Below, in pieces: positions 1-64,000 of a stretch of DNA of 64,000 bases; the first letter of the stretch is position 1; every line of letters begins with the position of its first letter. Below the pieces are notes generated by a model. It searched no databases. It had not been told where the DNA came from and was given only the letters and a program-made list of their open reading frames with translations. This stretch comes from Puniceicoccaceae bacterium 5H (lineage in GTDB: Bacteria; Verrucomicrobiota; Verrucomicrobiia; Opitutales; Oceanipulchritudinaceae), in contig WOUP01000019.1 in NCBI GenBank assembly GCA_009772895.1, forward strand, positions 1 to 64,000. Direction: 5' to 3'. The position numbers and the translations under genes were made by a program.

Positions 1-1691
1 GTCAACCGCGCCCGACCCAGCCAGCGGCCCCCGCCGCCAATGCGCCGATCGACCCCGCCACGGGCGAGACGCTGCGCATCATCGCCAGCGAGCGCACGCG
101 CCGCGCCAGCGAGCCCCTGCCCGACCGCAAGGGCGACTACCGCTTCCCGCCGCGCGATCTGCTGACCGAGCCCAAGGAGATCGACGACAGCGGCGACGCC
201 GAAGTCCACCAGCAGACCGCCGAGGCCCTGAAGGATACGCTCGAGCAGTTCAACGTGAAGGTGGAGCTGGGCGAAGTCCACGCCGGGCCCGTCATCACAC
301 GCTACGACATCCACCCGGCCCCGGGTGTGCGCGTGGAAAAGATCCAGAACCTGGACAAGAACCTGGCGCTCAACCTCAAGGCCCTGTCCGTCCGTATCCT
401 CGCGCCCGTGCCCGGCAAGGGCTGCGTCGGTGTCGAGGTGCCCAACAAGAACCCGCAGGCTGTCTTCATCCGCGACATCCTCGACAGCGAGGACTGGGTG
501 AAGACCAAGGCCGAAATCCCGATCGCGCTGGGCAAGGAAGTGAGCGGCAAGCCGCTGATCGCCGACTTGACCAAGATGCCCCACTTGCTCATCGCCGGTT
601 CCACCGGTTCAGGTAAGACGGTGTGTATCAACGCGATCGTCACCTCGCTGCTCTACCGCGCCACCCCGGAAGACCTGAAGTTCGTCATGGTCGACCCCAA
701 GATCGTGGAAATGCAGGTCTATAACAGCCTGCCCCACATGCTCATCCCGGTGGTGACGGACCCCAAGAAGGTGCCCAACGCGCTCAAATACCTGTTGGGC
801 GAAATGGAGCGCCGCTACCAGATGTTTGCCAGCGTGGGCGTGCGCAACATCGCGGGCTTTAACGGCAAGATGGCCAAGGACAAGGCCGAACGCAAGGAAG
901 CCGAGCTGCGGGCGGCCGAGATGGACGCCAGCATGAGCCCAGAGGAGCGTGCCGCCCTCTCGGGCCGCAACATGGAGGTGCCGCGCGAGCTGAGCTTTGA
1001 AGAAGGCGGCGAGCTGCCGGACAAGCTGCCCTACATCGTCTGCATTGTGGACGAGCTGGCCGACCTCATGATGGTCGCCCCGGCGGACATCGAAACTGGC
1101 ATCGCGCGCCTGGCCCAGCTGGCCCGCGCCGCCGGCATCCACCTGATCCTGGCCACCCAGCGACCGTCCGTGAACGTCATCACCGGCGTGATCAAGGCCA
1201 ACCTGCCGAGCCGCATCGCCTTCAAGGTGGCCTCCAAGGTCGACAGCCGCACCATTCTCGATACCCAGGGCGCCGACCACCTGATCGGCAAGGGTGACAT
1301 GCTCTTCCTGCCGCCGGGCAGCGCCGATCTGCTGCGCTCGCAAGGCGCCTTTGTCGACGACGACGAGATCAACGGCATCGTCGACTGGATCAAGGAACAA
1401 AACGGCGAGCCCGAGTTTGACGAAGACTTCCAGCGTCAGGTCGAAGCCGGCGACGAAGGCGGGGGCGACGACGACATCAGCGGCGGAGACGAGTTTGACG
1501 ACAACCTCACCGGCAAGGCGCTCAACGTCATCAAGACCGAGAACAAGGCGTCGACCTCCATGCTGCAGCGCCGCCTCAAAATCGGTTACACCCGCGCCGC
1601 CCGTATCATGGACGAGCTCGAGGAAAAGGGTTACGTCGGCCCCGACAACGGTCCGCCCGTCGGCCGCGAAATCCTCTTCGACGTCGACTAG
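1..1691 (+). CDS. ftsK: DNA translocase FtsK/SpoIIIE, 5' truncated by window edge
   Basis: Hexameric ATP-driven DNA pump that clears chromosome ends from the division septum and activates XerCD at dif. The reading frame is open from base 3, so the N-terminal membrane part lies outside the window; about 562 residues are seen. They include the alpha-domain entry (YRFPPRDLL), Walker A GSTGSGKT near base 595, Walker B CIVDELADLMM, and ATQRPSVNVITG. An acidic Gly/Asp linker precedes the C-terminal gamma winged helix (KASTSMLQRRLKIGYTRAAR), which reads KOPS sites. An internal GTG at 255 is not the real start, because conserved FtsK sequence lies upstream of it. Confidence 0.96.
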   Translation, partial: QPRPTQPAAPAANAPIDPATGETLRIIASERTRRASEPLPDRKGDYRFPPRDLLTEPKEIDDSGDAEVHQQTAEALKDTLEQFNVKVELGEVHAGPVITRYDIHPAPGVRVEKIQNLDKNLALNLKALSVRILAPVPGKGCVGVEVPNKNPQAVFIRDILDSEDWVKTKAEIPIALGKEVSGKPLIADLTKMPHLLIAGSTGSGKTVCINAIVTSLLYRATPEDLKFVMVDPKIVEMQVYNSLPHMLIPVVTDPKKVPNALKYLLGEMERRYQMFASVGVRNIAGFNGKMAKDKAERKEAELRAAEMDASMSPEERAALSGRNMEVPRELSFEEGGELPDKLPYIVCIVDELADLMMVAPADIETGIARLAQLARAAGIHLILATQRPSVNVITGVIKANLPSRIAFKVASKVDSRTILDTQGADHLIGKGDMLFLPPGSADLLRSQGAFVDDDEINGIVDWIKEQNGEPEFDEDFQRQVEAGDEGGGDDDISGGDEFDDNLTGKALNVIKTENKASTSMLQRRLKIGYTRAARIMDELEEKGYVGPDNGPPVGREILFDVD

Positions 1692-1780
1692 GCAACTCTT
1701 GCCCCTCCCCCACCCCAGCGGAGGGGCAAAAAACACGTATTCACCGTCGATGGTGCTGATTTCAGTTCCGGAATAGAAGA

Positions 1781-1893
1781 TCCACAGATTATCAGGATTA
1801 GAAGGATTTTCTGTTTTCCAGGGCGGAGGCGTTATCACCTCGATCGCCATCTTCTCCAAAATAGAAATTTCTTTGATTTCTATAATCTGTGGA
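1781..1893. repeat. 113-bp intergenic inverted-repeat element
   Basis: The element is bounded by a perfect 12-bp inverted repeat, TCCACAGATTAT (1781-1792) and ATAATCTGTGGA (1882-1893). The arms continue imperfectly inward for about 38 bp, and a local hairpin ATAGAAAT/ATTTCTAT sits at 1861-1883. It fills most of the 347-bp gap between ftsK and gmk, where no gene is seen. It is more AT-rich than the flanking genes. It could be a small MITE-like element or a palindromic intergenic repeat; no target-site duplication is obvious. Confidence 0.7.
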
Positions 1894-2038
1894 CCCTGTC
1901 TCTTCCCTTTCCCTGCCGTACCATCTGCGAAAGTCGACGCAATCTGCGGCCCGTCTCCCCCACCTCCCGCGCATCTTCATATCCGCCACCTGACGCTTTC
2001 GGGGTTGTTTCGGCGGCGGACTTCCTTTCAATACTCTT

Positions 2039-2629
2039 ATGCCGCGTACGATTATCCTGATCATTTCCGGGCCGGCGGGTTCGGGGAAGACGACGCTCTG
2101 CGACGCCCTGCTCGAACACTACCCCGATCAGGTGGAGCGCGTCGTCACGACCACCACGCGGCCGCCCCGCCCCGGCGAAGTCGAAGGCCTCGACTACCAC
2201 TTCCTGCAGCGCGAGGCGTTTGAAAAACGCGTTGCCGCCGGCGAATTCCTCGAGTGGGCCGAGATCCACGGCAACCTCTACGGCAGCCAAAAGCGCCACC
2301 TCGTGGACAAGCTGCGCTCCGACGTCGACCTGCTGCTCAACATCGACGTGCAAGGCGCCGCCACCTTTCGCGAGGCCGCCCAAAGCGAACCCTACCTGGC
2401 CGAACGCCTCGTCTCCGTCTTCGTGCGGCCCCAGGACCTCAGCCAGTTGCGCGCGCGCCTCGAGGGCCGCGGCAGCGAAAATGAAGCGTCCCTGGCCCGA
2501 CGACTGAAGACGGCCGAGGAGGAGATCCCCCGCGCGGCGGAGTTCGACTACGTGATCGATAGCCAGACGCGTGAGGAGGATTTCAATCACCTGCTGCAGT
2601 TCTACCACCAGGCCAAGGGCCTCGAGTAG
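2039..2629 (+). CDS. gmk: guanylate kinase
   Basis: Phosphorylates GMP to GDP with ATP in the cytoplasm, as part of GTP and dGTP supply. The 196-residue length is typical. The P-loop is GPAGSGKTT near residue 11. The GMP-binding segment TTTTRPPRPGEVEGLDYHF is followed by FLEWAEIHGNLYGS, and LNIDVQGA is the conserved Walker-B-like strand. The ATG at 2039 puts the P-loop at the usual distance. Its neighbour on the same strand is an ABC exporter 131 bp downstream with no functional link. A weak GC-rich hairpin follows the stop (2645-2662) without a T-tract. Confidence 0.97.
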   Translation: MPRTIILIISGPAGSGKTTLCDALLEHYPDQVERVVTTTTRPPRPGEVEGLDYHFLQREAFEKRVAAGEFLEWAEIHGNLYGSQKRHLVDKLRSDVDLLLNIDVQGAATFREAAQSEPYLAERLVSVFVRPQDLSQLRARLEGRGSENEASLARRLKTAEEEIPRAAEFDYVIDSQTREEDFNHLLQFYHQAKGLE

Positions 2630-2760
2630 CGGCACAAAAAGACCCGCTTCGGCGAAGAAGCGAGACAACTGCGCGCGCGCAGGCCAAACAGCCGTTTTAT
2701 TCGACAGGTGAGCGCTTCCATGTTTAGCTGCCGGTTCAGGCCTCTTCATCCATTGTCGCC

Positions 2761-5040
2761 ATGTCGTCTGCCCTTGAACGCGATCGCGCCATGCTGCGCG
2801 CCTATACGGACCAGCCCGAGGTCATGCCGGCTGAGCTGCGCCGCCGCATCGAGGAGGGCTGGGGCGGCGCGCCGGTCATGCTCTACGGCCTGCTCGACCT
2901 CGATCCCCAGTTGGGACAAACCGAGCGCTGGGTAGCCTTGGGGCCGCGCCAACTGGCCCTGACCAACGGCGAAGGCGCGATCCAATACGTCAAGCGCGAC
3001 CACATCCACCACGTGGAGGAACACCCGGGGCTCAGCGCCACAACCTTGATCCTCGTCGGCGAAGACACCCGACAACCCGCGCTCGCCACGCTGCGCTACA
3101 GCTACCGCCAGCAAAACGCGGTGGGTGCGATCGCCTTTGTGCTCAAGCAGGCGCTGGACGGCAATACCATCCGCTACGAGGGCGATCCCGACGCACTCTA
3201 CGCCGACGCCATCGCCAAGCCCAACCGCGACGCGCAGGCGACCGTGGTGCAAAACCAGTCGAGCGTGCTGCGGCGCCTCGCCGGCTTTGCCAAGCCCTAC
3301 TGGCGCAACCTCGCGCTCGGGCTCTTCGGCGCGATCGGGTTGACCGCGATGATGCTGATCCCGCCCTTCCTCACCCGCCACATCATCGACGGGGTCGTGA
3401 TGCCGGCCACGCAGGGAGACATCACCGGCGAGGAGGCTCTGAATCAGGGCCTGTGGCTCGCCGGCATCCTGCTGGGCACCTTCATCATACGCGAATTCTT
3501 CCTCTGGCTGCGGCTCAATCAGCTTTCCATCCTGGGCGAATACATCGCGCGCGACCTGCGCCGCACCCTTTACGACCACCTGCACCGGCTCTCCGTCAGC
3601 TTCTTCTCCCGCCACCAGACGGGCAGCATCATCAGCCGCGTCTCCAGCGATACCGACCGCATCTGGGACTTCATCGCCTTCGGCGTGGCCGAGCTGCTCT
3701 TCGGGCTCACGCTGATGCTGGGGCTCGCCGGCGTGCTGCTCTACCTGGACTGGCAGCTGGGGCTGATCCTCGTGCTGCCGATGCCGCTGCTCTTCCTCCT
3801 GCTCTACTGGATGGGGCGCAAGCTGCACCGTGTGTTCCTGCGCATCTGGCAGCGTTGGAGCGAAATGACCTCAACCGTGTCGGACACCATGCCGGGCATT
3901 CGCGTGGTGCAGGCCTTCGACCAGAGCGACTACGAGCGTGCCCGCTTTCACCAGCGCAACGACAAGGTCTTCGAGGAGGCGACGCGCATCCACCGGATCT
4001 GGACCAGCCACTGGCCGCTCATCTACCTGGGCGTCAATATCCTGATCGTCGCCGTCTGGTTCCTCGGCATCCCGCGCATGCTCGGCACGGAAGGCTTCCG
4101 CCCGATGAGCACGGGCACCTTCGTGGCCTTCCTCTTTTACATGGGCATGTTTGTGATGCCGCTGGAGATGTTCGGCTACCTCACCCGCATGATCAACCGC
4201 AGCATCTCCAGCGCGCAACGCGTCTTCGAGATCCTCGACACCGAGCCCGAGGTCCGCGAGGTCGAAAACCCGATGGAGCTGCGTCCGCTGGAAGGCCACA
4301 TCGTGTTCGAAGACGTCACGTTCGGCTACGATCCGGTGCGGCAGATCCTCAAGGGCGTGAGCTTTCAGATCCAGCCGGGCGAGATGATCGGACTCGTCGG
4401 CCCCAGCGGCGCGGGCAAGACGACCATCATCAACCTGATCGCACGCTTTTTCGATACCACCACCGGCGCAATCCGCATCGACGGTCACAATATCCGCGAG
4501 CTGGACCTCGGCGCGCTGCGCCAGCAAATCGGCATGGTGCTGCAAGACCCGTATCTCTTTCACGGCAGCGTGCTGGACAACATCCGCTACGGCAAACCGG
4601 ATGCCAGCTTCAACGAGGTGATCGCCGCCGCCCGGGCCGCCAACGCGCACGACTTTATCTGCAAGCTGCCCAACGGCTACGACACCATCGTGGGCGAACG
4701 CGGACACACCCTCAGCGGCGGGGAGCGCCAACGCGTCTCCATTGCCCGCGCCGTGCTGCACAACCCGCGCGTGCTCATCCTCGACGAAGCCACCAGCAGC
4801 GTCGACACCGAGACCGAGCGCAAGATCCAGGAAGCCATCGACCGCTTGATCCACGGCCGCACGGTCATCGCCATCGCCCACCGCCTGAGCACCCTGAGCC
4901 GCGCCAATCGCCTCTTCGTGATGAAAGACGGCAAACTGGTCGAAACCGGCACCCACGCCGAATTGCTCGAAAACCCCGACGGCGTCTACACCAAGCTCCA
5001 CCGCATCCAGCGCGAGCTCCACGAAATGTACGCCGTATAG
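2761..5040 (+). CDS. MsbA-like ABC exporter (fused TM and ATPase) with N-terminal extension
   Basis: A 759-residue half-transporter of the type I exporter fold. Residues 1 to about 165 form a soluble extension with the look of a PH-like beta domain (WVALGPRQLALTNGEG), which standard MsbA proteins lack. Six membrane segments follow to about 490, then the ATPase: Walker A GPSGAGKTT near 547, signature LSGGERQR near 651, Walker B VLILDEATSS near 671 and H-loop AIAHRLST. The DUF1854 gene 148 bp downstream is a recurrent partner of this transporter subtype. In Burkholderiales that pair is annotated as cyanophycin-associated. The substrate cannot be read from the sequence. Confidence 0.88.
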   Translation: MSSALERDRAMLRAYTDQPEVMPAELRRRIEEGWGGAPVMLYGLLDLDPQLGQTERWVALGPRQLALTNGEGAIQYVKRDHIHHVEEHPGLSATTLILVGEDTRQPALATLRYSYRQQNAVGAIAFVLKQALDGNTIRYEGDPDALYADAIAKPNRDAQATVVQNQSSVLRRLAGFAKPYWRNLALGLFGAIGLTAMMLIPPFLTRHIIDGVVMPATQGDITGEEALNQGLWLAGILLGTFIIREFFLWLRLNQLSILGEYIARDLRRTLYDHLHRLSVSFFSRHQTGSIISRVSSDTDRIWDFIAFGVAELLFGLTLMLGLAGVLLYLDWQLGLILVLPMPLLFLLLYWMGRKLHRVFLRIWQRWSEMTSTVSDTMPGIRVVQAFDQSDYERARFHQRNDKVFEEATRIHRIWTSHWPLIYLGVNILIVAVWFLGIPRMLGTEGFRPMSTGTFVAFLFYMGMFVMPLEMFGYLTRMINRSISSAQRVFEILDTEPEVREVENPMELRPLEGHIVFEDVTFGYDPVRQILKGVSFQIQPGEMIGLVGPSGAGKTTIINLIARFFDTTTGAIRIDGHNIRELDLGALRQQIGMVLQDPYLFHGSVLDNIRYGKPDASFNEVIAAARAANAHDFICKLPNGYDTIVGERGHTLSGGERQRVSIARAVLHNPRVLILDEATSSVDTETERKIQEAIDRLIHGRTVIAIAHRLSTLSRANRLFVMKDGKLVETGTHAELLENPDGVYTKLHRIQRELHEMYAV

Positions 5041-5053
5041 GAAAAAGATTTTT

Positions 5054-5145
5054 CAACAGAAGACCACCAAGGACGCCAGACGGTAGAGGATTGGATCACG
5101 CTTTTTCGCATCTTTGCGCTCTTCGTGTTCCTCCGTTTAGAACTC
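5054..5145. repeat. imperfect inverted-repeat element between exporter and DUF1854 gene
   Basis: The left arm begins CAACAGAAGACCACCAAGG. The right arm, read on the other strand, is GGAGGAACACGAAGAGCGC, so two purine-rich arms face each other at about 70% identity by eye. The element at 12914-13023 is built the same way and carries the same CAACAGAAGA 10-mer at one end. Similar ACAGAGGA/AACGCAGAG palindromic intergenic repeats are widespread in PVC-group genomes. No ORF fits inside it. Confidence 0.55.
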
Positions 5146-5188
5146 TCTTAACCCCTGACACTCCTGTTCCAGCCACATCCCCCTCGCC

Positions 5189-5659
5189 ATGACGAAGATC
5201 GAACGACCCAAGCTGAAACTCGCCGATGACGGCCGGCTGCTCGCCCAGGAGGGGGAGCAGTGGACGAGTGTGCGCTTGCGGCCCTGCTTCCCGTGGTCGC
5301 GGCCGGGGGAGTTCATCTCGCTGCGCGATGCGGACGAGCGTGAGGTGGCCCTGGTGGAGAAGGTGAGCCACCTCGATACCGAGAGCTGTCAGGCCCTGAA
5401 GAAGGCCTTGGAACAAACGAGCTTTGTCTTCGAGATCCAGCGTGTGGTGAGCATCGGTCGCCGGTTCGAGCTGCGCCTCTGGAAGGTCGAAACCGCCCAG
5501 GGCGTGCGCACCTTTACGACCAAACTCGAGGACTGGCCCGAGCAGAAGCAGAGCGGGCAAATCGTGATCCGCGACGTGGCGGGCGACCTCTACGTGATCC
5601 CCAAGCTAGAGGCCCTCGACGCGGCCTCGCAGGACAAGCTGTGGGCGTATTTGGCCTAG
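5189..5659 (+). CDS. DUF1854 family protein
   Basis: A 156-residue soluble protein matching the DUF1854 pattern: the LRPCFPWSRPGEFISLRD segment, a central helix, a VSIGRRFELRLWKVET strand pair, and a closing IVIRDVAGDLYVIP before a short C-terminal helix. It has no signal peptide or membrane segment. Proteins of this family are commonly encoded next to an ABC exporter with an N-terminal extension, as here. In Burkholderiales the pair sits by cyanophycin synthetase genes, but no cphA is present in this window. It may be an accessory or regulatory subunit of the exporter; no biochemical function is known to me. Confidence 0.8.
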   Translation: MTKIERPKLKLADDGRLLAQEGEQWTSVRLRPCFPWSRPGEFISLRDADEREVALVEKVSHLDTESCQALKKALEQTSFVFEIQRVVSIGRRFELRLWKVETAQGVRTFTTKLEDWPEQKQSGQIVIRDVAGDLYVIPKLEALDAASQDKLWAYLA

Positions 5660-5719
5660 GCGACATAACGCCTGGTACATGACCTGCTCCAGCGGAAGCG
5701 CATCTTCAACCGCTAGATC

Positions 5720-6634
5720 ATGTCCCTCCGCTGTCTGAAAACGCTCATCCTCACCGCGCTTGCGCTCAGCGGCGCCCTCTTTTGCCCATCCGCCGCCCTG
5801 GCCAAACCCGGGGAAGTCTACACCGAGCCGCCGGCGGGCGTCCTTGCCTACGCCCCCTTCCTAATCCGGGATGGTGAGGTCTGTCTCATTATCGACTATA
5901 CCGAGCGCTATCCGATTATCGTCGAAGAGGGAGAAGAACAGGTCATCCGCCGTGACGATCGGTATGTATTCTTGCCGGTAGCGGGCTTTGCCCCCGTTCA
6001 CGTTGTGAATGACAAACCAATCAAAGAGGTCATCTCAGGCAACTTCGACACGACACGCCGGCATGTCACTTTGGACCGCGACGTCGACAAACTTTACTGC
6101 CTCGGGCTCTGCACGGCGGAGTATGATGAGACGAACACCCAAATCACGGGGAGGAGAGAAGGTCCCTTTGTAGCCTACGAGCCCAGGGAATGCTTTGTCC
6201 GCATTGGCTCGCTAGTCCGAAATTTCAATGACCAGGGCGTCTACTTCGACATCTTCTATTGCATGAAGGGCAAGCCACTTTTCCAGGCGTTCACTCCAAA
6301 CACCACCAAGATTTTCGAGCACAGCGAGCAGCAGTTTTTCGGGTCCATCCGGCAGCAATACCTCGCCGCCCATCCCCACAACACGACGGAGTTGCAACTG
6401 CTGCATCACCCGCTCCCCGAAACGCCCGACGAAAGCCTGAAGGGGCAGAAACTGGTTTTTCAGACGCGGTTTGACGAAGAGGGCCGCGTAGACCGCGTGA
6501 TCCCGCAGGACGGGGACGCGCCCACGCCGCTGATCGACGCCGGGGTGCAGGCGCTCTTCGCCTGGCGCAGCCTGCCCGCGCTGGAAGACGGCCTGCCCGT
6601 CGCCTCCGAGGTGCTGATCCCGATCCAGTTCTAG
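5720..6634 (+). CDS. exported protein with TonB-C-like C-terminal domain
   Basis: 304 residues beginning with a clear Sec signal peptide (hydrophobic core LILTALALSGALF, cleavage near ALA-K). The central 200 residues are not recognised. The last 65 residues resemble a TonB C-terminal fold: LVFQTRFDEEGRVDRVIPQ, then ALFAWRSLPALEDGLPV and a closing PIQF. A periplasmic role is inferred, perhaps envelope-protein interaction. No TonB membrane anchor or proline-rich spacer is present. The gene ends head-on with the channel gene: both stop codons lie within the palindrome CTAG at 6631-6634. Confidence 0.6.
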   Translation: MSLRCLKTLILTALALSGALFCPSAALAKPGEVYTEPPAGVLAYAPFLIRDGEVCLIIDYTERYPIIVEEGEEQVIRRDDRYVFLPVAGFAPVHVVNDKPIKEVISGNFDTTRRHVTLDRDVDKLYCLGLCTAEYDETNTQITGRREGPFVAYEPRECFVRIGSLVRNFNDQGVYFDIFYCMKGKPLFQAFTPNTTKIFEHSEQQFFGSIRQQYLAAHPHNTTELQLLHHPLPETPDESLKGQKLVFQTRFDEEGRVDRVIPQDGDAPTPLIDAGVQALFAWRSLPALEDGLPVASEVLIPIQF

Positions 6635-7686
6635 GCGTCCGCCGGATTGAGCGGCACGGCGTCGCGCTTCTCGCCGAGGTCTTGCTCCAGGTTCAGGGCG
6701 TCGGCGTGCCAGCCGTCGTGGTGCAGCATGCTGGCAAGGATGCAACGCCGGTTGGCCAGCTTCTCGTAGCCCCGCTTGATCGCGGCCTCGTCCTCCAGCG
6801 GGATGCCCACGCGTCGCAGCGAGTCGAGTTCCGGCAGCGGCAACGGCCCATGCCCCTGCTCCTTGAACCCGTGGTGCAGCGTCTCGAGATAGGCGTTGAG
6901 CGCGCCGCGCATGTTTTGCAGCACCCGGTCGTTGGGCCGCACATCGTGGTGCACCGCCACCTCAAACAGCGTCACCACCTCGTCCAGCTTGGCGATATTG
7001 AGGTAGATCGACTTGCGCGGATCGCGCTGGTGAAAGTAATTGAGAATCGGGTAGACGAGGTGCAGCTGGCCTTGCTGAATCACGAGCGAACTGGTGCTCG
7101 GCCCCAGGTAGGGCGGGTCGCCAAAGTCGGTGCCGCTCCACTCCCGCGTGAGGATGTCTTGCGGGCTGCGGCCATAGCAGGAGAGCTGGATCGACAGGCA
7201 CTTGCCGCCCAGCACGGCCGACACCACCGGCACGAGGTAGGTAATCGCCATCGTCAGGTAGGTAATGCCGAGGAACGAAATGAAGGCCGAGTAGAGCTTC
7301 CAGAATGCGTCCTTGGTCACGTAGTCGCCCATGCCGAGGGTCGAGAGGGTGTAGCCGACGTAGTAGATCTTGTCCGCCCAGGTGCCGGGCTCCTGCGTTT
7401 GCGAAGAAACGATCGAGAGCGGGTGTGCCATGAAGACCAGCGAGTTGGCCACCCAGATCCAGAAGGTCCAGTGGGCGAAAGTCAGCAGCAGGATCATCAT
7501 GCCGCCTTGGCTCAGCACCCGGCTCTTGGCCCGGTGTCGGCCCAACCGCAGCAGCACCCGCCACAGGCAGTGCCCCCAGCGCTCCGTGATGGGGCCCGCC
7601 CCTGTCGACGAGATAGCAGTGAGCGCAAAATCGTAGGCGATGGCGACAAAGAGGAAGATTCCCAAACAAAAGAGCGGCCAATTCAT
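6631..7686 (-). CDS. two-TM-type potassium channel family protein
   Basis: 351 residues. It has an N-terminal membrane helix, a second segment (MMILLLTFAHWTFWIWV), and a pore loop with the filter TLSTLGMGDYVT near residues 112-123, matching the K+ signature TxGxGD. The following helix (FLGITYLTMAITYLVPVV) is the inner helix. The remaining 190 residues are cytoplasmic, helical and not recognised; they are not an RCK domain. It lies 57 bp downstream of the floA operon on the same strand and may be co-transcribed. Selective K+ conductance is inferred from the filter. Confidence 0.82.
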   Translation of the reverse strand: MNWPLFCLGIFLFVAIAYDFALTAISSTGAGPITERWGHCLWRVLLRLGRHRAKSRVLSQGGMMILLLTFAHWTFWIWVANSLVFMAHPLSIVSSQTQEPGTWADKIYYVGYTLSTLGMGDYVTKDAFWKLYSAFISFLGITYLTMAITYLVPVVSAVLGGKCLSIQLSCYGRSPQDILTREWSGTDFGDPPYLGPSTSSLVIQQGQLHLVYPILNYFHQRDPRKSIYLNIAKLDEVVTLFEVAVHHDVRPNDRVLQNMRGALNAYLETLHHGFKEQGHGPLPLPELDSLRRVGIPLEDEAAIKRGYEKLANRRCILASMLHHDGWHADALNLEQDLGEKRDAVPLNPADA

Positions 7687-7743
7687 GCCGCTCTTTGTTG
7701 GCTAGATACGTACCAGTTGGGAAGGATGGGGTCGATTCAGCCT

Positions 7744-8544
7744 CTAACGTGGCAGATCGGTCGTGGATTCGCGCATGGAGACCGGTTGACCGAAGATCTC
7801 GGCGAGCACAATGCCCTTCTGCACCGCCAGCGGGTCGTGCAGAATCTGGTGCAGCGCATCGTCGACCGGCAAATCGCCCAGCCCCCAGCCGTCACCCACC
7901 GGAACCGCTCGCGACTTCCCGTAGCGGGAAGCCGATTGCTGGCCCTTGCGCATGATCTCCTGGGCGCGTTCGTGGGCCGCTTTGCGCTGACGCTCAGCCT
8001 CCTGAGCCTTGCGTTGCTGCTCGCGGACCCGCGCCATCATGTCTTCCACCGGATTGCTGACCGACTCCGCCGGCGCACGCTGGGGTTCCGTATGCTGGTC
8101 CATGAAGCCGCGCAACGGCTTGGGCTCCGGGCGCTCATAGGGCTCCGGCTCGGGCCGCTCATAGGCGGGTTGCGGCACTGGCCGCGGCTGCGGCTGCGGC
8201 CGTTGCTGATCCTGATCGGACCGGAAGGGGTCGTAATGCGGCTCCTCCCGCTGCTCGGCGGGCAAGGGTGGCGGCGCAACGCGCCCGGTGTCCTCGTAGT
8301 GGCGCTCGGCGTAACGGCGGCGCAGCTCTTCCTGCAGGCGGCGGGCTTCGCCGACAGAGGCGTCCTTGCGCTCCTGCATGCGGCGCTTGGCCGCGGCCCA
8401 CTCGCTTTCCTGCGGCGGGCGCGACGAATTCTCTTCCTCCTCGCTGGATTTGCGGGAGGCGTTGAAGATCTGGATGATCACCCACAGAATCACGAAGATC
8501 GCGGGCAAAAACTCTCCAACGTCGAATGCGAGTAGCGGTGTCAT
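7744..8544 (-). CDS. membrane-anchored proline-rich protein of the floA operon
   Basis: 266 residues. One N-terminal membrane helix (FLPAIFVILWVIIQIF) is followed by a charged and coiled region, then a disordered stretch rich in P/E/Q/R (residues about 100-165). The C-terminal motif DPLAVQKGIVLAEIFGQP recalls a short motif found at the ends of many PVC-group proteins (pattern dp...R.AiilaEILgpP). It is the last gene of the operon, 36 bp after floA, suggesting a link to the FloA/NfeD membrane microdomain. The function is unknown. Confidence 0.6.
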   Translation of the reverse strand: MTPLLAFDVGEFLPAIFVILWVIIQIFNASRKSSEEEENSSRPPQESEWAAAKRRMQERKDASVGEARRLQEELRRRYAERHYEDTGRVAPPPLPAEQREEPHYDPFRSDQDQQRPQPQPRPVPQPAYERPEPEPYERPEPKPLRGFMDQHTEPQRAPAESVSNPVEDMMARVREQQRKAQEAERQRKAAHERAQEIMRKGQQSASRYGKSRAVPVGDGWGLGDLPVDDALHQILHDPLAVQKGIVLAEIFGQPVSMRESTTDLPR

Positions 8545-8580
8545 GCCAAAGGGCCGGGCGCCGAAACGCCCGACGCGGGC

Positions 8581-9603
8581 TTACATTTTGGGATTGTCGT
8601 TGGACTGGCCGGGCTTGGCGATGGAGCTGCGCATGTCGGTGTCGGATTCGACGTTCTTGATGCGCATGTAATCCATCACGCCCAGGTTGCCCTGGCGGAA
8701 GGCTTCGGCGATGGCGAGCGGCACTTCGGCCTGCGCTTCGACCACCTTGGCCTGCATCTCCTGGACCTTGGCCTTCATTTCCTGTTCGAGCGCCACGGCG
8801 GCGGCGCGGCGGATTTCGGCCTGCGCCTGGGCCATGTTCTTGTTGGCCACGGCCTGGGCTTCCTGGAGTTGCGCGCCCACGTTTTCACCCACGTCCACGT
8901 CGGCGATGTCGATGGAAAGGATCTCGAAGGCCGTGCCCTTGTCCAGGCCGCGTGCCAGCACGTTGCGCGAGATAGCGTCCGGGTTTTCGAGCACCCACTT
9001 GTAGGACTCGGCCGAACCGATGGTGGTGACGATGCCTTCACCCACGCGGGCGATGACCGTCTCTTCCTGGGCGCTGCCCACGTAGTCCTCGAGGTTGGTC
9101 CGCACCGTGACGCGCGCCCGGGCCTTCACCTGAATGCCGTCCTTGGCCACGCCGTCGATGGTGTTACGGGTCGAACCCGCCGCCGGACAGTCGATCACCT
9201 TGGGGTTGATGGACGTGCGCACGGCTTCCATCACGCTCTTCTCGGTGCCCTTGGTCGCAAGGTCGATCCCGCAGGCGGTATCCCAGTCCAGCGGGATGTT
9301 GGCCTTCTGGGCGTTGATCAGGGCCTGAGTGGTCTTGATGATGTCGCCCCCGGCCATGTAGTGGGTTTCAAATTCGTCGGTGCTGATGCTGAGGCCGGCC
9401 TTCACCGCCATGATCCGCGCGTCGACAATGGCGGAGTAAGGCAGCTTCCGAAACAGCGCCATGACGACGATGCGGAAGAACGGCACCGAGGCGCCGGAAG
9501 AGTTGGCCTTGATCCAGGCGCTGCCGAAGGACATCGCGAGCCCGAAAAAGATCAGGGCGAAGATGCCGATGACAACGAAGGCAATGATGGAGAGTACGTC
9601 CAT
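8581..9603 (-). CDS. floA: flotillin-like protein FloA (SPFH/band-7 family)
   Basis: 340 residues, typical of FloA/YqfA. An N-terminal hairpin membrane segment is followed by the SPFH domain ([20 protein letters not shown], then [17 protein letters not shown]). A long Ala/Glu/Gln helical region ([16 protein letters not shown] and onward) drives oligomerisation. FloA organises functional membrane microdomains. The gene follows two nfeD genes on the same strand with a 58-bp gap, the classic flotillin-NfeD pairing. Confidence 0.95.
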
Positions 9604-9661
9604 GGGTTTAGATCAGGGAATGGGATTTAAGCGGATAGAACACAGTTGCAGGAAAAAGGAA

Positions 9662-10141
9662 TCAGTTGACCCTCTGGCGCACGGGGCGCACCACGAGGTT
9701 GAAGACGTTTTGGGCCACCACCTCGACTTCAGTGCCGCGATGCAGGAAGTCGCCTTGCGAGCGGGCGGTGTAGAGCCGTCCCTCGATCGAAACCGAGCCC
9801 GTGGGGGCGAGGTCGGACGCGACGACGCCGCGCTGGCCGATCAACTCCGCCGGGGCACTGGTTGCGGGCCGGGCCGAGCCCTTGGACACGCTGGAATGGC
9901 GGAACCAGCGGGCGACTTGCGAGTGCGAGAGCACCTTGAGTTCGAGCGTAAACATTGCGATGCCTGCGGCCAGACCGCCGGCCAGCACCAGCAGCCCCGC
10001 CCAGACGCCCTCTGCCGCGATGGCCATGATGGCGGCCACCACCACGAGCACGGCGGCGATGATGCCCAGCACACCGCCGGGCAACAGCAGCTCCATCGCG
10101 AAGAGCAGGCCGGCGAGCAGCAAGATCAAAACCCAGTTCAT
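9662..10141 (-). CDS. short NfeD-like membrane protein
   Basis: 159 residues. Three to four hydrophobic helices (VLILLLAGLLFAMELLLPGG, then VLGIIAAVLVVVAAIMAI) precede a C-terminal OB-fold NfeD domain (LIGQRGVVASDLAPTGSVSI to NLVVRPV). It lacks the ClpP-like protease domain of the upstream long form. Its start overlaps the stop of the long nfeD gene by 4 bp (ATGA), indicating translational coupling. Short NfeD proteins act with flotillins encoded alongside. Confidence 0.9.
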   Translation of the reverse strand: MNWVLILLLAGLLFAMELLLPGGVLGIIAAVLVVVAAIMAIAAEGVWAGLLVLAGGLAAGIAMFTLELKVLSHSQVARWFRHSSVSKGSARPATSAPAELIGQRGVVASDLAPTGSVSIEGRLYTARSQGDFLHRGTEVEVVAQNVFNLVVRPVRQRVN

Positions 10142-11739
10142 GCGTTGTCGCGCTCCACGATGAGGTTAAAGGTACCGTAGCCGGTCACGCGGATGCGTTC
10201 GCCGCGCTTGAGCAGGCCCACTTGCACGCTGGCATTGTGCCGCGCGCCGTCGATCTCCACTTCGCCCAGCGGGTGCAAGTCGCGCGTCACGAGGCCCTGC
10301 GCGCCGATTTCGGGCCAGTTCGGGCGCCGGCGCTGGCTGCCCATCTGCACCGCGCGCACATCTTGCGCCGCGCCTTCCGGCGTGGCGGGGCTCGTCAGCA
10401 CCAGATCGTGGTAAAACGGCAGGTGCTTGGCGTAGCGTAAAAACACCACCAGCAGGACCACCGCCAGGGCCAGCAGGCCGATCAGCTCCCAGGCCGCTCG
10501 CATCAGGTCGTCCAGGTCAACCGTCAGGCCCACCGGACTGGTCTCGCTCGGCCACACGTTGGCCAACGACCACAGCATGCTGCCGAGCACCAGAAACGCC
10601 CCGAACAGCCCGAGGATGAAGCCCCCGGGCGTCACAAACAGCTCGACGAAAATCAGGATGACTCCCAGGACCAGCAGCACCAGCGGCTCGTGCCCCGCCA
10701 GCCCGGCCACGTACTGGCTGGCAAAAAAAACGGCGATCAGCGCGATACCAGAGCCCCCGAACACGCCAAAGCCGGGCGTTTTGAACTCGATGAACAACAA
10801 CAGCACCCCCAGCGACAGCAAGAGTGGAGCGATGGAATCGAGGTACTTCGCGAAGTGCTCGGCGGCACTCACCTCAAAGCGCTGGACCTCCCAGTTGCCT
10901 GCACCGAAGCGCTGATCGAGCAGGTCTTCCAGGCTACTGGCCTCGCCCGCGCCAAAGAGCGGCACCGGCGGGTCTCCATAGCGCTTGAGGGCCTCCTTGG
11001 TGGTCAGGGAGAGTAATTCGCCCTCTCCTTTCAAGGTCTCGCCATCGCGCTCGAGCACGAAATCCGGATCACTCATCGCCCGCATGACGTCGGCCTTGTG
11101 CGGGTGATCGGCCTGCAGCGCGCGCGACTTGGCGTTGATATAGCTCTCGATCTTACGCTTCATGCCGCCCTCGATCGAGTCGCCGGTGGAGGTGATGGCT
11201 TCGGCGGCACCGATCACAGCCCCCGGCGCATACCAGATTTCGTCCGCCGCAAAGGAAATAAAGGCCCCGGCAGACAGCGCCTCATCGTTTACGTAGACGA
11301 TGGTGCGCCCTTTGTAACCCGCCAGACGATCCATAATATCGAGCATCACATCCATGCGGCCACCGGGAGTATCGAGCTCCAGCAACAGCACCTCGACATC
11401 GTTGCGAATCGCTTCACGGGCCGCCCGGCGCAAAATGTATTCGTTGGGCTTCGCAATCGGCCCCTCGATCGGCACCACGTAGACGGTCACGTGCGTACCG
11501 TCGTGGGGCGGGAAGGCGGGCGGCAGGTCCGCGTCGGAGGCGTCAGGCGCATCGGCAGGTTGAGCCTCCGCCGAGTCGTCCTGAACCTGCTGCTGGCGGA
11601 TGGGCGCGTCGTCCTCGTCGTTACCCTTCAAGCGGTCGAGCAACGACTGGCCGGGCAGCGAGCCAGCGAGAAAAACCCAGCTCACGCACAGCCCAAACCA
11701 AACCATCCAGCGCCATCGGTGCATAGCGGCATCCTGCAA
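10138..11739 (-). CDS. long NfeD: membrane-bound ClpP-class serine protease
   Basis: 533 residues. A signal/anchor helix at the N-terminus is followed by a ClpP-class protease domain (VYVVPIEGPIAKP onward) with the nucleophile Ser in DEALSAGAFIS and the general-base Lys in GGMKRKIESYINAKS, as in PH1510-type NfeD. Several membrane helices (residues about 300-430) and a C-terminal OB-fold (GLVTRDLHPLGEVEIDG) complete the family layout. It is the first gene of the operon, divergent from queG, so the promoter lies in 11740-11876. Substrates are unknown; stomatin/flotillin-type proteins are cleaved by relatives. Confidence 0.92.
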   Translation of the reverse strand: MQDAAMHRWRWMVWFGLCVSWVFLAGSLPGQSLLDRLKGNDEDDAPIRQQQVQDDSAEAQPADAPDASDADLPPAFPPHDGTHVTVYVVPIEGPIAKPNEYILRRAAREAIRNDVEVLLLELDTPGGRMDVMLDIMDRLAGYKGRTIVYVNDEALSAGAFISFAADEIWYAPGAVIGAAEAITSTGDSIEGGMKRKIESYINAKSRALQADHPHKADVMRAMSDPDFVLERDGETLKGEGELLSLTTKEALKRYGDPPVPLFGAGEASSLEDLLDQRFGAGNWEVQRFEVSAAEHFAKYLDSIAPLLLSLGVLLLFIEFKTPGFGVFGGSGIALIAVFFASQYVAGLAGHEPLVLLVLGVILIFVELFVTPGGFILGLFGAFLVLGSMLWSLANVWPSETSPVGLTVDLDDLMRAAWELIGLLALAVVLLVVFLRYAKHLPFYHDLVLTSPATPEGAAQDVRAVQMGSQRRRPNWPEIGAQGLVTRDLHPLGEVEIDGARHNASVQVGLLKRGERIRVTGYGTFNLIVERDNA

Positions 11740-11876
11740 AAGAAAATCGCTGGAAGCAAGCCAAGGCGGGCGACTTGGAGCATTCCGGCGTTATAACTTG
11801 TAAACGTTTTTGGAATGCCCCGAAAACGCTGCAATCGCATTTGATTCGGCGGCCGTTTTCACCCAGCCTGATACTC

Positions 11877-12899
11877 TTGGAAAGCGATCCTACAGTTGCG
11901 GAGGCCCGCAAGCAGGCCCTGCGCGCGCAAGCCCTCGAGCTGGGCTTCTCGGTCATGGGCGTTGCGCCCGTACAGCCCGAGCTGCGCCGCGCATACTTCC
12001 TGCAGTGGCTGGCGGAAGGTCAGCACGCGGAAATGGCGTGGATGGCCCGCGACCCCGAGCGCCGACTGGACCCACAGCAGGTGTTGCCCGAGGCCCGCTG
12101 CATCATCGCCTGCGGCTTCAACTACTACCAGCCCGAGCCGCGCCGCAGAGGGCGCATCGCCAAATACGCGCTGGGCAAGGACTACCACAACCTGATCCTC
12201 AAACGCCTGAAGCAGCTCTGCACGACCTTGCGCGGCTGGGACGGCATCAACCGCCCCTATGTCGACACTGGGCCGCTGCTCGAAAAGCCCATCGGGGCCG
12301 CCGCCGGCCTGGGCTGGCAATCCAAGAATACCCTGGTGATCAACCCGCAACAGGGGCAGTACCTCTTTCTGGGCATGATCCTGACCAGCGTCGAGCTGCC
12401 CGAAGACAGTGCGCCCCGCGACCGTTGCGGCTCTTGCACGCGCTGCATCGACATCTGCCCCACCCAGGCAATTACGGCGCCGTACCAGCTCGACGCGCGG
12501 CGCTGTATCGCCTACCTCACGATCGAGCATCAGGGCAGCATCCCGCTGGAATTCCGTCGGGCGATCGGCGACCACCTGTTTGGCTGCGATGAGTGCCTCG
12601 ATGTCTGCCCCTGGAACCGCTGGGCCCAAGCCACCCGCGAGGAGAAGTTTGCCGCCCGCACCTACCCGGACCTGCGCGAGATGCTGGACTGGACGCATGA
12701 CGACTTCCACGCTGCCACCGCCGGCACGCCGATCCGTCGCCTGAAGCTGCCCCGTTGGAAGCGCAACATCTGTGTCGTGCTGGGCAACACCGGCGACGCC
12801 CACGACCTGCCGGCCCTCGAACGCGCCGCCGCCGACCCCGACCCCATGATCGCCGAACACGCCCACTGGGCCATCCAGGAGATCCGGAACAGGGGATAG
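11877..12899 (+). CDS. queG: epoxyqueuosine reductase
   Basis: Last step of queuosine synthesis: cobalamin- and [4Fe-4S]-dependent reduction of epoxyqueuosine in tRNA. Two ferredoxin-type clusters are visible, CGSCTRCIDICPTQAI and CDECLDVCPWN. The N-terminal part carries WLAEGQHAEMAWMAR and ACGFNYYQ, and the C-terminus is HEAT-like. The frame is open back to a TTG at 11775. I favour the TTG at 11877 because it leaves about 19 residues before LELGF, as in known QueG proteins; neither start has a convincing ribosome site. Length from 11877 is 340 residues. Confidence 0.93.
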   Translation: MESDPTVAEARKQALRAQALELGFSVMGVAPVQPELRRAYFLQWLAEGQHAEMAWMARDPERRLDPQQVLPEARCIIACGFNYYQPEPRRRGRIAKYALGKDYHNLILKRLKQLCTTLRGWDGINRPYVDTGPLLEKPIGAAAGLGWQSKNTLVINPQQGQYLFLGMILTSVELPEDSAPRDRCGSCTRCIDICPTQAITAPYQLDARRCIAYLTIEHQGSIPLEFRRAIGDHLFGCDECLDVCPWNRWAQATREEKFAARTYPDLREMLDWTHDDFHAATAGTPIRRLKLPRWKRNICVVLGNTGDAHDLPALERAAADPDPMIAEHAHWAIQEIRNRG

Positions 12900-12913
12900 A
12901 AAGGCCGGAAAAA

Positions 12914-13023
12914 AAGAACGCAGAGAATAACACAGAGGATACCCGTATCCCGAGTGCTCAGCTTTTTTGGAAATGCGCCCGATTTCTTCCACTCTGCTTT
13001 GTGTTCCTGGCGTTCTTCTGTTG
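12914..13023. repeat. imperfect inverted-repeat element upstream of smr gene
   Basis: The left arm is AAGAACGCAGAGAATAACAC. The right arm on the other strand starts CAACAGAAGAACGCCAGG and continues with ACACAAAGCAGAGTGGAAG, so both arms share AGAACGC, AACACA and AGAG words in order. It shares the CAACAGAAGA 10-mer with the element at 5054-5145. It lies between the queG stop and the start chosen for the Smr gene, whose frame stays open through it back to an ATG at 12967. Confidence 0.55.
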
Positions 13024-13035
13024 AGATACCTCCCC

Positions 13036-13302
13036 ATGGCGGATGAACCGGTAGACCTCCCGATCGACGGCGTGCTGGACTTGCACCAGTTCATGCCCAA
13101 GGAGGCGATTGCGGTCGTGGAGGCCTATCTGGATGAATGCCAGCGGGCCGGGATCAAGGTCGTGCGTATCATCCACGGCAAGGGCAAAGGGGTAATGCGC
13201 GAACGCGTGCATGGCTACCTGAAGCGTCACCCGGAGGTGATCGGCTACAGCCTCGGGGGCGCAGTCGGCGGCTGGGGCGCCACGGTGGTCCGACTACGGT
13301 AG
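13036..13302 (+). CDS. Smr domain protein
   Basis: 88 residues, essentially one Smr (small MutS-related) domain. It has the opening LDLHQFMPKEAIAVVEAYL, the central VRIIHGKGKGVMRERVHGYL with the HGKGxG nuclease/nucleic-acid loop, and a closing HPEVIGYSLGG. Stand-alone Smr proteins bind and nick branched DNA or cleave RNA. The frame extends upstream to 12967 but would then translate the inverted-repeat element, so the ATG at 13036 is chosen. Confidence 0.9.
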   Translation: MADEPVDLPIDGVLDLHQFMPKEAIAVVEAYLDECQRAGIKVVRIIHGKGKGVMRERVHGYLKRHPEVIGYSLGGAVGGWGATVVRLR

Positions 13303-13308
13303 CGCCAT

Positions 13309-13355
13309 TGTGACACACCGGTCGAGGTTGCACAGGCGTGCGTCAAAATGTCACA
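13309..13355. promoter_or_regulatory. candidate activator site: TGTGACA/TGTCACA inverted repeat
   Basis: TGTGACA at 13309-13315 and TGTCACA at 13349-13355 form an inverted pair 33 bp apart, about 90-140 bp upstream of the predicted sigma-54 start site. That is where a bacterial enhancer-binding protein would sit. A second palindrome, GTCATTcAATGAC (13388-13400), lies between this site and the promoter. The role is inferred from position and symmetry only. Confidence 0.4.
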
Positions 13356-13418
13356 CATCCTCAGGCCCGCGCTCTCGCCCTTGCATTGTCATTCAATGAC
13401 TTACGTATACCACATGGC

Positions 13419-13435
13419 TTGGCACTCGGCATGCA
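13419..13435 (+). promoter_or_regulatory. sigma-54 (-24/-12) promoter for the hsp20 pair
   Basis: TTGGCACTCGGCATGCA matches the RpoN consensus TGGCACG-N4-TTGCA. The invariant GG (13421-13422) and GC (13433-13434) have the required 12-bp register. The expected start site near 13446 leaves a leader of about 39 nt before the first hsp20 ATG at 13485. Confidence 0.65.
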
Positions 13436-13484
13436 CTGACTTCGGGCAGTTCTGAAAACGAAAACCTTAACGCCTGAATCAGCC

Positions 13485-13892
13485 ATGACACTCGTTCGCT
13501 ACCCACAATCTGTCTGGAACAACTTCCAGGACCTCGAACGCTTCTTCGACGAAGCCTTCAACAGCTTCTACCGCGGGGGCAACTACAGCCTTGAGCAGCG
13601 CCCCGCTGCCGACTGGCTCGAAGATGAGCAGGCCTACACCCTGCAGGTCGAACTGCCGGGTCTGGACAAGGACGCCGTGAACGTCTCGATCGAAAAGGAC
13701 GTGCTTACGGTCGAAGCCAAGCAGGAGGAAGCAAAGGAAAACGGGCAACGCCGCTTCCACTTCCGCCGCAGCTTTTATCTGCCGGACACCGTGAATCGTG
13801 AAGCCATTGGGGCCTCGATGGAAAACGGCGTGCTGAGCCTCTCCCTGCCGAAAGCGCAGCAGGCCCTGCCCCGCCAAATCGAAGTGAAATAA
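13485..13892 (+). CDS. Hsp20/alpha-crystallin small heat shock protein
   Basis: 135 residues. A short N-terminal arm (WNNFQDLERFFDEAFNSF) is followed by an alpha-crystallin domain from about residue 40 (DWLEDEQAYTLQVELPGLDK) with the signature ASMENGVLSLSLPKA. The C-terminus is RQIEVK, a degenerate I-x-I docking motif. It is an ATP-independent holdase forming oligomers in the cytoplasm. It is first of a tandem pair, 34 bp before the second copy, and is preceded by a sigma-54 promoter. Confidence 0.95.
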   Translation: MTLVRYPQSVWNNFQDLERFFDEAFNSFYRGGNYSLEQRPAADWLEDEQAYTLQVELPGLDKDAVNVSIEKDVLTVEAKQEEAKENGQRRFHFRRSFYLPDTVNREAIGASMENGVLSLSLPKAQQALPRQIEVK

Positions 13893-13926
13893 TCCCGTTC
13901 TCTGAAACTCCAACCTGTATCCGACG

Positions 13927-14316
13927 ATGAACCATTTAGTTCCTTCCCAATCGACTGCCGTAGCCCAGAACCCGAACCAGAGCGCCCAGCCGGCGGTGCG
14001 CCGCCCGCGCTACAGCGCCGAGCGTCACGAAAAGGGCTACCGCGTGGAAATCCTGCTACCCGGCGTTCCCCGCGAGGCGATTAACCTGACCTTCGAAAAC
14101 GACTGGCTCCACGTGAGCGGTCGTCGTGACGAAACGCTGAAGGAAGGCCAGAAAGTCCTCCAACGTGAAACATTTGTTGGAGAATATCGCCTCGATTTGA
14201 ACGTCGAAGCCCAAATCCACGTCGAAGATATTAACGCAACCCATGAAAATGGCGTGCTGAAGGTCGAGTTGCCTTTCGCACCGGAAGTGCAGCCCCGACA
14301 GATCGCCATCCAATAA
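13927..14316 (+). CDS. second Hsp20/alpha-crystallin small heat shock protein
   Basis: 129 residues, divergent from its neighbour (about one third identical by eye). The alpha-crystallin domain runs from about residue 35 (YSAERHEKGYRVEILLPGVP) to ATHENGVLKVELPFA, and the tail QPRQIAIQ carries an I-x-I motif. It probably forms mixed oligomers with the first copy, like IbpA/IbpB. It shares the upstream sigma-54 promoter; the operon ends at the strong terminator at 14447-14480. Confidence 0.95.
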   Translation: MNHLVPSQSTAVAQNPNQSAQPAVRRPRYSAERHEKGYRVEILLPGVPREAINLTFENDWLHVSGRRDETLKEGQKVLQRETFVGEYRLDLNVEAQIHVEDINATHENGVLKVELPFAPEVQPRQIAIQ

Positions 14317-14446
14317 AAGACTTTTGTGCAGCTGCGACGTGAGACACCGCAGACTGCCAGCGACCAACAGACAGACAGCGACAGGACAGAGAGAAAGCAG
14401 AGAGTAAGCGAGACAGGGTAACCGGGTGATTTACCTGGAAACCAAG

Positions 14447-14480
14447 GGCCGGTCCGAAAGCAGCGGACCGGCCTTCTTAT
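14447..14480 (+). terminator. intrinsic terminator of the hsp20 operon
   Basis: A perfect 10-bp stem GGCCGGTCCG/CGGACCGGCC (14447-14456, 14464-14473) with a 7-nt loop is followed by TTCTTAT. Upstream, 14360-14416 is a low-complexity ACAGACAG/GAGAAAGCAGAG tract in the 3' untranslated region. Confidence 0.85.
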
Positions 14481-14530
14481 GTACACAAAACGCTTGGCCC
14501 CCGCGCCGTGGCTGGCTTGTGATAGAGCCC

Positions 14531-17071
14531 ATGCTGTCCCACGACCTGCCCGTCTGGCAAATCCGCGACGCCCTGATCGCGGCCTGCCAGGACTCCCGCC
14601 GCTTTGCCCTCGCCGCCCCCACCGGCTCCGGTAAGTCGACCCAGGTGCCCAGCATCCTGCTCGACGGTGGCGTGATCGGCGACGGCCAGATCCTGATTTT
14701 GCAGCCCCGGCGCATGGCCGCCCGCCTGCTGGCCCGACGGGTGGCCCACGAGCGCGGTGCGTCCGTCGGCGGGGAGGTGGGTTATCAGGTGCGCCTCGAA
14801 AATCGCACCAGTCGCGAGACCCGCATCACCTACCTGACCGAGGGCCTGCTGCTGCGCCGCCTGCAGCAAGACCGCGAGCTGCGCGGCGTCAGCGCGGTGT
14901 TGTTCGACGAATTTCACGAGCGCCACCTCGATGGCGACATGTCGCTTGCTCTCGTCCGGCGCGTGCAGGAGCGGCGTCCCGATCTCATCATCGGCGTCAT
15001 GTCCGCCACGCTCGAGCTCGACCGCGTGGTCGACTACCTGCAGCCCTGCGCGCAGATCGAGGCGATGGGCCGCGCCTACCCGGTAGATATCCAGTATGCG
15101 CGCGCGGGCGAGACGGCCGAAGCGTTGCCCATGTGGGAGGCCGTGGCCAAGGCCTTCAAGCGCTTCGGTCCCAGCCTACCACAGGGTGACGTGCTGGTCT
15201 TCATGCCCGGCGCCTACGAGATCCGCCGCACGATCGAGACGCTGAAGCAGCTGGGGCAGACACGCGGCTACGAAATCCTGCCCCTGCACGGCGAATTGCC
15301 TCCCGACCAGCAGGACGCCGCCGTGACCCCTGGCCCGCAGCCCAAAATCATCGTCTCGACCAACGTGGCCGAAACGTCGCTGACCATCGAGGGTGTGCGG
15401 GTGGTGATCGATGCCGGCTACGCGCGACAGGCCGCCCACGACCCGCGCCGGGGCGTCGATACCCTGCTGACGGAGAAGATCTCCATTGCATCCGCCGAAC
15501 AGCGTGCGGGCCGGGCCGGGCGCGTTGCCGCTGGTCTGGCGATACGCCTGTGGACCGAAGCCGAGCACGCGGGACGGCCTCTACAGACGCCGCCGGAAAT
15601 CCAGCGCCTCGATCTCGCCGGGGCGGTCTTGGCACTCAAGCGCGCGGGCGTGGAGGACGTGCGGGCATTTCCGTGGTTTGAGGTGCCGGAGCCGCTGCGC
15701 CTGCAGCGCGCGCTGGAATTGTTGCACGACCTGGGCGCGCTCGATCCCGAGCAGCAGCTGACGCGCGTGGGCGAACAGATGGCCGCCTTTCCCGCCGCTC
15801 CGCGCCTCGCCCGCATGTTGATTGCCGCCAGCGAGCACCGCTGCCTGCCGTCCATTGCCTTGCTCGCCGCCATGAGCGAGGGCCGTCGCATTGTGTTGCC
15901 GATCGGCCAACGCCGGGACGAAGAAGCGCGCGAACGGGAGCTGATGCAGCCCGACGATCTGGCCTCGGATCACCTCATGGCCTTACGCGCCTGGAATGCC
16001 GCCGCGCACCACCGCTTCGACCTGCAGTATTGCCAGCGTTGGGGCATTCATGCCGGCGCCGCCCGCGAGGCCGGTCGCCTGGCCCAACAACACCTGCGCC
16101 TGGCCGAAAGCCAGGACCTGAACGTGGCCGAAGACGATTCCCGCGCCGAAGCAATCATTCCGGCGATCCTGGCTGGCTTTTCCGATCAGGTAGCCAAGCG
16201 CCTGAATGAAACCAACCTGCGCTGCACCCTGCCCCACGGCCGACGCGGCGAAGTGGGCCGGCACAGCCTCGTGAAGGACGCGCCGCTGCTCGTCTCGACC
16301 GAGATCGAAGAGCGCGAGGCGCGCGGCGAGGTGACGACGCTCCTGCAAATGAATTCTCCGGTGGAGCAGGCGTGGCTGGAAGAACTGTTTCCGGATGATT
16401 TTGCCGAGCGCACCGAAACGGCCTTCCGCGGCGGCAAGCGCATCGTATCCCAACGCGTTCGCCTCTTTCGCGACATGGTGCTCGAGACCAAGGAACTGAA
16501 CGAGCCCGATCCGGAAGAGGCCGCCGCGATCATCGCGCGCGAAGTCCAGGCCGGTAATCTGCAGCTGCGCAACTGGAACGAAAAGGTCGAAAGCTACATC
16601 GCCCGCGTCAACGTGCTGGCCCAGGCGATGCCCGACTACGGGTTCACGCCCATCGACACAGAAGCCCGTCAGCTGATCCTCGAGCAATTGTGCCTCGGCG
16701 TGACCAGCGTACGCGATTTGGCCGATCTGCATGTGCTGCCGGCAGTGCAGGAATGGCTGCCTCATGCGATCCGCCACGAAGTGGAGCGTCTGGCGCCCGA
16801 GCGCTTTGCCCTGCCCAACGGATTCAACGCCCGGCTGCGCTACGAGGCAGACGGCACCGTCGTGCTCGCGGCCCGCATCCAGCAACTCTACGACTACCCT
16901 CAAAGCCGTTTGAAAATCGCCGATGGGCGCATTTCGCTCGTCGTGGAGCTGTTGGCGCCCAACCAGCGACCGGTCCAGAAAACCGCCGATCTGGACGCAT
17001 TCTGGGAGACGAGCTACCCCCAGATCAAGAAGGACTTGCGCGGCCGCTACCCAAAGCATGAATGGCGCTGA
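14531..17071 (+). CDS. hrpB: ATP-dependent helicase HrpB (DEAH/DExH family)
   Basis: 846 residues. N-terminal RecA fold with APTGSGKST, LQPRRMAARLLARRVA, the DEFH box in VLFDEFHERHLDGDM, and SATL. The second fold has STNVAETSLTIEGV and QRAGRAGR. The HrpB C-terminal region follows (LREY-like block and a closing KTADLDAFWETSYPQIKKDL). HrpB is a conserved bacterial putative RNA helicase of unclear substrate. The frame opens at 14426, but that would read through the hsp20 terminator; the ATG at 14531 gives the standard N-terminus. Confidence 0.93.
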   Translation: MLSHDLPVWQIRDALIAACQDSRRFALAAPTGSGKSTQVPSILLDGGVIGDGQILILQPRRMAARLLARRVAHERGASVGGEVGYQVRLENRTSRETRITYLTEGLLLRRLQQDRELRGVSAVLFDEFHERHLDGDMSLALVRRVQERRPDLIIGVMSATLELDRVVDYLQPCAQIEAMGRAYPVDIQYARAGETAEALPMWEAVAKAFKRFGPSLPQGDVLVFMPGAYEIRRTIETLKQLGQTRGYEILPLHGELPPDQQDAAVTPGPQPKIIVSTNVAETSLTIEGVRVVIDAGYARQAAHDPRRGVDTLLTEKISIASAEQRAGRAGRVAAGLAIRLWTEAEHAGRPLQTPPEIQRLDLAGAVLALKRAGVEDVRAFPWFEVPEPLRLQRALELLHDLGALDPEQQLTRVGEQMAAFPAAPRLARMLIAASEHRCLPSIALLAAMSEGRRIVLPIGQRRDEEARERELMQPDDLASDHLMALRAWNAAAHHRFDLQYCQRWGIHAGAAREAGRLAQQHLRLAESQDLNVAEDDSRAEAIIPAILAGFSDQVAKRLNETNLRCTLPHGRRGEVGRHSLVKDAPLLVSTEIEEREARGEVTTLLQMNSPVEQAWLEELFPDDFAERTETAFRGGKRIVSQRVRLFRDMVLETKELNEPDPEEAAAIIAREVQAGNLQLRNWNEKVESYIARVNVLAQAMPDYGFTPIDTEARQLILEQLCLGVTSVRDLADLHVLPAVQEWLPHAIRHEVERLAPERFALPNGFNARLRYEADGTVVLAARIQQLYDYPQSRLKIADGRISLVVELLAPNQRPVQKTADLDAFWETSYPQIKKDLRGRYPKHEWR

Positions 17072-17116
17072 CTTTCACAATCAGCACCGCCGCAAGAAAA
17101 TAGAGTTTGGGGGCGT

Positions 17117-17764
17117 CTAAAGCGACGCAGTCGGCTTCACGAGCCCGAACTGGATCGAGGCTCGCGTGAGGCCGGCGACATTGTGCACCTTCAGCTTTTG
17201 CATCAAGTGCGTGCGGTGCACATCGGCCGTGCGCACCGAGATGCTGAGCTTGCCCGCGATCTCCTTGGTCGTATGGCCTTCCCCGATCAACTGCAGCACT
17301 TCACGCTCGCGCGTGGTGAGGCTCTCCAGAGTGCCGTCTGTCGGCTGCACGCTGAGGAGCTCCGGCATGCGCCGCAAGATCTCGGGGCTATAGTAGGATT
17401 GCCCGGAGGCGACTGATTTCAGCGCCTTGCGCATCTCTTCGAGGCCGGCGGTTTTCTCGATGATACCGTCGGCCTTGGAGAGCAGAACCCGCTTGATACG
17501 GGCCAGGTTGAAGATGCCGCTGACCACGAGAATCCGGATCTCCGGACGCTCGGATTTGAGGCGTTGCACGATTTCCATGCCGTTGAGGCCCGGCAGATGG
17601 AGGTCGCATACCAGGACGTCTGGCTTCTTCAGCTGGCACTGGCGCAGGCCCTCTGTCCCGTCGCCATGGGCGCCGACGACTTCGAGGTCGATCTCTGACT
17701 CGATCAGGCTAGACAACAAGTCGCAAAGCAGCTTGTCGTCTTCAATGATGTAGACCGTTTGCAT
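17117..17764 (-). CDS. NarL/FixJ-type response regulator
   Basis: 215 residues. The receiver (VYIIEDDKLLCDLL, phospho-acceptor Asp in VCDLHLPGLNG, conserved Lys in IEKTAG) is followed by a LuxR-type HTH (LTTREREVLQLIGEGHTTKE, then LSISVRTADVHRTHLMQKL). It is a DNA-binding output regulator; no histidine kinase is adjacent. A TTG at 17807-17809 would add 15 residues, but the ATG at 17764 fits the receiver start. The terminator of the first micro-gene lies just upstream, so this gene needs its own promoter in 17765-17860. Confidence 0.93.
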   Translation of the reverse strand: MQTVYIIEDDKLLCDLLSSLIESEIDLEVVGAHGDGTEGLRQCQLKKPDVLVCDLHLPGLNGMEIVQRLKSERPEIRILVVSGIFNLARIKRVLLSKADGIIEKTAGLEEMRKALKSVASGQSYYSPEILRRMPELLSVQPTDGTLESLTTREREVLQLIGEGHTTKEIAGKLSISVRTADVHRTHLMQKLKVHNVAGLTRASIQFGLVKPTASL

Positions 17765-17852
17765 TCCTGGTTCTTGTTCTTGAATCGGTGATAATCCCGA
17801 AAGTTCCAACGTGTTAATACGGCCAATTATCGAGTAAATTTACAGGACGTTC

Positions 17853-17896
17853 GCAGAAAATGCAAAGGGCGGATAGGTTATGCACCTATCCGCCCC
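17853..17896 (-). terminator. terminator of micro-gene 1
   Basis: A perfect 12-bp stem, GGGCGGATAGGT (17867-17878) and ACCTATCCGCCC (17884-17895), has a 5-nt loop and is followed on the minus strand by TTTGCATTTT. It resembles the terminator of micro-gene 2 (shared GGGCGGA stem base). Confidence 0.85.
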
Positions 17897-17935
17897 AGTT
17901 AGTTATCTAATTTAGTGTATGATACGACCGCAGAT

Positions 17936-18073
17936 TTAGCGGAAGCGGAAACCCGTCCAGGACGTACCCGAGTAGGAGTACGAGGACCCACTGGTCAGCG
18001 GCGAGCGCCGAACGGCAGGCTTCATGGGACGCGTTTCCTTGTGGTTACGGATCTTGTCCGTCGGTGTATTCAT
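17936..18073 (-). CDS. micro-gene 1: 45-residue basic peptide, possible modified-peptide precursor
   Basis: Not recognised. The peptide starts MNTPTDKIRNHKETR and ends in a Gly/Ser/Tyr/Trp/Phe-rich tail (SGSSYSYSGTSWTGFRFR). It is very basic, with no signal peptide or membrane helix. The N-terminal KIRN[HQ]K block is shared with micro-gene 2, while the C-terminal halves differ; that is the leader/core layout of RiPP precursors, though no modification enzyme is nearby. Support for a real gene: own -35/-10, a conserved 5' leader, and a strong terminator 40 bp after the stop. Both micro-genes could alternatively be regulatory RNAs. Confidence 0.6.
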   Translation of the reverse strand: MNTPTDKIRNHKETRPMKPAVRRSPLTSGSSYSYSGTSWTGFRFR

Positions 18074-18093
18074 GGTTCTGTAGTATTTAAGGG

Positions 18094-18183
18094 AGGAATC
18101 ATTTCCTGCCCAAAAAGTCTCTGTATCCGTAACCTTGCTTGAAAGAACTGTGGCAACCTTACCACATTGACGGTGTAAATCAA
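18094..18183 (-). promoter_or_regulatory. promoter and structured leader of micro-gene 1
   Basis: On the minus strand, TTGATT (18183-18178) and TAAGGT (18161-18156) are 16 bp apart. The predicted leader contains AGTTCTTT, GGTTACGGAT (18134-18125) and a hairpin AGGAA-ATGA-TTCCT (18107-18094). The same items occur in the same order before micro-gene 2. GGTTACGGAT is exactly complementary to ATCCGTAACC in the coding sequence (18052-18043), so the leader can pair with codons for KIRN and enclose the start codon. Confidence 0.55.
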
Positions 18184-18246
18184 GTATTTTCGTGAAGATT
18201 CCGTTACGAAGCCAACCACTTCTGCTTCTAGCCAGAATGCGCACAT

Positions 18247-18279
18247 GAAAAGGGCGGACGAGTCAAACCCGTCCGCCCC
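18247..18279 (-). terminator. terminator of micro-gene 2
   Basis: Stem GGGCGGACG (18252-18260) and CGTCCGCCC (18270-18278), followed on the minus strand by TTTTCATG. It separates the two micro-genes into independent transcription units. Confidence 0.82.
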
Positions 18280-18310
18280 TGTTATTTTCTAGCTTAGGTA
18301 CTGAACCGTT

Positions 18311-18436
18311 CTACCAGATCCGGATGAACGCCTTCCCATTGCAGGAAGCCGCGCAACTCTCGATGAACGCCTGACGCAGGTCGAAGCGCTTGGCAGAGCG
18401 GTTTCGCTTTTGGTTACGGATCTTGCGATTGTTCAT
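18311..18436 (-). CDS. micro-gene 2: 41-residue basic peptide, paralogue of micro-gene 1
   Basis: Not recognised. The peptide starts MNNRKIRNQKRNRSAKR and ends with ESCAASCNGKAFIRIW. It shares the KIRN[HQ]K block and a basic N-terminal half with micro-gene 1; the C-terminal half is different and has two cysteines. The DNA encoding KIRN is identical over 14 bp (GGTTACGGATCTTG on the plus strand) in both copies. It has its own promoter, leader hairpin and terminator. No Shine-Dalgarno sequence is evident. Confidence 0.6.
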   Translation of the reverse strand: MNNRKIRNQKRNRSAKRFDLRQAFIESCAASCNGKAFIRIW

Positions 18437-18455
18437 GTCGCTTTTGGGAAAACGA

Positions 18456-18543
18456 CCGGAATTCATTTCCGGCCAAAGCCTCGATCCCATAACCGGTCTA
18501 AAAGAACTATGGGCTACCGTAGTCTACCTACGTCAAAAAGCAA
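18456..18543 (-). promoter_or_regulatory. promoter and structured leader of micro-gene 2
   Basis: On the minus strand, TTGCTT (18543-18538) and TACGGT (18521-18516) are 16 bp apart, the same spacing as in micro-gene 1. The leader carries AGTTCTTT (18508-18501), GGTTATGG (18494-18487) and hairpin CCGGAA-ATGAA-TTCCGG (18472-18456). GGTTATGG can pair with CCGTAACC of its own coding region through one G-U pair. The hairpin stem differs from copy 1 on both sides, so pairing is kept. Confidence 0.55.
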
Positions 18544-18843
18544 GTAAGATCCAGACAACTACGCGTTAGCGCCCCAGCTATTTCCCTCGCGCCAAGCCTG
18601 TATTCCCGCTGGTGCAACCACGATCTACATAGCTCCACGATGGCCGCACGGCAACATACGACATAATTTACCTATGTTGGTATAGTAAAATACGGACACC
18701 GCATCCGTTCCTTACGTGCCAAAACCTACACAGATATCCAGACGCCGGTAGCCCTATTTCAACAGGCTTGGCGGGCAAGTAATCCCACGAGTTACGCGGT
18801 ACCACGAATAGTTGCAGCCCCTGAAAACGGATATTCTGGGAGC
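18544..18843. other. 300-bp intergenic region without a recognisable gene
   Basis: This stretch lies between the micro-gene 2 promoter (reading left) and the exported S26-like gene (reading right). I see no convincing ORF, repeat or third micro-gene copy. An AT-rich patch at about 18661-18695 may hold a promoter for the rightward gene, but no good -35/-10 pair is visible. Confidence 0.5.
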
Positions 18844-19299
18844 ATGGCAACAACTCTGCGAAACCTGCTTGTCATCGTCTCTCTGTTCTTTGCTTCCCTT
18901 TGCTCGGCCGCCGCGCCCATTTCTTCCGTTCCCGCCGATCAAGCCCTGCGGGACGCTACGCTGTTGGCGAGCTTGCGCCCCGACTGGAGCGTCTATCAGG
19001 CAGCAGGGGACTCTATGGAGCCCTTTTACGGCGGCAACTCCCTGCTCATCGTCCAGCAGGCCGACACCACGCATCTCCAACCCGGCATGATCGCCGTGTA
19101 CCGTGATGCCGCAGGCGATCTGGTCGGCCACCAGGTGCTCCGCACTGGCGAGAAGATCGAAGCCAAGGGCGCAAACAATGCCGTCGTAGACCCCTCGCCC
19201 ATCACCGATGCCAATCTCGTCGGCATCGTCGTGGGCATGATGCACGCCTCCGGCACCGCCGCCAACGACTTGCAGGTGGTGAACGGCAAGCGCTACTAG
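18844..19299 (+). CDS. exported signal-peptidase-fold (S24/S26) protein
   Basis: 151 residues. The N-terminus is a Sec signal peptide (NLLVIVSLFFASLCSAAA). After it comes a compact S26-type domain: AAGDSMEPFYGGNSLLIV with the nucleophile-position Ser, then DLVGHQVLRTGEKIEAKGANN and a later VVDP. A His in GHQV and an Asp after KGANN fit the Ser-His-Asp pattern of archaeal/ER-type signal peptidases rather than the bacterial Ser-Lys dyad. It is unusually short and appears soluble and exported rather than membrane-embedded. It converges on a second S26-like gene across a shared terminator. Activity is unproven. Confidence 0.65.
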   Translation: MATTLRNLLVIVSLFFASLCSAAAPISSVPADQALRDATLLASLRPDWSVYQAAGDSMEPFYGGNSLLIVQQADTTHLQPGMIAVYRDAAGDLVGHQVLRTGEKIEAKGANNAVVDPSPITDANLVGIVVGMMHASGTAANDLQVVNGKRY

Positions 19300-19343
19300 A
19301 TATTTGCAGACAGAGACAAGACAGACAGTAAAGTTGTTGCCCG

Positions 19344-19375
19344 AAAAGGACCGGTATTCGCAGACCGGTCCTTTT
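19344..19375. terminator. bidirectional terminator between convergent S26-like genes
   Basis: A perfect 12-bp stem, AAAAGGACCGGT (19344-19355) and ACCGGTCCTTTT (19364-19375), has an 8-nt loop. A-tract and T-tract on either side serve both strands. It is preceded by the ACAGACAG-like tract at 19307-19332. Confidence 0.85.
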
Positions 19376-19395
19376 CACTTTTAAAGCATTTGCTT

Positions 19396-19869
19396 CTAGC
19401 GCGGCGGCACGGCGGGCGTGTCGGTATAAAGCACCGTGTAGACGACCCCGATCAGGTTTTCGGGCGTCACGTAGTCCTCGTCGAGCTGGCGGTTGTGGTC
19501 CCCCATGGCGATCCAGCCCTTGGGAGATGGCTTGAGCAGACGGTGAGTCACGACCCGGCCGGCGTGGTTGCGGTAGGCGACCACCATCTCCGCCTGCAGG
19601 TCCTCAAAGGCGATCGGCGCATAGACGATAACCGTGTCCTCGCCGTAAAGGGGCATCATGGACGTTCCGCCGCCCAACATGGAGGCACGCCCTTCCCCAC
19701 CCTGCTCGACGCGCTTGGCGGCAATCAGGGCCTGCTGGACGCTCGTCTCTGAAGTGGGGGCCGGCGGTGCATCGGTCGCCGTGGTTTCACAACCGGCCAA
19801 GGCCGCCGCCAGCGCACAAACCGTGGGCACAAAAAAAGGCCGACGTCTGAAAAGCATGGCTTCAGACAT
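19396..19869 (-). CDS. lipoprotein with signal-peptidase-fold (S26) domain
   Basis: 157 residues from the ATG at 19869 (an alternative ATG lies at 19857). A lipoprotein signal ends in the lipobox ALAGC. The S26-like domain has GGTSMMPLYGEDTVIVY (Ser), VVTHRLLKPSPKGW (His) and MGDHNRQLDED (Asp), again the Ser-His-Asp arrangement. It is predicted to be lipid-anchored outside the cytoplasmic membrane. Its first codons lie inside the atp operon terminator, so expression may depend on read-through from atpC. It is distantly similar to the convergent gene at 18844-19299. Confidence 0.65.
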   Translation of the reverse strand: MSEAMLFRRRPFFVPTVCALAAALAGCETTATDAPPAPTSETSVQQALIAAKRVEQGGEGRASMLGGGTSMMPLYGEDTVIVYAPIAFEDLQAEMVVAYRNHAGRVVTHRLLKPSPKGWIAMGDHNRQLDEDYVTPENLIGVVYTVLYTDTPAVPPR

Positions 19870-19874
19870 CGGCC
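19831..19874 (-). terminator. terminator of the ATP synthase operon, overlapping the next ORF
   Basis: On the minus strand, GGCCGATGTCTGAA (19874-19861) pairs with TTCAGACGTCGGCC (19851-19838), with a single G-T wobble, and is followed by seven T residues (19837-19831). It lies 25 bp after the atpC stop. Both candidate start codons and the signal-peptide codons of the lipoprotein gene are within this hairpin. Confidence 0.85.
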
Positions 19875-19899
19875 TCAAAGGGTAAAGCTTTACGCGAGA

Positions 19900-20319
19900 C
19901 TACCCGCGCTTGCTCTCCGAAACGATCTTCTGCACCACGGCGAAGCGGGCGCGCGTCTCGAGCTCTTCCAGCACCGCCGGATCCTCGCCCTTTTCCTGGG
20001 CTTCGGTCAGGGCACGTTCGGCCTCCTGGCGGGCATCCTCGAGCTGTGAAGCGTCGATCTGGTTGACTTCGATGGCGGCTTCGGTGAGCACGCGCACTTC
20101 GTCGCCGATCACCTCGATGAAGCCCTTGTCGATCGCGATCGACTCGGGGCTCTGGTTACGGAAGAAGCGCAGCTCGCCCGGCTCGATCATCGTGACAAGC
20201 GGGATGTGTCCCGGCAGCACGTCGATCTCGCCGCCCTCTTCGGTCGGCAGCACCACGTGGTCGACCATGTCGCTGAAGACCTGGCGTTCCGGGGTGACGA
20301 TTTCGAGCTTGAGCGGCAT
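19900..20319 (-). CDS. atpC: ATP synthase F1 epsilon subunit
   Basis: 139 residues. The N-terminal beta sandwich (LEIVTPERQVFSDMVDHVVL, EIDVLPGHIPLVTMIEPG) and a C-terminal helical hairpin rich in E/A/R follow the family pattern. It is part of the central stalk; the helical tail can inhibit ATP hydrolysis. It is the last gene of the operon, 6 bp after atpD, and the operon terminator follows. Confidence 0.96.
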   Translation of the reverse strand: MPLKLEIVTPERQVFSDMVDHVVLPTEEGGEIDVLPGHIPLVTMIEPGELRFFRNQSPESIAIDKGFIEVIGDEVRVLTEAAIEVNQIDASQLEDARQEAERALTEAQEKGEDPAVLEELETRARFAVVQKIVSESKRG

Positions 20320-20325
20320 GTGGCG

Positions 20326-21792
<1,467 letters not shown>

Positions 21793-22659
21793 CTAGCTGG
21801 AGGCGGCGGCAGTGATTTCGAGAATTTCCTGGGTGATGGCAGCCTGTCGTGCCTTGTTATACTGCAAAGTCAGCGAATCCTGAAGCTTCTTTGCGTTGTC
21901 GGTGGCGGCCTTCATGGCCACCATGCGGGCGCTGTGCTCGGAGGCGCGGGCGTCCAGCAGGCGCTGGTAGATCTCGCGCTTGATGAAGCGGTCGAGCAGC
22001 TGCTCGAGGATCTTGTCCGGGCTCGGCTCGAAGGTGATGTCGCGCACGTCTTCGACGAGGGTTTCGCCGGCTTGCTCCAGCGTTTCCTTCAGCTGGGCCT
22101 CGAAGCGGTCGAGCGGCAGGAAGGTCTCCAGCGTCGGCTCTTGCACCAGCGTGTTCTTGAAGCGCGGGTAGAGCACCTCGACCGTGTCGATCTCGCCCTG
22201 CTTGTAGAGGTCGATCATCATTTCGACCACGGGGCGCAGCTCGCTGTAACGGGCCTCCTCAGTGACTTCGAAGCTCGCCACGAGGTTGCGCTTGGTGCGG
22301 GCGATGAACTGCTTGGCCTTGCGGCCGATCGAGAAGAACTGGGTGTCCTTCGGCAGCTCACCGATCTCGCGGAAGAGATTGGAGTTGAGCGGGCCGGCGA
22401 GGCCGCGGTCGGAACTGATGACGAGCACCCCACGCACCTTCACGTCGCGCTCCTGCAGGAACGGGTGTTGGTAGTCCGGCTGGCGCTCTTGCAGGGTGGC
22501 CAGCAGGCGGGCCAGCAACTCGGCGTAAGCACGGCCCTGCAAGGCATGGTCCTGGGCGCGCTTCATCTTGGAAGCGGCGACCAGCTGCATTGCCCGGGTG
22601 ATCTTGCCGGTGTTCTTGACCGCGCGGATGCGGTTACGAATGTCGCGGAGGTTGGCCAT
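21793..22659 (-). CDS. atpG: ATP synthase F1 gamma subunit
   Basis: 288 residues, the rotor shaft. The N-terminal helix has the signature LRDIRNRIRAVKNTGKITRAMQLVAASKMKRA, and the C-terminal helix ends ARQAAITQEILEITAAA. The central Rossmann-like part (VRGVLVISSDRGLAGPLNSNLF) is intact. It is positioned between atpA and atpD. Confidence 0.97.
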   Translation of the reverse strand: MANLRDIRNRIRAVKNTGKITRAMQLVAASKMKRAQDHALQGRAYAELLARLLATLQERQPDYQHPFLQERDVKVRGVLVISSDRGLAGPLNSNLFREIGELPKDTQFFSIGRKAKQFIARTKRNLVASFEVTEEARYSELRPVVEMMIDLYKQGEIDTVEVLYPRFKNTLVQEPTLETFLPLDRFEAQLKETLEQAGETLVEDVRDITFEPSPDKILEQLLDRFIKREIYQRLLDARASEHSARMVAMKAATDNAKKLQDSLTLQYNKARQAAITQEILEITAAASS

Positions 22660-22730
22660 GGATGCAGATTAAGGAGTGAGGGAGGGGCGGGAGCGTGCCT
22701 CGCGGCGGGCGCTCCCCCATCCCGAGGGTC

Positions 22731-24275
22731 CTAGCCGTTCCAGCTTTGCTTCCAGGCGTCGACGGCGGAGCGGAGCTTGGCGGTCACATCGTCCGTCAGC
22801 TTCTTTTCCTTGAGGATCGCGTCGAGGACGTCGCGCTTGCCGGTCATGAGGAACTCCTGGAGATTTTCGGCGGCGGGGCGGACGTCGTCCACCGTGATGT
22901 CGTCGAAGTAGTTGTTCTGGAGCGCCCAGAGGATGGCGACCTGGACTTCCATCGGCTTGGGGCTGTAAGCGGGTTGCTTGAAGAGCTCCACCGTGCGGGC
23001 ACCGCGGTCGAGTTGGCGCTTGGTGCGGGCGTCGAGGTCGGAGCCAAACTGCGCGAAGGCGGCCAGCTCGCGGTAGGCGGCCAGCTCGAGCTTCACCTTA
23101 CCGGCCACTTGCTTCGTCGCCTTGATCTGCGCGGCGGAACCCACGCGGGAAACGGAGATACCCACGTTGACGGCCGGGCGGATACCCTGGTTGAAGAGGT
23201 CCGTCTCGAGGAAGATCTGCCCGTCGGTAATGGAAATCACGTTGGTCGGGATGTAGGCGGAAACGTCACCGGCCTGGGTTTCGATGATCGGCAGCGCCGT
23301 GAGTGAGCCGTTGCCGTGGTCTTCGTTCACGCGGGCGGAGCGCTCGAGCAGGCGGCTGTGCAGGTAGAAGACGTCACCCGGGTAAGCTTCGCGACCGGCC
23401 GGGCGCTTCAGGATCAGCGAGATCTGGCGGTAGGCGGCCGCGTGCTTGGAAAGGTCGTCATACACGATCAGCGCGTCCATGCCGTTTTCCATAAACCATT
23501 CGCCCATCGCACAACCGGCGTAGGGGGCGAGGTAAAGGTTGGCGGCGTTGTCGGCGGCCGGGGCCGCCACGATGACGGTGTATTCCAGGGCGCCGGCCCG
23601 CTCCAGGGCGTTGACCGTGCGGGCGATGTTGGCCTGCTTCTGGCCGATCGCCACGTAAATGCTGTAAACCGGCCGGAACCCGTCGACAAAGGAGCCGTCG
23701 GAGTTCTTGTGCTGGTTGTTGATGTTCGCCTGGTTGATGATCGTGTCGATCGCGATCGTCGTCTTGCCCGTCTGACGGTCGCCAATGATCAGCTCGCGCT
23801 GGCCACGGCCGATCGGGATCATGGAGTCGATCGCCATGATGCCCGTCTGCAGCGGCTGGTCGACGGACTTGCGGGGGATGATGCCCGGCGCGATCTTTTC
23901 GATCGGGAAGTGTTCTTCGGCATCGATCGGGCCCTTGCCGTCCACGGCCTGGCCGAGGGCGTCGACCGTGCGGCCGAGCAGCGCCTTGCCCACGGGCACC
24001 TGGAGCAGCTTGCCGGAGGTCTTGACGGTGTCGCCTTGCTTCAGCGCGGACACGTCACCGAGGGCCACCACACCGACGGCGTCTTCTTCGAGGTTGAGGG
24101 CGATGCCCTTGATCCCGTTTTCGAACTCGAGGAGTTCGTTGTACATCACCGCGGAGAGGCCTTCGACCCGGGCCACACCGTCAGCGACGGTGACCACGGT
24201 GCCGGTGTTGCTCTGGGCAACGCCGGTCGAGAGGCTCGCGATTTCTTTTTCAATCTGTTCCAGCAGGCTACTCAT
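22731..24275 (-). CDS. atpA: ATP synthase F1 alpha subunit
   Basis: 514 residues, the non-catalytic nucleotide-binding subunit. P-loop [15 protein letters not shown], the signature segment [17 protein letters not shown], and the arginine-finger region [13 protein letters not shown] are present. N-terminal residues form the usual beta-barrel crown. It begins 21 bp after atpH. Confidence 0.98.
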
Positions 24276-24296
24276 CGCTTGGGAGGGAAATGGAAA

Positions 24297-24695
24297 TTAG
24301 TTAACGGAAAGGGCCAGGCGGCTCAGGGAGCCTGCCACGGAGGCATCATAAACATTGTCACCCACGCTGACGCGCAGACCACCGATCAAGTCGGGGTTGT
24401 CGATCAGGCGCGGCGATACTTTGTGACCAGTCTCGGTCGAGAAGCGAGCCACAATCTGCTCGACTTCGGCTTCGGTGACGGGGCCGGCGTGCTCGATGCG
24501 CACTTCCCGGGCGCGGATCTCGCGGTTGAGAAACTGCAGGAAGCTCCGGCAGAACGCGCGTCGGGTGGCGAGCGGTTCGTCGCCGATCAACACCTTGAGG
24601 GTGGGACGGATCTGCGACACGGCGGCTTCGCCTTGCTCCGCGACGAGCACGGCCAGGCGCTTGGCTACCTTGATCTGGGAAGGGTCGAGCGACAT
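24297..24695 (-). CDS. atpH: ATP synthase F1 delta subunit, short form
   Basis: 132 residues, clearly shorter than the usual 175-185. The C-terminal half has the family motif DNPDLIGGLRVSVGDNVYDASV and the closing L..L helix. The N-terminal six-helix bundle that docks on the alpha-subunit tips is shortened. The ATG at 24695 is 17 bp after atpF, and no longer in-frame start is evident. It connects the F1 crown to the b-subunit stator. Confidence 0.88.
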   Translation of the reverse strand: MSLDPSQIKVAKRLAVLVAEQGEAAVSQIRPTLKVLIGDEPLATRRAFCRSFLQFLNREIRAREVRIEHAGPVTEAEVEQIVARFSTETGHKVSPRLIDNPDLIGGLRVSVGDNVYDASVAGSLSRLALSVN

Positions 24696-24712
24696 CGGTC
24701 GGGGGTGAGATA

Positions 24713-25321
24713 CTAGTTACGGGCGGCCAGCTGCTCGGTGGCAGACTGGTTCAGGCGGGCCTTCTGCTCCTCGGTCAACTCGCTGCGCAGCACCTTGCTG
24801 CTGGTCAGCACGACGAGGCGGGCCACTTCCTGACGGATTTCGGAAAGGGACTTTTCGCGTTCGAGGCGAATGGATTCTTCGGCGCGGCGGCGCATTTCGG
24901 CCAGTTCGCCGGCCACCTTCGCGCGCTGCTCTTCTTCGTAGGCAGAGGAGCGTTCGCGGGCCTCGTGCAGGATGCGCTGGGCCTCGGCATTGGCCTCGCG
25001 CAGCGTCTCGGCCTGGCGTTTTTCGGTCTCGGCCAGCTGGCGCTTGGATTCTTCGGCGAACTGGATGCCATCGGAGATCTTCTTCTGGCGCTCGTCGATC
25101 GTGCGCACGACGGGCTTGTAGGCGAAGTACCAGAGCAGCGCCATCACGACCAGGAAGTTGATCACCTGGGCGATGAAGGCCGGGCCGTTCAGGCCGAAGT
25201 CCTCGGTCAGCATCCAGTAAATGCTGTCGACGATGCCCTCATGCGACGCTCCGGCTTCGGCGGCGTGGCCGGCGGCCGCGTGGCCCGCTTCAGTGGCAGC
25301 TAGAAGAATGGTATTGAACAT
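24713..25321 (-). CDS. atpF: ATP synthase Fo b subunit
   Basis: 202 residues from the ATG at 25321; the frame is open to 25384 but the extra 21 residues are Pro/Arg-rich and unlikely. It has one membrane helix (FIAQVINFLVVMALLWYFAY) and then a long charged coiled coil (ERQKKISDGIQFAEESKRQL onward), the peripheral stalk. An Ala/Gly/His-rich segment of about 20 residues before the membrane helix is unusual and is probably periplasmic. Confidence 0.92.
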   Translation of the reverse strand: MFNTILLAATEAGHAAAGHAAEAGASHEGIVDSIYWMLTEDFGLNGPAFIAQVINFLVVMALLWYFAYKPVVRTIDERQKKISDGIQFAEESKRQLAETEKRQAETLREANAEAQRILHEARERSSAYEEEQRAKVAGELAEMRRRAEESIRLEREKSLSEIRQEVARLVVLTSSKVLRSELTEEQKARLNQSATEQLAARN

Positions 25322-25399
25322 GGCGAAATTGGTGGGTGAAGCCCGAGGAAAAGAGAGAAAGGCCGGTGCGGCGCGCGGCCGCACCGGTCAAAGGGAAGA

Positions 25400-25618
25400 C
25401 TAGAGGAACAGCGCGTAGAACGCGATAGCTTCGGCCAGGGCCATACCGATGATGGACTGGACGAGCACCTTGCCGGAAGCACCGGGGTTACGGCCGACGG
25501 ATTCCACGGCCTTGGCGCCGACGAGGCCCACACCGATAGCAGCCGCAGCGCAACCGATCGCGCCTTGAAGTTCACCCGCTTCCGCCGTGAAGGCGGCGAT
25601 TTGATTGAGGAGTTCCAT
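25400..25618 (-). CDS. atpE: ATP synthase Fo c subunit
   Basis: 72 residues in two hydrophobic helices around the polar loop SVGRNP. The ion-binding carboxylate is Glu in MALAEAIAFYAL. The residues that mark Na+-binding rings are absent: Val replaces the helix-1 Gln, and Ala follows the Glu instead of Ser/Thr. Proton coupling is therefore likely. The gene lies between atpB and atpF. Confidence 0.96.
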   Translation of the reverse strand: MELLNQIAAFTAEAGELQGAIGCAAAAIGVGLVGAKAVESVGRNPGASGKVLVQSIIGMALAEAIAFYALFL

Positions 25619-25712
25619 TGTGAGGATTCTTTAGTCGTTAACGTTGTTTCTCAATGCCCGGCACTCGGTGGGGATTGGCTACCCCTGGCACCGGTCCCAT
25701 CGAAGAAAGGGA

Positions 25713-26573
25713 TTAGTGAGCGTGCTCGTCGTCGCCGTGGTTGCAGATGAGGCCGATATACACCGCGGTGAGCAGCGTAAAGACCAGCGCCTGCACCAGG
25801 CCGATGAGCATCTCGAGGAAATAGAAAGGCGTCGGAACGATCCAGGCGACGAGGGCCGACATGTTGGTCAGCAGGTTTTCGCCGCCGAAGACGTTGCCAT
25901 AGAGTCGGAAGGCAAGTGAGAACGGGCGCACCGCGATGGACAGCACTTCGATCAGGCCCACCATGAAGAAGAGCGGGAACAGCAGGATCCACAAGGGCGT
26001 ACCCACGTCTTCGCGGCTGGCCTTATTGCCGAAAAGGTCCTTGATCAGCAGGCCCGGGCCGGCGTAGCGGAGGACAAAAAATGCCCAGGCAGCCACGGCG
26101 GCAATCACACCGAGCGCAAAAGTGGTATTAAAGTCGGAGTTTGCCGGCCGAAACCAGTATTCGAAGTGGCCGTGGTCGAAAGTGCCAAAGGTGCCCACGC
26201 CCGGCAACAGGCCGCTCCAGTTGTGCATCAACACGAAGGTAAAAATGGCCAGCAGCAGCGGCGACGTCGGCCCGATCATCTTTTTCCCGACGATGGGCTC
26301 CATAATGTCACGAATACTGCTTACAAGATTTTCTACTACCGCCTGACCTCGGTGCGGCACCAATTGAGGTTTTTTGATCAGCACCCGAATCAACAAAATG
26401 ATCAGCAATGAGATCACCCAGCCAGTAACCATCGCGTTCGTGATGGGCAGCCCAAACAGCTCCCCGATCTTGTAAGCGGTGGGCGATACCGTTTCCGCAG
26501 ACACAGGAGTGGCCAGCAGTGTCGAGAACACGGCGATGAGGCTGCACAATGAAATTCGTTTTCCGGCGATCAT
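25713..26573 (-). CDS. atpB: ATP synthase Fo a subunit
   Basis: 286 residues, the stator half-channel protein. The essential Arg is in SLAFRLYGNVFGGE, and FTLLTAVYIGL is the last membrane helix. The N-terminus has a signal-peptide-like stretch (LIAVFSTLLATPVSA), common in long a subunits. It is the first gene of the operon; no atpI or atpZ precedes it in the 190 bp upstream, which should hold the promoter. Confidence 0.95.
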   Translation of the reverse strand: MIAGKRISLCSLIAVFSTLLATPVSAETVSPTAYKIGELFGLPITNAMVTGWVISLLIILLIRVLIKKPQLVPHRGQAVVENLVSSIRDIMEPIVGKKMIGPTSPLLLAIFTFVLMHNWSGLLPGVGTFGTFDHGHFEYWFRPANSDFNTTFALGVIAAVAAWAFFVLRYAGPGLLIKDLFGNKASREDVGTPLWILLFPLFFMVGLIEVLSIAVRPFSLAFRLYGNVFGGENLLTNMSALVAWIVPTPFYFLEMLIGLVQALVFTLLTAVYIGLICNHGDDEHAH

Positions 26574-26710
26574 AATCAGGTACGCTAAAGGACGACTGCG
26601 TTGAAACTATGGGGATGGATCGAATGCGAGGTAGCGTCAACCCCGTAGTTGGCCTTTTTCTGCACAATTTTGTGTTCGCTTGTTCCGAAACAGGTGCTTG
26701 AATATAAGCC

Positions 26711-26739
26711 TTGGACAGTCGCCGACTTAGCCCTTAAGT
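26711..26739 (+). promoter_or_regulatory. candidate sigma-70-type promoter for small ORF at 26767
   Basis: TTGGAC (26711-26716) and TTAAGT (26734-26739) are 17 bp apart. The predicted start site near 26746 leaves a leader of about 20 nt. It also lies in the region divergent from the atp operon. Confidence 0.4.
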
Positions 26740-26766
26740 AAAGCAAATAGTATCTATTAGAAAATT

Positions 26767-26898
26767 ATGGCCGAGAATCCCTCAGAGTGTTCTGGCGTGC
26801 AGGAGCACAAGCCTGACGTCTTTACGTGGATTTGCTGGGGCCTGACGGGGCTTTTGTTGTTGGCCCAGCCTTTTTTTGTCTGGGGGCTCCTCCAGTAA
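26767..26898 (+). CDS. small single-pass membrane protein (43 residues)
   Basis: Not recognised. The peptide starts MAENPSECSGVQEHK and has one hydrophobic helix, WICWGLTGLLLLAQPFFVWG, ending LLQ. A similar layout recurs in the ORF at 27036: a polar N-terminus, Cys just before or in the helix, a central L..Q, and Leu-Gln as the last residues. A plausible promoter lies 28 bp upstream. No Shine-Dalgarno motif is seen. It may be a small membrane regulator near the ATP synthase; chance ORF remains possible. Confidence 0.42.
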   Translation: MAENPSECSGVQEHKPDVFTWICWGLTGLLLLAQPFFVWGLLQ

Positions 26899-27035
26899 GC
26901 AGCGCCGCTCCGCATCAGTAGTCCTGTTGAGTTCGATCAGATAAGGTTTATACCTCAAACATCTAAAGTAGTGGGCAAAAAAATGTGTTATAGCACCTGA
27001 TATGGTTTTAGCCGCGCTAATCCGATTTATCAGGC

Positions 27036-27179
27036 ATGTTTCACAAGCACACGCCCGCACCCCTCCCCCATCAAGCACCTAAGGCAGTTGAAAAGGTCGA
27101 TCAGGCGACCTGTATCGGCTGGGCCCTATCCCTCGCGGTGCTTGGCACCCAGGTGTTCCTCTTCCATTGGCTGCAATAG
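27036..27179 (+). CDS. small single-pass membrane protein (47 residues), similar to upstream ORF
   Basis: Not recognised. The N-terminus MFHKHTPAPLPHQAPK is polar, and the single helix CIGWALSLAVLGTQVFLFHW ends with LQ. Helix length, Trp placement, an internal Gln and the terminal Leu-Gln match the 43-residue ORF 137 bp upstream, suggesting a duplicated pair. The 3' end overlaps the convergent trmB coding region by 54 bp. Confidence is limited by size and by the weak ribosome site (CAGG). Confidence 0.38.
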   Translation: MFHKHTPAPLPHQAPKAVEKVDQATCIGWALSLAVLGTQVFLFHWLQ

Positions 27180-27797
27180 ACCGCCCATCTTCATGTCCGC
27201 CGGCGCACCGGTCCTGAGGGCGACGAGGGACTGGTAGGCCGGCGCGTATCCCTGAAAGATAGAGCCGGCTTCAAAACGCCAGGGCTCGGCGGGGTCAATC
27301 TGCCAGCACGGGTGAGCCTCCAAATGCTCCACCGTCCAGGCGAAAAACCCCTCGTGGTCGGTCCGGAAATACAGCGGCGCACCCTCCGGAACGAATCGCC
27401 CCAACAAGTGCAGGAACGCGGGCTGGATCAGGCGGTTTTTGTGGTGCCGCGCCTTCGGCCATGGGTCGTTGAAGAGGATCAGGCTGCGCCGCAGAACGAC
27501 GTGCGGCGGCAGGCAGAGCAGAAACTCATTCGCCTCGGCCCGAACAAACTGCAGGTTGCGCAACCCTCGCTTCTCGCGCTTCTGATTGGCCTTGCGCACG
27601 CGCTGATTGATGATGTCGAGCCCCACGCATTGTTCCCCGGGGAACATCTCGGCGTAAGCGGTCAGGTAGTGCCCGTGCCCGCAGCCAAGTTCCACCGTCA
27701 ATTCGACCGGTTCCGGAAACTGTGCGGCCAATGCCTCGCGCAACTGCGCACGTCGGGCCCGAACCCGCTCCAGGTGCTGTGCGTATTTCTCGTCCAT
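27126..27797 (-). CDS. trmB: tRNA (guanine-N7-)-methyltransferase
   Basis: 223 residues. SAM-binding motif TVELGCGHGHYLTAYA, the family block NDPWPKARHHKNRLIQPAFL, and YFRTDHEGFF are all present. It methylates G46 of tRNA. The frame is open to 27977 but the extra 60 residues are unlike the family, so the ATG at 27797 is chosen. It lies 61 bp after the sensor kinase gene on the same strand and may be the third gene of that operon. Confidence 0.93.
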   Translation of the reverse strand: MDEKYAQHLERVRARRAQLREALAAQFPEPVELTVELGCGHGHYLTAYAEMFPGEQCVGLDIINQRVRKANQKREKRGLRNLQFVRAEANEFLLCLPPHVVLRRSLILFNDPWPKARHHKNRLIQPAFLHLLGRFVPEGAPLYFRTDHEGFFAWTVEHLEAHPCWQIDPAEPWRFEAGSIFQGYAPAYQSLVALRTGAPADMKMGGLLQPMEEEHLGAKHREG

Positions 27798-27858
27798 GAT
27801 CGCGAAAGCCGACCAGTCGGTAACATGCCGCGGCCCGTGGCAATGCGAAAAAGCGCCC

Positions 27859-29142
27859 TTACACGCCGTCTCCCACAGAGGCCCGGAAGGGCAGAAAGAA
27901 GCCCATGCGCGTAAATTCACCGACCCGGCTCTCCACCTGCACCTCGCCCCCGTGCAACATGATGATGTGTTTGGCAATGCTCAGCCCAAGGCCCGTGCCG
28001 CCCGATTCGCGTGAGCGGCCCTTGTCGACCCGGTAAAATCGCTCGAAGACATGCGGCAGGTCTGCCGGCGGGATCCCCTGCCCGTCGTCCTCAATCAAGA
28101 CGCGCACGCCCTCCGGCTCCACGCGCGTTTCGACCAGGATACGACTCACCCCGCGCGCGTGACGCAGGATGTTATCGAGCATGTTTTCCACGACCTGCGT
28201 GATGCGTATCGAGTCTACAGCTACCTTGTCGTCACCTTCGGCCCACTTCGTCTCCAGCTTAACGCCCTCCGGCACCCGCATCGAAAAGTTATCTACAATT
28301 TCCGCGAGTAGCAGACTAATCGCTACCTTATCGGTCTTAAGAATGCGGTCGTTGCCTTCCAGACGCGACAGGAGCAGCAACTCTTCCAGCAGGTTGTGCA
28401 GCCTTACGGAGTTTTTCTGGATTTTCAGCAGAAAGCGTTCGAGCTCTTCCGGACTGATCTCATGCAAGTCGTCGATCAGCGTGTCGACAAAGCCCTTGAT
28501 GATCGTGACCGGCGTGCGCAACTCGTGCGAAACGTTCGCCACGAACTCAGTCCGCACCTTTTCGAGTCGCTTCTGACGTGTCACGTCGTGCAGCACAAAC
28601 AGCGTCAGCGAGCTGCGGTTGTTGCCCTGCTCCGGCAGTAGTGCTCCTGCCACTTCAAACCAGCGCGTTGTCTTGCCGATCTGCACCTCGATGTCCGTCT
28701 GTGGCGGCTGCAGCCCCCGCCGGATCTGCTGCACATACTCGAGGAAGTCGGCATTGCGAATAAGCCCTTCGATGCGCTGCCCATCCGGCAGAGACTTGAG
28801 GGCGAACAGGTCGAGCAGCGCCTGATTGGCCAGAATCACCTGATTCTGATTGTCGGCCATCAAGACCGCTTCGCGCAAGCTGCCGAGGGTGGCGTTGATC
28901 TGGTCCAGATAGCTACGGCCCGTCGAACTCACCCGCTCATTTTCCTCCAGCAGCTCATTGCAGACGCCAACGAGGCGATCCATACCGAAGTCCACGGCGA
29001 GGTCACCCCCGTGATCCACCAGATAAGCCCGGCGATCGCGCAGCGAATGGGTCAGGTCTTGCACCAGGCGCGCAAGACGGTGCTGCCTCCAGAAGAGGTA
29101 ACCCACCACCACGAGCAAAAGGCTCCACAATACGATGCCCAT
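27859..29142 (-). CDS. PhoR-like sensor histidine kinase
   Basis: 427 residues. One N-terminal membrane helix (VLWSLLLVVVGYLFW) is followed by a linker, a PAS domain (about 85-190, GSLREAVLMADNQNQVILAN), HisKA with H box FVANVSHELRTPV, and HATPase with N box ENMLDNILRHA, DDGQGIP and GGTGLGLSIA. No periplasmic sensor loop is present, as in PhoR. It follows the PhoB-like regulator by 24 bp. No pst or phoU genes are in the window, so phosphate sensing is inferred from architecture only. Confidence 0.9.
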   Translation of the reverse strand: MGIVLWSLLLVVVGYLFWRQHRLARLVQDLTHSLRDRRAYLVDHGGDLAVDFGMDRLVGVCNELLEENERVSSTGRSYLDQINATLGSLREAVLMADNQNQVILANQALLDLFALKSLPDGQRIEGLIRNADFLEYVQQIRRGLQPPQTDIEVQIGKTTRWFEVAGALLPEQGNNRSSLTLFVLHDVTRQKRLEKVRTEFVANVSHELRTPVTIIKGFVDTLIDDLHEISPEELERFLLKIQKNSVRLHNLLEELLLLSRLEGNDRILKTDKVAISLLLAEIVDNFSMRVPEGVKLETKWAEGDDKVAVDSIRITQVVENMLDNILRHARGVSRILVETRVEPEGVRVLIEDDGQGIPPADLPHVFERFYRVDKGRSRESGGTGLGLSIAKHIIMLHGGEVQVESRVGEFTRMGFFLPFRASVGDGV

Positions 29143-29166
29143 GATGGCTCGAAAACTCCCGGCCGC

Positions 29167-29868
29167 CTATGCCTCGTTGATGCGATACCCCACCCCGCGC
29201 ACGGTCTCGATCAGCGAAGCGCGATGGGCCAGCTTTTCCCGCAGGCGACGGATATGGGTATCGATGGTGCGTGTCTCCGTGTCGGTATCGTAATTCCAAA
29301 CGTTTACGAGCAGATTCTCGCGCGACTGCACCCGCCCCTTTCGCTCCATCAACAGCTTGAGCAGCTTGAACTCAGTGGCAGTCAGTTCAACCGGCTGTTC
29401 GCCCAGCGTCACCGTGTGCATCTCCTCGTCGAGCAGCACATCCGCCACCTGCAGGCGACGCGTCGGCTCGCGGCTGTCATTGGTCATGCGCCGAAAAATC
29501 AGCCCGATGCGCAGCACCAGCTCCTTGGCGTCAAAAGGCTTGGCGATGTAGTCGTCCGCCCCGCTCTCGAGGCCCTTGATCCGGTCCTCCACTTCACCCC
29601 GGGCCGTCAAAAAGATGATCGGCACCGTGCGCAGCTTGTTGTCTGCGCGGATCATCCGACAGATTTTCAAGCCGTCCAGCTCCGGCATCATGATATCCAG
29701 CACAAACAGGTCGGGATTAAACTCCCGCGCCTTGCCCATGATCTGGAGAGGATCGTTGATCACTTCAACTTCGTAGCCTTCACGACGAAGTCGGTAGCTG
29801 ACGAGCTCGGTAACATCCGGCTCATCATCCACCACGAGAATTCGTTTTCCACCCGAGTTTTGCATCAC
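29167..29868 (-). CDS. OmpR/PhoB-type response regulator
   Basis: 233 residues. Receiver ILVVDDEPDVTELVSY with phospho-Asp in LFVLDIMMPELDG and the Thr/Lys region LTARGEVEDRI...IAKPFDAKEL, then a winged-helix output domain (LTATEFKLLKLLMERKGRVQ, ending with the typical TIDTHIRRLREKL and VRGVGYR). It is first gene of the likely regulator-kinase-trmB operon and activates or represses sigma-70 promoters at pho-box-like repeats. Confidence 0.94.
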   Translation of the reverse strand: MMQNSGGKRILVVDDEPDVTELVSYRLRREGYEVEVINDPLQIMGKAREFNPDLFVLDIMMPELDGLKICRMIRADNKLRTVPIIFLTARGEVEDRIKGLESGADDYIAKPFDAKELVLRIGLIFRRMTNDSREPTRRLQVADVLLDEEMHTVTLGEQPVELTATEFKLLKLLMERKGRVQSRENLLVNVWNYDTDTETRTIDTHIRRLREKLAHRASLIETVRGVGYRINEA

Positions 29869-29948
29869 CGCGACAGAGTTGCCTCTCCATGTAACAAACC
29901 TTTCAGCGGTAGAAGCAACCTCTAAATGTTACAGCCACAACCCCCACC

Positions 29949-31850
29949 CTACCCTGCTCGCTTGCCGAGCGCGATCATGAGGATCGTGATGTCCGTCGGG
30001 TTCACGCCGCTGATGCGTGACGCCTGCCCCAGATTGGCCGGGCGGATCGCCTTCAGTTTTTGTGCGCTCTCCGCCCGCAGCCCGGAAACAGCGTCGTAAT
30101 CGTAATCGCGCGGAATCTTGATGCGTTCCGCCTGGTCCAGTTTGGCCACCAAACGCGCCTCCCGCTCTAGATAGCCGCCATAGCGGATACGGTAGAGAAT
30201 TTCAGCTCTGGTTTCGTCGCGCAGCGAGGTAAATGCGTCCGGCAGCTTCACCTCGCGGTTTTTGCGGATCAAGTCGGCGTATGCGCCTCCGCTGGTGGTC
30301 TGCTTTTCCAACCGATCCTTCCAGAAATCGACGTCCTGCTTCTTTTTCTGCACGCGCGCCAGCCGATCGTCCGGCAACAGGCCACAATGTTCCGCGTGGT
30401 GCAACAGCCGCAATTCCGAGCTGCTGTGATTGAAAAGCAAACGGTGCTCCGCGCGACTGGTGAACATGCGATAGGGCTCGTTCGTGCCCTTGGTCACCAA
30501 ATCGTCGATCAAGACGCCTATGTAACCTTCGTGACGCCGCACAATGATCGACTCTTCACCCCGCACTTTCAGCGCCGCATTGACCCCGGCAATCAGCCCT
30601 TGCGCCGCCGCTTCCTCGTAGCCGGAGGTGCCGTTGATTTGCCCCGCAAAAAACAGACCTTCGACTTTTTTGGACTCCAAGGACGCGAAAAGCTGCGTCG
30701 GCGGGGCAAAATCATACTCCACGGCGTAGGCCGGCCGCAGCATCACCGCATTCTCGAGGCCCTGGATGCTATGCAACATCTCCACTTGGACGTCGAACGG
30801 CAGGCTGGTCGAAAGCCCGTTGATGTACCATTCGTCCGTATGGCGCCCCTCGGGCTCGAGAAACAGCCGATGTCGGTCCTTGTCCGCAAAGCGCACGAAT
30901 TTGTCCTCGATGCTGGGGCAGTAGCGTGGCCCCACACCACTGATTTCGCCCGAATACATCGCTGAGCGGTGCAAATTGTCCCGCACGATCTGCTCCGTCG
31001 CCTCACCGGTGTAGGTGACGAAACACGACACCTGCTCCCACCCCGGATACCAGCCCTGCTTGGTCTGGCCCGGCATGCCGGCGTCAAAGAGCAGCTTTTC
31101 TGCGGCAGGCGTCGGAATTTTCACGCCCTGTTCCACGTGGAACATGGGCACGTCGTTCCGCGTATCGTAAAACGCAAACAGCGTCGGCTCGGGGTCTCCA
31201 GGTTGCTCCTCCAGACCTTCAAAATCGATCGAAGAGCCCAAAAGTCGGCACGGCGTTCCCGTTTTCAGGCGTTCCAGCTCGATACCAGCCTCAAGAAAGC
31301 TGCCCGACAGCGTATTGGCAGAGAAATCACCCATGCGCCCGCCTTCGGACTTCTTTTCTCCGATGTGCATCAGTGCCTTGAGGAACGTGCCTGTGGTCAC
31401 GATCACCGTTTTCCCTTTGAAATCGACGCCAAGTTGGGTCTGCACCCCGACCACGCGGCCGCCCTTGAAGATCAGCCCGGTAACCATCGCCTGAAACAAG
31501 GTCAGATTCGGCTGCCGCTCCAGGGTATGTTTCATGCGGAACTGATAGGCTTTTTTATCGCACTGAGCGCGCGGCGCCTGCACGGCCAGACCCTTGGAGG
31601 CGTTGAGCAGACGAAACTGGATGGCGGTCACGTCCGTATTGATCGCCATTTCGCCGCCCAAGGCGTCGATTTCGCGCACCATATGCCCCTTGGCCAGGCC
31701 CCCAATCGCCGGATTGCAGCTCATGGCCGCAATCGTATCGAGATTGCCGGTCAGCATCAGCACGCGCGACCCCATCCGGGCCGCGGCTAGAGCCGCCTCG
31801 CACCCAGCGTGCCCCGCTCCACACACAATAACGTCAAATTCCTGCGCCAT
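29949..31850 (-). CDS. mnmG: tRNA uridine-5-carboxymethylaminomethyl modification enzyme MnmG (GidA)
   Basis: 633 residues. FAD-binding [18 protein letters not shown], the family blocks [20 protein letters not shown] and [12 protein letters not shown], and a C-terminal helical domain ([19 protein letters not shown]) are present. With MnmE it installs the cmnm5 group at wobble uridine 34. The ATG at 31850 is 2 bp after the mnmE stop; a GTG at 31856 is an alternative. A parS-like palindrome lies inside the gene at 31129-31144. Confidence 0.97.
31129..31144. other. parS-like site 1 (inside mnmG)
   Basis: TGTTCCACGTGGAACA is a perfect 16-bp palindrome and matches the ParB-binding parS site in its C-G variant, as known in Pseudomonas. 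It encodes Phe-His-Val-Glu in MnmG. Confidence 0.8.
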
Positions 31851-31852
31851 AA

Positions 31853-33211
31853 TCACTTACCAATGCAAAACTTCGCGAAAAGAGTATCCAGCATCGCTTC
31901 ATTGTCGATCCGCCCGACGATCTCACCCATGGCATCAATAGCGTCGCGGAGATCGCTGGCCACCAATTCAGTCGGCTCGTCGCGCTGTAATTTCTCCCGC
32001 GCTTCGACAATACAGCCGCGCGCACGGGCCAGGGCCGTGGCATGACGCGCCGACACCAGCACCGAATCTTCCTGTGGAATCACGACGCGATCGCGCAGCA
32101 GGTGTTCCACGTGGAACAGCAAGTCCGAAACGCCCGCGCCCGTTTTGGCTGAAACCTGCAACTGCGGAATGCCGTCCAACTCGAAACGGCCAGCGGGATT
32201 CTCGGCCAAATCCGTCTTGTTATAGAGCACCAATGCCGGTTTTTCCCTCAGCGCTTGCTGCACCGGCTCAGGGAGCGCGGGCACCGGATGCGTCGCATCC
32301 AGCACCAACAGCAACAGATCCGCGCGATTCACCTGTTGCAATGCACGATCGACACCTTGCTTCTCGATCGCGTCTGCCGTCTCGTGAATTCCAGCGGTAT
32401 CGATTACCCGCAGCAGAAACGGGCCCACCATCAGACTCGCCTCCAAGTAGTCGCGCGTCGTGCCCGGCAAATCGCTGACAATGGCGCGATCTTCACCCAG
32501 CAGCCGATTCAACAAACTGCTCTTGCCTGCATTCGGTTCGCCGAGGATGACGGTGCGCACGCCCTCCTGCAGCAATTGCTTATAGTGGCTCGTCGCCTCT
32601 AGCTGCTGCATTTCCTCGGTCAGGGCGGCCAGGTCCTGAGCAGGGCCCGCCTGATCTTCCGGCGGCAAATCTTCTTCCGGGAAGTCGATGTAGGCCTCCA
32701 GATGTGCCGACACCCCAAGCAAACGGGAGACAAAAACATCGACCTTGCGCCCGACTTCGCCCGAAAGCTGGCGTTGCGCCGCGGAAAGGGCGGCCCGACT
32801 GCGCGCATTGATCACTTCAACAATGGATTCGGCTTGAGTCAGGTCCAGCTTGCCTTGCAAAAAGGCTCTACGCGTGAACTCTCCCGGATCGGCCAAACGG
32901 CAACCACGCGCAACCATATCTTCCAGAAGGAGTTGCACGATCAGCGGACTTCCATGCGGCATCAATTCCAGCATGGATTCACCGGTGAAGCTTTTGCCTT
33001 CCTCGTAGAACACATAGACAAGTTCATCCACCGTTTCGCCCTGCACATCGCGGTATCGAGCCAAGGTGGCCCGACGCGGTTCCGGAGATTTCGAGAAACC
33101 AAACACCCGCTGTGCCAGCGTCAACGCCTCCGGGCCGCTCACCCGCAGAATCGCCAGCGCACCACTACCGGGAGGCGTCGCCGCCGCCACTATGGTATCC
33201 GATCCATACAT
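31853..33211 (-). CDS. mnmE: tRNA modification GTPase MnmE (TrmE)
   Basis: 452 residues. The N-terminal folate-binding domain ([20 protein letters not shown]) is followed by a helical domain split by the G domain, with G1 [14 protein letters not shown]3 DTAG and G4 NKTD. The C-terminus is the invariant FCIGK with the catalytic-chemistry Cys. It partners MnmG in wobble-uridine modification. It lies directly upstream of mnmG; the pair is often origin-proximal. A parS-like site is embedded at 32103-32118. Confidence 0.97.
32103..32118. other. parS-like site 2 (inside mnmE)
   Basis: A second perfect copy of TGTTCCACGTGGAACA, 974 bp from site 1. It is read as Phe-His-Val-Glu-His in MnmE, in the same codon phase as site 1. 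Confidence 0.8.
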
Positions 33212-33260
33212 CTCCCCAATATAGATGAATCGCTGCGTTCAACGCAATCGTTGTGCGAAT

Positions 33261-33276
33261 CGTTCCACGTGGAACA
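33261..33276. other. parS-like site 3 (mnmE-recA intergenic)
   Basis: CGTTCCACGTGGAACA has a perfect 14-bp core palindrome (33262-33275) and differs from sites 1 and 2 only in the first base. It lies in non-coding DNA beside the recA terminator, so protein coding cannot explain it. Confidence 0.8.
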
Positions 33277-33308
33277 AAAAGGCCCGCCAGTAGATCTACC
33301 GGCAGGCC
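33276..33308 (-). terminator. terminator of recA
   Basis: On the minus strand, the hairpin over 33308-33281 (GGCCTGCCGGTAG then CTACTGGCGGGCC) is followed by TTTTT (33280-33276). It begins 31 bp after the recA stop and abuts parS-like site 3. Confidence 0.8.
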
Positions 33309-33339
33309 AAAGTCATTCGATGGAGTAGGGGAGGGGCAG

Positions 33340-34479
33340 CTAATTCTTGCCGCTCGAACTTTCCTTGCTCGAGCTGTCGCTGCTGCTACTGTCGTCGTCG
33401 CTTGAATCCGCGCCGTCGTCATCATCTCCCGCAGCCCCAGTAGCCAGGGAAGCACCGCCGGTCACTTGGACATTGCTGTAAATCGCCTTGGTCACCGCTT
33501 CCATGGTTTCCGGGTTTTCCATGAGGAACTGCTTGGCGGCTTCGCGGCCCTGACCGAGCAAGTTGCCGTCGTAGGAGATCCAGGAACCCTTCTTTTCGAG
33601 GATCTTGTAGTCGATCCCAAGGTCGAGCACGGATCCGGTGCGCGAAATACCCTCGTTATACATGATGTCGAACTCGCACTCGGTGAAGGGCGGGGCCACT
33701 TTGTTCTTCACCACCTTCAGGCGCGTGCGGTTACCGGTGACTTTGCCGCTGGTGTCCTTGATCTGGCCGATGCGGCGGATATCCATGCGCACGGAGGCGG
33801 CAAATTTCAAGGCGCGACCACCGGGCTGGGTTTCCGGGTTGCCAAACATGACCCCGATCTTCTCGCGGATCTGGTTGGTAAAGAGGCAGACGCAACGCGT
33901 GCGGGAGATGGCGCCGGTGAGGCGACGCATCGCCTGGCTCATCATGCGCGCCTGCAGGCCCACCGTGCTGTCCCCGAATTGGCCATCGAGCTCGTTTTTC
34001 GAGACGAGCGCCGCCACGGAGTCGATCACGATAATGTCGATCGCACCGCTGCGGATCAGCGTTTCGGTAATGTTGAGCGCATCTTCGCCGCTTTCCGGCT
34101 GGGAAACCATCAGGTTGTCGACATCCACGCCGACGACGCGGGCGTAGCGGGGATCTAGCGCGTGCTCCACGTCGATAAAGACGGCGTTGCCGCCCATACG
34201 CTGAGCCTGGGCGATCAAGGCGAGGCAGAGCGTCGTCTTGCCGGAAGACTCGGGGCCATACACCTCGCAGACACGGCCGCGGGGTAGGCCGCCGACGCCC
34301 AGGGCTAGGTCGACCGAGGGGCAGCCGGAAGGGATCACCTGCACATCGAGCTTCGTGGCCTCGCCCAAACGCATGACGGTGCCTTCGCCGAACTGCTTCG
34401 TGATTGCGGAAAGGGCCAAATCCAAGGCCTTCTTCGAGTCGGCCGCCGGGGCCGGGGTCGTCTTGCTGGTACGTGCCAT
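33340..34479 (-). CDS. recA: recombinase RecA
   Basis: 379 residues from the ATG at 34479 (a GTG at 34503 would add eight). Walker [10 protein letters not shown], the signature [14 protein letters not shown], and [20 protein letters not shown] are intact. It mediates strand exchange and LexA cleavage. The C-terminal tail is an unusually long run of Asp and Ser (about 30 residues), more extreme than the usual acidic tail. The gene has its own terminator. Confidence 0.98.
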
Positions 34480-34570
34480 GAAATCAATCGGTGTGGGATT
34501 CACAGGAGTGAAAGGATGCGCCCATCTTCCGGCTCACACCCTCGCTACGCAAGCACAAAAAGTGTCACTT

Positions 34571-34584
34571 TGTTCACTTGTTCA
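34571..34584. promoter_or_regulatory. weak LexA-operator candidate upstream of recA
   Basis: TGTTCACTTGTTCA, 92 bp upstream of the recA start, carries one perfect half of the Verrucomicrobia LexA consensus TGTTC-N4-GAACA. The second half is GTTCA, a direct rather than inverted repeat. No better match is seen before recA. Confidence 0.25.
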
Positions 34585-34595
34585 CCAGAGTTGAC

Positions 34596-34611
34596 AGTTC
34601 TACGTGGAACA
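34596..34611. other. parS-like site 4 (recA-HAD intergenic, one mismatch)
   Basis: AGTTCTACGTGGAACA differs from the 16-bp palindrome at two positions, the outer T to A and one inner C to T. It lies 15 bp before the HAD gene start and 1335 bp from site 3. Confidence 0.6.
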
Positions 34612-34625
34612 TTGACCTTCAGCCC

Positions 34626-35309
34626 ATGGGCGTATTCCTCACCGATTTGCTCGCCGACGTGCAACACGTCATCTGGGACTGGAACGGCACATTGCTGGAC
34701 GACCGCTGGCTGTGCGTGTTGACACTGAACGGACTGCTGGAGCGCGAGGGCAGGGGGCCGATCGACGAGCAGGTCTACCTCGAGCACTTCGGCTTTCCGG
34801 TGTTGGACTTCTACGACTGGCTGGGCTTTGCGGTGGATGGGCCGAGCTTTGAAGATCTGTCGACGCGTTTCATCAGCGGCTACCACGCACGCGCAGAGGA
34901 GCTGGCCCTGCAACCCCACACCGAGGAGGTACTCGGTGCGCTGCAATCGCTCGGGATTCCGCAAAGCGTGCTCAGCGCCAGCCGTCAGGATCACCTCGAA
35001 AAGCAGGTGCGTCACGCGGAACTGGGCCCCTACTTTGAGGCCCTGTGCGGCACGGACACCATTCACGCCCACGGCAAAGTGGGCCGCGGTCAGGATCGCA
35101 TTGCAGAGCTGCAGATCGAGCCGCAACAGGTCTTGATGGTCGGCGATACGACGCACGATCTGGAGGTGGCTGAAGCCATGGGCGTGCGCTGCCTGCTCGT
35201 GGCACACGGCCACCACAGCTACGCTCGCCTGGAGGCAACCGGCTGCCCCGTGGTGCACGATTTCAGCGAATTGCGCCGTCACCTGTCGGCCCTCGCCGCC
35301 AGTCGCTAG
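34626..35309 (+). CDS. HAD-family phosphatase, phosphoglycolate phosphatase-like
   Basis: 227 residues. Motif I is DWNGTLLDD (nucleophile Asp; the usual second Asp is Asn), motif II SVLSAS, the Lys in HGKVGRG and motif IV MVGDTTHDLEVAEAMG. The helical cap lies between residues 20 and 90. It dephosphorylates small phosphometabolites; the substrate is not readable. With Asn at motif-I +2, the general acid/base is replaced, so activity may be altered. The ATG at 34626 is chosen over an upstream TTG at 34578, which would translate the parS-like site. Confidence 0.8.
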   Translation: MGVFLTDLLADVQHVIWDWNGTLLDDRWLCVLTLNGLLEREGRGPIDEQVYLEHFGFPVLDFYDWLGFAVDGPSFEDLSTRFISGYHARAEELALQPHTEEVLGALQSLGIPQSVLSASRQDHLEKQVRHAELGPYFEALCGTDTIHAHGKVGRGQDRIAELQIEPQQVLMVGDTTHDLEVAEAMGVRCLLVAHGHHSYARLEATGCPVVHDFSELRRHLSALAASR

Positions 35310-35413
35310 GCCGGATCGCCGGCAGCCAGACTCTACGACCGTTGGCCAAAGAGAAGCCACGGCTGCACTTTCACCCTCGCCAACGGGGCCGAAGCCCTTA
35401 GCGTCAGGCCCTG

Positions 35414-37705
35414 ATGTGGGGGACCTTGCTTGATGTGACGCGCCCGCTACTGGCCGCCGGCCAGATTGGCGAAGGCTTGAGCCATACCATGATGATGACC
35501 CTCTCCGCTGCAGTTGCCGGCGGCGGGCTGCTGATGGCGTTGGCCAAGCGGTTACGGGTGCCGGGCATCGTGCTGCTGCTCTACGGCGGCATCACGCTGG
35601 GCCCGGAAGGGTGGGGGATCGTGCAGCCCGATTCGCTGGGCCCGATCCTCAACGTGCTGGTCTCGCTCGCCGTCGGCCTGATCCTCTTTGAGGGCGGACT
35701 GACCCTCAACGTCGAGGGCTACAAGACTGCGCCGCGCATCATCCGCAACCTGCTCACCGTGGGCGTGCTGACCACGTGGCTGTGTACCAGCGCAGTCATC
35801 TGGCTGGTCATGGGCTACGAACCGACTTTCGCGCTCCTGGCTGGCACGCTGGTGACGGTCACCGGGCCGACGGTCATCTCACCGATCCTCAAGCGCATCC
35901 GCCTGCAGTGGAACCTGCACCACATCCTGCACTGGGAGGGCGTGCTGATCGACCCGATCGGCGTCTTCCTCGCCGTGCTCGCCTATGAATGGGTGGTGAT
36001 GGGCGGGGGCGAACTCGCCTTCGTGAACCTGGTGCTGCGCCTGGTCGGCGGACTGGTCATCGGCTTTGGCGCGGGCGAACTGATCTGCTGGCTGCTGCGG
36101 CACCGCTTCATCCCGGAGGACATGATCAATGTCTTCATGCTCAGCAGTGCGGTCGCGACCTTCGGCCTCACCGACGCCTTCATCTCCGAAAGCGGACTGC
36201 TGGCGGTGACCGTCGCCGGCCTCATCGTGGGCTCGCGTCAGCCTCCCGGCCTCGAGCCCATCATCGAATTCAAGTCGGTCATCACCGACCTGCTGATCGG
36301 CTTTATCTTTATCCTGCTCACGGCTCGGCTCGATCTGGCCCAGTTTGCCACCTTCGGCTGGAAGGGCTTCCTCATCGTCGGCGCCGTCGTGGCGCTGATC
36401 CGTCCGCTCGCCATCACCCTCAGTTCCTGGGGACAAGATCTCGACTGGCGCGAGAAGCTCTTCCTCTCCTGGGTGGCCCCGCGTGGGGTGGTCGCGGCGT
36501 CGATGGCCTCCCTCTTCACGCTCTCCCTCAGCGAGCAGGGCAGTTACGAAAACCCGGCCTTTATCGAGACTTTCGTCTACTCGGTCATCATCGTGACGGT
36601 GGTGCTGCAGGGTTTCTCCGCCGGTCCGCTGGCCGGGCTACTGCGCCTGCAGGAAAAGCCGCGCATGGGCTGGCTGATCGTCGGCGCCCACCCGGTCGCA
36701 CGTGCGGTCGCCAAATTCCTGCGCGACCAACGACAAGTGCCCGTGGCGTTGATCGACGGCAACCGGCGGGCGGTAGGGGAGGCCCAGGCCGAGGGGCTCG
36801 TGGCCTTCTTTGCCGACGCACGCGAAGTCGCTCAGTTGGAGGAGCGCGACGAGCTGCGCGGGATCGGTCGGTTGCTCGCCTTTACCGATAACGAGGATCT
36901 CAACGAGCTGCTTTGCCAGAAGTGGGCCGGCGCGTTCGGCAAGGACCACGTCTACCGCTGGGCCACGATCCAGAAAAATCAGGAGGGCACCATCGGCACC
37001 GTACTCTGGAGCTGGATGCCCAAGCCGAGTATGATCAGCAGCGAGATCATGTTGGGCGATGCCGCCATCATCGAGTTGACCGGCGAACGCATCCGCACCC
37101 CCGGTAATCTGGCCGCACTCATGACCGCCAATCCGCGCGAGGTGCTGCTCGATCCGGGTCCAGAGACCCGCCTCAAGGCGGACAAGCCCGAGCCCGTTTC
37201 GCTCTACCTGCAGCGCGAGGCCGATCATCTCTTGCAGGCCCTGCGTCCGGAACTGGTCCTGAGCGTCGAAGCCAAAAACCGCTCGGAGCTGCTCGAGCAA
37301 CTCGTCACGCACCTATCCGGTCAGTTCCCCGAACTCTCGATCAGCCGCACCCTGCAGGAGATCCAGGAGCGCGAAAATGCTGCCCCCACGCTGCTCGGGC
37401 ATGGCATTGCACTGCCGCACGCCCACCTGTCGGGCCTCAGCGAGACCATCGCCGTGCTGGCTCAAATTCCGGACGGCATGACCTACTACGCGGGCGAAGA
37501 CGAACCGGTGCGCCTCGTATTCCTGCTGCTCAGCCCACCGGAACAGCCCGAAATGCACCTCGCCGTGCTGGGTGAGATCGCCCGTCTCTGTTCCGACGAG
37601 CAGGTGCGCGATCAGCTCATGGCCTGCGACGACATGGAGGAAATCCTCGTCATCATCCGTCGCCACCGCCGCCACCACACCCCCTACGCAGATGTGCGGG
37701 GGTAG
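35414..37705 (+). CDS. cation/proton antiporter fused to RCK-like and PTS EIIA-type domains
   Basis: 763 residues in three parts. Residues about 20-410 form a CPA-type Na+/H+ exchanger domain with many membrane helices (VLLLYGGITLGPEG, ILFEGGLTLNVEGYK, WVAPRGVVAASMASLF). Residues about 415-560 form a Rossmann/TrkA-N-like domain (GWLIVGAHPVARAVAKFLRD, FTDNEDLNELLC). Residues about 610-755 form a PTS EIIA type-2 domain with the phospho-acceptor His in HGIALPHAHLSG. It exchanges monovalent cations for protons; the soluble domains suggest control by nucleotide binding and by phosphorylation or a phosphotransfer-like signal. Confidence 0.88.
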   Translation: MWGTLLDVTRPLLAAGQIGEGLSHTMMMTLSAAVAGGGLLMALAKRLRVPGIVLLLYGGITLGPEGWGIVQPDSLGPILNVLVSLAVGLILFEGGLTLNVEGYKTAPRIIRNLLTVGVLTTWLCTSAVIWLVMGYEPTFALLAGTLVTVTGPTVISPILKRIRLQWNLHHILHWEGVLIDPIGVFLAVLAYEWVVMGGGELAFVNLVLRLVGGLVIGFGAGELICWLLRHRFIPEDMINVFMLSSAVATFGLTDAFISESGLLAVTVAGLIVGSRQPPGLEPIIEFKSVITDLLIGFIFILLTARLDLAQFATFGWKGFLIVGAVVALIRPLAITLSSWGQDLDWREKLFLSWVAPRGVVAASMASLFTLSLSEQGSYENPAFIETFVYSVIIVTVVLQGFSAGPLAGLLRLQEKPRMGWLIVGAHPVARAVAKFLRDQRQVPVALIDGNRRAVGEAQAEGLVAFFADAREVAQLEERDELRGIGRLLAFTDNEDLNELLCQKWAGAFGKDHVYRWATIQKNQEGTIGTVLWSWMPKPSMISSEIMLGDAAIIELTGERIRTPGNLAALMTANPREVLLDPGPETRLKADKPEPVSLYLQREADHLLQALRPELVLSVEAKNRSELLEQLVTHLSGQFPELSISRTLQEIQERENAAPTLLGHGIALPHAHLSGLSETIAVLAQIPDGMTYYAGEDEPVRLVFLLLSPPEQPEMHLAVLGEIARLCSDEQVRDQLMACDDMEEILVIIRRHRRHHTPYADVRG

Positions 37706-37838
37706 GGGAGAGGCTCACGCCAGTCATCCGTCCTGAGCAAGCGGAAGGCTTGCCATAGCGTAGCCGGTGCGTTGAGCCCGTCGGGCGATACCACCGGTAG
37801 CCACGATTGCCACCGATGCAAACGTGCCAGGGTAGGAG

Positions 37839-38140
37839 CTAAATATCCTTATCCTGAAGATCTTGATGCCCCTCGAGGATACGTGCGAGAGCGATGCCGT
37901 TGGATTCCTGACGGTAGAAATCAGAAACTGACTTCGCCAACTGGGCTTGCCAGCGGCAAAGCACAACGCATCGGAGCAAATATCAAGACGCGGTCTGCCT
38001 ATCTGGGGGTTGCGCGAAAGGCGCTGGAGTTGCGCTTCAAGAAAATCGACCACGCCGTCCGCTGCCTCCGGATTATCCAGTGCGATGTATATCCAGATCT
38101 GCTCGAGGTCACTCTCTGCCTCACGTGACAGGCGATACAT
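37839..38140 (-). pseudogene. ParE/RelE-type toxin remnant with two frameshifts
   Basis: The first frame gives a good ParE N-terminus (YRLSREAESDLEQIWIYIA, then LSRNPQIGRPRLDI). The family pattern then continues in the next frame (LASPVGEVSF) and finishes in the third frame as DFYRQESNGIALARILEGHQ, ending at the TAG at 37839-37841. Two single-base shifts therefore break the toxin. The undisturbed ORF runs on to 37724 with unrelated sequence. The antitoxin-like gene upstream is intact. Confidence 0.7.
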
Positions 38141-38149
38141 GTCCTCCGC

Positions 38150-38383
38150 CTATTGTGCGGCTTGAATACGGGCCAGAGCCTTCCGGCCACGAGCCTTAAC
38201 ATCCTGCATGTAGTCGTGCAGCTCCTGGTCGTGGGCGAACGAAACAGCTTGCTCCTTGTCCAGTGAAGCAAACCCCTTCTGCACCGCCAACCGCTCTTGG
38301 CGAGCGCTCACCTCCCGAGCCACCGTAGCAAAATCTTCGGGTGGCATATTCCGGATCTCTTTCAGGATCTGGTTGACGGACAT
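38150..38383 (-). CDS. putative antitoxin of the decayed ParE-like module
   Basis: 77 residues from the ATG at 38383 (the frame opens at 38440). Soluble and helical, with many charged residues (MSVNQILKEIRNMPPEDFAT, ending KARGRKALARIQAAQ). It sits 9 bp before the broken toxin gene on the same strand, the usual antitoxin position. No DNA-binding motif is certain. Function is inferred from position only. Confidence 0.55.
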   Translation of the reverse strand: MSVNQILKEIRNMPPEDFATVAREVSARQERLAVQKGFASLDKEQAVSFAHDQELHDYMQDVKARGRKALARIQAAQ

Positions 38384-38506
38384 ACCTCTAATATCGTCCG
38401 GCATCGCACAACCCGCAAGGCGATTCCCGGCCCCTACCATACGATAGGTGTATATACGTAAATATTGTCCTAATACTCCTCAACCGCATTCCGATTTAAG
38501 GAGCTA

Positions 38507-39088
38507 ATGAGCACCGACACCGCACCTTCTCCCCGCTTTCCCATCGTCTCCTACGCAGAAGCTTCACCGCAGGTCCGCGAGGTCTACGACGATGCGATGA
38601 AGACGCTGCAACTGCCCTTCGTCCTGAACTGGTTCAAGTGCCAGGGCAGCAACGCCGTCTTGCTGAAGGGTAATTGGGCCAAGCTCAAGAACACGCTGCT
38701 CGAGGGCGAGGTGCCGAACGTGCTCAAGCAGCTCATCATCTACAACGTGTCCAAGCTGCGCGGTTGCGAATATTGCGCCCGAGCCCACGCCATCTTTGCC
38801 GACAGCATGAGCAGCATGATCTCGGACGAGCCGGGCTTTCGTGCGACGGACCTCGACAGCCCGCAGATCCCGGAAAGCTACAAACTGGCGGTTTCGCTCA
38901 CGAGCAAGGCTGCACTGCACCCCCAGGCGTTTTCCGATGAAGACTTTGCAGCGCTTAAGGCTGCGGGCTTTTCCGAAGACGAAGTCATGGAGCTGCTCGC
39001 CCAGGCCGACCTCGTCAACATGCTTAACACGATTGCCGATCTCTCCGGGATCCGCATCGACAACGAGCTGCTCGAAGTCGAGCAGTAG
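38507..39088 (+). CDS. carboxymuconolactone decarboxylase/AhpD-like protein
   Basis: 193 residues. All-helical CMD-type protein with the AhpD-like redox motif CEYCARAHAIF, a CxxC followed by His, in the KLRGCEYC helix. Such proteins act as alkylhydroperoxidase-like thiol peroxidases or reductants. It is followed 4 bp after the stop by the GAF/DHp gene (GTG start), so the three genes 38507-40273 may form an operon linking redox chemistry with a phosphorelay. Confident at family level, not at substrate level. Confidence 0.85.
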   Translation: MSTDTAPSPRFPIVSYAEASPQVREVYDDAMKTLQLPFVLNWFKCQGSNAVLLKGNWAKLKNTLLEGEVPNVLKQLIIYNVSKLRGCEYCARAHAIFADSMSSMISDEPGFRATDLDSPQIPESYKLAVSLTSKAALHPQAFSDEDFAALKAAGFSEDEVMELLAQADLVNMLNTIADLSGIRIDNELLEVEQ

Positions 39089-39092
39089 CGCC

Positions 39093-39917
39093 GTGGCGGC
39101 CGAGCACACAGGTGGGCGGCAAGCCTACCGGATCGCCTACGAGGCGTTCTCCCAGTTTTCCGCAAAGCTCAACAAGGCGCGCTCGCTGCAGGACATCGAG
39201 CGCTGCCTCACGCGTAACCTCAAATACCTGATCGGGTTCCGCTACCTCCGCGTCTGCTTCGGCTATGGCGAACGCTGGATCCTGTCCATCACCGAACCCG
39301 GCAAGGGGCAGATCGAAGACACCACCATCGCGGCCCTGCTGTCGTTTGAGGAGGCGCTGCTCGACCGAGGCCTGCCTTTCACTCTCGCGGGTGCAGAGCT
39401 CGCGACGGCCGCTCAAGCCCTCGAGATCGACCCGGAAGAACTGCACGAGCTGTGGGGCTGGTCCTTTGATGACAGCCCCAATCGGCGGGTACTGCTCAGT
39501 CTTGCCCCTGGCCCGGGCTACCAGCTCAGCCACAAGGACGTGACCATTATCCGCCTGTTGGCTGACGCGCTCGAGGCCAAGCTGCTCGAGATCTGTCTCT
39601 TCGACGAGGTGGCGCAGAAGAACCGTCGTATTGAGTCTATCCTGCAGGACCAGGCCGCCATCATTCACCACCAGACCGCCGACCTGGAAGACAAGAACCG
39701 CAAGCTGCTCGAGATCCTTTCCATCAACGCCCACAATATGCGGGAACCGTTGACGCGCATCATGGGCCTGCTGGGCCTGCTCCACAGTGACGCGAGCATG
39801 GCCGAAGAGCTCATGCCCATGCTGGAAGTGTCGGCCCAGGACCTCGATACAACCCTGCAGAAGGTAATCCAACTGGCCGACACAGAAGTGAACAAAGCCA
39901 CCGCCGCCTCCGAATGA
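39093..39917 (+). CDS. GAF-like sensor with DHp (HisKA) domain but no ATPase domain
   Basis: 274 residues from the GTG at 39093. Residues about 10-190 look like a GAF-type sensor, followed by a coiled linker (QDQAAIIHHQTADLEDKNRK) and a HisKA-like helical hairpin with the H box SINAHNMREPLTRIMGLL. The protein stops about 60 residues later, where a HATPase_c domain would begin; no N or G box exists. It cannot autophosphorylate as a normal kinase. It may be a phosphotransfer or phosphatase protein for the receiver encoded with a 4-bp overlap downstream. Confidence 0.75.
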   Translation: MAAEHTGGRQAYRIAYEAFSQFSAKLNKARSLQDIERCLTRNLKYLIGFRYLRVCFGYGERWILSITEPGKGQIEDTTIAALLSFEEALLDRGLPFTLAGAELATAAQALEIDPEELHELWGWSFDDSPNRRVLLSLAPGPGYQLSHKDVTIIRLLADALEAKLLEICLFDEVAQKNRRIESILQDQAAIIHHQTADLEDKNRKLLEILSINAHNMREPLTRIMGLLGLLHSDASMAEELMPMLEVSAQDLDTTLQKVIQLADTEVNKATAASE

Positions 39918-40273
39918 ACCCGAAGCGAATCATGCTCGTGGACGATCAACAGATCGCCAACTTCATCCTGCGCAAGCTGCTGAGCAAGCATGCCGCTCAG
40001 GCCGACGTCCACGATTTTACCGCGCCCGAAAAGGCGATCGAGGATGTCGCCCGGTTGAACCCGGACGTCATCTTTCTCGACCTCAACATGCCCGTGCTCG
40101 ATGGTTGGGCCTTCCTCGACCAGATGCAGGAGCGCCAACTCGGCCATGCCGTCGTCGTCGTCACCTCCTCGACCAGCGAAGTCGACCGCAGCCGTGCGCT
40201 CACTTACCCCAACGTGCGCCACTACTGCAGCAAACCCGTTCCAGCCGAAGCGCTGCAACAGGCTCTGGGGTAG
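39914..40273 (+). CDS. single-domain CheY-like response regulator
   Basis: 119 residues, receiver only: MLVDDQQIANFILRKLL, phospho-Asp in VIFLDLNMPVLDG, Thr/Ser in VVVTSSTSEVDR, and Lys in YCSKPVPAEAL. No output domain. Translationally coupled (ATGA overlap) to the GAF/DHp gene, so it is the likely phosphorylation partner. Confidence 0.92.
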   Translation: MNPKRIMLVDDQQIANFILRKLLSKHAAQADVHDFTAPEKAIEDVARLNPDVIFLDLNMPVLDGWAFLDQMQERQLGHAVVVVTSSTSEVDRSRALTYPNVRHYCSKPVPAEALQQALG

Positions 40274-40296
40274 CGCTCAGCCCAAGAGCTTTTCAC

Positions 40297-40326
40297 AAAA
40301 AAGCCGGAAGCTTGGAAGCTTCCGGC
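40297..40326 (-). terminator. terminator of gnd
   Basis: On the minus strand, GCCGGAAGCTT-CC-AAGCTTCCGGC (40326-40303) is followed by TTTTTT (40302-40297). It lies 34 bp after the gnd stop and may also face the convergent receiver gene. Confidence 0.85.
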
Positions 40327-40360
40327 GGGCAAAATCAGGATCAGGGGCGAGTGACGGCGC

Positions 40361-41866
40361 TTACGCGTCGAGCTGCGGGCGATCCGCTTCGGGCCAGTCG
40401 ATGTGGAAGAACTTGCCGCGGGGCTGGTCGACGCGCTCGTAGGTGTGGGCGCCGAAGTAGTCGCGCTGCGCCTGGAGCAGGTTTTGCGGCAGGCGGGCCG
40501 TGCGGTAGCCGTCGTAGTAGCTGAGCGCGCTGGCAAAGCAGGGCACGCTGATGCCGGCCTTGGCGGACACGGCGACCACTTCGCGCCAGTTGGCCTGGCC
40601 CTGGCCGATCGCGTCCTTGAAGTAGGGGTCGAGCAGGAGGTTGGCGAGGTCGCCGTCGCGCTCGAAAGCTTCGGTGATCTTTTGCAGGAAGCGGGCGCGG
40701 ATGATGCAGCCGCCACGCCAGATCTGGGCGATTTCGCCGAAGTTCAGGTTCCAGTCATACTCCTTCTGAGCCTCGCGCATCAGGGCAAAGCCTTGGGCGT
40801 AGGAGCAGATCTTGGAGCAGTAGAGCGCATCCTGAACCGCCTGGATGAAGGCGTCCTTGTCCCCCTCGTACTGGTAGGGCGCGGCGGCGGGCAGGATCTT
40901 CTCGGCTTCGACGCGCTCTTCCTTGATCGCGCTGAGGCAGCGGGCAAAGACGGCTTCGGCCACGGTGGAGGCGGGGATGCCGAGATCGAGCGAATTGATG
41001 GAGGTCCACTTGCCCGTGCCCTTTTGGCCGGCGGTGTCGAGCACCACATCGACAAAGGGCTTGCCCGTCACCGGGTCGGCCTGCTGGAGGATATCGGCCG
41101 TGATCTCGATCAGGAAGCTGTCGAGCGCACCGTCGTTCCACTGGGCGAAGATCTTGCCGATTTCGGCCGGGGTGAGGCCCAATACGCGATGCAGCAAGTC
41201 GTAGGCTTCGCAGATCAGCTGCATGTCGCCGTATTCGATGCCATTGTGCACCATCTTGACGTAGTGGCCGGCGCCGTCGGTGCCGATATAGGCGGTGCAC
41301 GGCACGCCGCCTTCGACGGGCTTGCCGGGCTCGGCGCCGAGCAGTGGCTTGCCGGTCTTGGCGTCCACCTTGGCGGCGACGGCTTCCCAGATCGGCTTGA
41401 GGTATTGCCAGGCTTCGGGCGTGCCGCCGGGCATGAGGCTCGGGCCGAAACGGGCCCCTTCTTCACCACCGCTCACGCCGCTGCCGATGAAGCGCAGCTT
41501 CTGCTCCGTCAGGGCCTTTTCGCGGCGGATCGTGTCGTTCCAATTGGCGTTGCCACCGTCGATGATGATGTCGCCTTCTTCGAGCAGCGGCACCAGACCG
41601 TCGATCACAGCGTCGGTCGCGCGGCCAGCCTGCACGAGGATGATGATCTTGCGCGGCTTGGCGAGCGATTGCACGAACTCCTCGAGGCTTTCGGTGCCGA
41701 CGAGGCCGCCCGGCGTGTTGGGGTTTTCCTGCAGGAACGCTTCCGTCTTGGAAGTCGTGCGGTTGTAGACGGAGATCTGGAAGCCGTGGTCGGCGATGTT
41801 CAGGGCCAGGTTCTGGCCCATGACCGCGAGGCCGATCAGGCCGATGTCAGAGAGTTGCTCGGGCAT
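40361..41866 (-). CDS. gnd: 6-phosphogluconate dehydrogenase (decarboxylating)
   Basis: 501 residues. N-terminal NADP-binding Rossmann domain ([21 protein letters not shown]), substrate residues in [21 protein letters not shown], catalytic region [20 protein letters not shown], and ILDPYF-like C-terminal tail. It oxidises 6-phosphogluconate to ribulose 5-phosphate in the pentose phosphate pathway. No zwf or pgl is adjacent. The length matches the long dimeric form. Confidence 0.97.
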
Positions 41867-41934
41867 GGTGCTTAGGGTTGATCGAGGTTAAAGTAAAAAC
41901 GTAATCGATTTTCGTGTGAGTTCGAAAAGGTAGG

Positions 41935-42354
41935 CTAGAAAGGCGCAATGATAGGGATGACCCGGCGGCCGAGCCGCTTGTAGACGGTGAAGTCGTGATC
42001 GAAGGTCAGCACGCGGGACTCCGGATACAGCTCGCTCATGCGCACCAGACAGGCATCGCCGAGGGACATGCCGGGCGTGTCGTATTTGCGGATGAGCTGG
42101 CTCAAGGCCTCGCGCTCCCGCATCAGGTCGAAATCGATCGTCACCAGGTTGCGTTCCAGCAACTTGAAGAGCGCTTCGACGCCCTGCGGCAACTGCGCCA
42201 GCAAATGCGCCGCTTCGGTCAGGACGGGGCCGCAGGTCAGCCACGGGGTGGGCAGGTGCTGGGCCTGGCGGCGCATCCAGGCATGGTGGTGGTCCCGGCG
42301 GTGAAGAAAGGCCACGAGTGGACCGGCATCGACGATGATCTGCCCGCTAGTCAT
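41935..42354 (-). CDS. PIN-domain toxin (VapC-like)
   Basis: 139 residues from the ATG at 42354. Acidic residues of the PIN RNase site are in place: IIVDAGPLVAFL, a Glu in VLTEAAHLL, Asp in LGDACLV and Asp in FDHDF. VapC toxins cleave tRNA or rRNA. The start overlaps the antitoxin stop by 8 bp, indicating coupled translation. The N-terminal extension read from 42414 would duplicate antitoxin coding and is rejected. Confidence 0.85.
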   Translation of the reverse strand: MTSGQIIVDAGPLVAFLHRRDHHHAWMRRQAQHLPTPWLTCGPVLTEAAHLLAQLPQGVEALFKLLERNLVTIDFDLMREREALSQLIRKYDTPGMSLGDACLVRMSELYPESRVLTFDHDFTVYKRLGRRVIPIIAPF

Positions 42355-42598
42355 GGCCAAAGGAGTCGAACCACTTCTTGTTGCTCGAGAGGTCCACCGG
42401 GGCCTCATCATCACTCAAGCTGCCGCACAAATCGCGTGCCGCTTCGAAAAACGAGCCGGGTTCACCGCCCGTTTCCTCCTCCGGCGCTTGGCGGATCAAT
42501 TCACGGATCAAATCGGACTTCGTCTGCGTACGGGCTGAACAGAGCCGCTCCAAGCGGTTGAGCTCCTCGTCCGTCAATTTGACACTTACCGTCGGCAT
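42347..42598 (-). CDS. ribbon-helix-helix antitoxin
   Basis: 83 residues. The N-terminal RHH/CopG-type DNA-binding domain (TVSVKLTDEELNRLERLC, KSDLIRELIRQA) is followed by an acidic disordered tail that would mask the toxin site. First gene of the two-gene module, and it probably autoregulates the promoter upstream of 42598. Confidence 0.83.
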   Translation of the reverse strand: MPTVSVKLTDEELNRLERLCSARTQTKSDLIRELIRQAPEEETGGEPGSFFEAARDLCGSLSDDEAPVDLSSNKKWFDSFGHD

Positions 42599-42664
42599 TA
42601 GGTATTACGCGAAAGCCATAGAGGTAAGACGCCCGAACTGGGGAAGTCAAGAATCTCGCCCATG

Positions 42665-42697
42665 AAAAAGCCCGCCGGGCAATAAGCTCCAGCGGGC
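42665..42697 (-). terminator. terminator of the PEP-CTERM gene
   Basis: On the minus strand, GCCCGC (42697-42692) pairs with GCGGGC (42675-42670) and is followed by TTTTT (42669-42665). It lies 26 bp after the stop codon of the CHRD/PEP-CTERM gene. Confidence 0.75.
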
Positions 42698-42723
42698 AAA
42701 AGACTTATAAACTGTCAGGAACG

Positions 42724-43329
42724 CTAGGCGCGGCGACGGCGACGCAGAAAGCCGACGAGGCCCAAGGCGCCGATCCCGGCGAGAGCAGCATAGGTGCCCG
42801 GCTCGGGGATCATCGCGGGGTTCACGATGTTACCACGGATTTCACCCGAAGCATTGTCGAGCGTGTGCAGGTTGATGTAGTAGAGGCCGGCCAGCAGGTC
42901 TTCCTCCTTGTTGTCGTCCAGCACCACGGTGCCGTAGAAGGAGCCCGAGAGGCCGTCGTTGCGGACAAAGCTGCCGTTATCGCTGACGCCGTCTTCCTCG
43001 AGATACACCTTGATGCCGGCATTCTCCTCCATGGTCGCGGGACCGTGGATGTGGAGGCCACCACCGACGTCGTTGTTGATCTCGGAGCTGAGGTCGGTGA
43101 AACCGTAGTCGCTGCCCCAGCCGAAGTTGAGGGTCAGGATCTGGGTATCTGTATCGTAGAAAATGCCGTCGCCAATTTCGCCGCCGGTACCGCCGGTGGT
43201 CGCGGGAACTTCATTAGTGGGGAGCAGACCCCAGCCACCGGCACCCTTGAGGTCAAGGTTGAGGATGGCACCATGCGCGGACGCAGCAGCGAGCGCAAGC
43301 GAGGTCAGGGAGAGAATTGTTTTGAACAT
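42724..43329 (-). CDS. CHRD-domain protein with PEP-CTERM sorting signal
   Basis: 201 residues from the ATG at 43329. A signal peptide (MFKTILSLTSLALAAASAHG) is followed by a CHRD domain (LHIHGPATMEENAGI, then GLYYINLHTLDNASGEIRG) and a C-terminal PEP-CTERM tail: PEP motif in MIPEPGTYAALAG, a hydrophobic helix and an Arg cluster. The tail targets the protein for exosortase processing and cell-surface or exopolysaccharide attachment. No exosortase is in the window. The frame opens at 43395 but that N-terminus lacks a proper signal. Confidence 0.9.
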   Translation of the reverse strand: MFKTILSLTSLALAAASAHGAILNLDLKGAGGWGLLPTNEVPATTGGTGGEIGDGIFYDTDTQILTLNFGWGSDYGFTDLSSEINNDVGGGLHIHGPATMEENAGIKVYLEEDGVSDNGSFVRNDGLSGSFYGTVVLDDNKEEDLLAGLYYINLHTLDNASGEIRGNIVNPAMIPEPGTYAALAGIGALGLVGFLRRRRRA

Positions 43330-43432
43330 AAGCTTACAGTTCGAGGTGTGTGCTTCGATAGCTATTTGAGCATGGATAGCATAGGTACTTCTCATTCTTT
43401 TTCCAATAACGAATCCTGTTTCTCTGCTTATG

Positions 43433-43464
43433 TTGCATATTGCAATTGATCATTGCGTATTGCA
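43433..43464. repeat. tandem TTGC[AG]TATTGCA direct repeat upstream of PEP-CTERM gene
   Basis: TTGCATATTGCA (43433-43444) and TTGCGTATTGCA (43453-43464) match at 11 of 12 bases and start exactly 20 bp apart, two helical turns. They lie 104-135 bp upstream of the PEP-CTERM start: a plausible operator pair. Confidence 0.6.
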
Positions 43465-43470
43465 TGAAAC

Positions 43471-43548
43471 AATAAAACCCTAGCAATAGCGTGTATCTAA
43501 TTTTATATCAAAGATTTACAATCGAATAATAAAACCCTTCCGATAGCG
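43471..43548. repeat. 21-bp direct repeat (57-bp period) upstream of PEP-CTERM gene
   Basis: AATAAAACCCT-N4-ATAGCG occurs at 43471-43491 and 43528-43548 with 18 of 21 bases identical. It is within an AT-rich stretch of about 380 bp (43330-43708) that carries no gene. A further inverted repeat (CCGAAG/CTTCGG with nested AGGCC/GGCCT) lies at 43576-43627. Confidence 0.6.
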
Positions 43549-43650
43549 CTCGGGCAAATACGAATCGCCCTCTAGCCGAAGTGACTAGGCCATATGGTAT
43601 AACGTGAGGCCTTTCCACTGGCTTCGGTGAGAAGAGAGCACAACAAATAC

Positions 43651-43677
43651 AAAAAACCCGCCTCAGGGAGAAGCGGG
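43651..43677 (-). terminator. terminator of the rodZ-like gene
   Basis: On the minus strand, CCCGC (43677-43673) pairs with GCGGG (43661-43657) and is followed by TTTTTT (43656-43651), 32 bp after the stop. Confidence 0.7.
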
Positions 43678-43708
43678 AATCGAAGATACAACAGATGGAA
43701 AGGACGCT

Positions 43709-44560
43709 CTATTCGATCGTCACGTAACCGCGGCCCCCACTATCCAGAGTGTGCTGCTGCCCGTCGTACTCGAGGATCAACGCCTCACCGTCGGTAAAAC
43801 GCACCTGCAGCGGTCCGTCGCGTGGGATGGGGTCGGTGCTTTCACCCGCCAACAGGGTGCCGCGGAAAAGGCGCTCGTTGGTGTTCTGGTTGCTCACGAT
43901 GAGGGTCACCGTATCCGTGGCGCGGATGACGAGGGTATCCGTCGCGTAGGGGGAGCTTTCGTTGGGGCGCGTGTTGTTCTGCGCCGAAGCGTTTTGGGTA
44001 ACCGGGGCGTTGTTGCTGGCCGTCGTCTGGGGCTGCTCTGCGTCGTTGCCGCTCAAAGTCACGATCAGCACGACGAGCACGGCAACGATGATAAAGGCGA
44101 CCACGGCAACGGCCGCCATCAAGTAACGGGTCGGGATCTGGCTCAGCGTATCGCCCTTGCGCGCTTCGCCCTCACCACCTTCGTCCTCTTCGCCTTCATC
44201 GCCCTGCCGTTTGGGGCGCCCGGTAAACTCGCTCTCCGCCATCGGGTCGTCGTGGCCCGGCAGCTCAATGCGGCCAAAAGTCTCGCGCAAGCCGCGGTGG
44301 TGGCTGTGGGCGGCGTGCTGGCTGTTGCGGCTCGCCGTCTGCGCCTCATAGTCGGTCAACACCTGGTCGGGGTCGAGCTTGAGGAACTTGGCGTAGTTGC
44401 GCAAAAAGCCCCGGCGGTAGATCTCCGGCAACGGCACGTTCATGGAGCCGTCTTCCATTGCCATCAGGTAGTCGGCACGGATTTTGGTTGCCTCCGCCGC
44501 TTCGCGGATGGAGATGCCTTTGCGCTTCCGTGCTTCTTCCAGTCTTTCCCCGATGGTCAT
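43709..44560 (-). CDS. RodZ-like membrane protein with N-terminal HTH
   Basis: 283 residues. The N-terminal Xre-type HTH_25 domain (IGERLEEARKRKGISIREAA, IYRRGFLRNYAKFL) precedes an acidic linker, one membrane helix (LMAAVAVVAFIIVAVLVVLI) and a periplasmic DUF4115-type beta domain (LVIRATDTVTLIVSNQ, FRGTLLAGESTDPIP). RodZ links MreB filaments to the elongation machinery that sets rod shape. It is followed by its own terminator and preceded by the membrane-protein gene at 44646. Confidence 0.87.
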   Translation of the reverse strand: MTIGERLEEARKRKGISIREAAEATKIRADYLMAMEDGSMNVPLPEIYRRGFLRNYAKFLKLDPDQVLTDYEAQTASRNSQHAAHSHHRGLRETFGRIELPGHDDPMAESEFTGRPKRQGDEGEEDEGGEGEARKGDTLSQIPTRYLMAAVAVVAFIIVAVLVVLIVTLSGNDAEQPQTTASNNAPVTQNASAQNNTRPNESSPYATDTLVIRATDTVTLIVSNQNTNERLFRGTLLAGESTDPIPRDGPLQVRFTDGEALILEYDGQQHTLDSGGRGYVTIE

Positions 44561-44645
44561 TTTTCCCGCTGAATGTAGGTTGGCTATATGGTTTTATAGT
44601 GGGCGGCACCTGCGTAGTGCAACCGCAATATCGCTGCCGTCCGAT

Positions 44646-45191
44646 CTAGTAAGTGAAGGTAACGACCACGAGCAAAAGGCCGTAAGCCGCCAGGGCTCCG
44701 CCGAAGATGCGGCTGCGACCGGCGCCCCGGTACAACCACTCGAAAAAGTTGCGCAACAGCCATGGCGAATGCCCCAGAAACAGGCTGAGCGTGATGATCG
44801 CGTAGGTGAAGGTGACGAGGAACAGCCGTTGCGGCAGCTCATACCAGCCAAACGCACTGCGCAGGATCTCCATGCTCAGCAGCAGCCAGAGCGCTGCCAG
44901 CCCCCGCACGGCGAGAAAGTCCTTCACAAAAGCAAAGCTGCCGACCAGAACTACGGCAAAGAGCCCGAAGATCAGCGTGCTGTAGCTACCGAAGTCGGCC
45001 GGCGAGAGGTGCAGCATCTTGTAGAGAAACCAGACGCCCGCCGTGCCCATGAGGATGTAGCTCGCCAGAGGGCTCCGGGGGAAGGCTTCCACCGCCCGCT
45101 GCCAGCCGGGGCGGTTCAGAAAAAAGAGGATGCCGAAGACCAGGAGCACCAGCCCGGTAAGGAATGTGGTGGGGGCGAGCGATAACGTCAT
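44646..45191 (-). CDS. uncharacterised integral membrane protein
   Basis: 181 residues from the ATG at 45191 (frame open to 45344). Five or six hydrophobic helices (FLTGLVLLVFGILFFLNRPGW, STLIFGLFAVVLVGSFAFV, LFLVTFTYAIITLSLFLG). No family recognised. It lies 85 bp upstream of the rodZ-like gene on the same strand and may be co-transcribed with it, hinting at an envelope role. The 257 bp between it and the RNHCP gene hold no recognisable feature. Confidence 0.65.
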   Translation of the reverse strand: MTLSLAPTTFLTGLVLLVFGILFFLNRPGWQRAVEAFPRSPLASYILMGTAGVWFLYKMLHLSPADFGSYSTLIFGLFAVVLVGSFAFVKDFLAVRGLAALWLLLSMEILRSAFGWYELPQRLFLVTFTYAIITLSLFLGHSPWLLRNFFEWLYRGAGRSRIFGGALAAYGLLLVVVTFTY

Positions 45192-45448
45192 GGGTTCGAG
45201 CCTAGCAGAACAGGCCTCGGACAGCTTGGAAAGCCAAAAGCACGCACAGCCCTGCGTTGACAGCCCGAGATGGCCGCGATACGACCTGATGCAGATGGCA
45301 TCTGCCCTTGTTGCATAGACGTTCTCCGCGACCTGCACGTTCACGCTTCGGTCGTGAAACGCGTTGCGGAGTCAATGGCGCGCATCACCACGCGCCCGGT
45401 AGTCTCAGCGGTCGTTCCCCTGAGGCTGAGTTTCGATGCAACCCAACC

Positions 45449-45811
45449 ATGATGCCTTTACACGAAGCGCCCACGTGCGGCGCACCCCAGCACGCCCCCA
45501 TCGTCTGCTGTCATTGCGGCAGGCCGTTTCCGACCGACGCTCCCGGCACGCGCCACCGCAACCACTGCCCCTATTGCCTCTGGAGCTTGCACCTCGACAT
45601 CGTGCCCGGTGATCGGGCCGCCGACTGCCATCAACCGATGGAGCCCGTCGGTGTCGCGCTGAGGCCCGATGGAGAGTGGTTGCTCGTCCACCGCTGCCAA
45701 CGCTGCGGAGTGGTACGCCTCAACCGCATCGCGGGTGATGACGACGAACGGGCACTGCTCGCACTGGCCCTGCGGCCGCTGCGCCAACTGCCCTTCCCCC
45801 TGCTCGTATGA
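45449..45811 (+). CDS. RNHCP domain protein
   Basis: 120 residues. A zinc-ribbon-like protein with CCHCGRPF, the diagnostic GTRHRNHCPYCLWSLHLD, PGDRAADC, and a second CQRCGVVRLNRI. Conserved Cys pairs probably bind zinc. Function unknown; the family is small and often encoded near tRNA or translation genes, and here it converges on miaB with a 20-bp gap. The ATG at 45449 is used; the frame to 45308 adds an Arg-rich unlikely start. Confidence 0.88.
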   Translation: MMPLHEAPTCGAPQHAPIVCCHCGRPFPTDAPGTRHRNHCPYCLWSLHLDIVPGDRAADCHQPMEPVGVALRPDGEWLLVHRCQRCGVVRLNRIAGDDDERALLALALRPLRQLPFPLLV

Positions 45812-45831
45812 GGCTGGGCTCGGCCCGCCGT

Positions 45832-47217
45832 TCAGGCCATCGCGGCCACGGCGGGTGCTTGATCCCCGGCGAGGACGAGCTCGCCCTTCACCACGGTGGT
45901 CGAGTGTTCGTGCACATACACCGGCACGATCTGCCCGACCAGACGCTCTTGCGCCGGGAAGATCACCTTGCGGAAGCCCGGGTTGCGGCCCATGTAAAGG
46001 CCGTCGCCCTTCCGCGCCTTGCCCTCTACCAAGACCGATTGCACGGTGCCGACGAGCGACGCGTTGCGCGCGAGCGAGTGCCGCGAAAGGACTTCGAGCA
46101 GCTCCTTGTTGCGCACGTCCTTTGCGCCTTCGGGTACGTCGTCGGGCATGTCCGCCGCCTTGGTGCCCGGACGGGGCGAGTAGCGGAAGATAAAGGCCAT
46201 GTCGAAGGCCAGTTCGTCAAAGACGGCGCGCGTCTGGGCAAAGTCGTCTTCTGTCTCCCCCGGAAAGCCGACAATCACGTCTGTCGAGAGGCAAATGTCC
46301 GGCCTGACCTCACGCAGCTGGTGCACGATCTCGCGGAAGCGGCGCACCGTGTAGGGTCGGCGCATCTGCCGCAAGATACGATCACTGCCGCTCTGCAAGG
46401 GCAAGTGCACATACGGCATCAGCTTTTCCAGGCGCCCGTAGGCCTCGACCAGGTCACGCTGGAAGCCGCGGGGGTGGGGGGACGTAAAGCGGATGCGCTC
46501 GAGCCCGTCGATTGCGTTCACCCGCTCCAGCAACTGCACAAAGGGGCTGATGCCGTTGCGGTAGGGGATCTGGCGCATCCCATAGCTGTTCACGATCTGG
46601 CCCAGCAGCGTCACTTCCTTGGTCCCGTTGGCCACGAGGCTTTCCACTTCGGCGCAAATGGCGTCCATCGAGCGGTAGCGCTCCGGGCCACGCGTCTTGG
46701 GTACGATACAGAAGCTACAGTGCATGTTACAGCCTTGCATGATGCTGACGAAGGCACTGATCTGGCGCTCCCCCTGGCTGTGATCCTTGATCGTCTCCTC
46801 GCTACCGCTCTCCTCCTCGAGCTCCACCAGCGTCTGCGGCTTGGGGCCCAGCGCACGCTCGGTCGCGATCACGCGGTCGAGCAAGTCCGGCACCCGGTGA
46901 AACTTCTGCGTGCCCACCAGCAAGTCCAGATCCGGCAGACGGTCGACCAGCTCCTCGCCGCGGTTCTGCGCCATACAACCCATCACGCCGACGCGGAAGT
47001 TGGGGTTCTCGCGCTTGCGCCGCACCAGGTGGCCCGCCTTGCCGATCGCCTTTTGCTCGGCCTGGTCACGCACCGCACAGGTATTGAGCAACACGACGTC
47101 GGCGTCATGCTCACTGTCCACGATCGAATAGCCGCGGACCCGCAACATCTCCGCCACTGCCTCCGAGTCGCGCTCGTTCATCTGGCAGCCGTAGGTCTTG
47201 ATGTAAACGCGGTTCAT
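45832..47217 (-). CDS. miaB: tRNA-2-methylthio-N6-dimethylallyladenosine synthase
   Basis: 461 residues from the ATG at 47217. The UPF0004 N-terminal domain (YIKTYGCQMNERDSE) has three cluster cysteines including NTCAVRDQAEQK and GCMAQ. The radical-SAM triad is CNMHCSFC, followed by the block LPLQSGSDRILRQMRRPYT. A C-terminal TRAM domain (QSVLVEGKARKGDGLYMGR) binds tRNA. It methylthiolates A37 of tRNAs reading U-starting codons. Upstream 47218-47374 is the divergent promoter region shared with the PAS kinase. Confidence 0.95.
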   Translation of the reverse strand: MNRVYIKTYGCQMNERDSEAVAEMLRVRGYSIVDSEHDADVVLLNTCAVRDQAEQKAIGKAGHLVRRKRENPNFRVGVMGCMAQNRGEELVDRLPDLDLLVGTQKFHRVPDLLDRVIATERALGPKPQTLVELEEESGSEETIKDHSQGERQISAFVSIMQGCNMHCSFCIVPKTRGPERYRSMDAICAEVESLVANGTKEVTLLGQIVNSYGMRQIPYRNGISPFVQLLERVNAIDGLERIRFTSPHPRGFQRDLVEAYGRLEKLMPYVHLPLQSGSDRILRQMRRPYTVRRFREIVHQLREVRPDICLSTDVIVGFPGETEDDFAQTRAVFDELAFDMAFIFRYSPRPGTKAADMPDDVPEGAKDVRNKELLEVLSRHSLARNASLVGTVQSVLVEGKARKGDGLYMGRNPGFRKVIFPAQERLVGQIVPVYVHEHSTTVVKGELVLAGDQAPAVAAMA

Positions 47218-47374
47218 CGCTCGAAAAAAGGAAAAATTCGAGCATGCCCGAGATCGCCTTCTATTGTCAATCGCGCGGGCATACACCTATATTCCAACGA
47301 CTAAACATGAATATTCTGTACGCTTTCTTTAATGATTGTTGGTTTTCAGTCGATCTGACTGAGTGCGAGCATTC

Positions 47375-49726
47375 ATGGCCCTGTCTGGTTTGAGCTACAA
47401 GCTTCACCCCACCACGACAGCGCTTCTCAACTTCAGTGAGGAGGCAATTGTCGTGGTCATTCGAGATATAGAGGCCCGCCAGTGGTATTTGGCGGGGGCC
47501 TCCGCATCTGCTCGCAACCTTCTGGAGCTTAATGACTTCCAGGATTGGGATCCTGAAAACATAGAACCGGTCGACCCAATCCCGTTCCACGAACTGCTGG
47601 AAGAGGCCTCGGCTTCCGATTCAGGCATGAAGCTTACCGCCAAGGTCGGTCGGCAACACTTTCAACTTCACCTCCAGTCCTGCCCGGAAGGCGTCCTCGT
47701 CAAGGCTACTACGCACCAGCAGGGCCTCACGATCGACCAGCAGCGCGTCGTTCTGGCCATGGACTCGCTCTACGAAGGTCTGTGGGACTGGCCTGACGTA
47801 TCCGAAGAGGAGATGTGGTGGTCCGACCGTTACTACGGCCTGCTCGGCTATGAGCCCAGTGCGCTGCCGCCCACGGCCGAGACCATTCGCAGCCTGGTCC
47901 ACCCGGAAGACAGGGCCCGGATTCGCGCCTTCGTCGTCCAGCACATTGAGGAAGGCGGCAGCTCGAGTTGCGATTACCGCATCTTGACCAAAGACCGCGG
48001 CTATCGCTGGTTCCGCGCCCGTGCCTCGGTGGTGCGGAATGAAGACGGTTCAACCCGCGTCATCGGCACCATCAGCGACATTCATGAGCAATACGTGATG
48101 GAGCAGGAGCTGCGGTTGACCAAGGAACGGCTGGAGCTGGCGCTGGATGCCTCCAACGACACCGTCTGGGACTACTACGATCTCAACCGCGACCGGCTGT
48201 GGCTCTCCGATCACATTTGCGAGTTGCTCCAGATACCGTTGGATCAAAAGCCCCGGAGCCACGACGATCTCTTCAAGTACATCCACCCAGACGATCTGGA
48301 CCTCGCCCGGAATTGCCTCGAGGAACTTTTCGCCAGCGGTCAGGACCTCGCCTTCGAGTGTCGCCTGCAGTGCGGCGATCAATGGCGCTGGGTCAGCTGT
48401 GTCGGTCGGGTCGTGAGAGACGCCCACGGCCACGTTTCCCGCGCCATCGGTACGATTTCGGACATCCACAACCTCAAGGCCTCCCAGCTCCAGGTCGAGC
48501 AGACCAACGAGCGACTCGAGCAGCGGGTACAGCACCGCACGCAAGAGCTGGAAGACGTCAATTCGGCCCTGCGCGAGGCTCTGAAGCGCGAAGCCGCGTC
48601 CAGCCGCGAACTGGCCCTGAACGAGCGCCGGCTAAGGATGCTGACCGACGCCGTCTCCTCCATCATCTGGACAACCGACAAGGCAGGGAACTTCGTGGAG
48701 CCCCAGCCCTCGTGGCAAAACTATACCGGCCAATCCGAGACGGATGCCGCGGGCAAAGGCTGGCACCGTATGATCCACGAAGACGACGCAGAACACTTCC
48801 TGCGCGAATGGAAAGAGAGCCTGAGCGAGGTGAAGGCCTTTGCCTCCGAATGCCGCATCTGGTGCAACGATACGCGCCGTTACCGCTACTTTGCCGTCAA
48901 GGCCCTGCCATTGCTGCGGGGCGAGGCCAATGTGCTGGAATGGGTCGGCAGCATGACCGACGTGCAGGCCCAGAAGGAGCACGAAAAGCAACTGCACAAC
49001 TACGCCCGCGAGCTCCAGGCCCGTAACGAGTACCTGCAGGAGTTCGCCTACGCCGCCTCCCACGACTTGCGCGAGCCGTTGCGCAAGATTCAGGCCTACT
49101 CCAATCTCTTTAACGAGGAGTTTGGCGAGGAGCTGCCCGAGGAAGGCACAATCTACCTCGAGAACATGCAGCGGGCCGCCGGCCGGATGGAAAAGCTGAT
49201 CGACGACCTGCTGCAGTACTCGCGCGCTTCCACCGCCAGCTTCGAGCCGGAGCAAGTCGACCTGCAGGAAATCCTCAGCGAGGTGTGCGAGGTTCTGGAG
49301 TTTACCATCCGCGAATCGGAGGCCAGCATCGAGATCGCAGAGCTGCCCAGCGTGCCGGGCCAGCCAACCCTGCTGCGACAGCTATTCCAGAACTTGATCA
49401 GCAATGCGCTCAAGTATCGGCGCAACGAAGTCAGGCCGCAGATCGAGGTGAGTGCGCGCACCGAGGTGGAACCGCCCGAACCCGGGGGCAGCCCCAAGGC
49501 CTGGCACGTCGTCTCCATCCGCGACAACGGCATCGGTTTCGACCCCAAACACGCCGAACGCATCTTCAAACCCTTCCGCCGTCTGCACACGCGCCAGCAG
49601 TACGAGGGCACCGGCATCGGCCTGGCCATCTGTCGCCGCATCGTCGAAAGACACCGCGGCCGCATCGAAGCCTCAGGTAAACCGAATGCTGGATCTACAT
49701 TTACTATTTACCTCCCCGCCTTCTAG
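47375..49726 (+). CDS. multi-PAS sensor histidine kinase
   Basis: 783 residues from the ATG at 47375 (a GTG at 47363 is possible). Soluble: an N-terminal unrecognised part, PAS/PAC repeats at about 120-250 (LYEGLWDWPDVSEEEMWW), 255-380 and 420-540 (SIIWTTDKAGNFVEPQPSWQ), and a coiled coil. HisKA H box is FAYAASHDLREPLRKIQAYS; HATPase has QNLISNALKYR, DNGIGFD and GTGIGLAICRRIV. Three PAS modules suggest intracellular redox, light or ligand sensing. It is the first gene of a three-gene phosphorelay cluster, 5 bp before the receiver. Confidence 0.92.
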   Translation: MALSGLSYKLHPTTTALLNFSEEAIVVVIRDIEARQWYLAGASASARNLLELNDFQDWDPENIEPVDPIPFHELLEEASASDSGMKLTAKVGRQHFQLHLQSCPEGVLVKATTHQQGLTIDQQRVVLAMDSLYEGLWDWPDVSEEEMWWSDRYYGLLGYEPSALPPTAETIRSLVHPEDRARIRAFVVQHIEEGGSSSCDYRILTKDRGYRWFRARASVVRNEDGSTRVIGTISDIHEQYVMEQELRLTKERLELALDASNDTVWDYYDLNRDRLWLSDHICELLQIPLDQKPRSHDDLFKYIHPDDLDLARNCLEELFASGQDLAFECRLQCGDQWRWVSCVGRVVRDAHGHVSRAIGTISDIHNLKASQLQVEQTNERLEQRVQHRTQELEDVNSALREALKREAASSRELALNERRLRMLTDAVSSIIWTTDKAGNFVEPQPSWQNYTGQSETDAAGKGWHRMIHEDDAEHFLREWKESLSEVKAFASECRIWCNDTRRYRYFAVKALPLLRGEANVLEWVGSMTDVQAQKEHEKQLHNYARELQARNEYLQEFAYAASHDLREPLRKIQAYSNLFNEEFGEELPEEGTIYLENMQRAAGRMEKLIDDLLQYSRASTASFEPEQVDLQEILSEVCEVLEFTIRESEASIEIAELPSVPGQPTLLRQLFQNLISNALKYRRNEVRPQIEVSARTEVEPPEPGGSPKAWHVVSIRDNGIGFDPKHAERIFKPFRRLHTRQQYEGTGIGLAICRRIVERHRGRIEASGKPNAGSTFTIYLPAF

Positions 49727-49731
49727 GACCA

Positions 49732-50193
49732 ATGTTTTCCCCTATAAATGCTTCAACCAAGGCACGGGAGCTTCTGCCCGTGCTGGTGGTCGATGACGAT
49801 GCAGACGATTGCATGTTGATGCGCAAGGCATTTGAACGCAACGATTACCCCAACCCTCTCACGTTTCTTAGCAACGGCGAGGAGCTACTGCATTTTCTGG
49901 ACGCTCAAGAGCGGAAACCGCGCGGCTACGCACCCGCCCTCATCATTCTGGACCTGAACATGCCCGTAATGGATGGCCGCGAAACCTTGCAGGAGTTGAA
50001 GGCCGATGAGCGTTTTCGCCGCATCCCGGTCATCGTCCTCAGCAGCTCCAACGCGCCGGAAGACGTGATCCGCATGTATGATCTGGGCGTCAACGCCTAC
50101 ATGACCAAGCCGGTGACTTTCGAGGCGCTCGTGCATACCGTGCGCTGCCTCGGCGAGTACTGGTTGAAGCTCGCCTTAGTCCCCTTAAGCTAA
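49732..50193 (+). CDS. Rcp1-type single-domain response regulator
   Basis: 153 residues, receiver only, with the insertion typical of Rcp1/phytochrome-type regulators: VLVVDDDADDCMLMRKAFER, phospho-Asp in LIILDLNMPVMDG, VIVLSSSNAPEDV and the Lys in AYMTKPVTFEAL. Lies directly downstream of the PAS kinase, its likely phosphodonor. Confidence 0.92.
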   Translation: MFSPINASTKARELLPVLVVDDDADDCMLMRKAFERNDYPNPLTFLSNGEELLHFLDAQERKPRGYAPALIILDLNMPVMDGRETLQELKADERFRRIPVIVLSSSNAPEDVIRMYDLGVNAYMTKPVTFEALVHTVRCLGEYWLKLALVPLS

Positions 50194-50222
50194 AGCTAAC
50201 CCTTTCGCCTCTCCCACACCCT

Positions 50223-51338
50223 ATGGAATCACCGGTCATCCGTCTCCTCCTGGTCGAAGACGATCGTGAAGACGTTTTTCTCTTTCGCAAGTTGTTGAAC
50301 AAGATCCGGCCGCTCCGGTTCGAGCTTGTCGTATGCGAAACGGTCAAGGAAGCGCTCAAGGCGCTCGACCAACAACATTTCGACCTGATCATCAGCGACT
50401 TCGTCCTCGGACTCGAAAGCGGGCTCGACCTGCTGAAGCACCTGCGCAAGGACGAAACGTCACCGCCGGTGATCATGATCACGTCCATGGACCAGCGCGA
50501 GGTAGACATTGCCTGTATGCGCGCCGGGGCCAAGGAGTACCTGAAGAAGGGCACGATGACGGCCGAACTGCTCGACCGGACCATTCGCTACACCTTGCGC
50601 AATCATCAGGCCGGACAGGAGCTGAAGGCGGCGCTCAACGTGCGCGATCAGATGCTGTCCATCATCTCGCACGACATCTGCGCGCCCGTGGCCACGCTGC
50701 GCAGCACCTTCAAGTTTTGCGCCGAGCAAGTCGAGAGTCAGCCCGCGACCATGCTGAAGAAGTTCCTCGTGCGCGGCGAAAACAACGCCGAGCAACTGCT
50801 CGACCTGACGACCAAACTACTGCACTGGGCGCGCTCGCAGACCGACCACCTGGTCGTGGCGTCCGAGGCCATCGATTGCGAGGAACTGGTCGAGACGGTC
50901 GAAGCCGCCTTGACCCCGGTCCTGGAGTCCAAGGAGCTGACGCTGGTAAACGAGGTGGAGCCGGATACCATGGTCTACGCCGACCGCGAGATGACGGAGA
51001 CGGTGTTGCGCAACCTTCTGAGCAACGCGATCAAGTTCTCCCACCTGGGCAAGCAGATCTACCTGACGATCTACCGCGATGGCGACGAAACCTGCCTGCT
51101 CGTCCGCGACGAAGGCGTCGGCATGCCGCCTGAATTGCGGGACAGCCTCTTCGATCAGCGCAAGAAGACCTCGCGCCCCGGCACGCGCAATGAAGCGGGC
51201 CACGGCCTCGGCCTGATGCTCGTCAAAAGCTTCATCCAACGCAACCACGGCTCCATCCAGGTCCAATCCGAGCCGGGAGAGGGCACCTCCTTTGAAGTCC
51301 GCCTGCCCAGCCACGTCCCGACCGCCGCAAGGAGCTAG
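50223..51338 (+). CDS. receiver-histidine kinase protein (reverse hybrid)
   Basis: 371 residues. The N-terminal receiver (IRLLLVEDDREDVFLFRKLL, phospho-Asp in LIISDFVLGLESG, Lys in YLKKGTM) comes before a HisKA domain with H box MLSIISHDICAPVATLR and HATPase boxes NLLSNAIKFS, DEGVGMP and GHGLGLMLV. The receiver-first order suits a kinase switched by phosphorylation from the upstream kinase. It has no output domain; partners may lie elsewhere. Third gene of the cluster; its stop is followed by a possible ribosome site for the next gene. Confidence 0.9.
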   Translation: MESPVIRLLLVEDDREDVFLFRKLLNKIRPLRFELVVCETVKEALKALDQQHFDLIISDFVLGLESGLDLLKHLRKDETSPPVIMITSMDQREVDIACMRAGAKEYLKKGTMTAELLDRTIRYTLRNHQAGQELKAALNVRDQMLSIISHDICAPVATLRSTFKFCAEQVESQPATMLKKFLVRGENNAEQLLDLTTKLLHWARSQTDHLVVASEAIDCEELVETVEAALTPVLESKELTLVNEVEPDTMVYADREMTETVLRNLLSNAIKFSHLGKQIYLTIYRDGDETCLLVRDEGVGMPPELRDSLFDQRKKTSRPGTRNEAGHGLGLMLVKSFIQRNHGSIQVQSEPGEGTSFEVRLPSHVPTAARS

Positions 51339-51351
51339 GGCGCACCTGCGC

Positions 51352-51789
51352 TTGCCTGGTCCCGCACCCGAGCGCCTTTTCGTTTACGGGACGCTTCAAC
51401 GCCACTTGCCTGCCGGGCAGCGATGGATGCAGGGGGCCCATTACCTCGGCCGCGCCCGGATCTGCGGACGTCTCTATCACCTTCCTGGCGCCGGTTACCC
51501 GGCGGCTTCGGATGAAAAGGGCTGGATCTGGGGCGACTGCTGGCAGATCGAGGAGGCCGACCAATGGCGCACGCTCGACTATTGGGAAGACCTGCGCTCA
51601 CGCGATCACGAGGGCGTGAATCTCTATTACCGCCGCCCCGTGCCACTACACCCGGCCAGCGGCTCCGATCTGGGCCGGGCATGGGTATACCGGATGCGCA
51701 TCGAGCGCATCCGGCAAATGAAGGGAATCCGGCTCACCGCCGGCGTCTGGCCGCCACGGCTGCCTTACGCCTGGTCGCTGCTGGCCTGA
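51352..51789 (+). CDS. gamma-glutamylcyclotransferase/AIG2-like protein
   Basis: 145 residues from a TTG at 51352 (no ATG or GTG precedes the fold). The diagnostic YGTL motif is RLFVYGTLQRHLPAGQRW, followed by GRLYHLPGAGYPA, GDCWQI and the acidic LDYWEDLRSRD position for the catalytic Glu/Asp. The family acts on gamma-glutamyl amines or as butirosin-BtrG-like enzymes. Its 3' end overlaps the convergent SDR/histone-tail gene by 25 bp. Confidence 0.75.
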   Translation: MPGPAPERLFVYGTLQRHLPAGQRWMQGAHYLGRARICGRLYHLPGAGYPAASDEKGWIWGDCWQIEEADQWRTLDYWEDLRSRDHEGVNLYYRRPVPLHPASGSDLGRAWVYRMRIERIRQMKGIRLTAGVWPPRLPYAWSLLA

Positions 51790-53879
51790 CGGGTCGACTT
51801 CTTCGCGGCGGTTTTGCGCGCCGTCTTTTTAGCGGCCGCTTTCTTGGTCGTTGCCTTTTTGGCGGCGGTTTTCTTCGTCGCGGTCTTTTTGGTCGCCGTC
51901 TTCTTGGTGGCGGTCTTCTTTGCGGCCGTTTTGCGGGCAGCTTTCTTGGCCGCCTTTTTCGCCGGTGCAGGTGCCTCTTTGGGTTCCGCGGCGGGGGCCG
52001 GTTCTTCCTGGGGGGCGGGCTCCGAAGCCGGTTCAGCCGCCTTCTTTGCAGCGGTCTTCTTCGCCGCAGTCTTTTTGGTCGCCGTCTTGCGGGCGGCCTT
52101 TTTGGCGGTCTTGCGGGCGGCTTTCTTCGCCGGTGCTGCCTTTGCTTCCACCGCTTCCGGTTCCGGAGCGACGGCGGCAGGTTCGGGCTTGGCTGGTGCC
52201 GGCGCGGGAGATTCTTCGCGCTTCGACGGCTCCAGCTCGCCCGGCATCGGGGTGTACTGAGTCGTCACGCTCTTGCCCGGCACCTTGGCGAGGGCCTCGA
52301 GCGGATTCTTGGCGCGGAAAGTCGGTTCGGGCTTGGCGGCAGGCCCCTTGAGCGCAGCCGGGCGACCCTTGCGGCGGCGGCGACGGCTTCCGCCTTCAGC
52401 GGCCGGGACAGGTTGTTGCTCGTTAGCGCTTTCGCTGCTGGCGGCCTGGTAGGCACGCAAGGCATCCTGAGCGGAACGACCACCCGCAGGCTTCGCCTCT
52501 TCACCCGTCGGCGTGCTCGGGGCAGGCTCAGCAACGGGCTGCGGGCGCTGTTGGGCTTCCGGAGTGCGGGCCGGCTCGGCAGCCTTCGGTTCCTCCGGTT
52601 CGGCCTTGGGCGCTTCAGCCTTGGGTTGCGGCGCTTCCTTGGCGGCCTCGCGGGGACGGCGCTCCGACCGGTCTTCGCGACCACCCTGGCGAGAGCGGCG
52701 ATCATCGTCCCGCTCACGGCGCGGCTTACGCTCGCGACCCTTGTGTTCGAGACGCTCTTCCTGCTCCTTGCGCTCCTGACGTTCACGCGGGTGCTTGCCC
52801 TGGCGACGCGGTTCGCGCGGCTCACGACGGTCATCCTGAGGCTCGCGCTGGCGCTCCTGGCTTTCCATCTGCGGTTCGGCGCGAGCGGGCTCAGACTGTT
52901 GGGCTTCACGCTTCGGCTCGGACTTTTCGACCGGTGCCGGCTTTTCGCCTTCCGCCTGCTTGTCCTGCGTCTCTTCCCCGCCTTCGCTGCCGCGATCGCG
53001 GTTCTTGCGGCGGCGACGACGGCGGCGGCGCTTCTTGTCGCGGCCGGTATCGCCTTCCTCGGCGTTGCGCTGGTCAGGCTGCTGCTCGGTAAAGTCTTCG
53101 GACTCCAGCAACTCCTCCGCCTCGATCTCTTCGCGCGGGACGGTGTAGGGGATGGGTTGCGGGTCGGGGTAGGGGATCTCGCGGACCGGCACCAGCGGCT
53201 CTTCCACGATGCGCTGCGGGCGGATGACCAGATCGGTCACGATGTTGCCGGAGCGGTTGCTCAACACGTCGGCCACGGCCTGTGCGACCATGTTGGGGTC
53301 GATCGCGCTCTGCGGGCGGCGCTCGTTCGGGGTCGGCGCATCGGCCGGGCGCCAGCGGTTGGGCATCGGGCACACGTTGGTGACCTTCACGCCGTAGTCG
53401 CGCAGCTCACTGAAGAGGGCCTCGCCCATCCAGCGCAAACCACCGGCCGAAGCCGCACCCACGGGGCCACCGCGCGCCGTCTCCGGATCCGAGGAGCCGA
53501 TGTTGACCACGTAGCCCTGCATCCGGCACAAGCCTTCGAGCACCGTGCGGGTGATCACAAGCGGGCACAGCAGGTTCACGGCGAGGCAGCGTTGCAGCTC
53601 CGGGCCGGTCACCTCGTGCCAGTCCTGGCGGGGGACCATCTTGGCGTTATTGACGACCACATATATGGCGTCTTCTTCCTCCAGGATTTCACGTGTGCAG
53701 CGTTCAACTGCGGCAGGGTCGCTCAGGTCACAGGAGACCGGGCGGAAGTCCACATTGTTGAACGGCATCTGCGTGTAATTGCCGCCAAGGCCATAAACGC
53801 GAAAGCCTAACTCCAGGAGCTTGCGGGAAATCGCGGCGCCAAGGCCGGTCGAAGCTCCGGTAACGATTGCTACGTCCAT
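51765..53879 (-). CDS. SDR-like domain lacking catalytic residues, fused to a long histone H1-like basic tail
   Basis: 704 residues. Residues 1 to about 235 are an SDR Rossmann domain: cofactor loop VTGASTGLGAAISRKLLE, VVVNNAK in place of NNAG, and SSDPETARG. Where active SDRs have Y-x3-K the sequence reads GAASAGGL, so both Tyr and Lys are missing. Residues about 260-560 are disordered and charged, with an Arg run (KKRRRRRRRRK) and RE/PK-rich stretches. The last 120 residues are AAKKTA/TKK repeats as in histone H1 or bacterial Hc1-like proteins. NAD(P)-binding plus nucleic-acid-binding is inferred; the role is unknown. Confidence 0.85.
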   Translation of the reverse strand: MDVAIVTGASTGLGAAISRKLLELGFRVYGLGGNYTQMPFNNVDFRPVSCDLSDPAAVERCTREILEEEDAIYVVVNNAKMVPRQDWHEVTGPELQRCLAVNLLCPLVITRTVLEGLCRMQGYVVNIGSSDPETARGGPVGAASAGGLRWMGEALFSELRDYGVKVTNVCPMPNRWRPADAPTPNERRPQSAIDPNMVAQAVADVLSNRSGNIVTDLVIRPQRIVEEPLVPVREIPYPDPQPIPYTVPREEIEAEELLESEDFTEQQPDQRNAEEGDTGRDKKRRRRRRRRKNRDRGSEGGEETQDKQAEGEKPAPVEKSEPKREAQQSEPARAEPQMESQERQREPQDDRREPREPRRQGKHPRERQERKEQEERLEHKGRERKPRRERDDDRRSRQGGREDRSERRPREAAKEAPQPKAEAPKAEPEEPKAAEPARTPEAQQRPQPVAEPAPSTPTGEEAKPAGGRSAQDALRAYQAASSESANEQQPVPAAEGGSRRRRRKGRPAALKGPAAKPEPTFRAKNPLEALAKVPGKSVTTQYTPMPGELEPSKREESPAPAPAKPEPAAVAPEPEAVEAKAAPAKKAARKTAKKAARKTATKKTAAKKTAAKKAAEPASEPAPQEEPAPAAEPKEAPAPAKKAAKKAARKTAAKKTATKKTATKKTATKKTAAKKATTKKAAAKKTARKTAAKKSTRQASSDQA
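51790..52135. repeat. degenerate 15-bp coding repeats of the Lys/Ala tail
   Basis: Two blocks (about 51800-51960 and 52035-52130) of imperfect 15-bp units encode AKKTA/TKKTA repeats in the minus-strand gene. The units drift at third positions, arguing for selection on the protein. Length variation between strains would be expected here. Confidence 0.7.
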
Positions 53880-54045
53880 ACGAAAAACAAAAACAGAAAA
53901 GTGCAGTCCGACAGGAGATCGCGGGGTAGATCTACCACCGCCGGAGATAGCATGGAAAAAGCGTTGTTAGCATGGACCGAGGGCAAATGCAAGCCGGTGA
54001 TGCCTCGCAGGTTGCCTTCGACACGCATTTTCCTCTCCACGGCGG

Positions 54046-54540
54046 CTATGCGCGCCGCTTGATTTGCCGGATCACCCAGCCCAACAGCGGGATATGCTGG
54101 TAGAAGTGGCTGCCCGAATCCCAGAAATCGTAATGCAGGGCCACGCGCCCATCTCCGCCGAAGCGGATGTGCGACATGCCGACCGATTCGGTGGTGTGGC
54201 GGCTGAAGAGCTTCCACGTAATGGCCATGTTCCAGCGCAAATACCAGTCGTGGCCGTGCGGCACCGCCTCCTGGATCTCGATCCGCACCGCTTCGGCCTT
54301 CTCCGCCGTCCGCGCAAAGTAGTCCCGGATGGCCGCATTGCCGATGCGCGTGGTCAGCGTGTCGTAGAGGATCGCGGCATCGCCGTAGACATCACAGGCC
54401 TGGGCGCGGACCTGGTCCGGTTTCAAGTCGCGCATAAACTCACTGAAACGGGTCAGCGCCGCCTCGGCTTCCGCGCTTTCGGGATGGAGGGTGCCGACCT
54501 GCTCAGGGGTCGTACGGCGCAGCATTTCGGTATAGTCCAC
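54046..54540 (-). CDS. SnoaL/NTF2-like protein, uncharacterised
   Basis: 164 residues with no signal or membrane segment. The pattern suits an NTF2-like/SnoaL fold: helical N-terminus with FSEFMRDLKPDQVRAQACDV, a loop (YGDAAILYDTLTTRIGNAAIRDYFA), then strands (WYLRWNMAITWKLF, GMSHIRFGGDGRVALHYDFW). The DFWD near the end resembles polyketide-cyclase-like proteins. Monocistronic; weakly assigned. The 166-bp gap to the SDR gene holds no recognised element. Confidence 0.55.
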   Translation of the reverse strand: MDYTEMLRRTTPEQVGTLHPESAEAEAALTRFSEFMRDLKPDQVRAQACDVYGDAAILYDTLTTRIGNAAIRDYFARTAEKAEAVRIEIQEAVPHGHDWYLRWNMAITWKLFSRHTTESVGMSHIRFGGDGRVALHYDFWDSGSHFYQHIPLLGWVIRQIKRRA

Positions 54541-54594
54541 GACCAGAATCTAGCACACGCCTGCCGTTGCGCCGACCGAATCGGCTGAATGGCG

Positions 54595-55503
54595 CTAATA
54601 GCGGTGCGAACGGCCCAGATAGCCGAGCATCCAGACTTCGGTCCACATGCGGAACCGGCCTTCCGCGCTGATGCGCCCCTGTTGCTCTTCCTGCTCCTCG
54701 CCGTCGCTGAGGAAGCCGAGCTGACGGTTCAGGCGCTCGAGCGTGCGCTGATCGTTGTTGATCATCGTCTGCGGATCGACCTCCAGGGCCACAAACGGGC
54801 CGCCGTGGGCGTCCATGCGCTCGAGGTGACGCTTCCAGAGACCCGGCAGGCTACGCTTCCAGGGGCGGCGCTCAAGCAGCCACTTCTCGGGGTAAAAACC
54901 GCCGTAGGGCATGAAGACGTTGTCCGTGATGACGCGTTCGCCGTCTTCGGTGATCGAGTGCAGGGCGTAGCAGGTAAGGATCTGCTGCCGCGCGGTCGGC
55001 ATAAAAAATACGTGCAGGCGGATGCTGTCGTCTTCGTTACGGTAGATCGATACGCGTTGCAGCTCCTGCTCGCCCGCGCGGGTCACGAGGGCATCCACGC
55101 GGTGCAGGTCCTGGTGGCGCAGCCAGTTGCGCAATTCGATAAAGCGCTTCTGGCTCGGCCATTCGTCGCCGCGGCGGTTGGTCTCGAAACGCGGGAAAAG
55201 GGGTAGCTCACTGTGGCTGATCGCGTTGATCGCCATCCAGTTGTAGCCTGTCTCCAGCAGAAACCAGCCAAGGAAGCAGACCGCGATCAGCGCCCAGAAC
55301 GGGTAGTCCTGCGAGATGCTGTAGATCATGGATGCTCCGATCACGGCGATCGAGATCCAGCGCAACCAGCGGCTGAACACGGCCAACACGAGGGAGCCGG
55401 AGCTCTGCGCCCAGCGGCTGACCGCGAGCGTCAGGAGCACTGCCAAACCGGTTGCCAGAAGGGCCCAGCTGGCCGGATCGGTGGAGGCTACATCAGTACC
55501 CAT
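54595..55503 (-). CDS. uncharacterised membrane protein with large cytoplasmic domain
   Basis: 302 residues. Three hydrophobic helices in the first 95 residues (WALLATGLAVLLTLAV, WLRWISIAVIGASMIYSI, FWALIAVCFLGWFLLETG) precede about 200 soluble residues rich in Arg and Trp (SIRLHVFFMPTARQQILTCY, WLLERRPWKRSLPGLWKRH). No family recognised. It lies 55 bp downstream of dnaN on the same strand and may be co-transcribed. Confidence 0.6.
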   Translation of the reverse strand: MGTDVASTDPASWALLATGLAVLLTLAVSRWAQSSGSLVLAVFSRWLRWISIAVIGASMIYSISQDYPFWALIAVCFLGWFLLETGYNWMAINAISHSELPLFPRFETNRRGDEWPSQKRFIELRNWLRHQDLHRVDALVTRAGEQELQRVSIYRNEDDSIRLHVFFMPTARQQILTCYALHSITEDGERVITDNVFMPYGGFYPEKWLLERRPWKRSLPGLWKRHLERMDAHGGPFVALEVDPQTMINNDQRTLERLNRQLGFLSDGEEQEEQQGRISAEGRFRMWTEVWMLGYLGRSHRY

Positions 55504-55558
55504 AAACGATAAAATAGCCGTCCTCGCCGCCTTGGCAATGATGGACCCAGGGTTTGCC

Positions 55559-56689
55559 TCAGGTGAGGCGCAGCGGCATGATCACGCAAAGGAAGCTGTC
55601 CGGCGTGCGGATGACGCCCGGGCTGAGCTCGTCCTTGAACTCGAAGATCACTTCGTCGCGGGTCAGTGCCTTGAGTGGCTCGATGATGTAATTCGGGTTG
55701 AAGGCCACCGTGACGCCCGGGCCGTTGTACTCGACCAGCAGGGTGACGTTGGAATTGCCGAACTCGCTGCTCTCGCCCGTGATCTCGAGCGTATTGTCGT
55801 GCACGTGGACCTTGATCGCGTGATTCTTGTCCGTCGTGACGAGCGCCGCTCGACGCACACAGCTGAGGAACGACTCGCGATTGACCTTCAGGTGCTGGTC
55901 GTTCTCCTTGGGGATCACCTGGCGGTAGTTCGGGTACTTGCCCTCGACCACCTTGGAGACCAGGTAAATGTTATCCATCAGCCCCTTGTCGTCGCTGTCC
56001 GTCGCGCTGCTGATCTCGAAGGCGACCTGGCGATCGTTGAAGGCGATGCGCACGGTCTCGCCCTGGCCGAGCAGACGCTCGACCTCCGAGACGGTCTTGG
56101 CGGGGAGGATCAGGCTGCCGGCATTCTCTTCCGTCACTTCGAGCTCCTTGCTCATGACGGCGAGGCGGCGGCCGTCGGTGGCCGCGAGGGTCAGCTTCTC
56201 GTCCTCGAAATTGAAGTAGACGCCGTTCATGATGTAACGGGTCTCGTCGGACGACTGGGCGTAGGAGACGCTCTTGAGCATGCGTTCCAGCTCATCCTGG
56301 CGCAGCATGAAGCTGTGCTGGTCCGCGAAGGTGGGCAGCGGCGGAAACTCGTCGGCGCTGATGCCCATGATGCGGAAGGTGGACGTACCGGAGCTGATCT
56401 TCGCCTGCTGGTTGGAGTAGGTCTCCACCTCCACATCGAGGCTTGGCAGGTCGCGCACGATGGTGGCGAGCTTGCGGACGGGCAACGTGATCGTGCCCTT
56501 TTCCGTCACCTCGCTGCGGATCTGACAGCGGATCCCCAGATCGAGGTTGGTCGTCGTCAACGTGATGTGGCCGTCCTCTGCGTTGATGAGGACGTTGCTC
56601 AGAATCGGCATGGTGGCGCGGGTGCCAACGACGTTGAGCACCTGCTGCAGGCCGCTGGTAAAGTGGTCGCGGTTGATCTTGAACTTCAT
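55559..56689 (-). CDS. dnaN: DNA polymerase III beta subunit (sliding clamp)
   Basis: 376 residues in three clamp domains. [20 protein letters not shown] opens domain 1, [20 protein letters not shown] is the conserved motif in domain 2, and the closing [20 protein letters not shown] is the canonical C-terminus. It tethers DNA polymerase III. dnaA and recF are not adjacent, unlike in many bacteria, but DnaA-box-like sites lie upstream. Confidence 0.97.
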
Positions 56690-57053
56690 GCGGTCAACGA
56701 CAAATCGAGGGTAAAGGGACTCAAGAACAGGGTACGGGGCAGCCCCGTGCTCTTTCCCTCACCATCATGATGAGGATACAGCAGTGGCAAGCTTTTTTGT
56801 TTTCGGGCGGTACCGGCCAGTACTGGGATATATAGGGATTTCTTATTTAAAGGTACCGTCTTCTTCTTCTGTACGGTGAATAAGTGGGGATAGTTGCGGA
56901 AGTACCTCCAAAGGATCGTTTTAAAGATCCCCTTGTGCGGTGAGCAACTGCACCAGCAAGTTTCCAACAAGGCGTGAACAAGAATAACCCCGAGGTTATT
57001 CACAGCTTACTCCCATGTTTTTCGGCTGCTTGTACCTCACCCGATGTGAGCAA
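56690..57053. other. 364-bp intergenic region with DnaA-box-like sites: candidate origin or dnaN control region
   Basis: DnaA-box-like 9-mers occur at 56875-56883 (TTATTCACC on the minus strand), 56885-56893 (CTATCCCCA, minus strand, 10 bp away) and 56996-57004 (TTATTCACA, plus strand, one mismatch to TTATCCACA). The AT-rich patch at about 56826-56852 could unwind. Hairpins: AATAAC/GTTATT at 56983-57000 and GGATC/GATCC near 56913-56930. No gene is seen. Confidence 0.5.
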
Positions 57054-57470
57054 TTACCATTTGAGGGTGGCTTCCAGGTACTTCCAGAAGCTGGCGTCCT
57101 TTTCGGCCAGTACCTCCTCCGTCAGCGGGCGGTTGTTGCGGAAGAGGAAATCCGCGATCGTGTGCTGGTGGAGGATGTAGTGGGCGTAGAGGGTCGAGCC
57201 TTTCACTTCGAAGTAGCAACGAAAGTCGCCGGCCGCCAGGCGGTAGAACGTCTTTCCGTCGCGACTGAACTCGCGGATCTTTTCGCTGTGGCGTTGCAAG
57301 GCCTCTTCGTTGAGCTCGCTCATTTCGCTGACCATGTGGAGCTGGTCGTCCACCGGCAGCTCATTGAGCATCTTCATCGCCTGGTCGCTAAACGTGACCT
57401 GGTAAAAGCCACTGGCTCGCCGGCCTAGCGTCTGATAAGAGGACTGCGGTGTAGAATCGGAAGTTGGCAT
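57054..57470 (-). CDS. RelE/ParE-fold-like protein, stand-alone
   Basis: 138 residues from the ATG at 57470 (frame open to 57782 over the divergent mscS gene, rejected). After a disordered N-terminus, the core resembles RelE-type folds: QVTFSDQAMKMLNELP, FSRDGKTFYRLAAGDFRCYF, LYAHYILHQHTIADFLFRNN. Such proteins occur alone in Verrucomicrobia. No antitoxin gene is adjacent, so toxicity is uncertain. Confidence 0.6.
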   Translation of the reverse strand: MPTSDSTPQSSYQTLGRRASGFYQVTFSDQAMKMLNELPVDDQLHMVSEMSELNEEALQRHSEKIREFSRDGKTFYRLAAGDFRCYFEVKGSTLYAHYILHQHTIADFLFRNNRPLTEEVLAEKDASFWKYLEATLKW

Positions 57471-57570
57471 GGTATCGTTGAGCATATACTCTGCCGCATG
57501 CTTCGCAAGTGCTGACGATGCCTGCCACAATTTCGTTGCGCGGGCGTCATGAGCTTCTTGTTGTGGCGGT

Positions 57571-58695
57571 ATGGACGCCTTTGCTGAGTGGACGTTAGGG
57601 CCGTATTCCGCGCGGGAGCTCATCTTGAGCTTTTTCTTTGTCCTGGCGGGCCTTGTGTTTCGCGGGGTCTTTACCGGCATCATCATGCGCACGGCCAAGG
57701 CGCTCGCCAGCCGTACCCGCACGGAGTACGACGATCGGTTGATCCATGCGCTGGAGAAGCCGCTGACGATGTTCTTTCCCATCCTGGGCGTCTACCTGGC
57801 CTTCATGATCCTGTCGCTGGACGAGGAGTGGGCGCGCATGGCCAGTCTGCTCTTTCGCGGTCTCACCATGATGCTGGTCTTCTGGGCCCTGGTGAAGGTG
57901 GTCGACGTCCTGATCGACATGGCGATGCACCTCAGTGGGGGGACCGACAACAGTTTCTACGGGTTCGCCCCACTGGTGAAGAAGAGCCTGCGCATCTTTC
58001 TCATCGTGTTGGGTATCGTGATGGTGGTCGACAATCTCGGGTACGACATCGGCGGCATTCTGGCCACCCTCGGGATCGGGGGGGCGGCACTCGCCTTTGC
58101 CGCCAAGGACACCATCGCCAACCTTTACGGCTCCGTCGCACTGGCTCTCGATCGCCCCTTCAGAGTGGGAGACTGGATCCAGGTGAGTGATGAGGTCGAC
58201 GGCGACGTGGAGGAAATCGGCCTGCGTTCGACCAAGGTCCGCACCTTCCCCAAGACGGTCATCTCGATCCCGAACAGCGTGCTCGCCAACGCCGTGATCA
58301 ACAACTGGTCGCGCATGCCCAAGCGCCGGGTCAAACAGGTTGTGGGCGTGACCTACGAGACCAGCCCGGAGACGATGAACCAGCTGGTCGAGGCCATCCG
58401 CCAACTGCTGAAGGAAGACGAGGGCGTGCAGCAGGACTTCATCCTGGTCAGCTGGACGGACTTCGGGGCATCGAGTCTCGACATCCTCGTCTACTATTTT
58501 ACCACCACGACGGCCTGGGTCGAATACATGGACGTGCGCCAGCGCATCAACACCAAGATCGCCCAGACAGTGGCCGAACACGGCAGCAGCGTGGCCTTCC
58601 CCACCCGGACGCTGCATTTCGCGCGCGATGAGTGGGAGCAGGCCAATGGGGGCCAACAGTTGCCGGCAGACCACGGCCCGCAACTTCCGCATTGA
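57571..58695 (+). CDS. small-conductance mechanosensitive channel MscS family
   Basis: 374 residues. An N-terminal pair of helices and two further helices precede the pore helix segment ATLGIGGAALAFAAKDTIANL, then the beta domain GSVALALDRPFRVGDWIQV and a C-terminal alpha/beta cage (TYETSPETMNQLVEAIRQLL). It opens on membrane tension to release osmolytes. Longer than minimal MscS by about 90 N-terminal residues. Divergent from the RelE-like gene. Confidence 0.93.
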   Translation: MDAFAEWTLGPYSARELILSFFFVLAGLVFRGVFTGIIMRTAKALASRTRTEYDDRLIHALEKPLTMFFPILGVYLAFMILSLDEEWARMASLLFRGLTMMLVFWALVKVVDVLIDMAMHLSGGTDNSFYGFAPLVKKSLRIFLIVLGIVMVVDNLGYDIGGILATLGIGGAALAFAAKDTIANLYGSVALALDRPFRVGDWIQVSDEVDGDVEEIGLRSTKVRTFPKTVISIPNSVLANAVINNWSRMPKRRVKQVVGVTYETSPETMNQLVEAIRQLLKEDEGVQQDFILVSWTDFGASSLDILVYYFTTTTAWVEYMDVRQRINTKIAQTVAEHGSSVAFPTRTLHFARDEWEQANGGQQLPADHGPQLPH

Positions 58696-58729
58696 TCCCA
58701 CAGTCGGAGTGTCCTAACGTTTCATCCGC

Positions 58730-61630
58730 ATGCCCGCCCGTGCCGCACTCTACACCGCCTACCACGCCGAAGACATCTGGGCGGTGGTCGAGGCCTGGTG
58801 TCGCACAAATCGGCTGAGTTTCGCGCCCCCGGAGAAGCCGGACGTCGTCGTCGCGCCCTCCCGTGCCGCCGCCGCGGCCCTCAAGGTGCGCTTGCTCGAT
58901 GCGGGTATCGGCTTCGTGGGCCTGCAATTCTGGACGCCCAGCGATCTGCGGCGTCACCTCGTCGCGCACGACTTTGGCGAGAAGACCCTGGCGACGCGTG
59001 AAGACCTGCAACTACTGGCCGCGCTGGCCCGTCCGGAGCTGCCCGACGATGCGGCCCACGGAGTAGCGCCCGCCCCGGATGCCTGGCTCAGCGCCTGGGA
59101 TGAACTGGCGACGGCGGGCTGGGGCAGCGACGCCTTTGCGGTCGACTTTGCCGCGCAATGGGCCAACCAGTACGCGGCTCTGCTCCGCCAGACGGATTTG
59201 CTGACCGCCCCGCTGGCGGAGTGGCAGTTTGCCGAGGCCGCGCCCGAGGAACGCCCGTTGGGCCAGGTGCTGCTCGTAGGCTTTACCGCGGCTCACTTGC
59301 GCTGGCAGACGTTGCTGCGCGGCGTGCTGCGTCAGGCCGATGAAGTGATTCTGGCCCTGCCGACACCCGCGCCGACCGATCTGGGCCAGGTCTGGTGGGG
59401 CACTTGGGAGTCGCTGGCGGGCGAGGCGCAAGTGGTCAGTCAGCCCGAATTGCCGCCACAACCGCTCGAGCCTCTGACGCAGGCGCTCGAGACCGGCAGC
59501 GTCCTGGGCGGCCCGGTGCCGCTGGAGCTGAATCTGGCGCGCACGTTGACCGAAGAGGCCGAGCTGGTGACGCGTCAGGTGCTGCATTGTCTGGAGGATC
59601 CGGAATGTGCGCGCGTCGGCGTGTTGCTGCCGGGCAGTCACGGGCTCGCCCGGCTCGTCGCACAACGCCTGCAGGACCTCGAGGTGCCGCATCACGATAC
59701 CTTTGGCTTTTTTGCGGCCCCCAATATCGAGCAACGCCTCTTCAACCGCTGGGTGGCGTGGCAAGAGACGCGACGGCTGGATGAGGCGGAGGCCTTTTTC
59801 TCCCTGCTGGTGGAACACCGTCTGATCGACGCTACGACCTTTGCCCGTCTGCGCCGTCAGTGGGAAAACGCGGCGGGGGCGTTGATCAGCGACGACTATG
59901 CGCTCGCCCGCGAATGGCTGCGCGTGACCGAGGCCGATCCGCACGGGCTGGAGCACCTCGACGCCTGGCCTTTGCTCGAAGACCGGGCAACCTGGAGCAG
60001 CTATGTGCAGCAGGCCGGCATGAGTCTGGAGCAGTTGGGCTGGCGGGAGCCCTTCGACGCCCTGGTCGAAAAACGGCCGGGTCTTGCACAACTGACCGCT
60101 ACCTGCGACCGCGAGACCTTCCTGCGCTGGCTGGCCGAGAGCCTGCGCACGCCGGGGCGTCAACGCCAGACCTGGGGCCGTGACGCTTTTGCGCGCGTGC
60201 AGTTGCTGGACTACCGGGAGGCCGGCGGGCAGGTCTTCAGCCACGCGATTCTCGCCGGGCTGGCCGATGGCCAATGGCCACCACAGGAGCCGGAAACCGC
60301 CTTTTTGACCGATCATGACCGGCGGCGCCTGAATCAGGAAATCGTGGCGATGGGCACCGCCGGTGAAGGCCAACTCGCCCTGCTGGGCGAACGCGGGTTC
60401 CTGCCGACCTTTTCCGACCGGCGCATCCTCGCCCGGGAGTCCCTGCTGGAGGTGTTGCGGCAGACGACGGTGCAGGCCTATGCCAGCTGTACCGCGCACC
60501 GCGACCGGGAGGTGGGCGAACCGTTGCAACCGGGCGAATGGTTCTGGGAGCTCGTCTACGCGCAAGATGGCCGACTCTGGAAGGACGCCGAGCTCGCCCG
60601 TCAGCAAGCCATCACCGCCCGCCGCTGGCTGGAGGCCTCACTGGAGACCGCCTCGCCGCCAGACAACGAATTGACTCCGGTGGCGGCCACGGGCGAGGCG
60701 GCCCGGGCGCGTCTGGATCCGCAGCAACCGTTTGGCGCGTGGGACGGCGGTTTCGCGCAGCCTCCGGAAACGCCCCTGATCCTCAGCGCCGGCACCTGGG
60801 AACGCGTCTTGTCGGCCCCGGCCGAAGTCTGGATGCAGCACATCACCGGGTTGCAACCGGGCAGTCGCCTGCAGGATGCGGCGGCGGATTACCGCGTGCG
60901 CGGCATCTGGGTGCACCGCTGGCTGGAATCGGTGGTGCGCGCTGCGGCCGAAAGCGGGCTGCCGGACGATTACGCTACCCCTTTGCGTGCATTTGCCCAG
61001 CGGGAGCGCCTGCAGGCCGAACAAACGTGGCAGCGGCTGCAGCGGGCCCGCCCCGTGATCTGGCCGAGCGTCTGGCAGGAATCCTTGCGCATTGCCGAGC
61101 ACTGCGGGCGCTTGCTGGCGTCGATCGACTCCGGTTGGCAGGCGGTACCGGAATACGCATTACCCAAGCGCGCCCAGGCGGTGCTCGGCGGCGTGCAACT
61201 GCCGATCAGCGGGCGCGTCGACTTGCTGCTGCAACGCGGGGGCGCGAGCGGCAAAGAGTATTGGATTATCGACTACAAAACCGGTAAGCGCAAAGCCCTG
61301 CGGCCCAAGGATGCCCTGAAGGGCGAGAGCCTGCAGCTGATGCTCTACGCACTCGCCCTGCCGGCAGCGGGGGCGCCGACGCGCATTTCGCTGTTGTCTG
61401 AACAGGTCGAGGACATCGGGCAAATCCAGTCGACCGACCTCGAGGATCTGCAGCCGCTGCTGGAAGATCTGGCGCAGGCACAGCAACGCGGCGTCTTTGG
61501 CTTCACGGGTCCAACGCGTAGCCAATACCGCTACGAGGGCACGTATCCCTTCGCCATTTTGCCGCTGCCCACCTGGGTCTTGCAGGCCAAGTGGTCCCGC
61601 ACGCACCCTCACCTTCCCTTCCCCGCCTGA
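58730..61630 (+). CDS. AddB/RexB-like helicase-exonuclease subunit
   Basis: 966 residues. N-terminal degenerate helicase-like region (VVVAPSRAAAAALKVRLL, then a second part with ILAGLADGQWPPQEPE) and a C-terminal PD-(D/E)XK nuclease domain near residues 815-860: GRVDLLLQRGG with an Asp, then WIIDYKTGKR with D-x-K. No AddB-type iron-sulfur cysteine set is seen. Its stop overlaps the start of the UvrD-like gene (TGATG), so the two form an AddAB-type pair for processing double-strand breaks. Confidence 0.8.
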   Translation: MPARAALYTAYHAEDIWAVVEAWCRTNRLSFAPPEKPDVVVAPSRAAAAALKVRLLDAGIGFVGLQFWTPSDLRRHLVAHDFGEKTLATREDLQLLAALARPELPDDAAHGVAPAPDAWLSAWDELATAGWGSDAFAVDFAAQWANQYAALLRQTDLLTAPLAEWQFAEAAPEERPLGQVLLVGFTAAHLRWQTLLRGVLRQADEVILALPTPAPTDLGQVWWGTWESLAGEAQVVSQPELPPQPLEPLTQALETGSVLGGPVPLELNLARTLTEEAELVTRQVLHCLEDPECARVGVLLPGSHGLARLVAQRLQDLEVPHHDTFGFFAAPNIEQRLFNRWVAWQETRRLDEAEAFFSLLVEHRLIDATTFARLRRQWENAAGALISDDYALAREWLRVTEADPHGLEHLDAWPLLEDRATWSSYVQQAGMSLEQLGWREPFDALVEKRPGLAQLTATCDRETFLRWLAESLRTPGRQRQTWGRDAFARVQLLDYREAGGQVFSHAILAGLADGQWPPQEPETAFLTDHDRRRLNQEIVAMGTAGEGQLALLGERGFLPTFSDRRILARESLLEVLRQTTVQAYASCTAHRDREVGEPLQPGEWFWELVYAQDGRLWKDAELARQQAITARRWLEASLETASPPDNELTPVAATGEAARARLDPQQPFGAWDGGFAQPPETPLILSAGTWERVLSAPAEVWMQHITGLQPGSRLQDAAADYRVRGIWVHRWLESVVRAAAESGLPDDYATPLRAFAQRERLQAEQTWQRLQRARPVIWPSVWQESLRIAEHCGRLLASIDSGWQAVPEYALPKRAQAVLGGVQLPISGRVDLLLQRGGASGKEYWIIDYKTGKRKALRPKDALKGESLQLMLYALALPAAGAPTRISLLSEQVEDIGQIQSTDLEDLQPLLEDLAQAQQRGVFGFTGPTRSQYRYEGTYPFAILPLPTWVLQAKWSRTHPHLPFPA

Positions 61631-64000
61631 TGCAACTGGCCGACCAACTTTCGCGGGACCGCTTTGTGGCGGAGCACGACCGCAACTTCTCGGTGCTGGC
61701 ACCGGCCGGGGTGGGCAAGACCACCTCGATCGTCAACCGTATCGTGTCGCTGGCCGAATACGCCGCCGCACAGGGCGAGTCGCTGCGCAGCCTGGTGGTG
61801 GTGACCTATACGCGTGCGGCGGCGGACGAAATGTACCAACGCGCCAAATACGCTTTGGTGGAACGCGGAGCCGGTCCACGTGCGCTGGGCGAACTTGGGC
61901 AGGCCTTTTTCGGCACGATCCACAGTTTCTGTCTGCGCCTGATCCAGCTGCACGGCTGGCGGCTCAACCTGCCCGCGCAGCTCGACATGCAGGCGCAGGA
62001 CGACGAGATCTGGGAGGCCTTCCGCCGGGAGGTATCCGGGGTGCTCGATCCCGCTCCGGAGCGCTGGCGCACCGGCCTGGCGGCGCTCGGTGCGGTGCCG
62101 CTGACCTTCAAGCTGGCCCGTGAACTGAACCCCGAGACGCTGGCCCTGACGCCCGATCCCGAGGCCGCGCTGGCGAGGCTGGGGCCGCCGCCAGAGGTGA
62201 ATTTACAGGCGGTGCGGGCCGCCGGGGGCCGTGGCAAGAAAGAGACGCAGGAGGCCTACAAGCGCCAGTTGCAGCAGTGGCAGGCGCGTTGGGAGGCGTT
62301 ACTGGAGAATCGTGAGCGCCCGCCCGAGGAAGCCCCTTCCTTGCCGCTGCCGGAGGTGAGCAGTGGGGGCAAGGAGATCGTGGGCGCGGCTTTTGAGGCC
62401 TGTGCGCCCCTGCAGCAGTGGTTGGAAAATGCGATTTTCCCCTTGGCTGTGCTGCTGGCGCGTCGCTACCAGAACTTCAAGCTGCAGCGTGGCGGCGCCA
62501 CTTTCGACGATGCCATTGCGCTGGCCTTTGAGCTGGTCCGGCATCCGGAATCCGTGCGCGACATTCGCCGGCAGGGCTTTCAGGTGTTGCTGGACGAGGC
62601 GCAGGACACCGACCCGCTGCAGTTCCGCATCCTGACGGAGATCGCGCGCCCCGTGAATGCGCCCGAAATGTGGGCTGACGGCGCGAATGACGGGCCCGTG
62701 CCCGGTCGCTTCTGCATGGTGGGGGACCCGCAACAGAGCATTTACAGTGAGCGGGCTGACCTCGGCTTTTACCGCGCCTTGCACCAACGTCTGCTGGACT
62801 TCCCCGGTGGCGAAGAGCTGCGGTTTCAGGTCACCATGCGCTGCCAGCAGGCGGTGGTCGATACGCTCAACACCCTTCTGCCCGCCGTGCTGACCGGTGG
62901 GGAAGGGCCGCAGAGCCAGGTGCCCTATATTCCGCTCGAAGCCCGCCCGGATGCCACGCCTGGGCAGGTCGTGCGGCTCGCGCTGCCAGACCCGGAGGAT
63001 GCGAAGCCGGACCTCGACCGGGCTTACGCCAACGCGCTGCTGGATCAGGTGCTGGCGTTCGATCTGGAGGCCTGGCGCGCGCGCAGCTGGAGTCAGGTGG
63101 CGCTGTTGTGCCCGCGCAACGACTGGTTGACGCCGCTGGCGCGCGAGCTGCGGCACCGCGATGTGCCGGTGCAGCTGCTGACGACGCGTTTGTTGCGACG
63201 CGATCAGGCGGCCTGGGCCTGGGCGGTGGCGGTGCTCGAGGTGGCGGCCAACCCGGAGAACGCCTTTGAATGCTACGGGGTGCTGCGCGAGGTGCTGGGC
63301 TTTTCGGATGATGCCCTGGCGACTTATGCGCGGCACTTCCGGCGTGACGCGCGTTGGCCGGCGGTACATCCCTTCAGTTTGCTGGCGCCGCTGCCGTGGG
63401 TCGATCACCCGGTGGGGCAGGCGTTGTTTGCGCTGCGGCGCCTCTGGGAGTCCTCGGCCGAGCTGCCGCTCTACCTGCGCGTGCGGGCCTGGTTCGACGG
63501 CCTGCAGTTGGGTGAGCGACTGGCGACCCTGCCTGAAGTCAAGGCCGAGGAGGTGGGAGCGGTCTTGCAGGCCATCTTGCGGCAGGCCGCCGAGGCCGAG
63601 GAGCAACGCCTGACCTTGCCCGAATGGGTGGCGGAGCTGCGTCGCTGGGTGGAGTTGGCGGCCGTCGAGGCGGGCGAGGAGATGACGGCCTGCAACCTGC
63701 TCACGTGCCACAAGGCCAAAGGACTGGGCTGGGATGCCGTGGTGCTGCCTTATTTCTTCCGTCCCGTTGGCTTTGTCGATCCCGCCTTCCCGCGCGTGCA
63801 AGCCGGTGAACGTGGGCTGGAAGTGGCGTTGTCGAGCCATTGGCAGCCCGAGCACTGGAAGGAAGAAAAAAACCGGCGGCGGGCCCGTGAGCTCGAGCGG
63901 CTGCTCTATGTGGCCTGCACGCGCGCCCGGCAGACGCTGGTCTTCGTCGACGACCAGGCGTGGATGAAAAAGACGGACCGCTCGCTCGGTGAAATGCTGC
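61630..64000 (+). CDS. UvrD/AddA-like ATP-dependent helicase, 3' truncated by window edge
   Basis: At least 790 residues; the frame is open to the window end. Superfamily 1A motifs in order: Q/Ia region, Walker A LAPAGVGKTT, VVTYTRAAADEM, TIHSFC, Walker B LLDEAQDTDPLQ, VGDPQQSIYS, LLTCHKAKGLGWDAVVLP (motif V) and LLYVACTRARQTLVF (motif VI). It is coupled to the AddB-like gene by a TGATG overlap. The nuclease domain expected of AddA, if present, would be beyond base 64000. Confidence 0.9.
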   Translation, partial: MQLADQLSRDRFVAEHDRNFSVLAPAGVGKTTSIVNRIVSLAEYAAAQGESLRSLVVVTYTRAAADEMYQRAKYALVERGAGPRALGELGQAFFGTIHSFCLRLIQLHGWRLNLPAQLDMQAQDDEIWEAFRREVSGVLDPAPERWRTGLAALGAVPLTFKLARELNPETLALTPDPEAALARLGPPPEVNLQAVRAAGGRGKKETQEAYKRQLQQWQARWEALLENRERPPEEAPSLPLPEVSSGGKEIVGAAFEACAPLQQWLENAIFPLAVLLARRYQNFKLQRGGATFDDAIALAFELVRHPESVRDIRRQGFQVLLDEAQDTDPLQFRILTEIARPVNAPEMWADGANDGPVPGRFCMVGDPQQSIYSERADLGFYRALHQRLLDFPGGEELRFQVTMRCQQAVVDTLNTLLPAVLTGGEGPQSQVPYIPLEARPDATPGQVVRLALPDPEDAKPDLDRAYANALLDQVLAFDLEAWRARSWSQVALLCPRNDWLTPLARELRHRDVPVQLLTTRLLRRDQAAWAWAVAVLEVAANPENAFECYGVLREVLGFSDDALATYARHFRRDARWPAVHPFSLLAPLPWVDHPVGQALFALRRLWESSAELPLYLRVRAWFDGLQLGERLATLPEVKAEEVGAVLQAILRQAAEAEEQRLTLPEWVAELRRWVELAAVEAGEEMTACNLLTCHKAKGLGWDAVVLPYFFRPVGFVDPAFPRVQAGERGLEVALSSHWQPEHWKEEKNRRRARELERLLYVACTRARQTLVFVDDQAWMKKTDRSLGEML

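Follow-up and report, generated by a model that had tools for sequence, protein, structure and literature searches.

A candidate boxA-controlled gene for a small basic protein in a family of Opitutales

Introduction

Control by boxA beyond rRNA has been described for a few gamma-proteobacterial mRNAs, among them those of suhB and of a ParE-like toxin gene, in which boxA lies in the 5'UTR upstream of a protein-coding ORF; the boxA consensus core is given as GYTCTTT (PMC5725501). The locus analysed in this work has the same arrangement, a boxA standing ahead of an ORF; coding selection acts on the ORFs called unit 2-type below. It differs from the suhB kind in that it belongs to a different phylum and encodes an uncharacterised and unclassified family of basic proteins of 41–50 amino acids (aa), that a hairpin stands between boxA and the start codon in most units, and that a promoter and boxA start is also present ahead of tmRNA and MISL genes. 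Regulation by a boxA in an mRNA leader is thus of a known kind; for the protein family and the setting in which it occurs, no description was found in searches of open-access literature for boxA with tmRNA or ncRNA, with Verrucomicrobia and with CRISPR arrays, and a search on MISL gave only general treatments.

Other described systems share parts of this arrangement. The nut/N module of phage lambda joins a boxA to a hairpin and to a peptide rich in arginine, with a boxA–boxB spacing shorter than 21–30 nt. SRA/S22 and bTHX are small auxiliary ribosomal proteins. Precursors of RiPPs are encoded by short ORFs that may stand in tandem, with a more alike N-terminal half. Each of these is compared with the locus at the point where the relevant observations are given.

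Results

Two complete units lie in tandem on the minus strand

The window is the stretch of 64,000 nt from contig WOUP01000019.1 of Puniceicoccaceae bacterium 5H (GCA_009772895.1). Its minus strand carries, from 18543 to 17866, two complete tandem units (unit 1, 18543–18250; unit 2, 18183–17866), in each of which a promoter-like pair, a AGTTCTTT box, a leader hairpin, a basic ORF, a 3'UTR motif and a strong terminator follow one another in this order (Table 1). A previous reading of the same DNA made from the sequence only (hereafter the sequence-only reading) had proposed twin self-contained micro-genes with a shared architecture, and all the elements it listed were located as it described them. 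The −35/−10 spacing is 16 nt in both units, as claimed, though the hexamers are poor: neither pair appears in the output of a promoter scan requiring 9 of 12 positions, and the G001 orthologue of unit 1 has TTGCAA at the position of the −35-like hexamer TTGCTT. The separate terminators, both of the GGGGCGG type, are as strong as had been proposed, 0 of 200 shuffles being as stable in either unit. Longer in-frame starts are available for the ORFs of units 1 and 2 (59 and 102 codons, respectively); the ATG common to relatives was adopted.

Table 1. Positions of the elements of units 1 and 2 in the window
Feature	Position	Strand	Basis or remark
Unit 1 promoter-like pair TTGCTT-N16-TACGGT (weak)	18516–18543	−	Read from sequence
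Unit 1 boxA AGTTCTTT	18501–18508	−	Predicted transcript 5' end; octamer identical in own 16S leader
Unit 1 leader hairpin GGCCGGAA-ATGAA-TTCCGGTC	18454–18474	−	Fold z −2.25 and −2.15
Unit 1 ORF, 41 aa, net charge +9, two Cys, fast-evolving copy	18311–18436	−	Syntenic partner in G001
Unit 1 3'UTR motif TAGAAAATAAC	18281–18291	−	Motif pattern
Unit 1 intrinsic terminator, GGGGCGGACGGG stem + TTTT	18250–18280	−	Fold z −5.5
Unit 2 promoter-like pair TTGATT-N16-TAAGGT (weak)	18156–18183	−	Read from sequence
Unit 2 boxA AGTTCTTT	18142–18149	−	Octamer identical in own 16S leader
Unit 2 leader hairpin GGGCAGGAA-ATGA-TTCCTCCC	18091–18111	−	Fold z −2.35; only −0.72 in longer stretch
Unit 2 ORF, 45 aa, net charge +7, family-conserved copy	17936–18073	−	pS/pN versus G001 orthologue; profile match
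Unit 2 3'UTR motif, longer variant TAGATAACTAAC	17898–17909	−	Missed by motif regex
Unit 2 intrinsic terminator	17866–17896	−	Fold z −6.3
Unit 1 possible long-range leader/ORF stem, GGTTATGG (18494–18487) with CCGTAACC (18419–18412)	18412–18494	−	Suggestive only; lost in longer fold
Unit 2 possible long-range leader/ORF stem, GGTTACGGAT (18134–18125) with ATCCGTAACC (18052–18043)	18043–18134	−	Suggestive only

The octamer AGTTCTTT occurs twice in the window, both times in the units; at least two copies were also present in 21 of 100 shuffles, so that at the scale of the window the octamer by itself does not reach significance. The architecture as a whole is above chance because it recurs in the sister species and in 13 other genomes of the family. 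No Rfam match in the window exceeded the gathering score. On one side the units are flanked by a LuxR-type response regulator (17809–17117; Pfam Response_reg and GerE) and on the other by an S24-like ORF (18844–19299, plus strand), of which the Peptidase_S24 match is below the Pfam cut-off, with atpC further out (19900–20319). Another short ORF, without Pfam family (19396–19878, minus strand), resembles the S24-like ORF by eye, and both sit between the micro-genes and atpC. Two inverted-repeat pairs, I2 (15 nt) and I4 (12 nt), join 18511–18601 with 18740–18773, in the region about the beginning of unit 1 and ahead of it.

The box has the sequence of the rRNA boxA

The AGTTCTTT box of both units fits the consensus core GYTCTTT (PMC5725501). 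The leader of the genome's own 16S gene carries AGTTCTTTGA about 120 nt ahead of the 16S start, with the same octamer, AGTTCTTT(GA). Because this octamer is shared, AGTTCTTT is by its sequence an rRNA-type boxA, identical with the genome's own rrn boxA at the one 16S locus on which the comparison rests. The sequence-only reading had missed this identity, as well as the GTTCTTT box ahead of the genome's own tmRNA gene. In contrast with the rRNA leader, in which boxA lies further into the transcript, the box of units 1 and 2 begins 6–7 nt after the −10 of the weak promoter-like pair, and the predicted transcript is short (about 250–280 nt from box to terminator), monocistronic and coding. In the four units of the genus (the two in the window and their two counterparts in G001) the ATG lies 70–76 nt downstream of the first base of the box, and the upstream promoters are weak matches.

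One copy is kept and the other diverges in the sister species

A DNA search of 55 genomes returned one other locus (L022), in G001, the one further representative of the genus in that set, in which both units are present in the same order and between the same neighbours. Unit 2 is kept between the two species (MNTQNTAIRNHKESRPAKPLVRRQPLSLSSVSSYTGGSWTGFRFR versus MNTPTDKIRNHKETRPMKPAVRRSPLTSGSSYSYSGTSWTGFRFR): its C-terminus is at least as conserved as the rest, with WTGFRFR identical, and the G006 and G007 peptides likewise keep their C-terminus (LATVRSYP.FGSSALTG.LR). Unit 1, in contrast, is only 22% identical to its G001 orthologue and divergent over the whole length. A protein search of the 55 relatives with the unit 1 peptide gave only weak matches beyond itself (best E 0.0116), and the family profile described below missed unit 1 in G000 and G001, each of which gave one match at E 0.05, unit 2 in both cases. 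Unit 1 is therefore a putative member of the family by virtue of its position in tandem with unit 2, its box and leader, the N-terminal motif and the terminator; in this genus the duplicate is diverging, perhaps with a change of role. The pattern of agreeing N-terminal halves and diverging C-terminal halves reported by the sequence-only reading thus holds between unit 1 and unit 2 in the window, and does not extend to the unit 2 orthologues or to G006 and G007, in which the C-terminus is kept.

The gene is present in most genomes of the family

Searches by synteny, by the promoter and box pattern, by the motif in the 3'UTR and with a protein profile together gave 17 units in 15 of the 17 genomes of this Opitutales family, 13 of the 15 unit-bearing genomes holding a single one; the conservation in related genomes on which the proposal of twin genes had been made to depend is thus present. 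The reading of 15 loci upstream of response-regulator orthologues revealed a single unit in G002 and another in G008, and the sequences of these two units recur in L088 (MAG CSSed165cm_401) and L089 (MAG Zod_Metabat.1145). The pattern TTGACA-N22-40-GTTCTTT had 38 matches in the 17 genomes versus 14 for the reversed pattern. They were sorted into 11 micro-genes (in G002, G003, G004, G005, G007, G008, G009, G010, G012, G013 and G015), 8 tmRNAs, 3 MISL RNAs and 16 others, the last being about the number predicted by the reversed control. The 3'UTR motif pattern added the unit of G006 and a profile of 11 peptides that of G011 (E 5.5e-8), in which TAGAAAATAAAC stands ahead of the terminator by eye and was not returned by the motif regex. 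Because the first detection of nine of these 17 units relied on a pattern requiring GTTCTTT, and those of G002 and G008 were recognised by eye with the box visible, the box is partly built into this sample; the G006 and G011 units, which were detected without it, both carry AGTTCTTT at the right position. No unit was found by profile or pattern in G014 (84% complete), nor by pattern in G016, a genome absent from the profile-search set.

Fifteen family genomes were drawn for the profile search, and 14 of them were matched with an E of at most 5.5e-8; ten of these hold a peptide from the alignment itself, three more (G010, G013 and G015) one identical or nearly identical to an aligned peptide, and G011 is the independent match. 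Unit 2, a row of the alignment, was matched at E 4.1e-15. An earlier four-row profile had missed the real G006 unit, its best match outside the genus within the family being at E 0.00345 (G006 C2). Among 177 genomes the best profile match outside the family was at E 4.2e-4, and the six matches read showed neither boxA nor 3'UTR motif. Of the nine 3'UTR-motif matches, four lay outside the family and none of these was a unit, and no micro-gene was found in the 36 matches read of the 48 (out of 60) promoter and AGTTCTTT matches that lay outside it. As far as tested by these sequence searches, the gene is confined to this bacterial family. In the window's own genome, the pattern AGTTCTTT...GACTTTTGG had no match, and an ORF and a terminator followed only at the two known units among 17 TTG-N-AGTTCTTT matches (12 for the reversed control).

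The unit 2-type ORF is coding and matches no family searched

Comparison of the unit 2 ORF with its G001 orthologue gave pS 0.59 and pN 0.24 (Fisher 2.4e-4), and in genus g3 the ORFs of the three genomes show 5, 7 and 8 synonymous changes and 0 replacement changes. Significant coding selection was also obtained for the pairs G009/G012, G009/G015 and G002/G003, the pairs G012/G015 (p 0.1) and G003/G005 (p 0.053) going in the same direction without reaching 0.05. These tests cover unit 2-type ORFs, the unit 1 pair, of which the ORF lengths differ, being left out; unit 2-type ORFs are coding and under purifying selection. Of the basic ORFs of 41–45 residues described by the sequence-only reading, that of unit 2 is therefore real; the net charges of both predicted products in the window are strongly positive (Table 1).

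Over the family the peptides have a net charge of +5 to +10 and 18–27% Arg and Lys. Their alignment (A9) shows a polar MN..T start, a basic middle in which R18 and R26 are nearly invariant, and a Gly-containing aromatic/Arg end. No Pfam or NCBIfam family was matched above cut-off by 10 peptides, no PHROG at better than E 0.13 by 11 peptides, no phage record by the unit 2 peptide and no PDB chain up to E 10, ribosomal proteins included, by profile A9, in agreement with the earlier remark that no described family is known. AlphaFold gave no usable fold for unit 2 (mean pLDDT 61, pTM 0.12, four sequences).

The sequence-only reading had considered a secreted or modified peptide and compared the pair with leader/core precursors; RiPP or bacteriocin precursors would be of this kind. 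The products are indeed small and basic, units 1 and 2 are tandem short ORFs alike in the N-terminal and unlike in the C-terminal half, and the unit 1 peptide has two Cys. In contrast with such precursors, unit 2 orthologues keep their C-terminus, the neighbouring genes vary between genera (11 units compared by eye), a single unit is the rule across the family, and the other 14 peptides scored have no Cys. None of 15 peptides scored has a strong signal-like hydrophobic stretch, the highest 11-residue Kyte-Doolittle mean being 1.16. Among four neighbours in the window compared with Pfam there was one weak S24-peptidase match. Neither the secretion nor the leader/core organisation found support, and we consider a precursor peptide very improbable.

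Leader hairpin, long-range stem and 3'UTR motif

The leader hairpin noticed previously is more stable than shuffles over 11 non-redundant units combined (p 3e-6; 15 tested, near-duplicates left out), and not in each unit: G004 has none and unit 2 reaches a z of only −0.72 in the stretch tested. A TAGAAA-type motif resembling TAGAAATCAAC precedes the terminator in 14 of 15 units (regex, up to 3 substitutions), the regex giving one further match elsewhere in the window, which has no terminator. A covariance search of 177 Opitutales genomes with the leader (model R1), as had been advised, found three units of the genus and no credible match beyond it, the leader sequence diverging fast; even unit 1 of G001 scored only 16.8 bits (E 0.37). 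A 21.8-bit match in G040, which holds CGTTCTTT, was rejected, no unit being seen there by eye.

A boxA followed by a hairpin, with a basic arginine-rich peptide encoded on the same transcript, recalls lambda nut/N, and the peptide might bind its own hairpin and join the Nus complex for antitermination or autoregulation. In the four genus units the hairpin begins 21–30 nt after boxA, a longer distance than in lambda nut, and the loops differ (AUGAA, AUGA, AUUU and AAUCAG), so that the conserved loop a few nt after boxA that characterizes boxB is not found. In addition, the ORF is followed by a terminator alone, with no downstream operon as an obvious target for read-through, and the searches of phage families and records gave no similarity. 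An N-like module seems to us quite unlikely.

When the four genus units are folded, the leader also pairs with the early codons, with one compensatory pair in the G001 orthologue of unit 2. This long-range stem, which spans the start codon and is attractive by eye in g1 and g3, is suggestive only and is not claimed here, since 68 of 500 shuffles reached its covariation. Such pairing, together with a Shine-Dalgarno sequence weak or absent by eye in most units, could mean that the structured transcript is the main product, either as a boxA decoy titrating NusB and S10 or as an sRNA, and that the peptide is secondary. The same promoter and boxA start ahead of the non-coding tmRNA and MISL genes, and the same octamer ahead of rRNA, would fit this idea. 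It accords poorly with the purifying selection on the peptide and with a leader diverging so fast that its model is credible in the own genus only. Moreover, total pairing across the start codon exceeded dinucleotide shuffles in 0 of 15 units at the 5% level (lowest value 0.06). A dual-function or regulatory RNA therefore appears unlikely.

Discussion

We favour, with moderate confidence, the view that these are monocistronic genes controlled by boxA and Nus factors and encoding a lineage-specific small basic protein, which would probably bind RNA or the ribosome. In this proposal, in which Nus binding and its effect, the transcript ends and the role of the protein are what we infer, units 1 and 2 would be paralogous free-standing genes for a family-specific protein, each forming a separate transcript between a promoter and a terminator of its own, and the transcript would start with an rRNA-type boxA followed by the hairpin. 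By analogy with rRNA and suhB, studied in E. coli, NusB and S10 (NusE) would assemble on boxA as it emerges and associate with RNA polymerase. Their binding may protect a short, structured and probably weakly initiated RNA from Rho; in addition or instead, translation of the ORF may depend on free Nus factors as in suhB, so that output would track the rate of rRNA synthesis. Output tied to ribosome supply would be expected if Nus factors act on boxA, and the product might then be a small RNA- or ribosome-binding protein for ribosome assembly or maintenance. Charge, size, the usual single unit per genome and presence across the family fit an accessory protein of this type; SRA/S22 and bTHX are of comparable size and charge, and share the expected link with rRNA supply. 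Against this, we count the lack of detectable similarity to any PDB chain and the uninformative AlphaFold model.

The other genes behind the same start bear on this proposal. Within the family, seven of the eight tmRNAs that follow promoter and box were confirmed by ARAGORN, the eighth, at a contig end, being judged by eye, and the tmRNA genes of the window's genome (L164) and of G001 (L165) start behind TGTTCTTT; these sequences suggest boxA control of tmRNA in the family. The three MISL RNAs of the family were classified by Rfam. It is tentatively, and with more doubt than conviction, that we extend the proposal to a single regulon of boxA transcripts (rRNA, tmRNA, MISL RNA and the small-protein gene), in which the protein would be a novel factor in ribosome assembly or in the Nus complex itself, dosed by free NusB and S10 in a Verrucomicrobiota lineage. 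Such a boxA regulon becomes directly testable, and the product is a definite candidate for a novel small protein associated with ribosomes or Nus factors, of a length easily overlooked in annotation. A boxA at the start of an orphan RNA such as MISL may also hint at what this RNA does.

Many nucleic-acid-binding peptides are likewise short and basic, and the product could be a regulator of small size that binds DNA or RNA and has no relation to ribosomes, having a boxA leader merely because it is highly expressed. In other families of the order, cobalamin riboswitches, which are not ribosome-related, follow the same start, and because of this a boxA need not mean a ribosomal role. Within the family, however, the classified company of promoter and box is tmRNA and MISL RNA, and the octamer marks the genome's own 16S leader; we hold such a regulator to be rather unlikely, and retain the Nus-controlled gene for an RNA- or ribosome-binding protein as our working proposal.

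Several further occurrences of this start were recorded. The family tmRNA genes lying shortly after TTGACA and GTTCTTT are L164 (C8 of the own genome), L165, L143, L146, L148, L149 and L173/L174. MISL RNA (RF03079) has AGTTCTTT directly behind the promoter in several Opitutales families (L159, L168, L169, L196 and L206 by Rfam; L203 and L204 by sequence), and in L196, L206 and L203/L204, from other families of the order, this promoter has TTGACA. The cobalamin riboswitches, likewise in other Opitutales families, stand directly behind TTGACA and AGTTCTTT (L188, L189 and L197). In L186, from position 1500 onwards, AGTTCTTT is followed, as judged by eye, by a tRNA-like gene and then by a SecE-like ORF.
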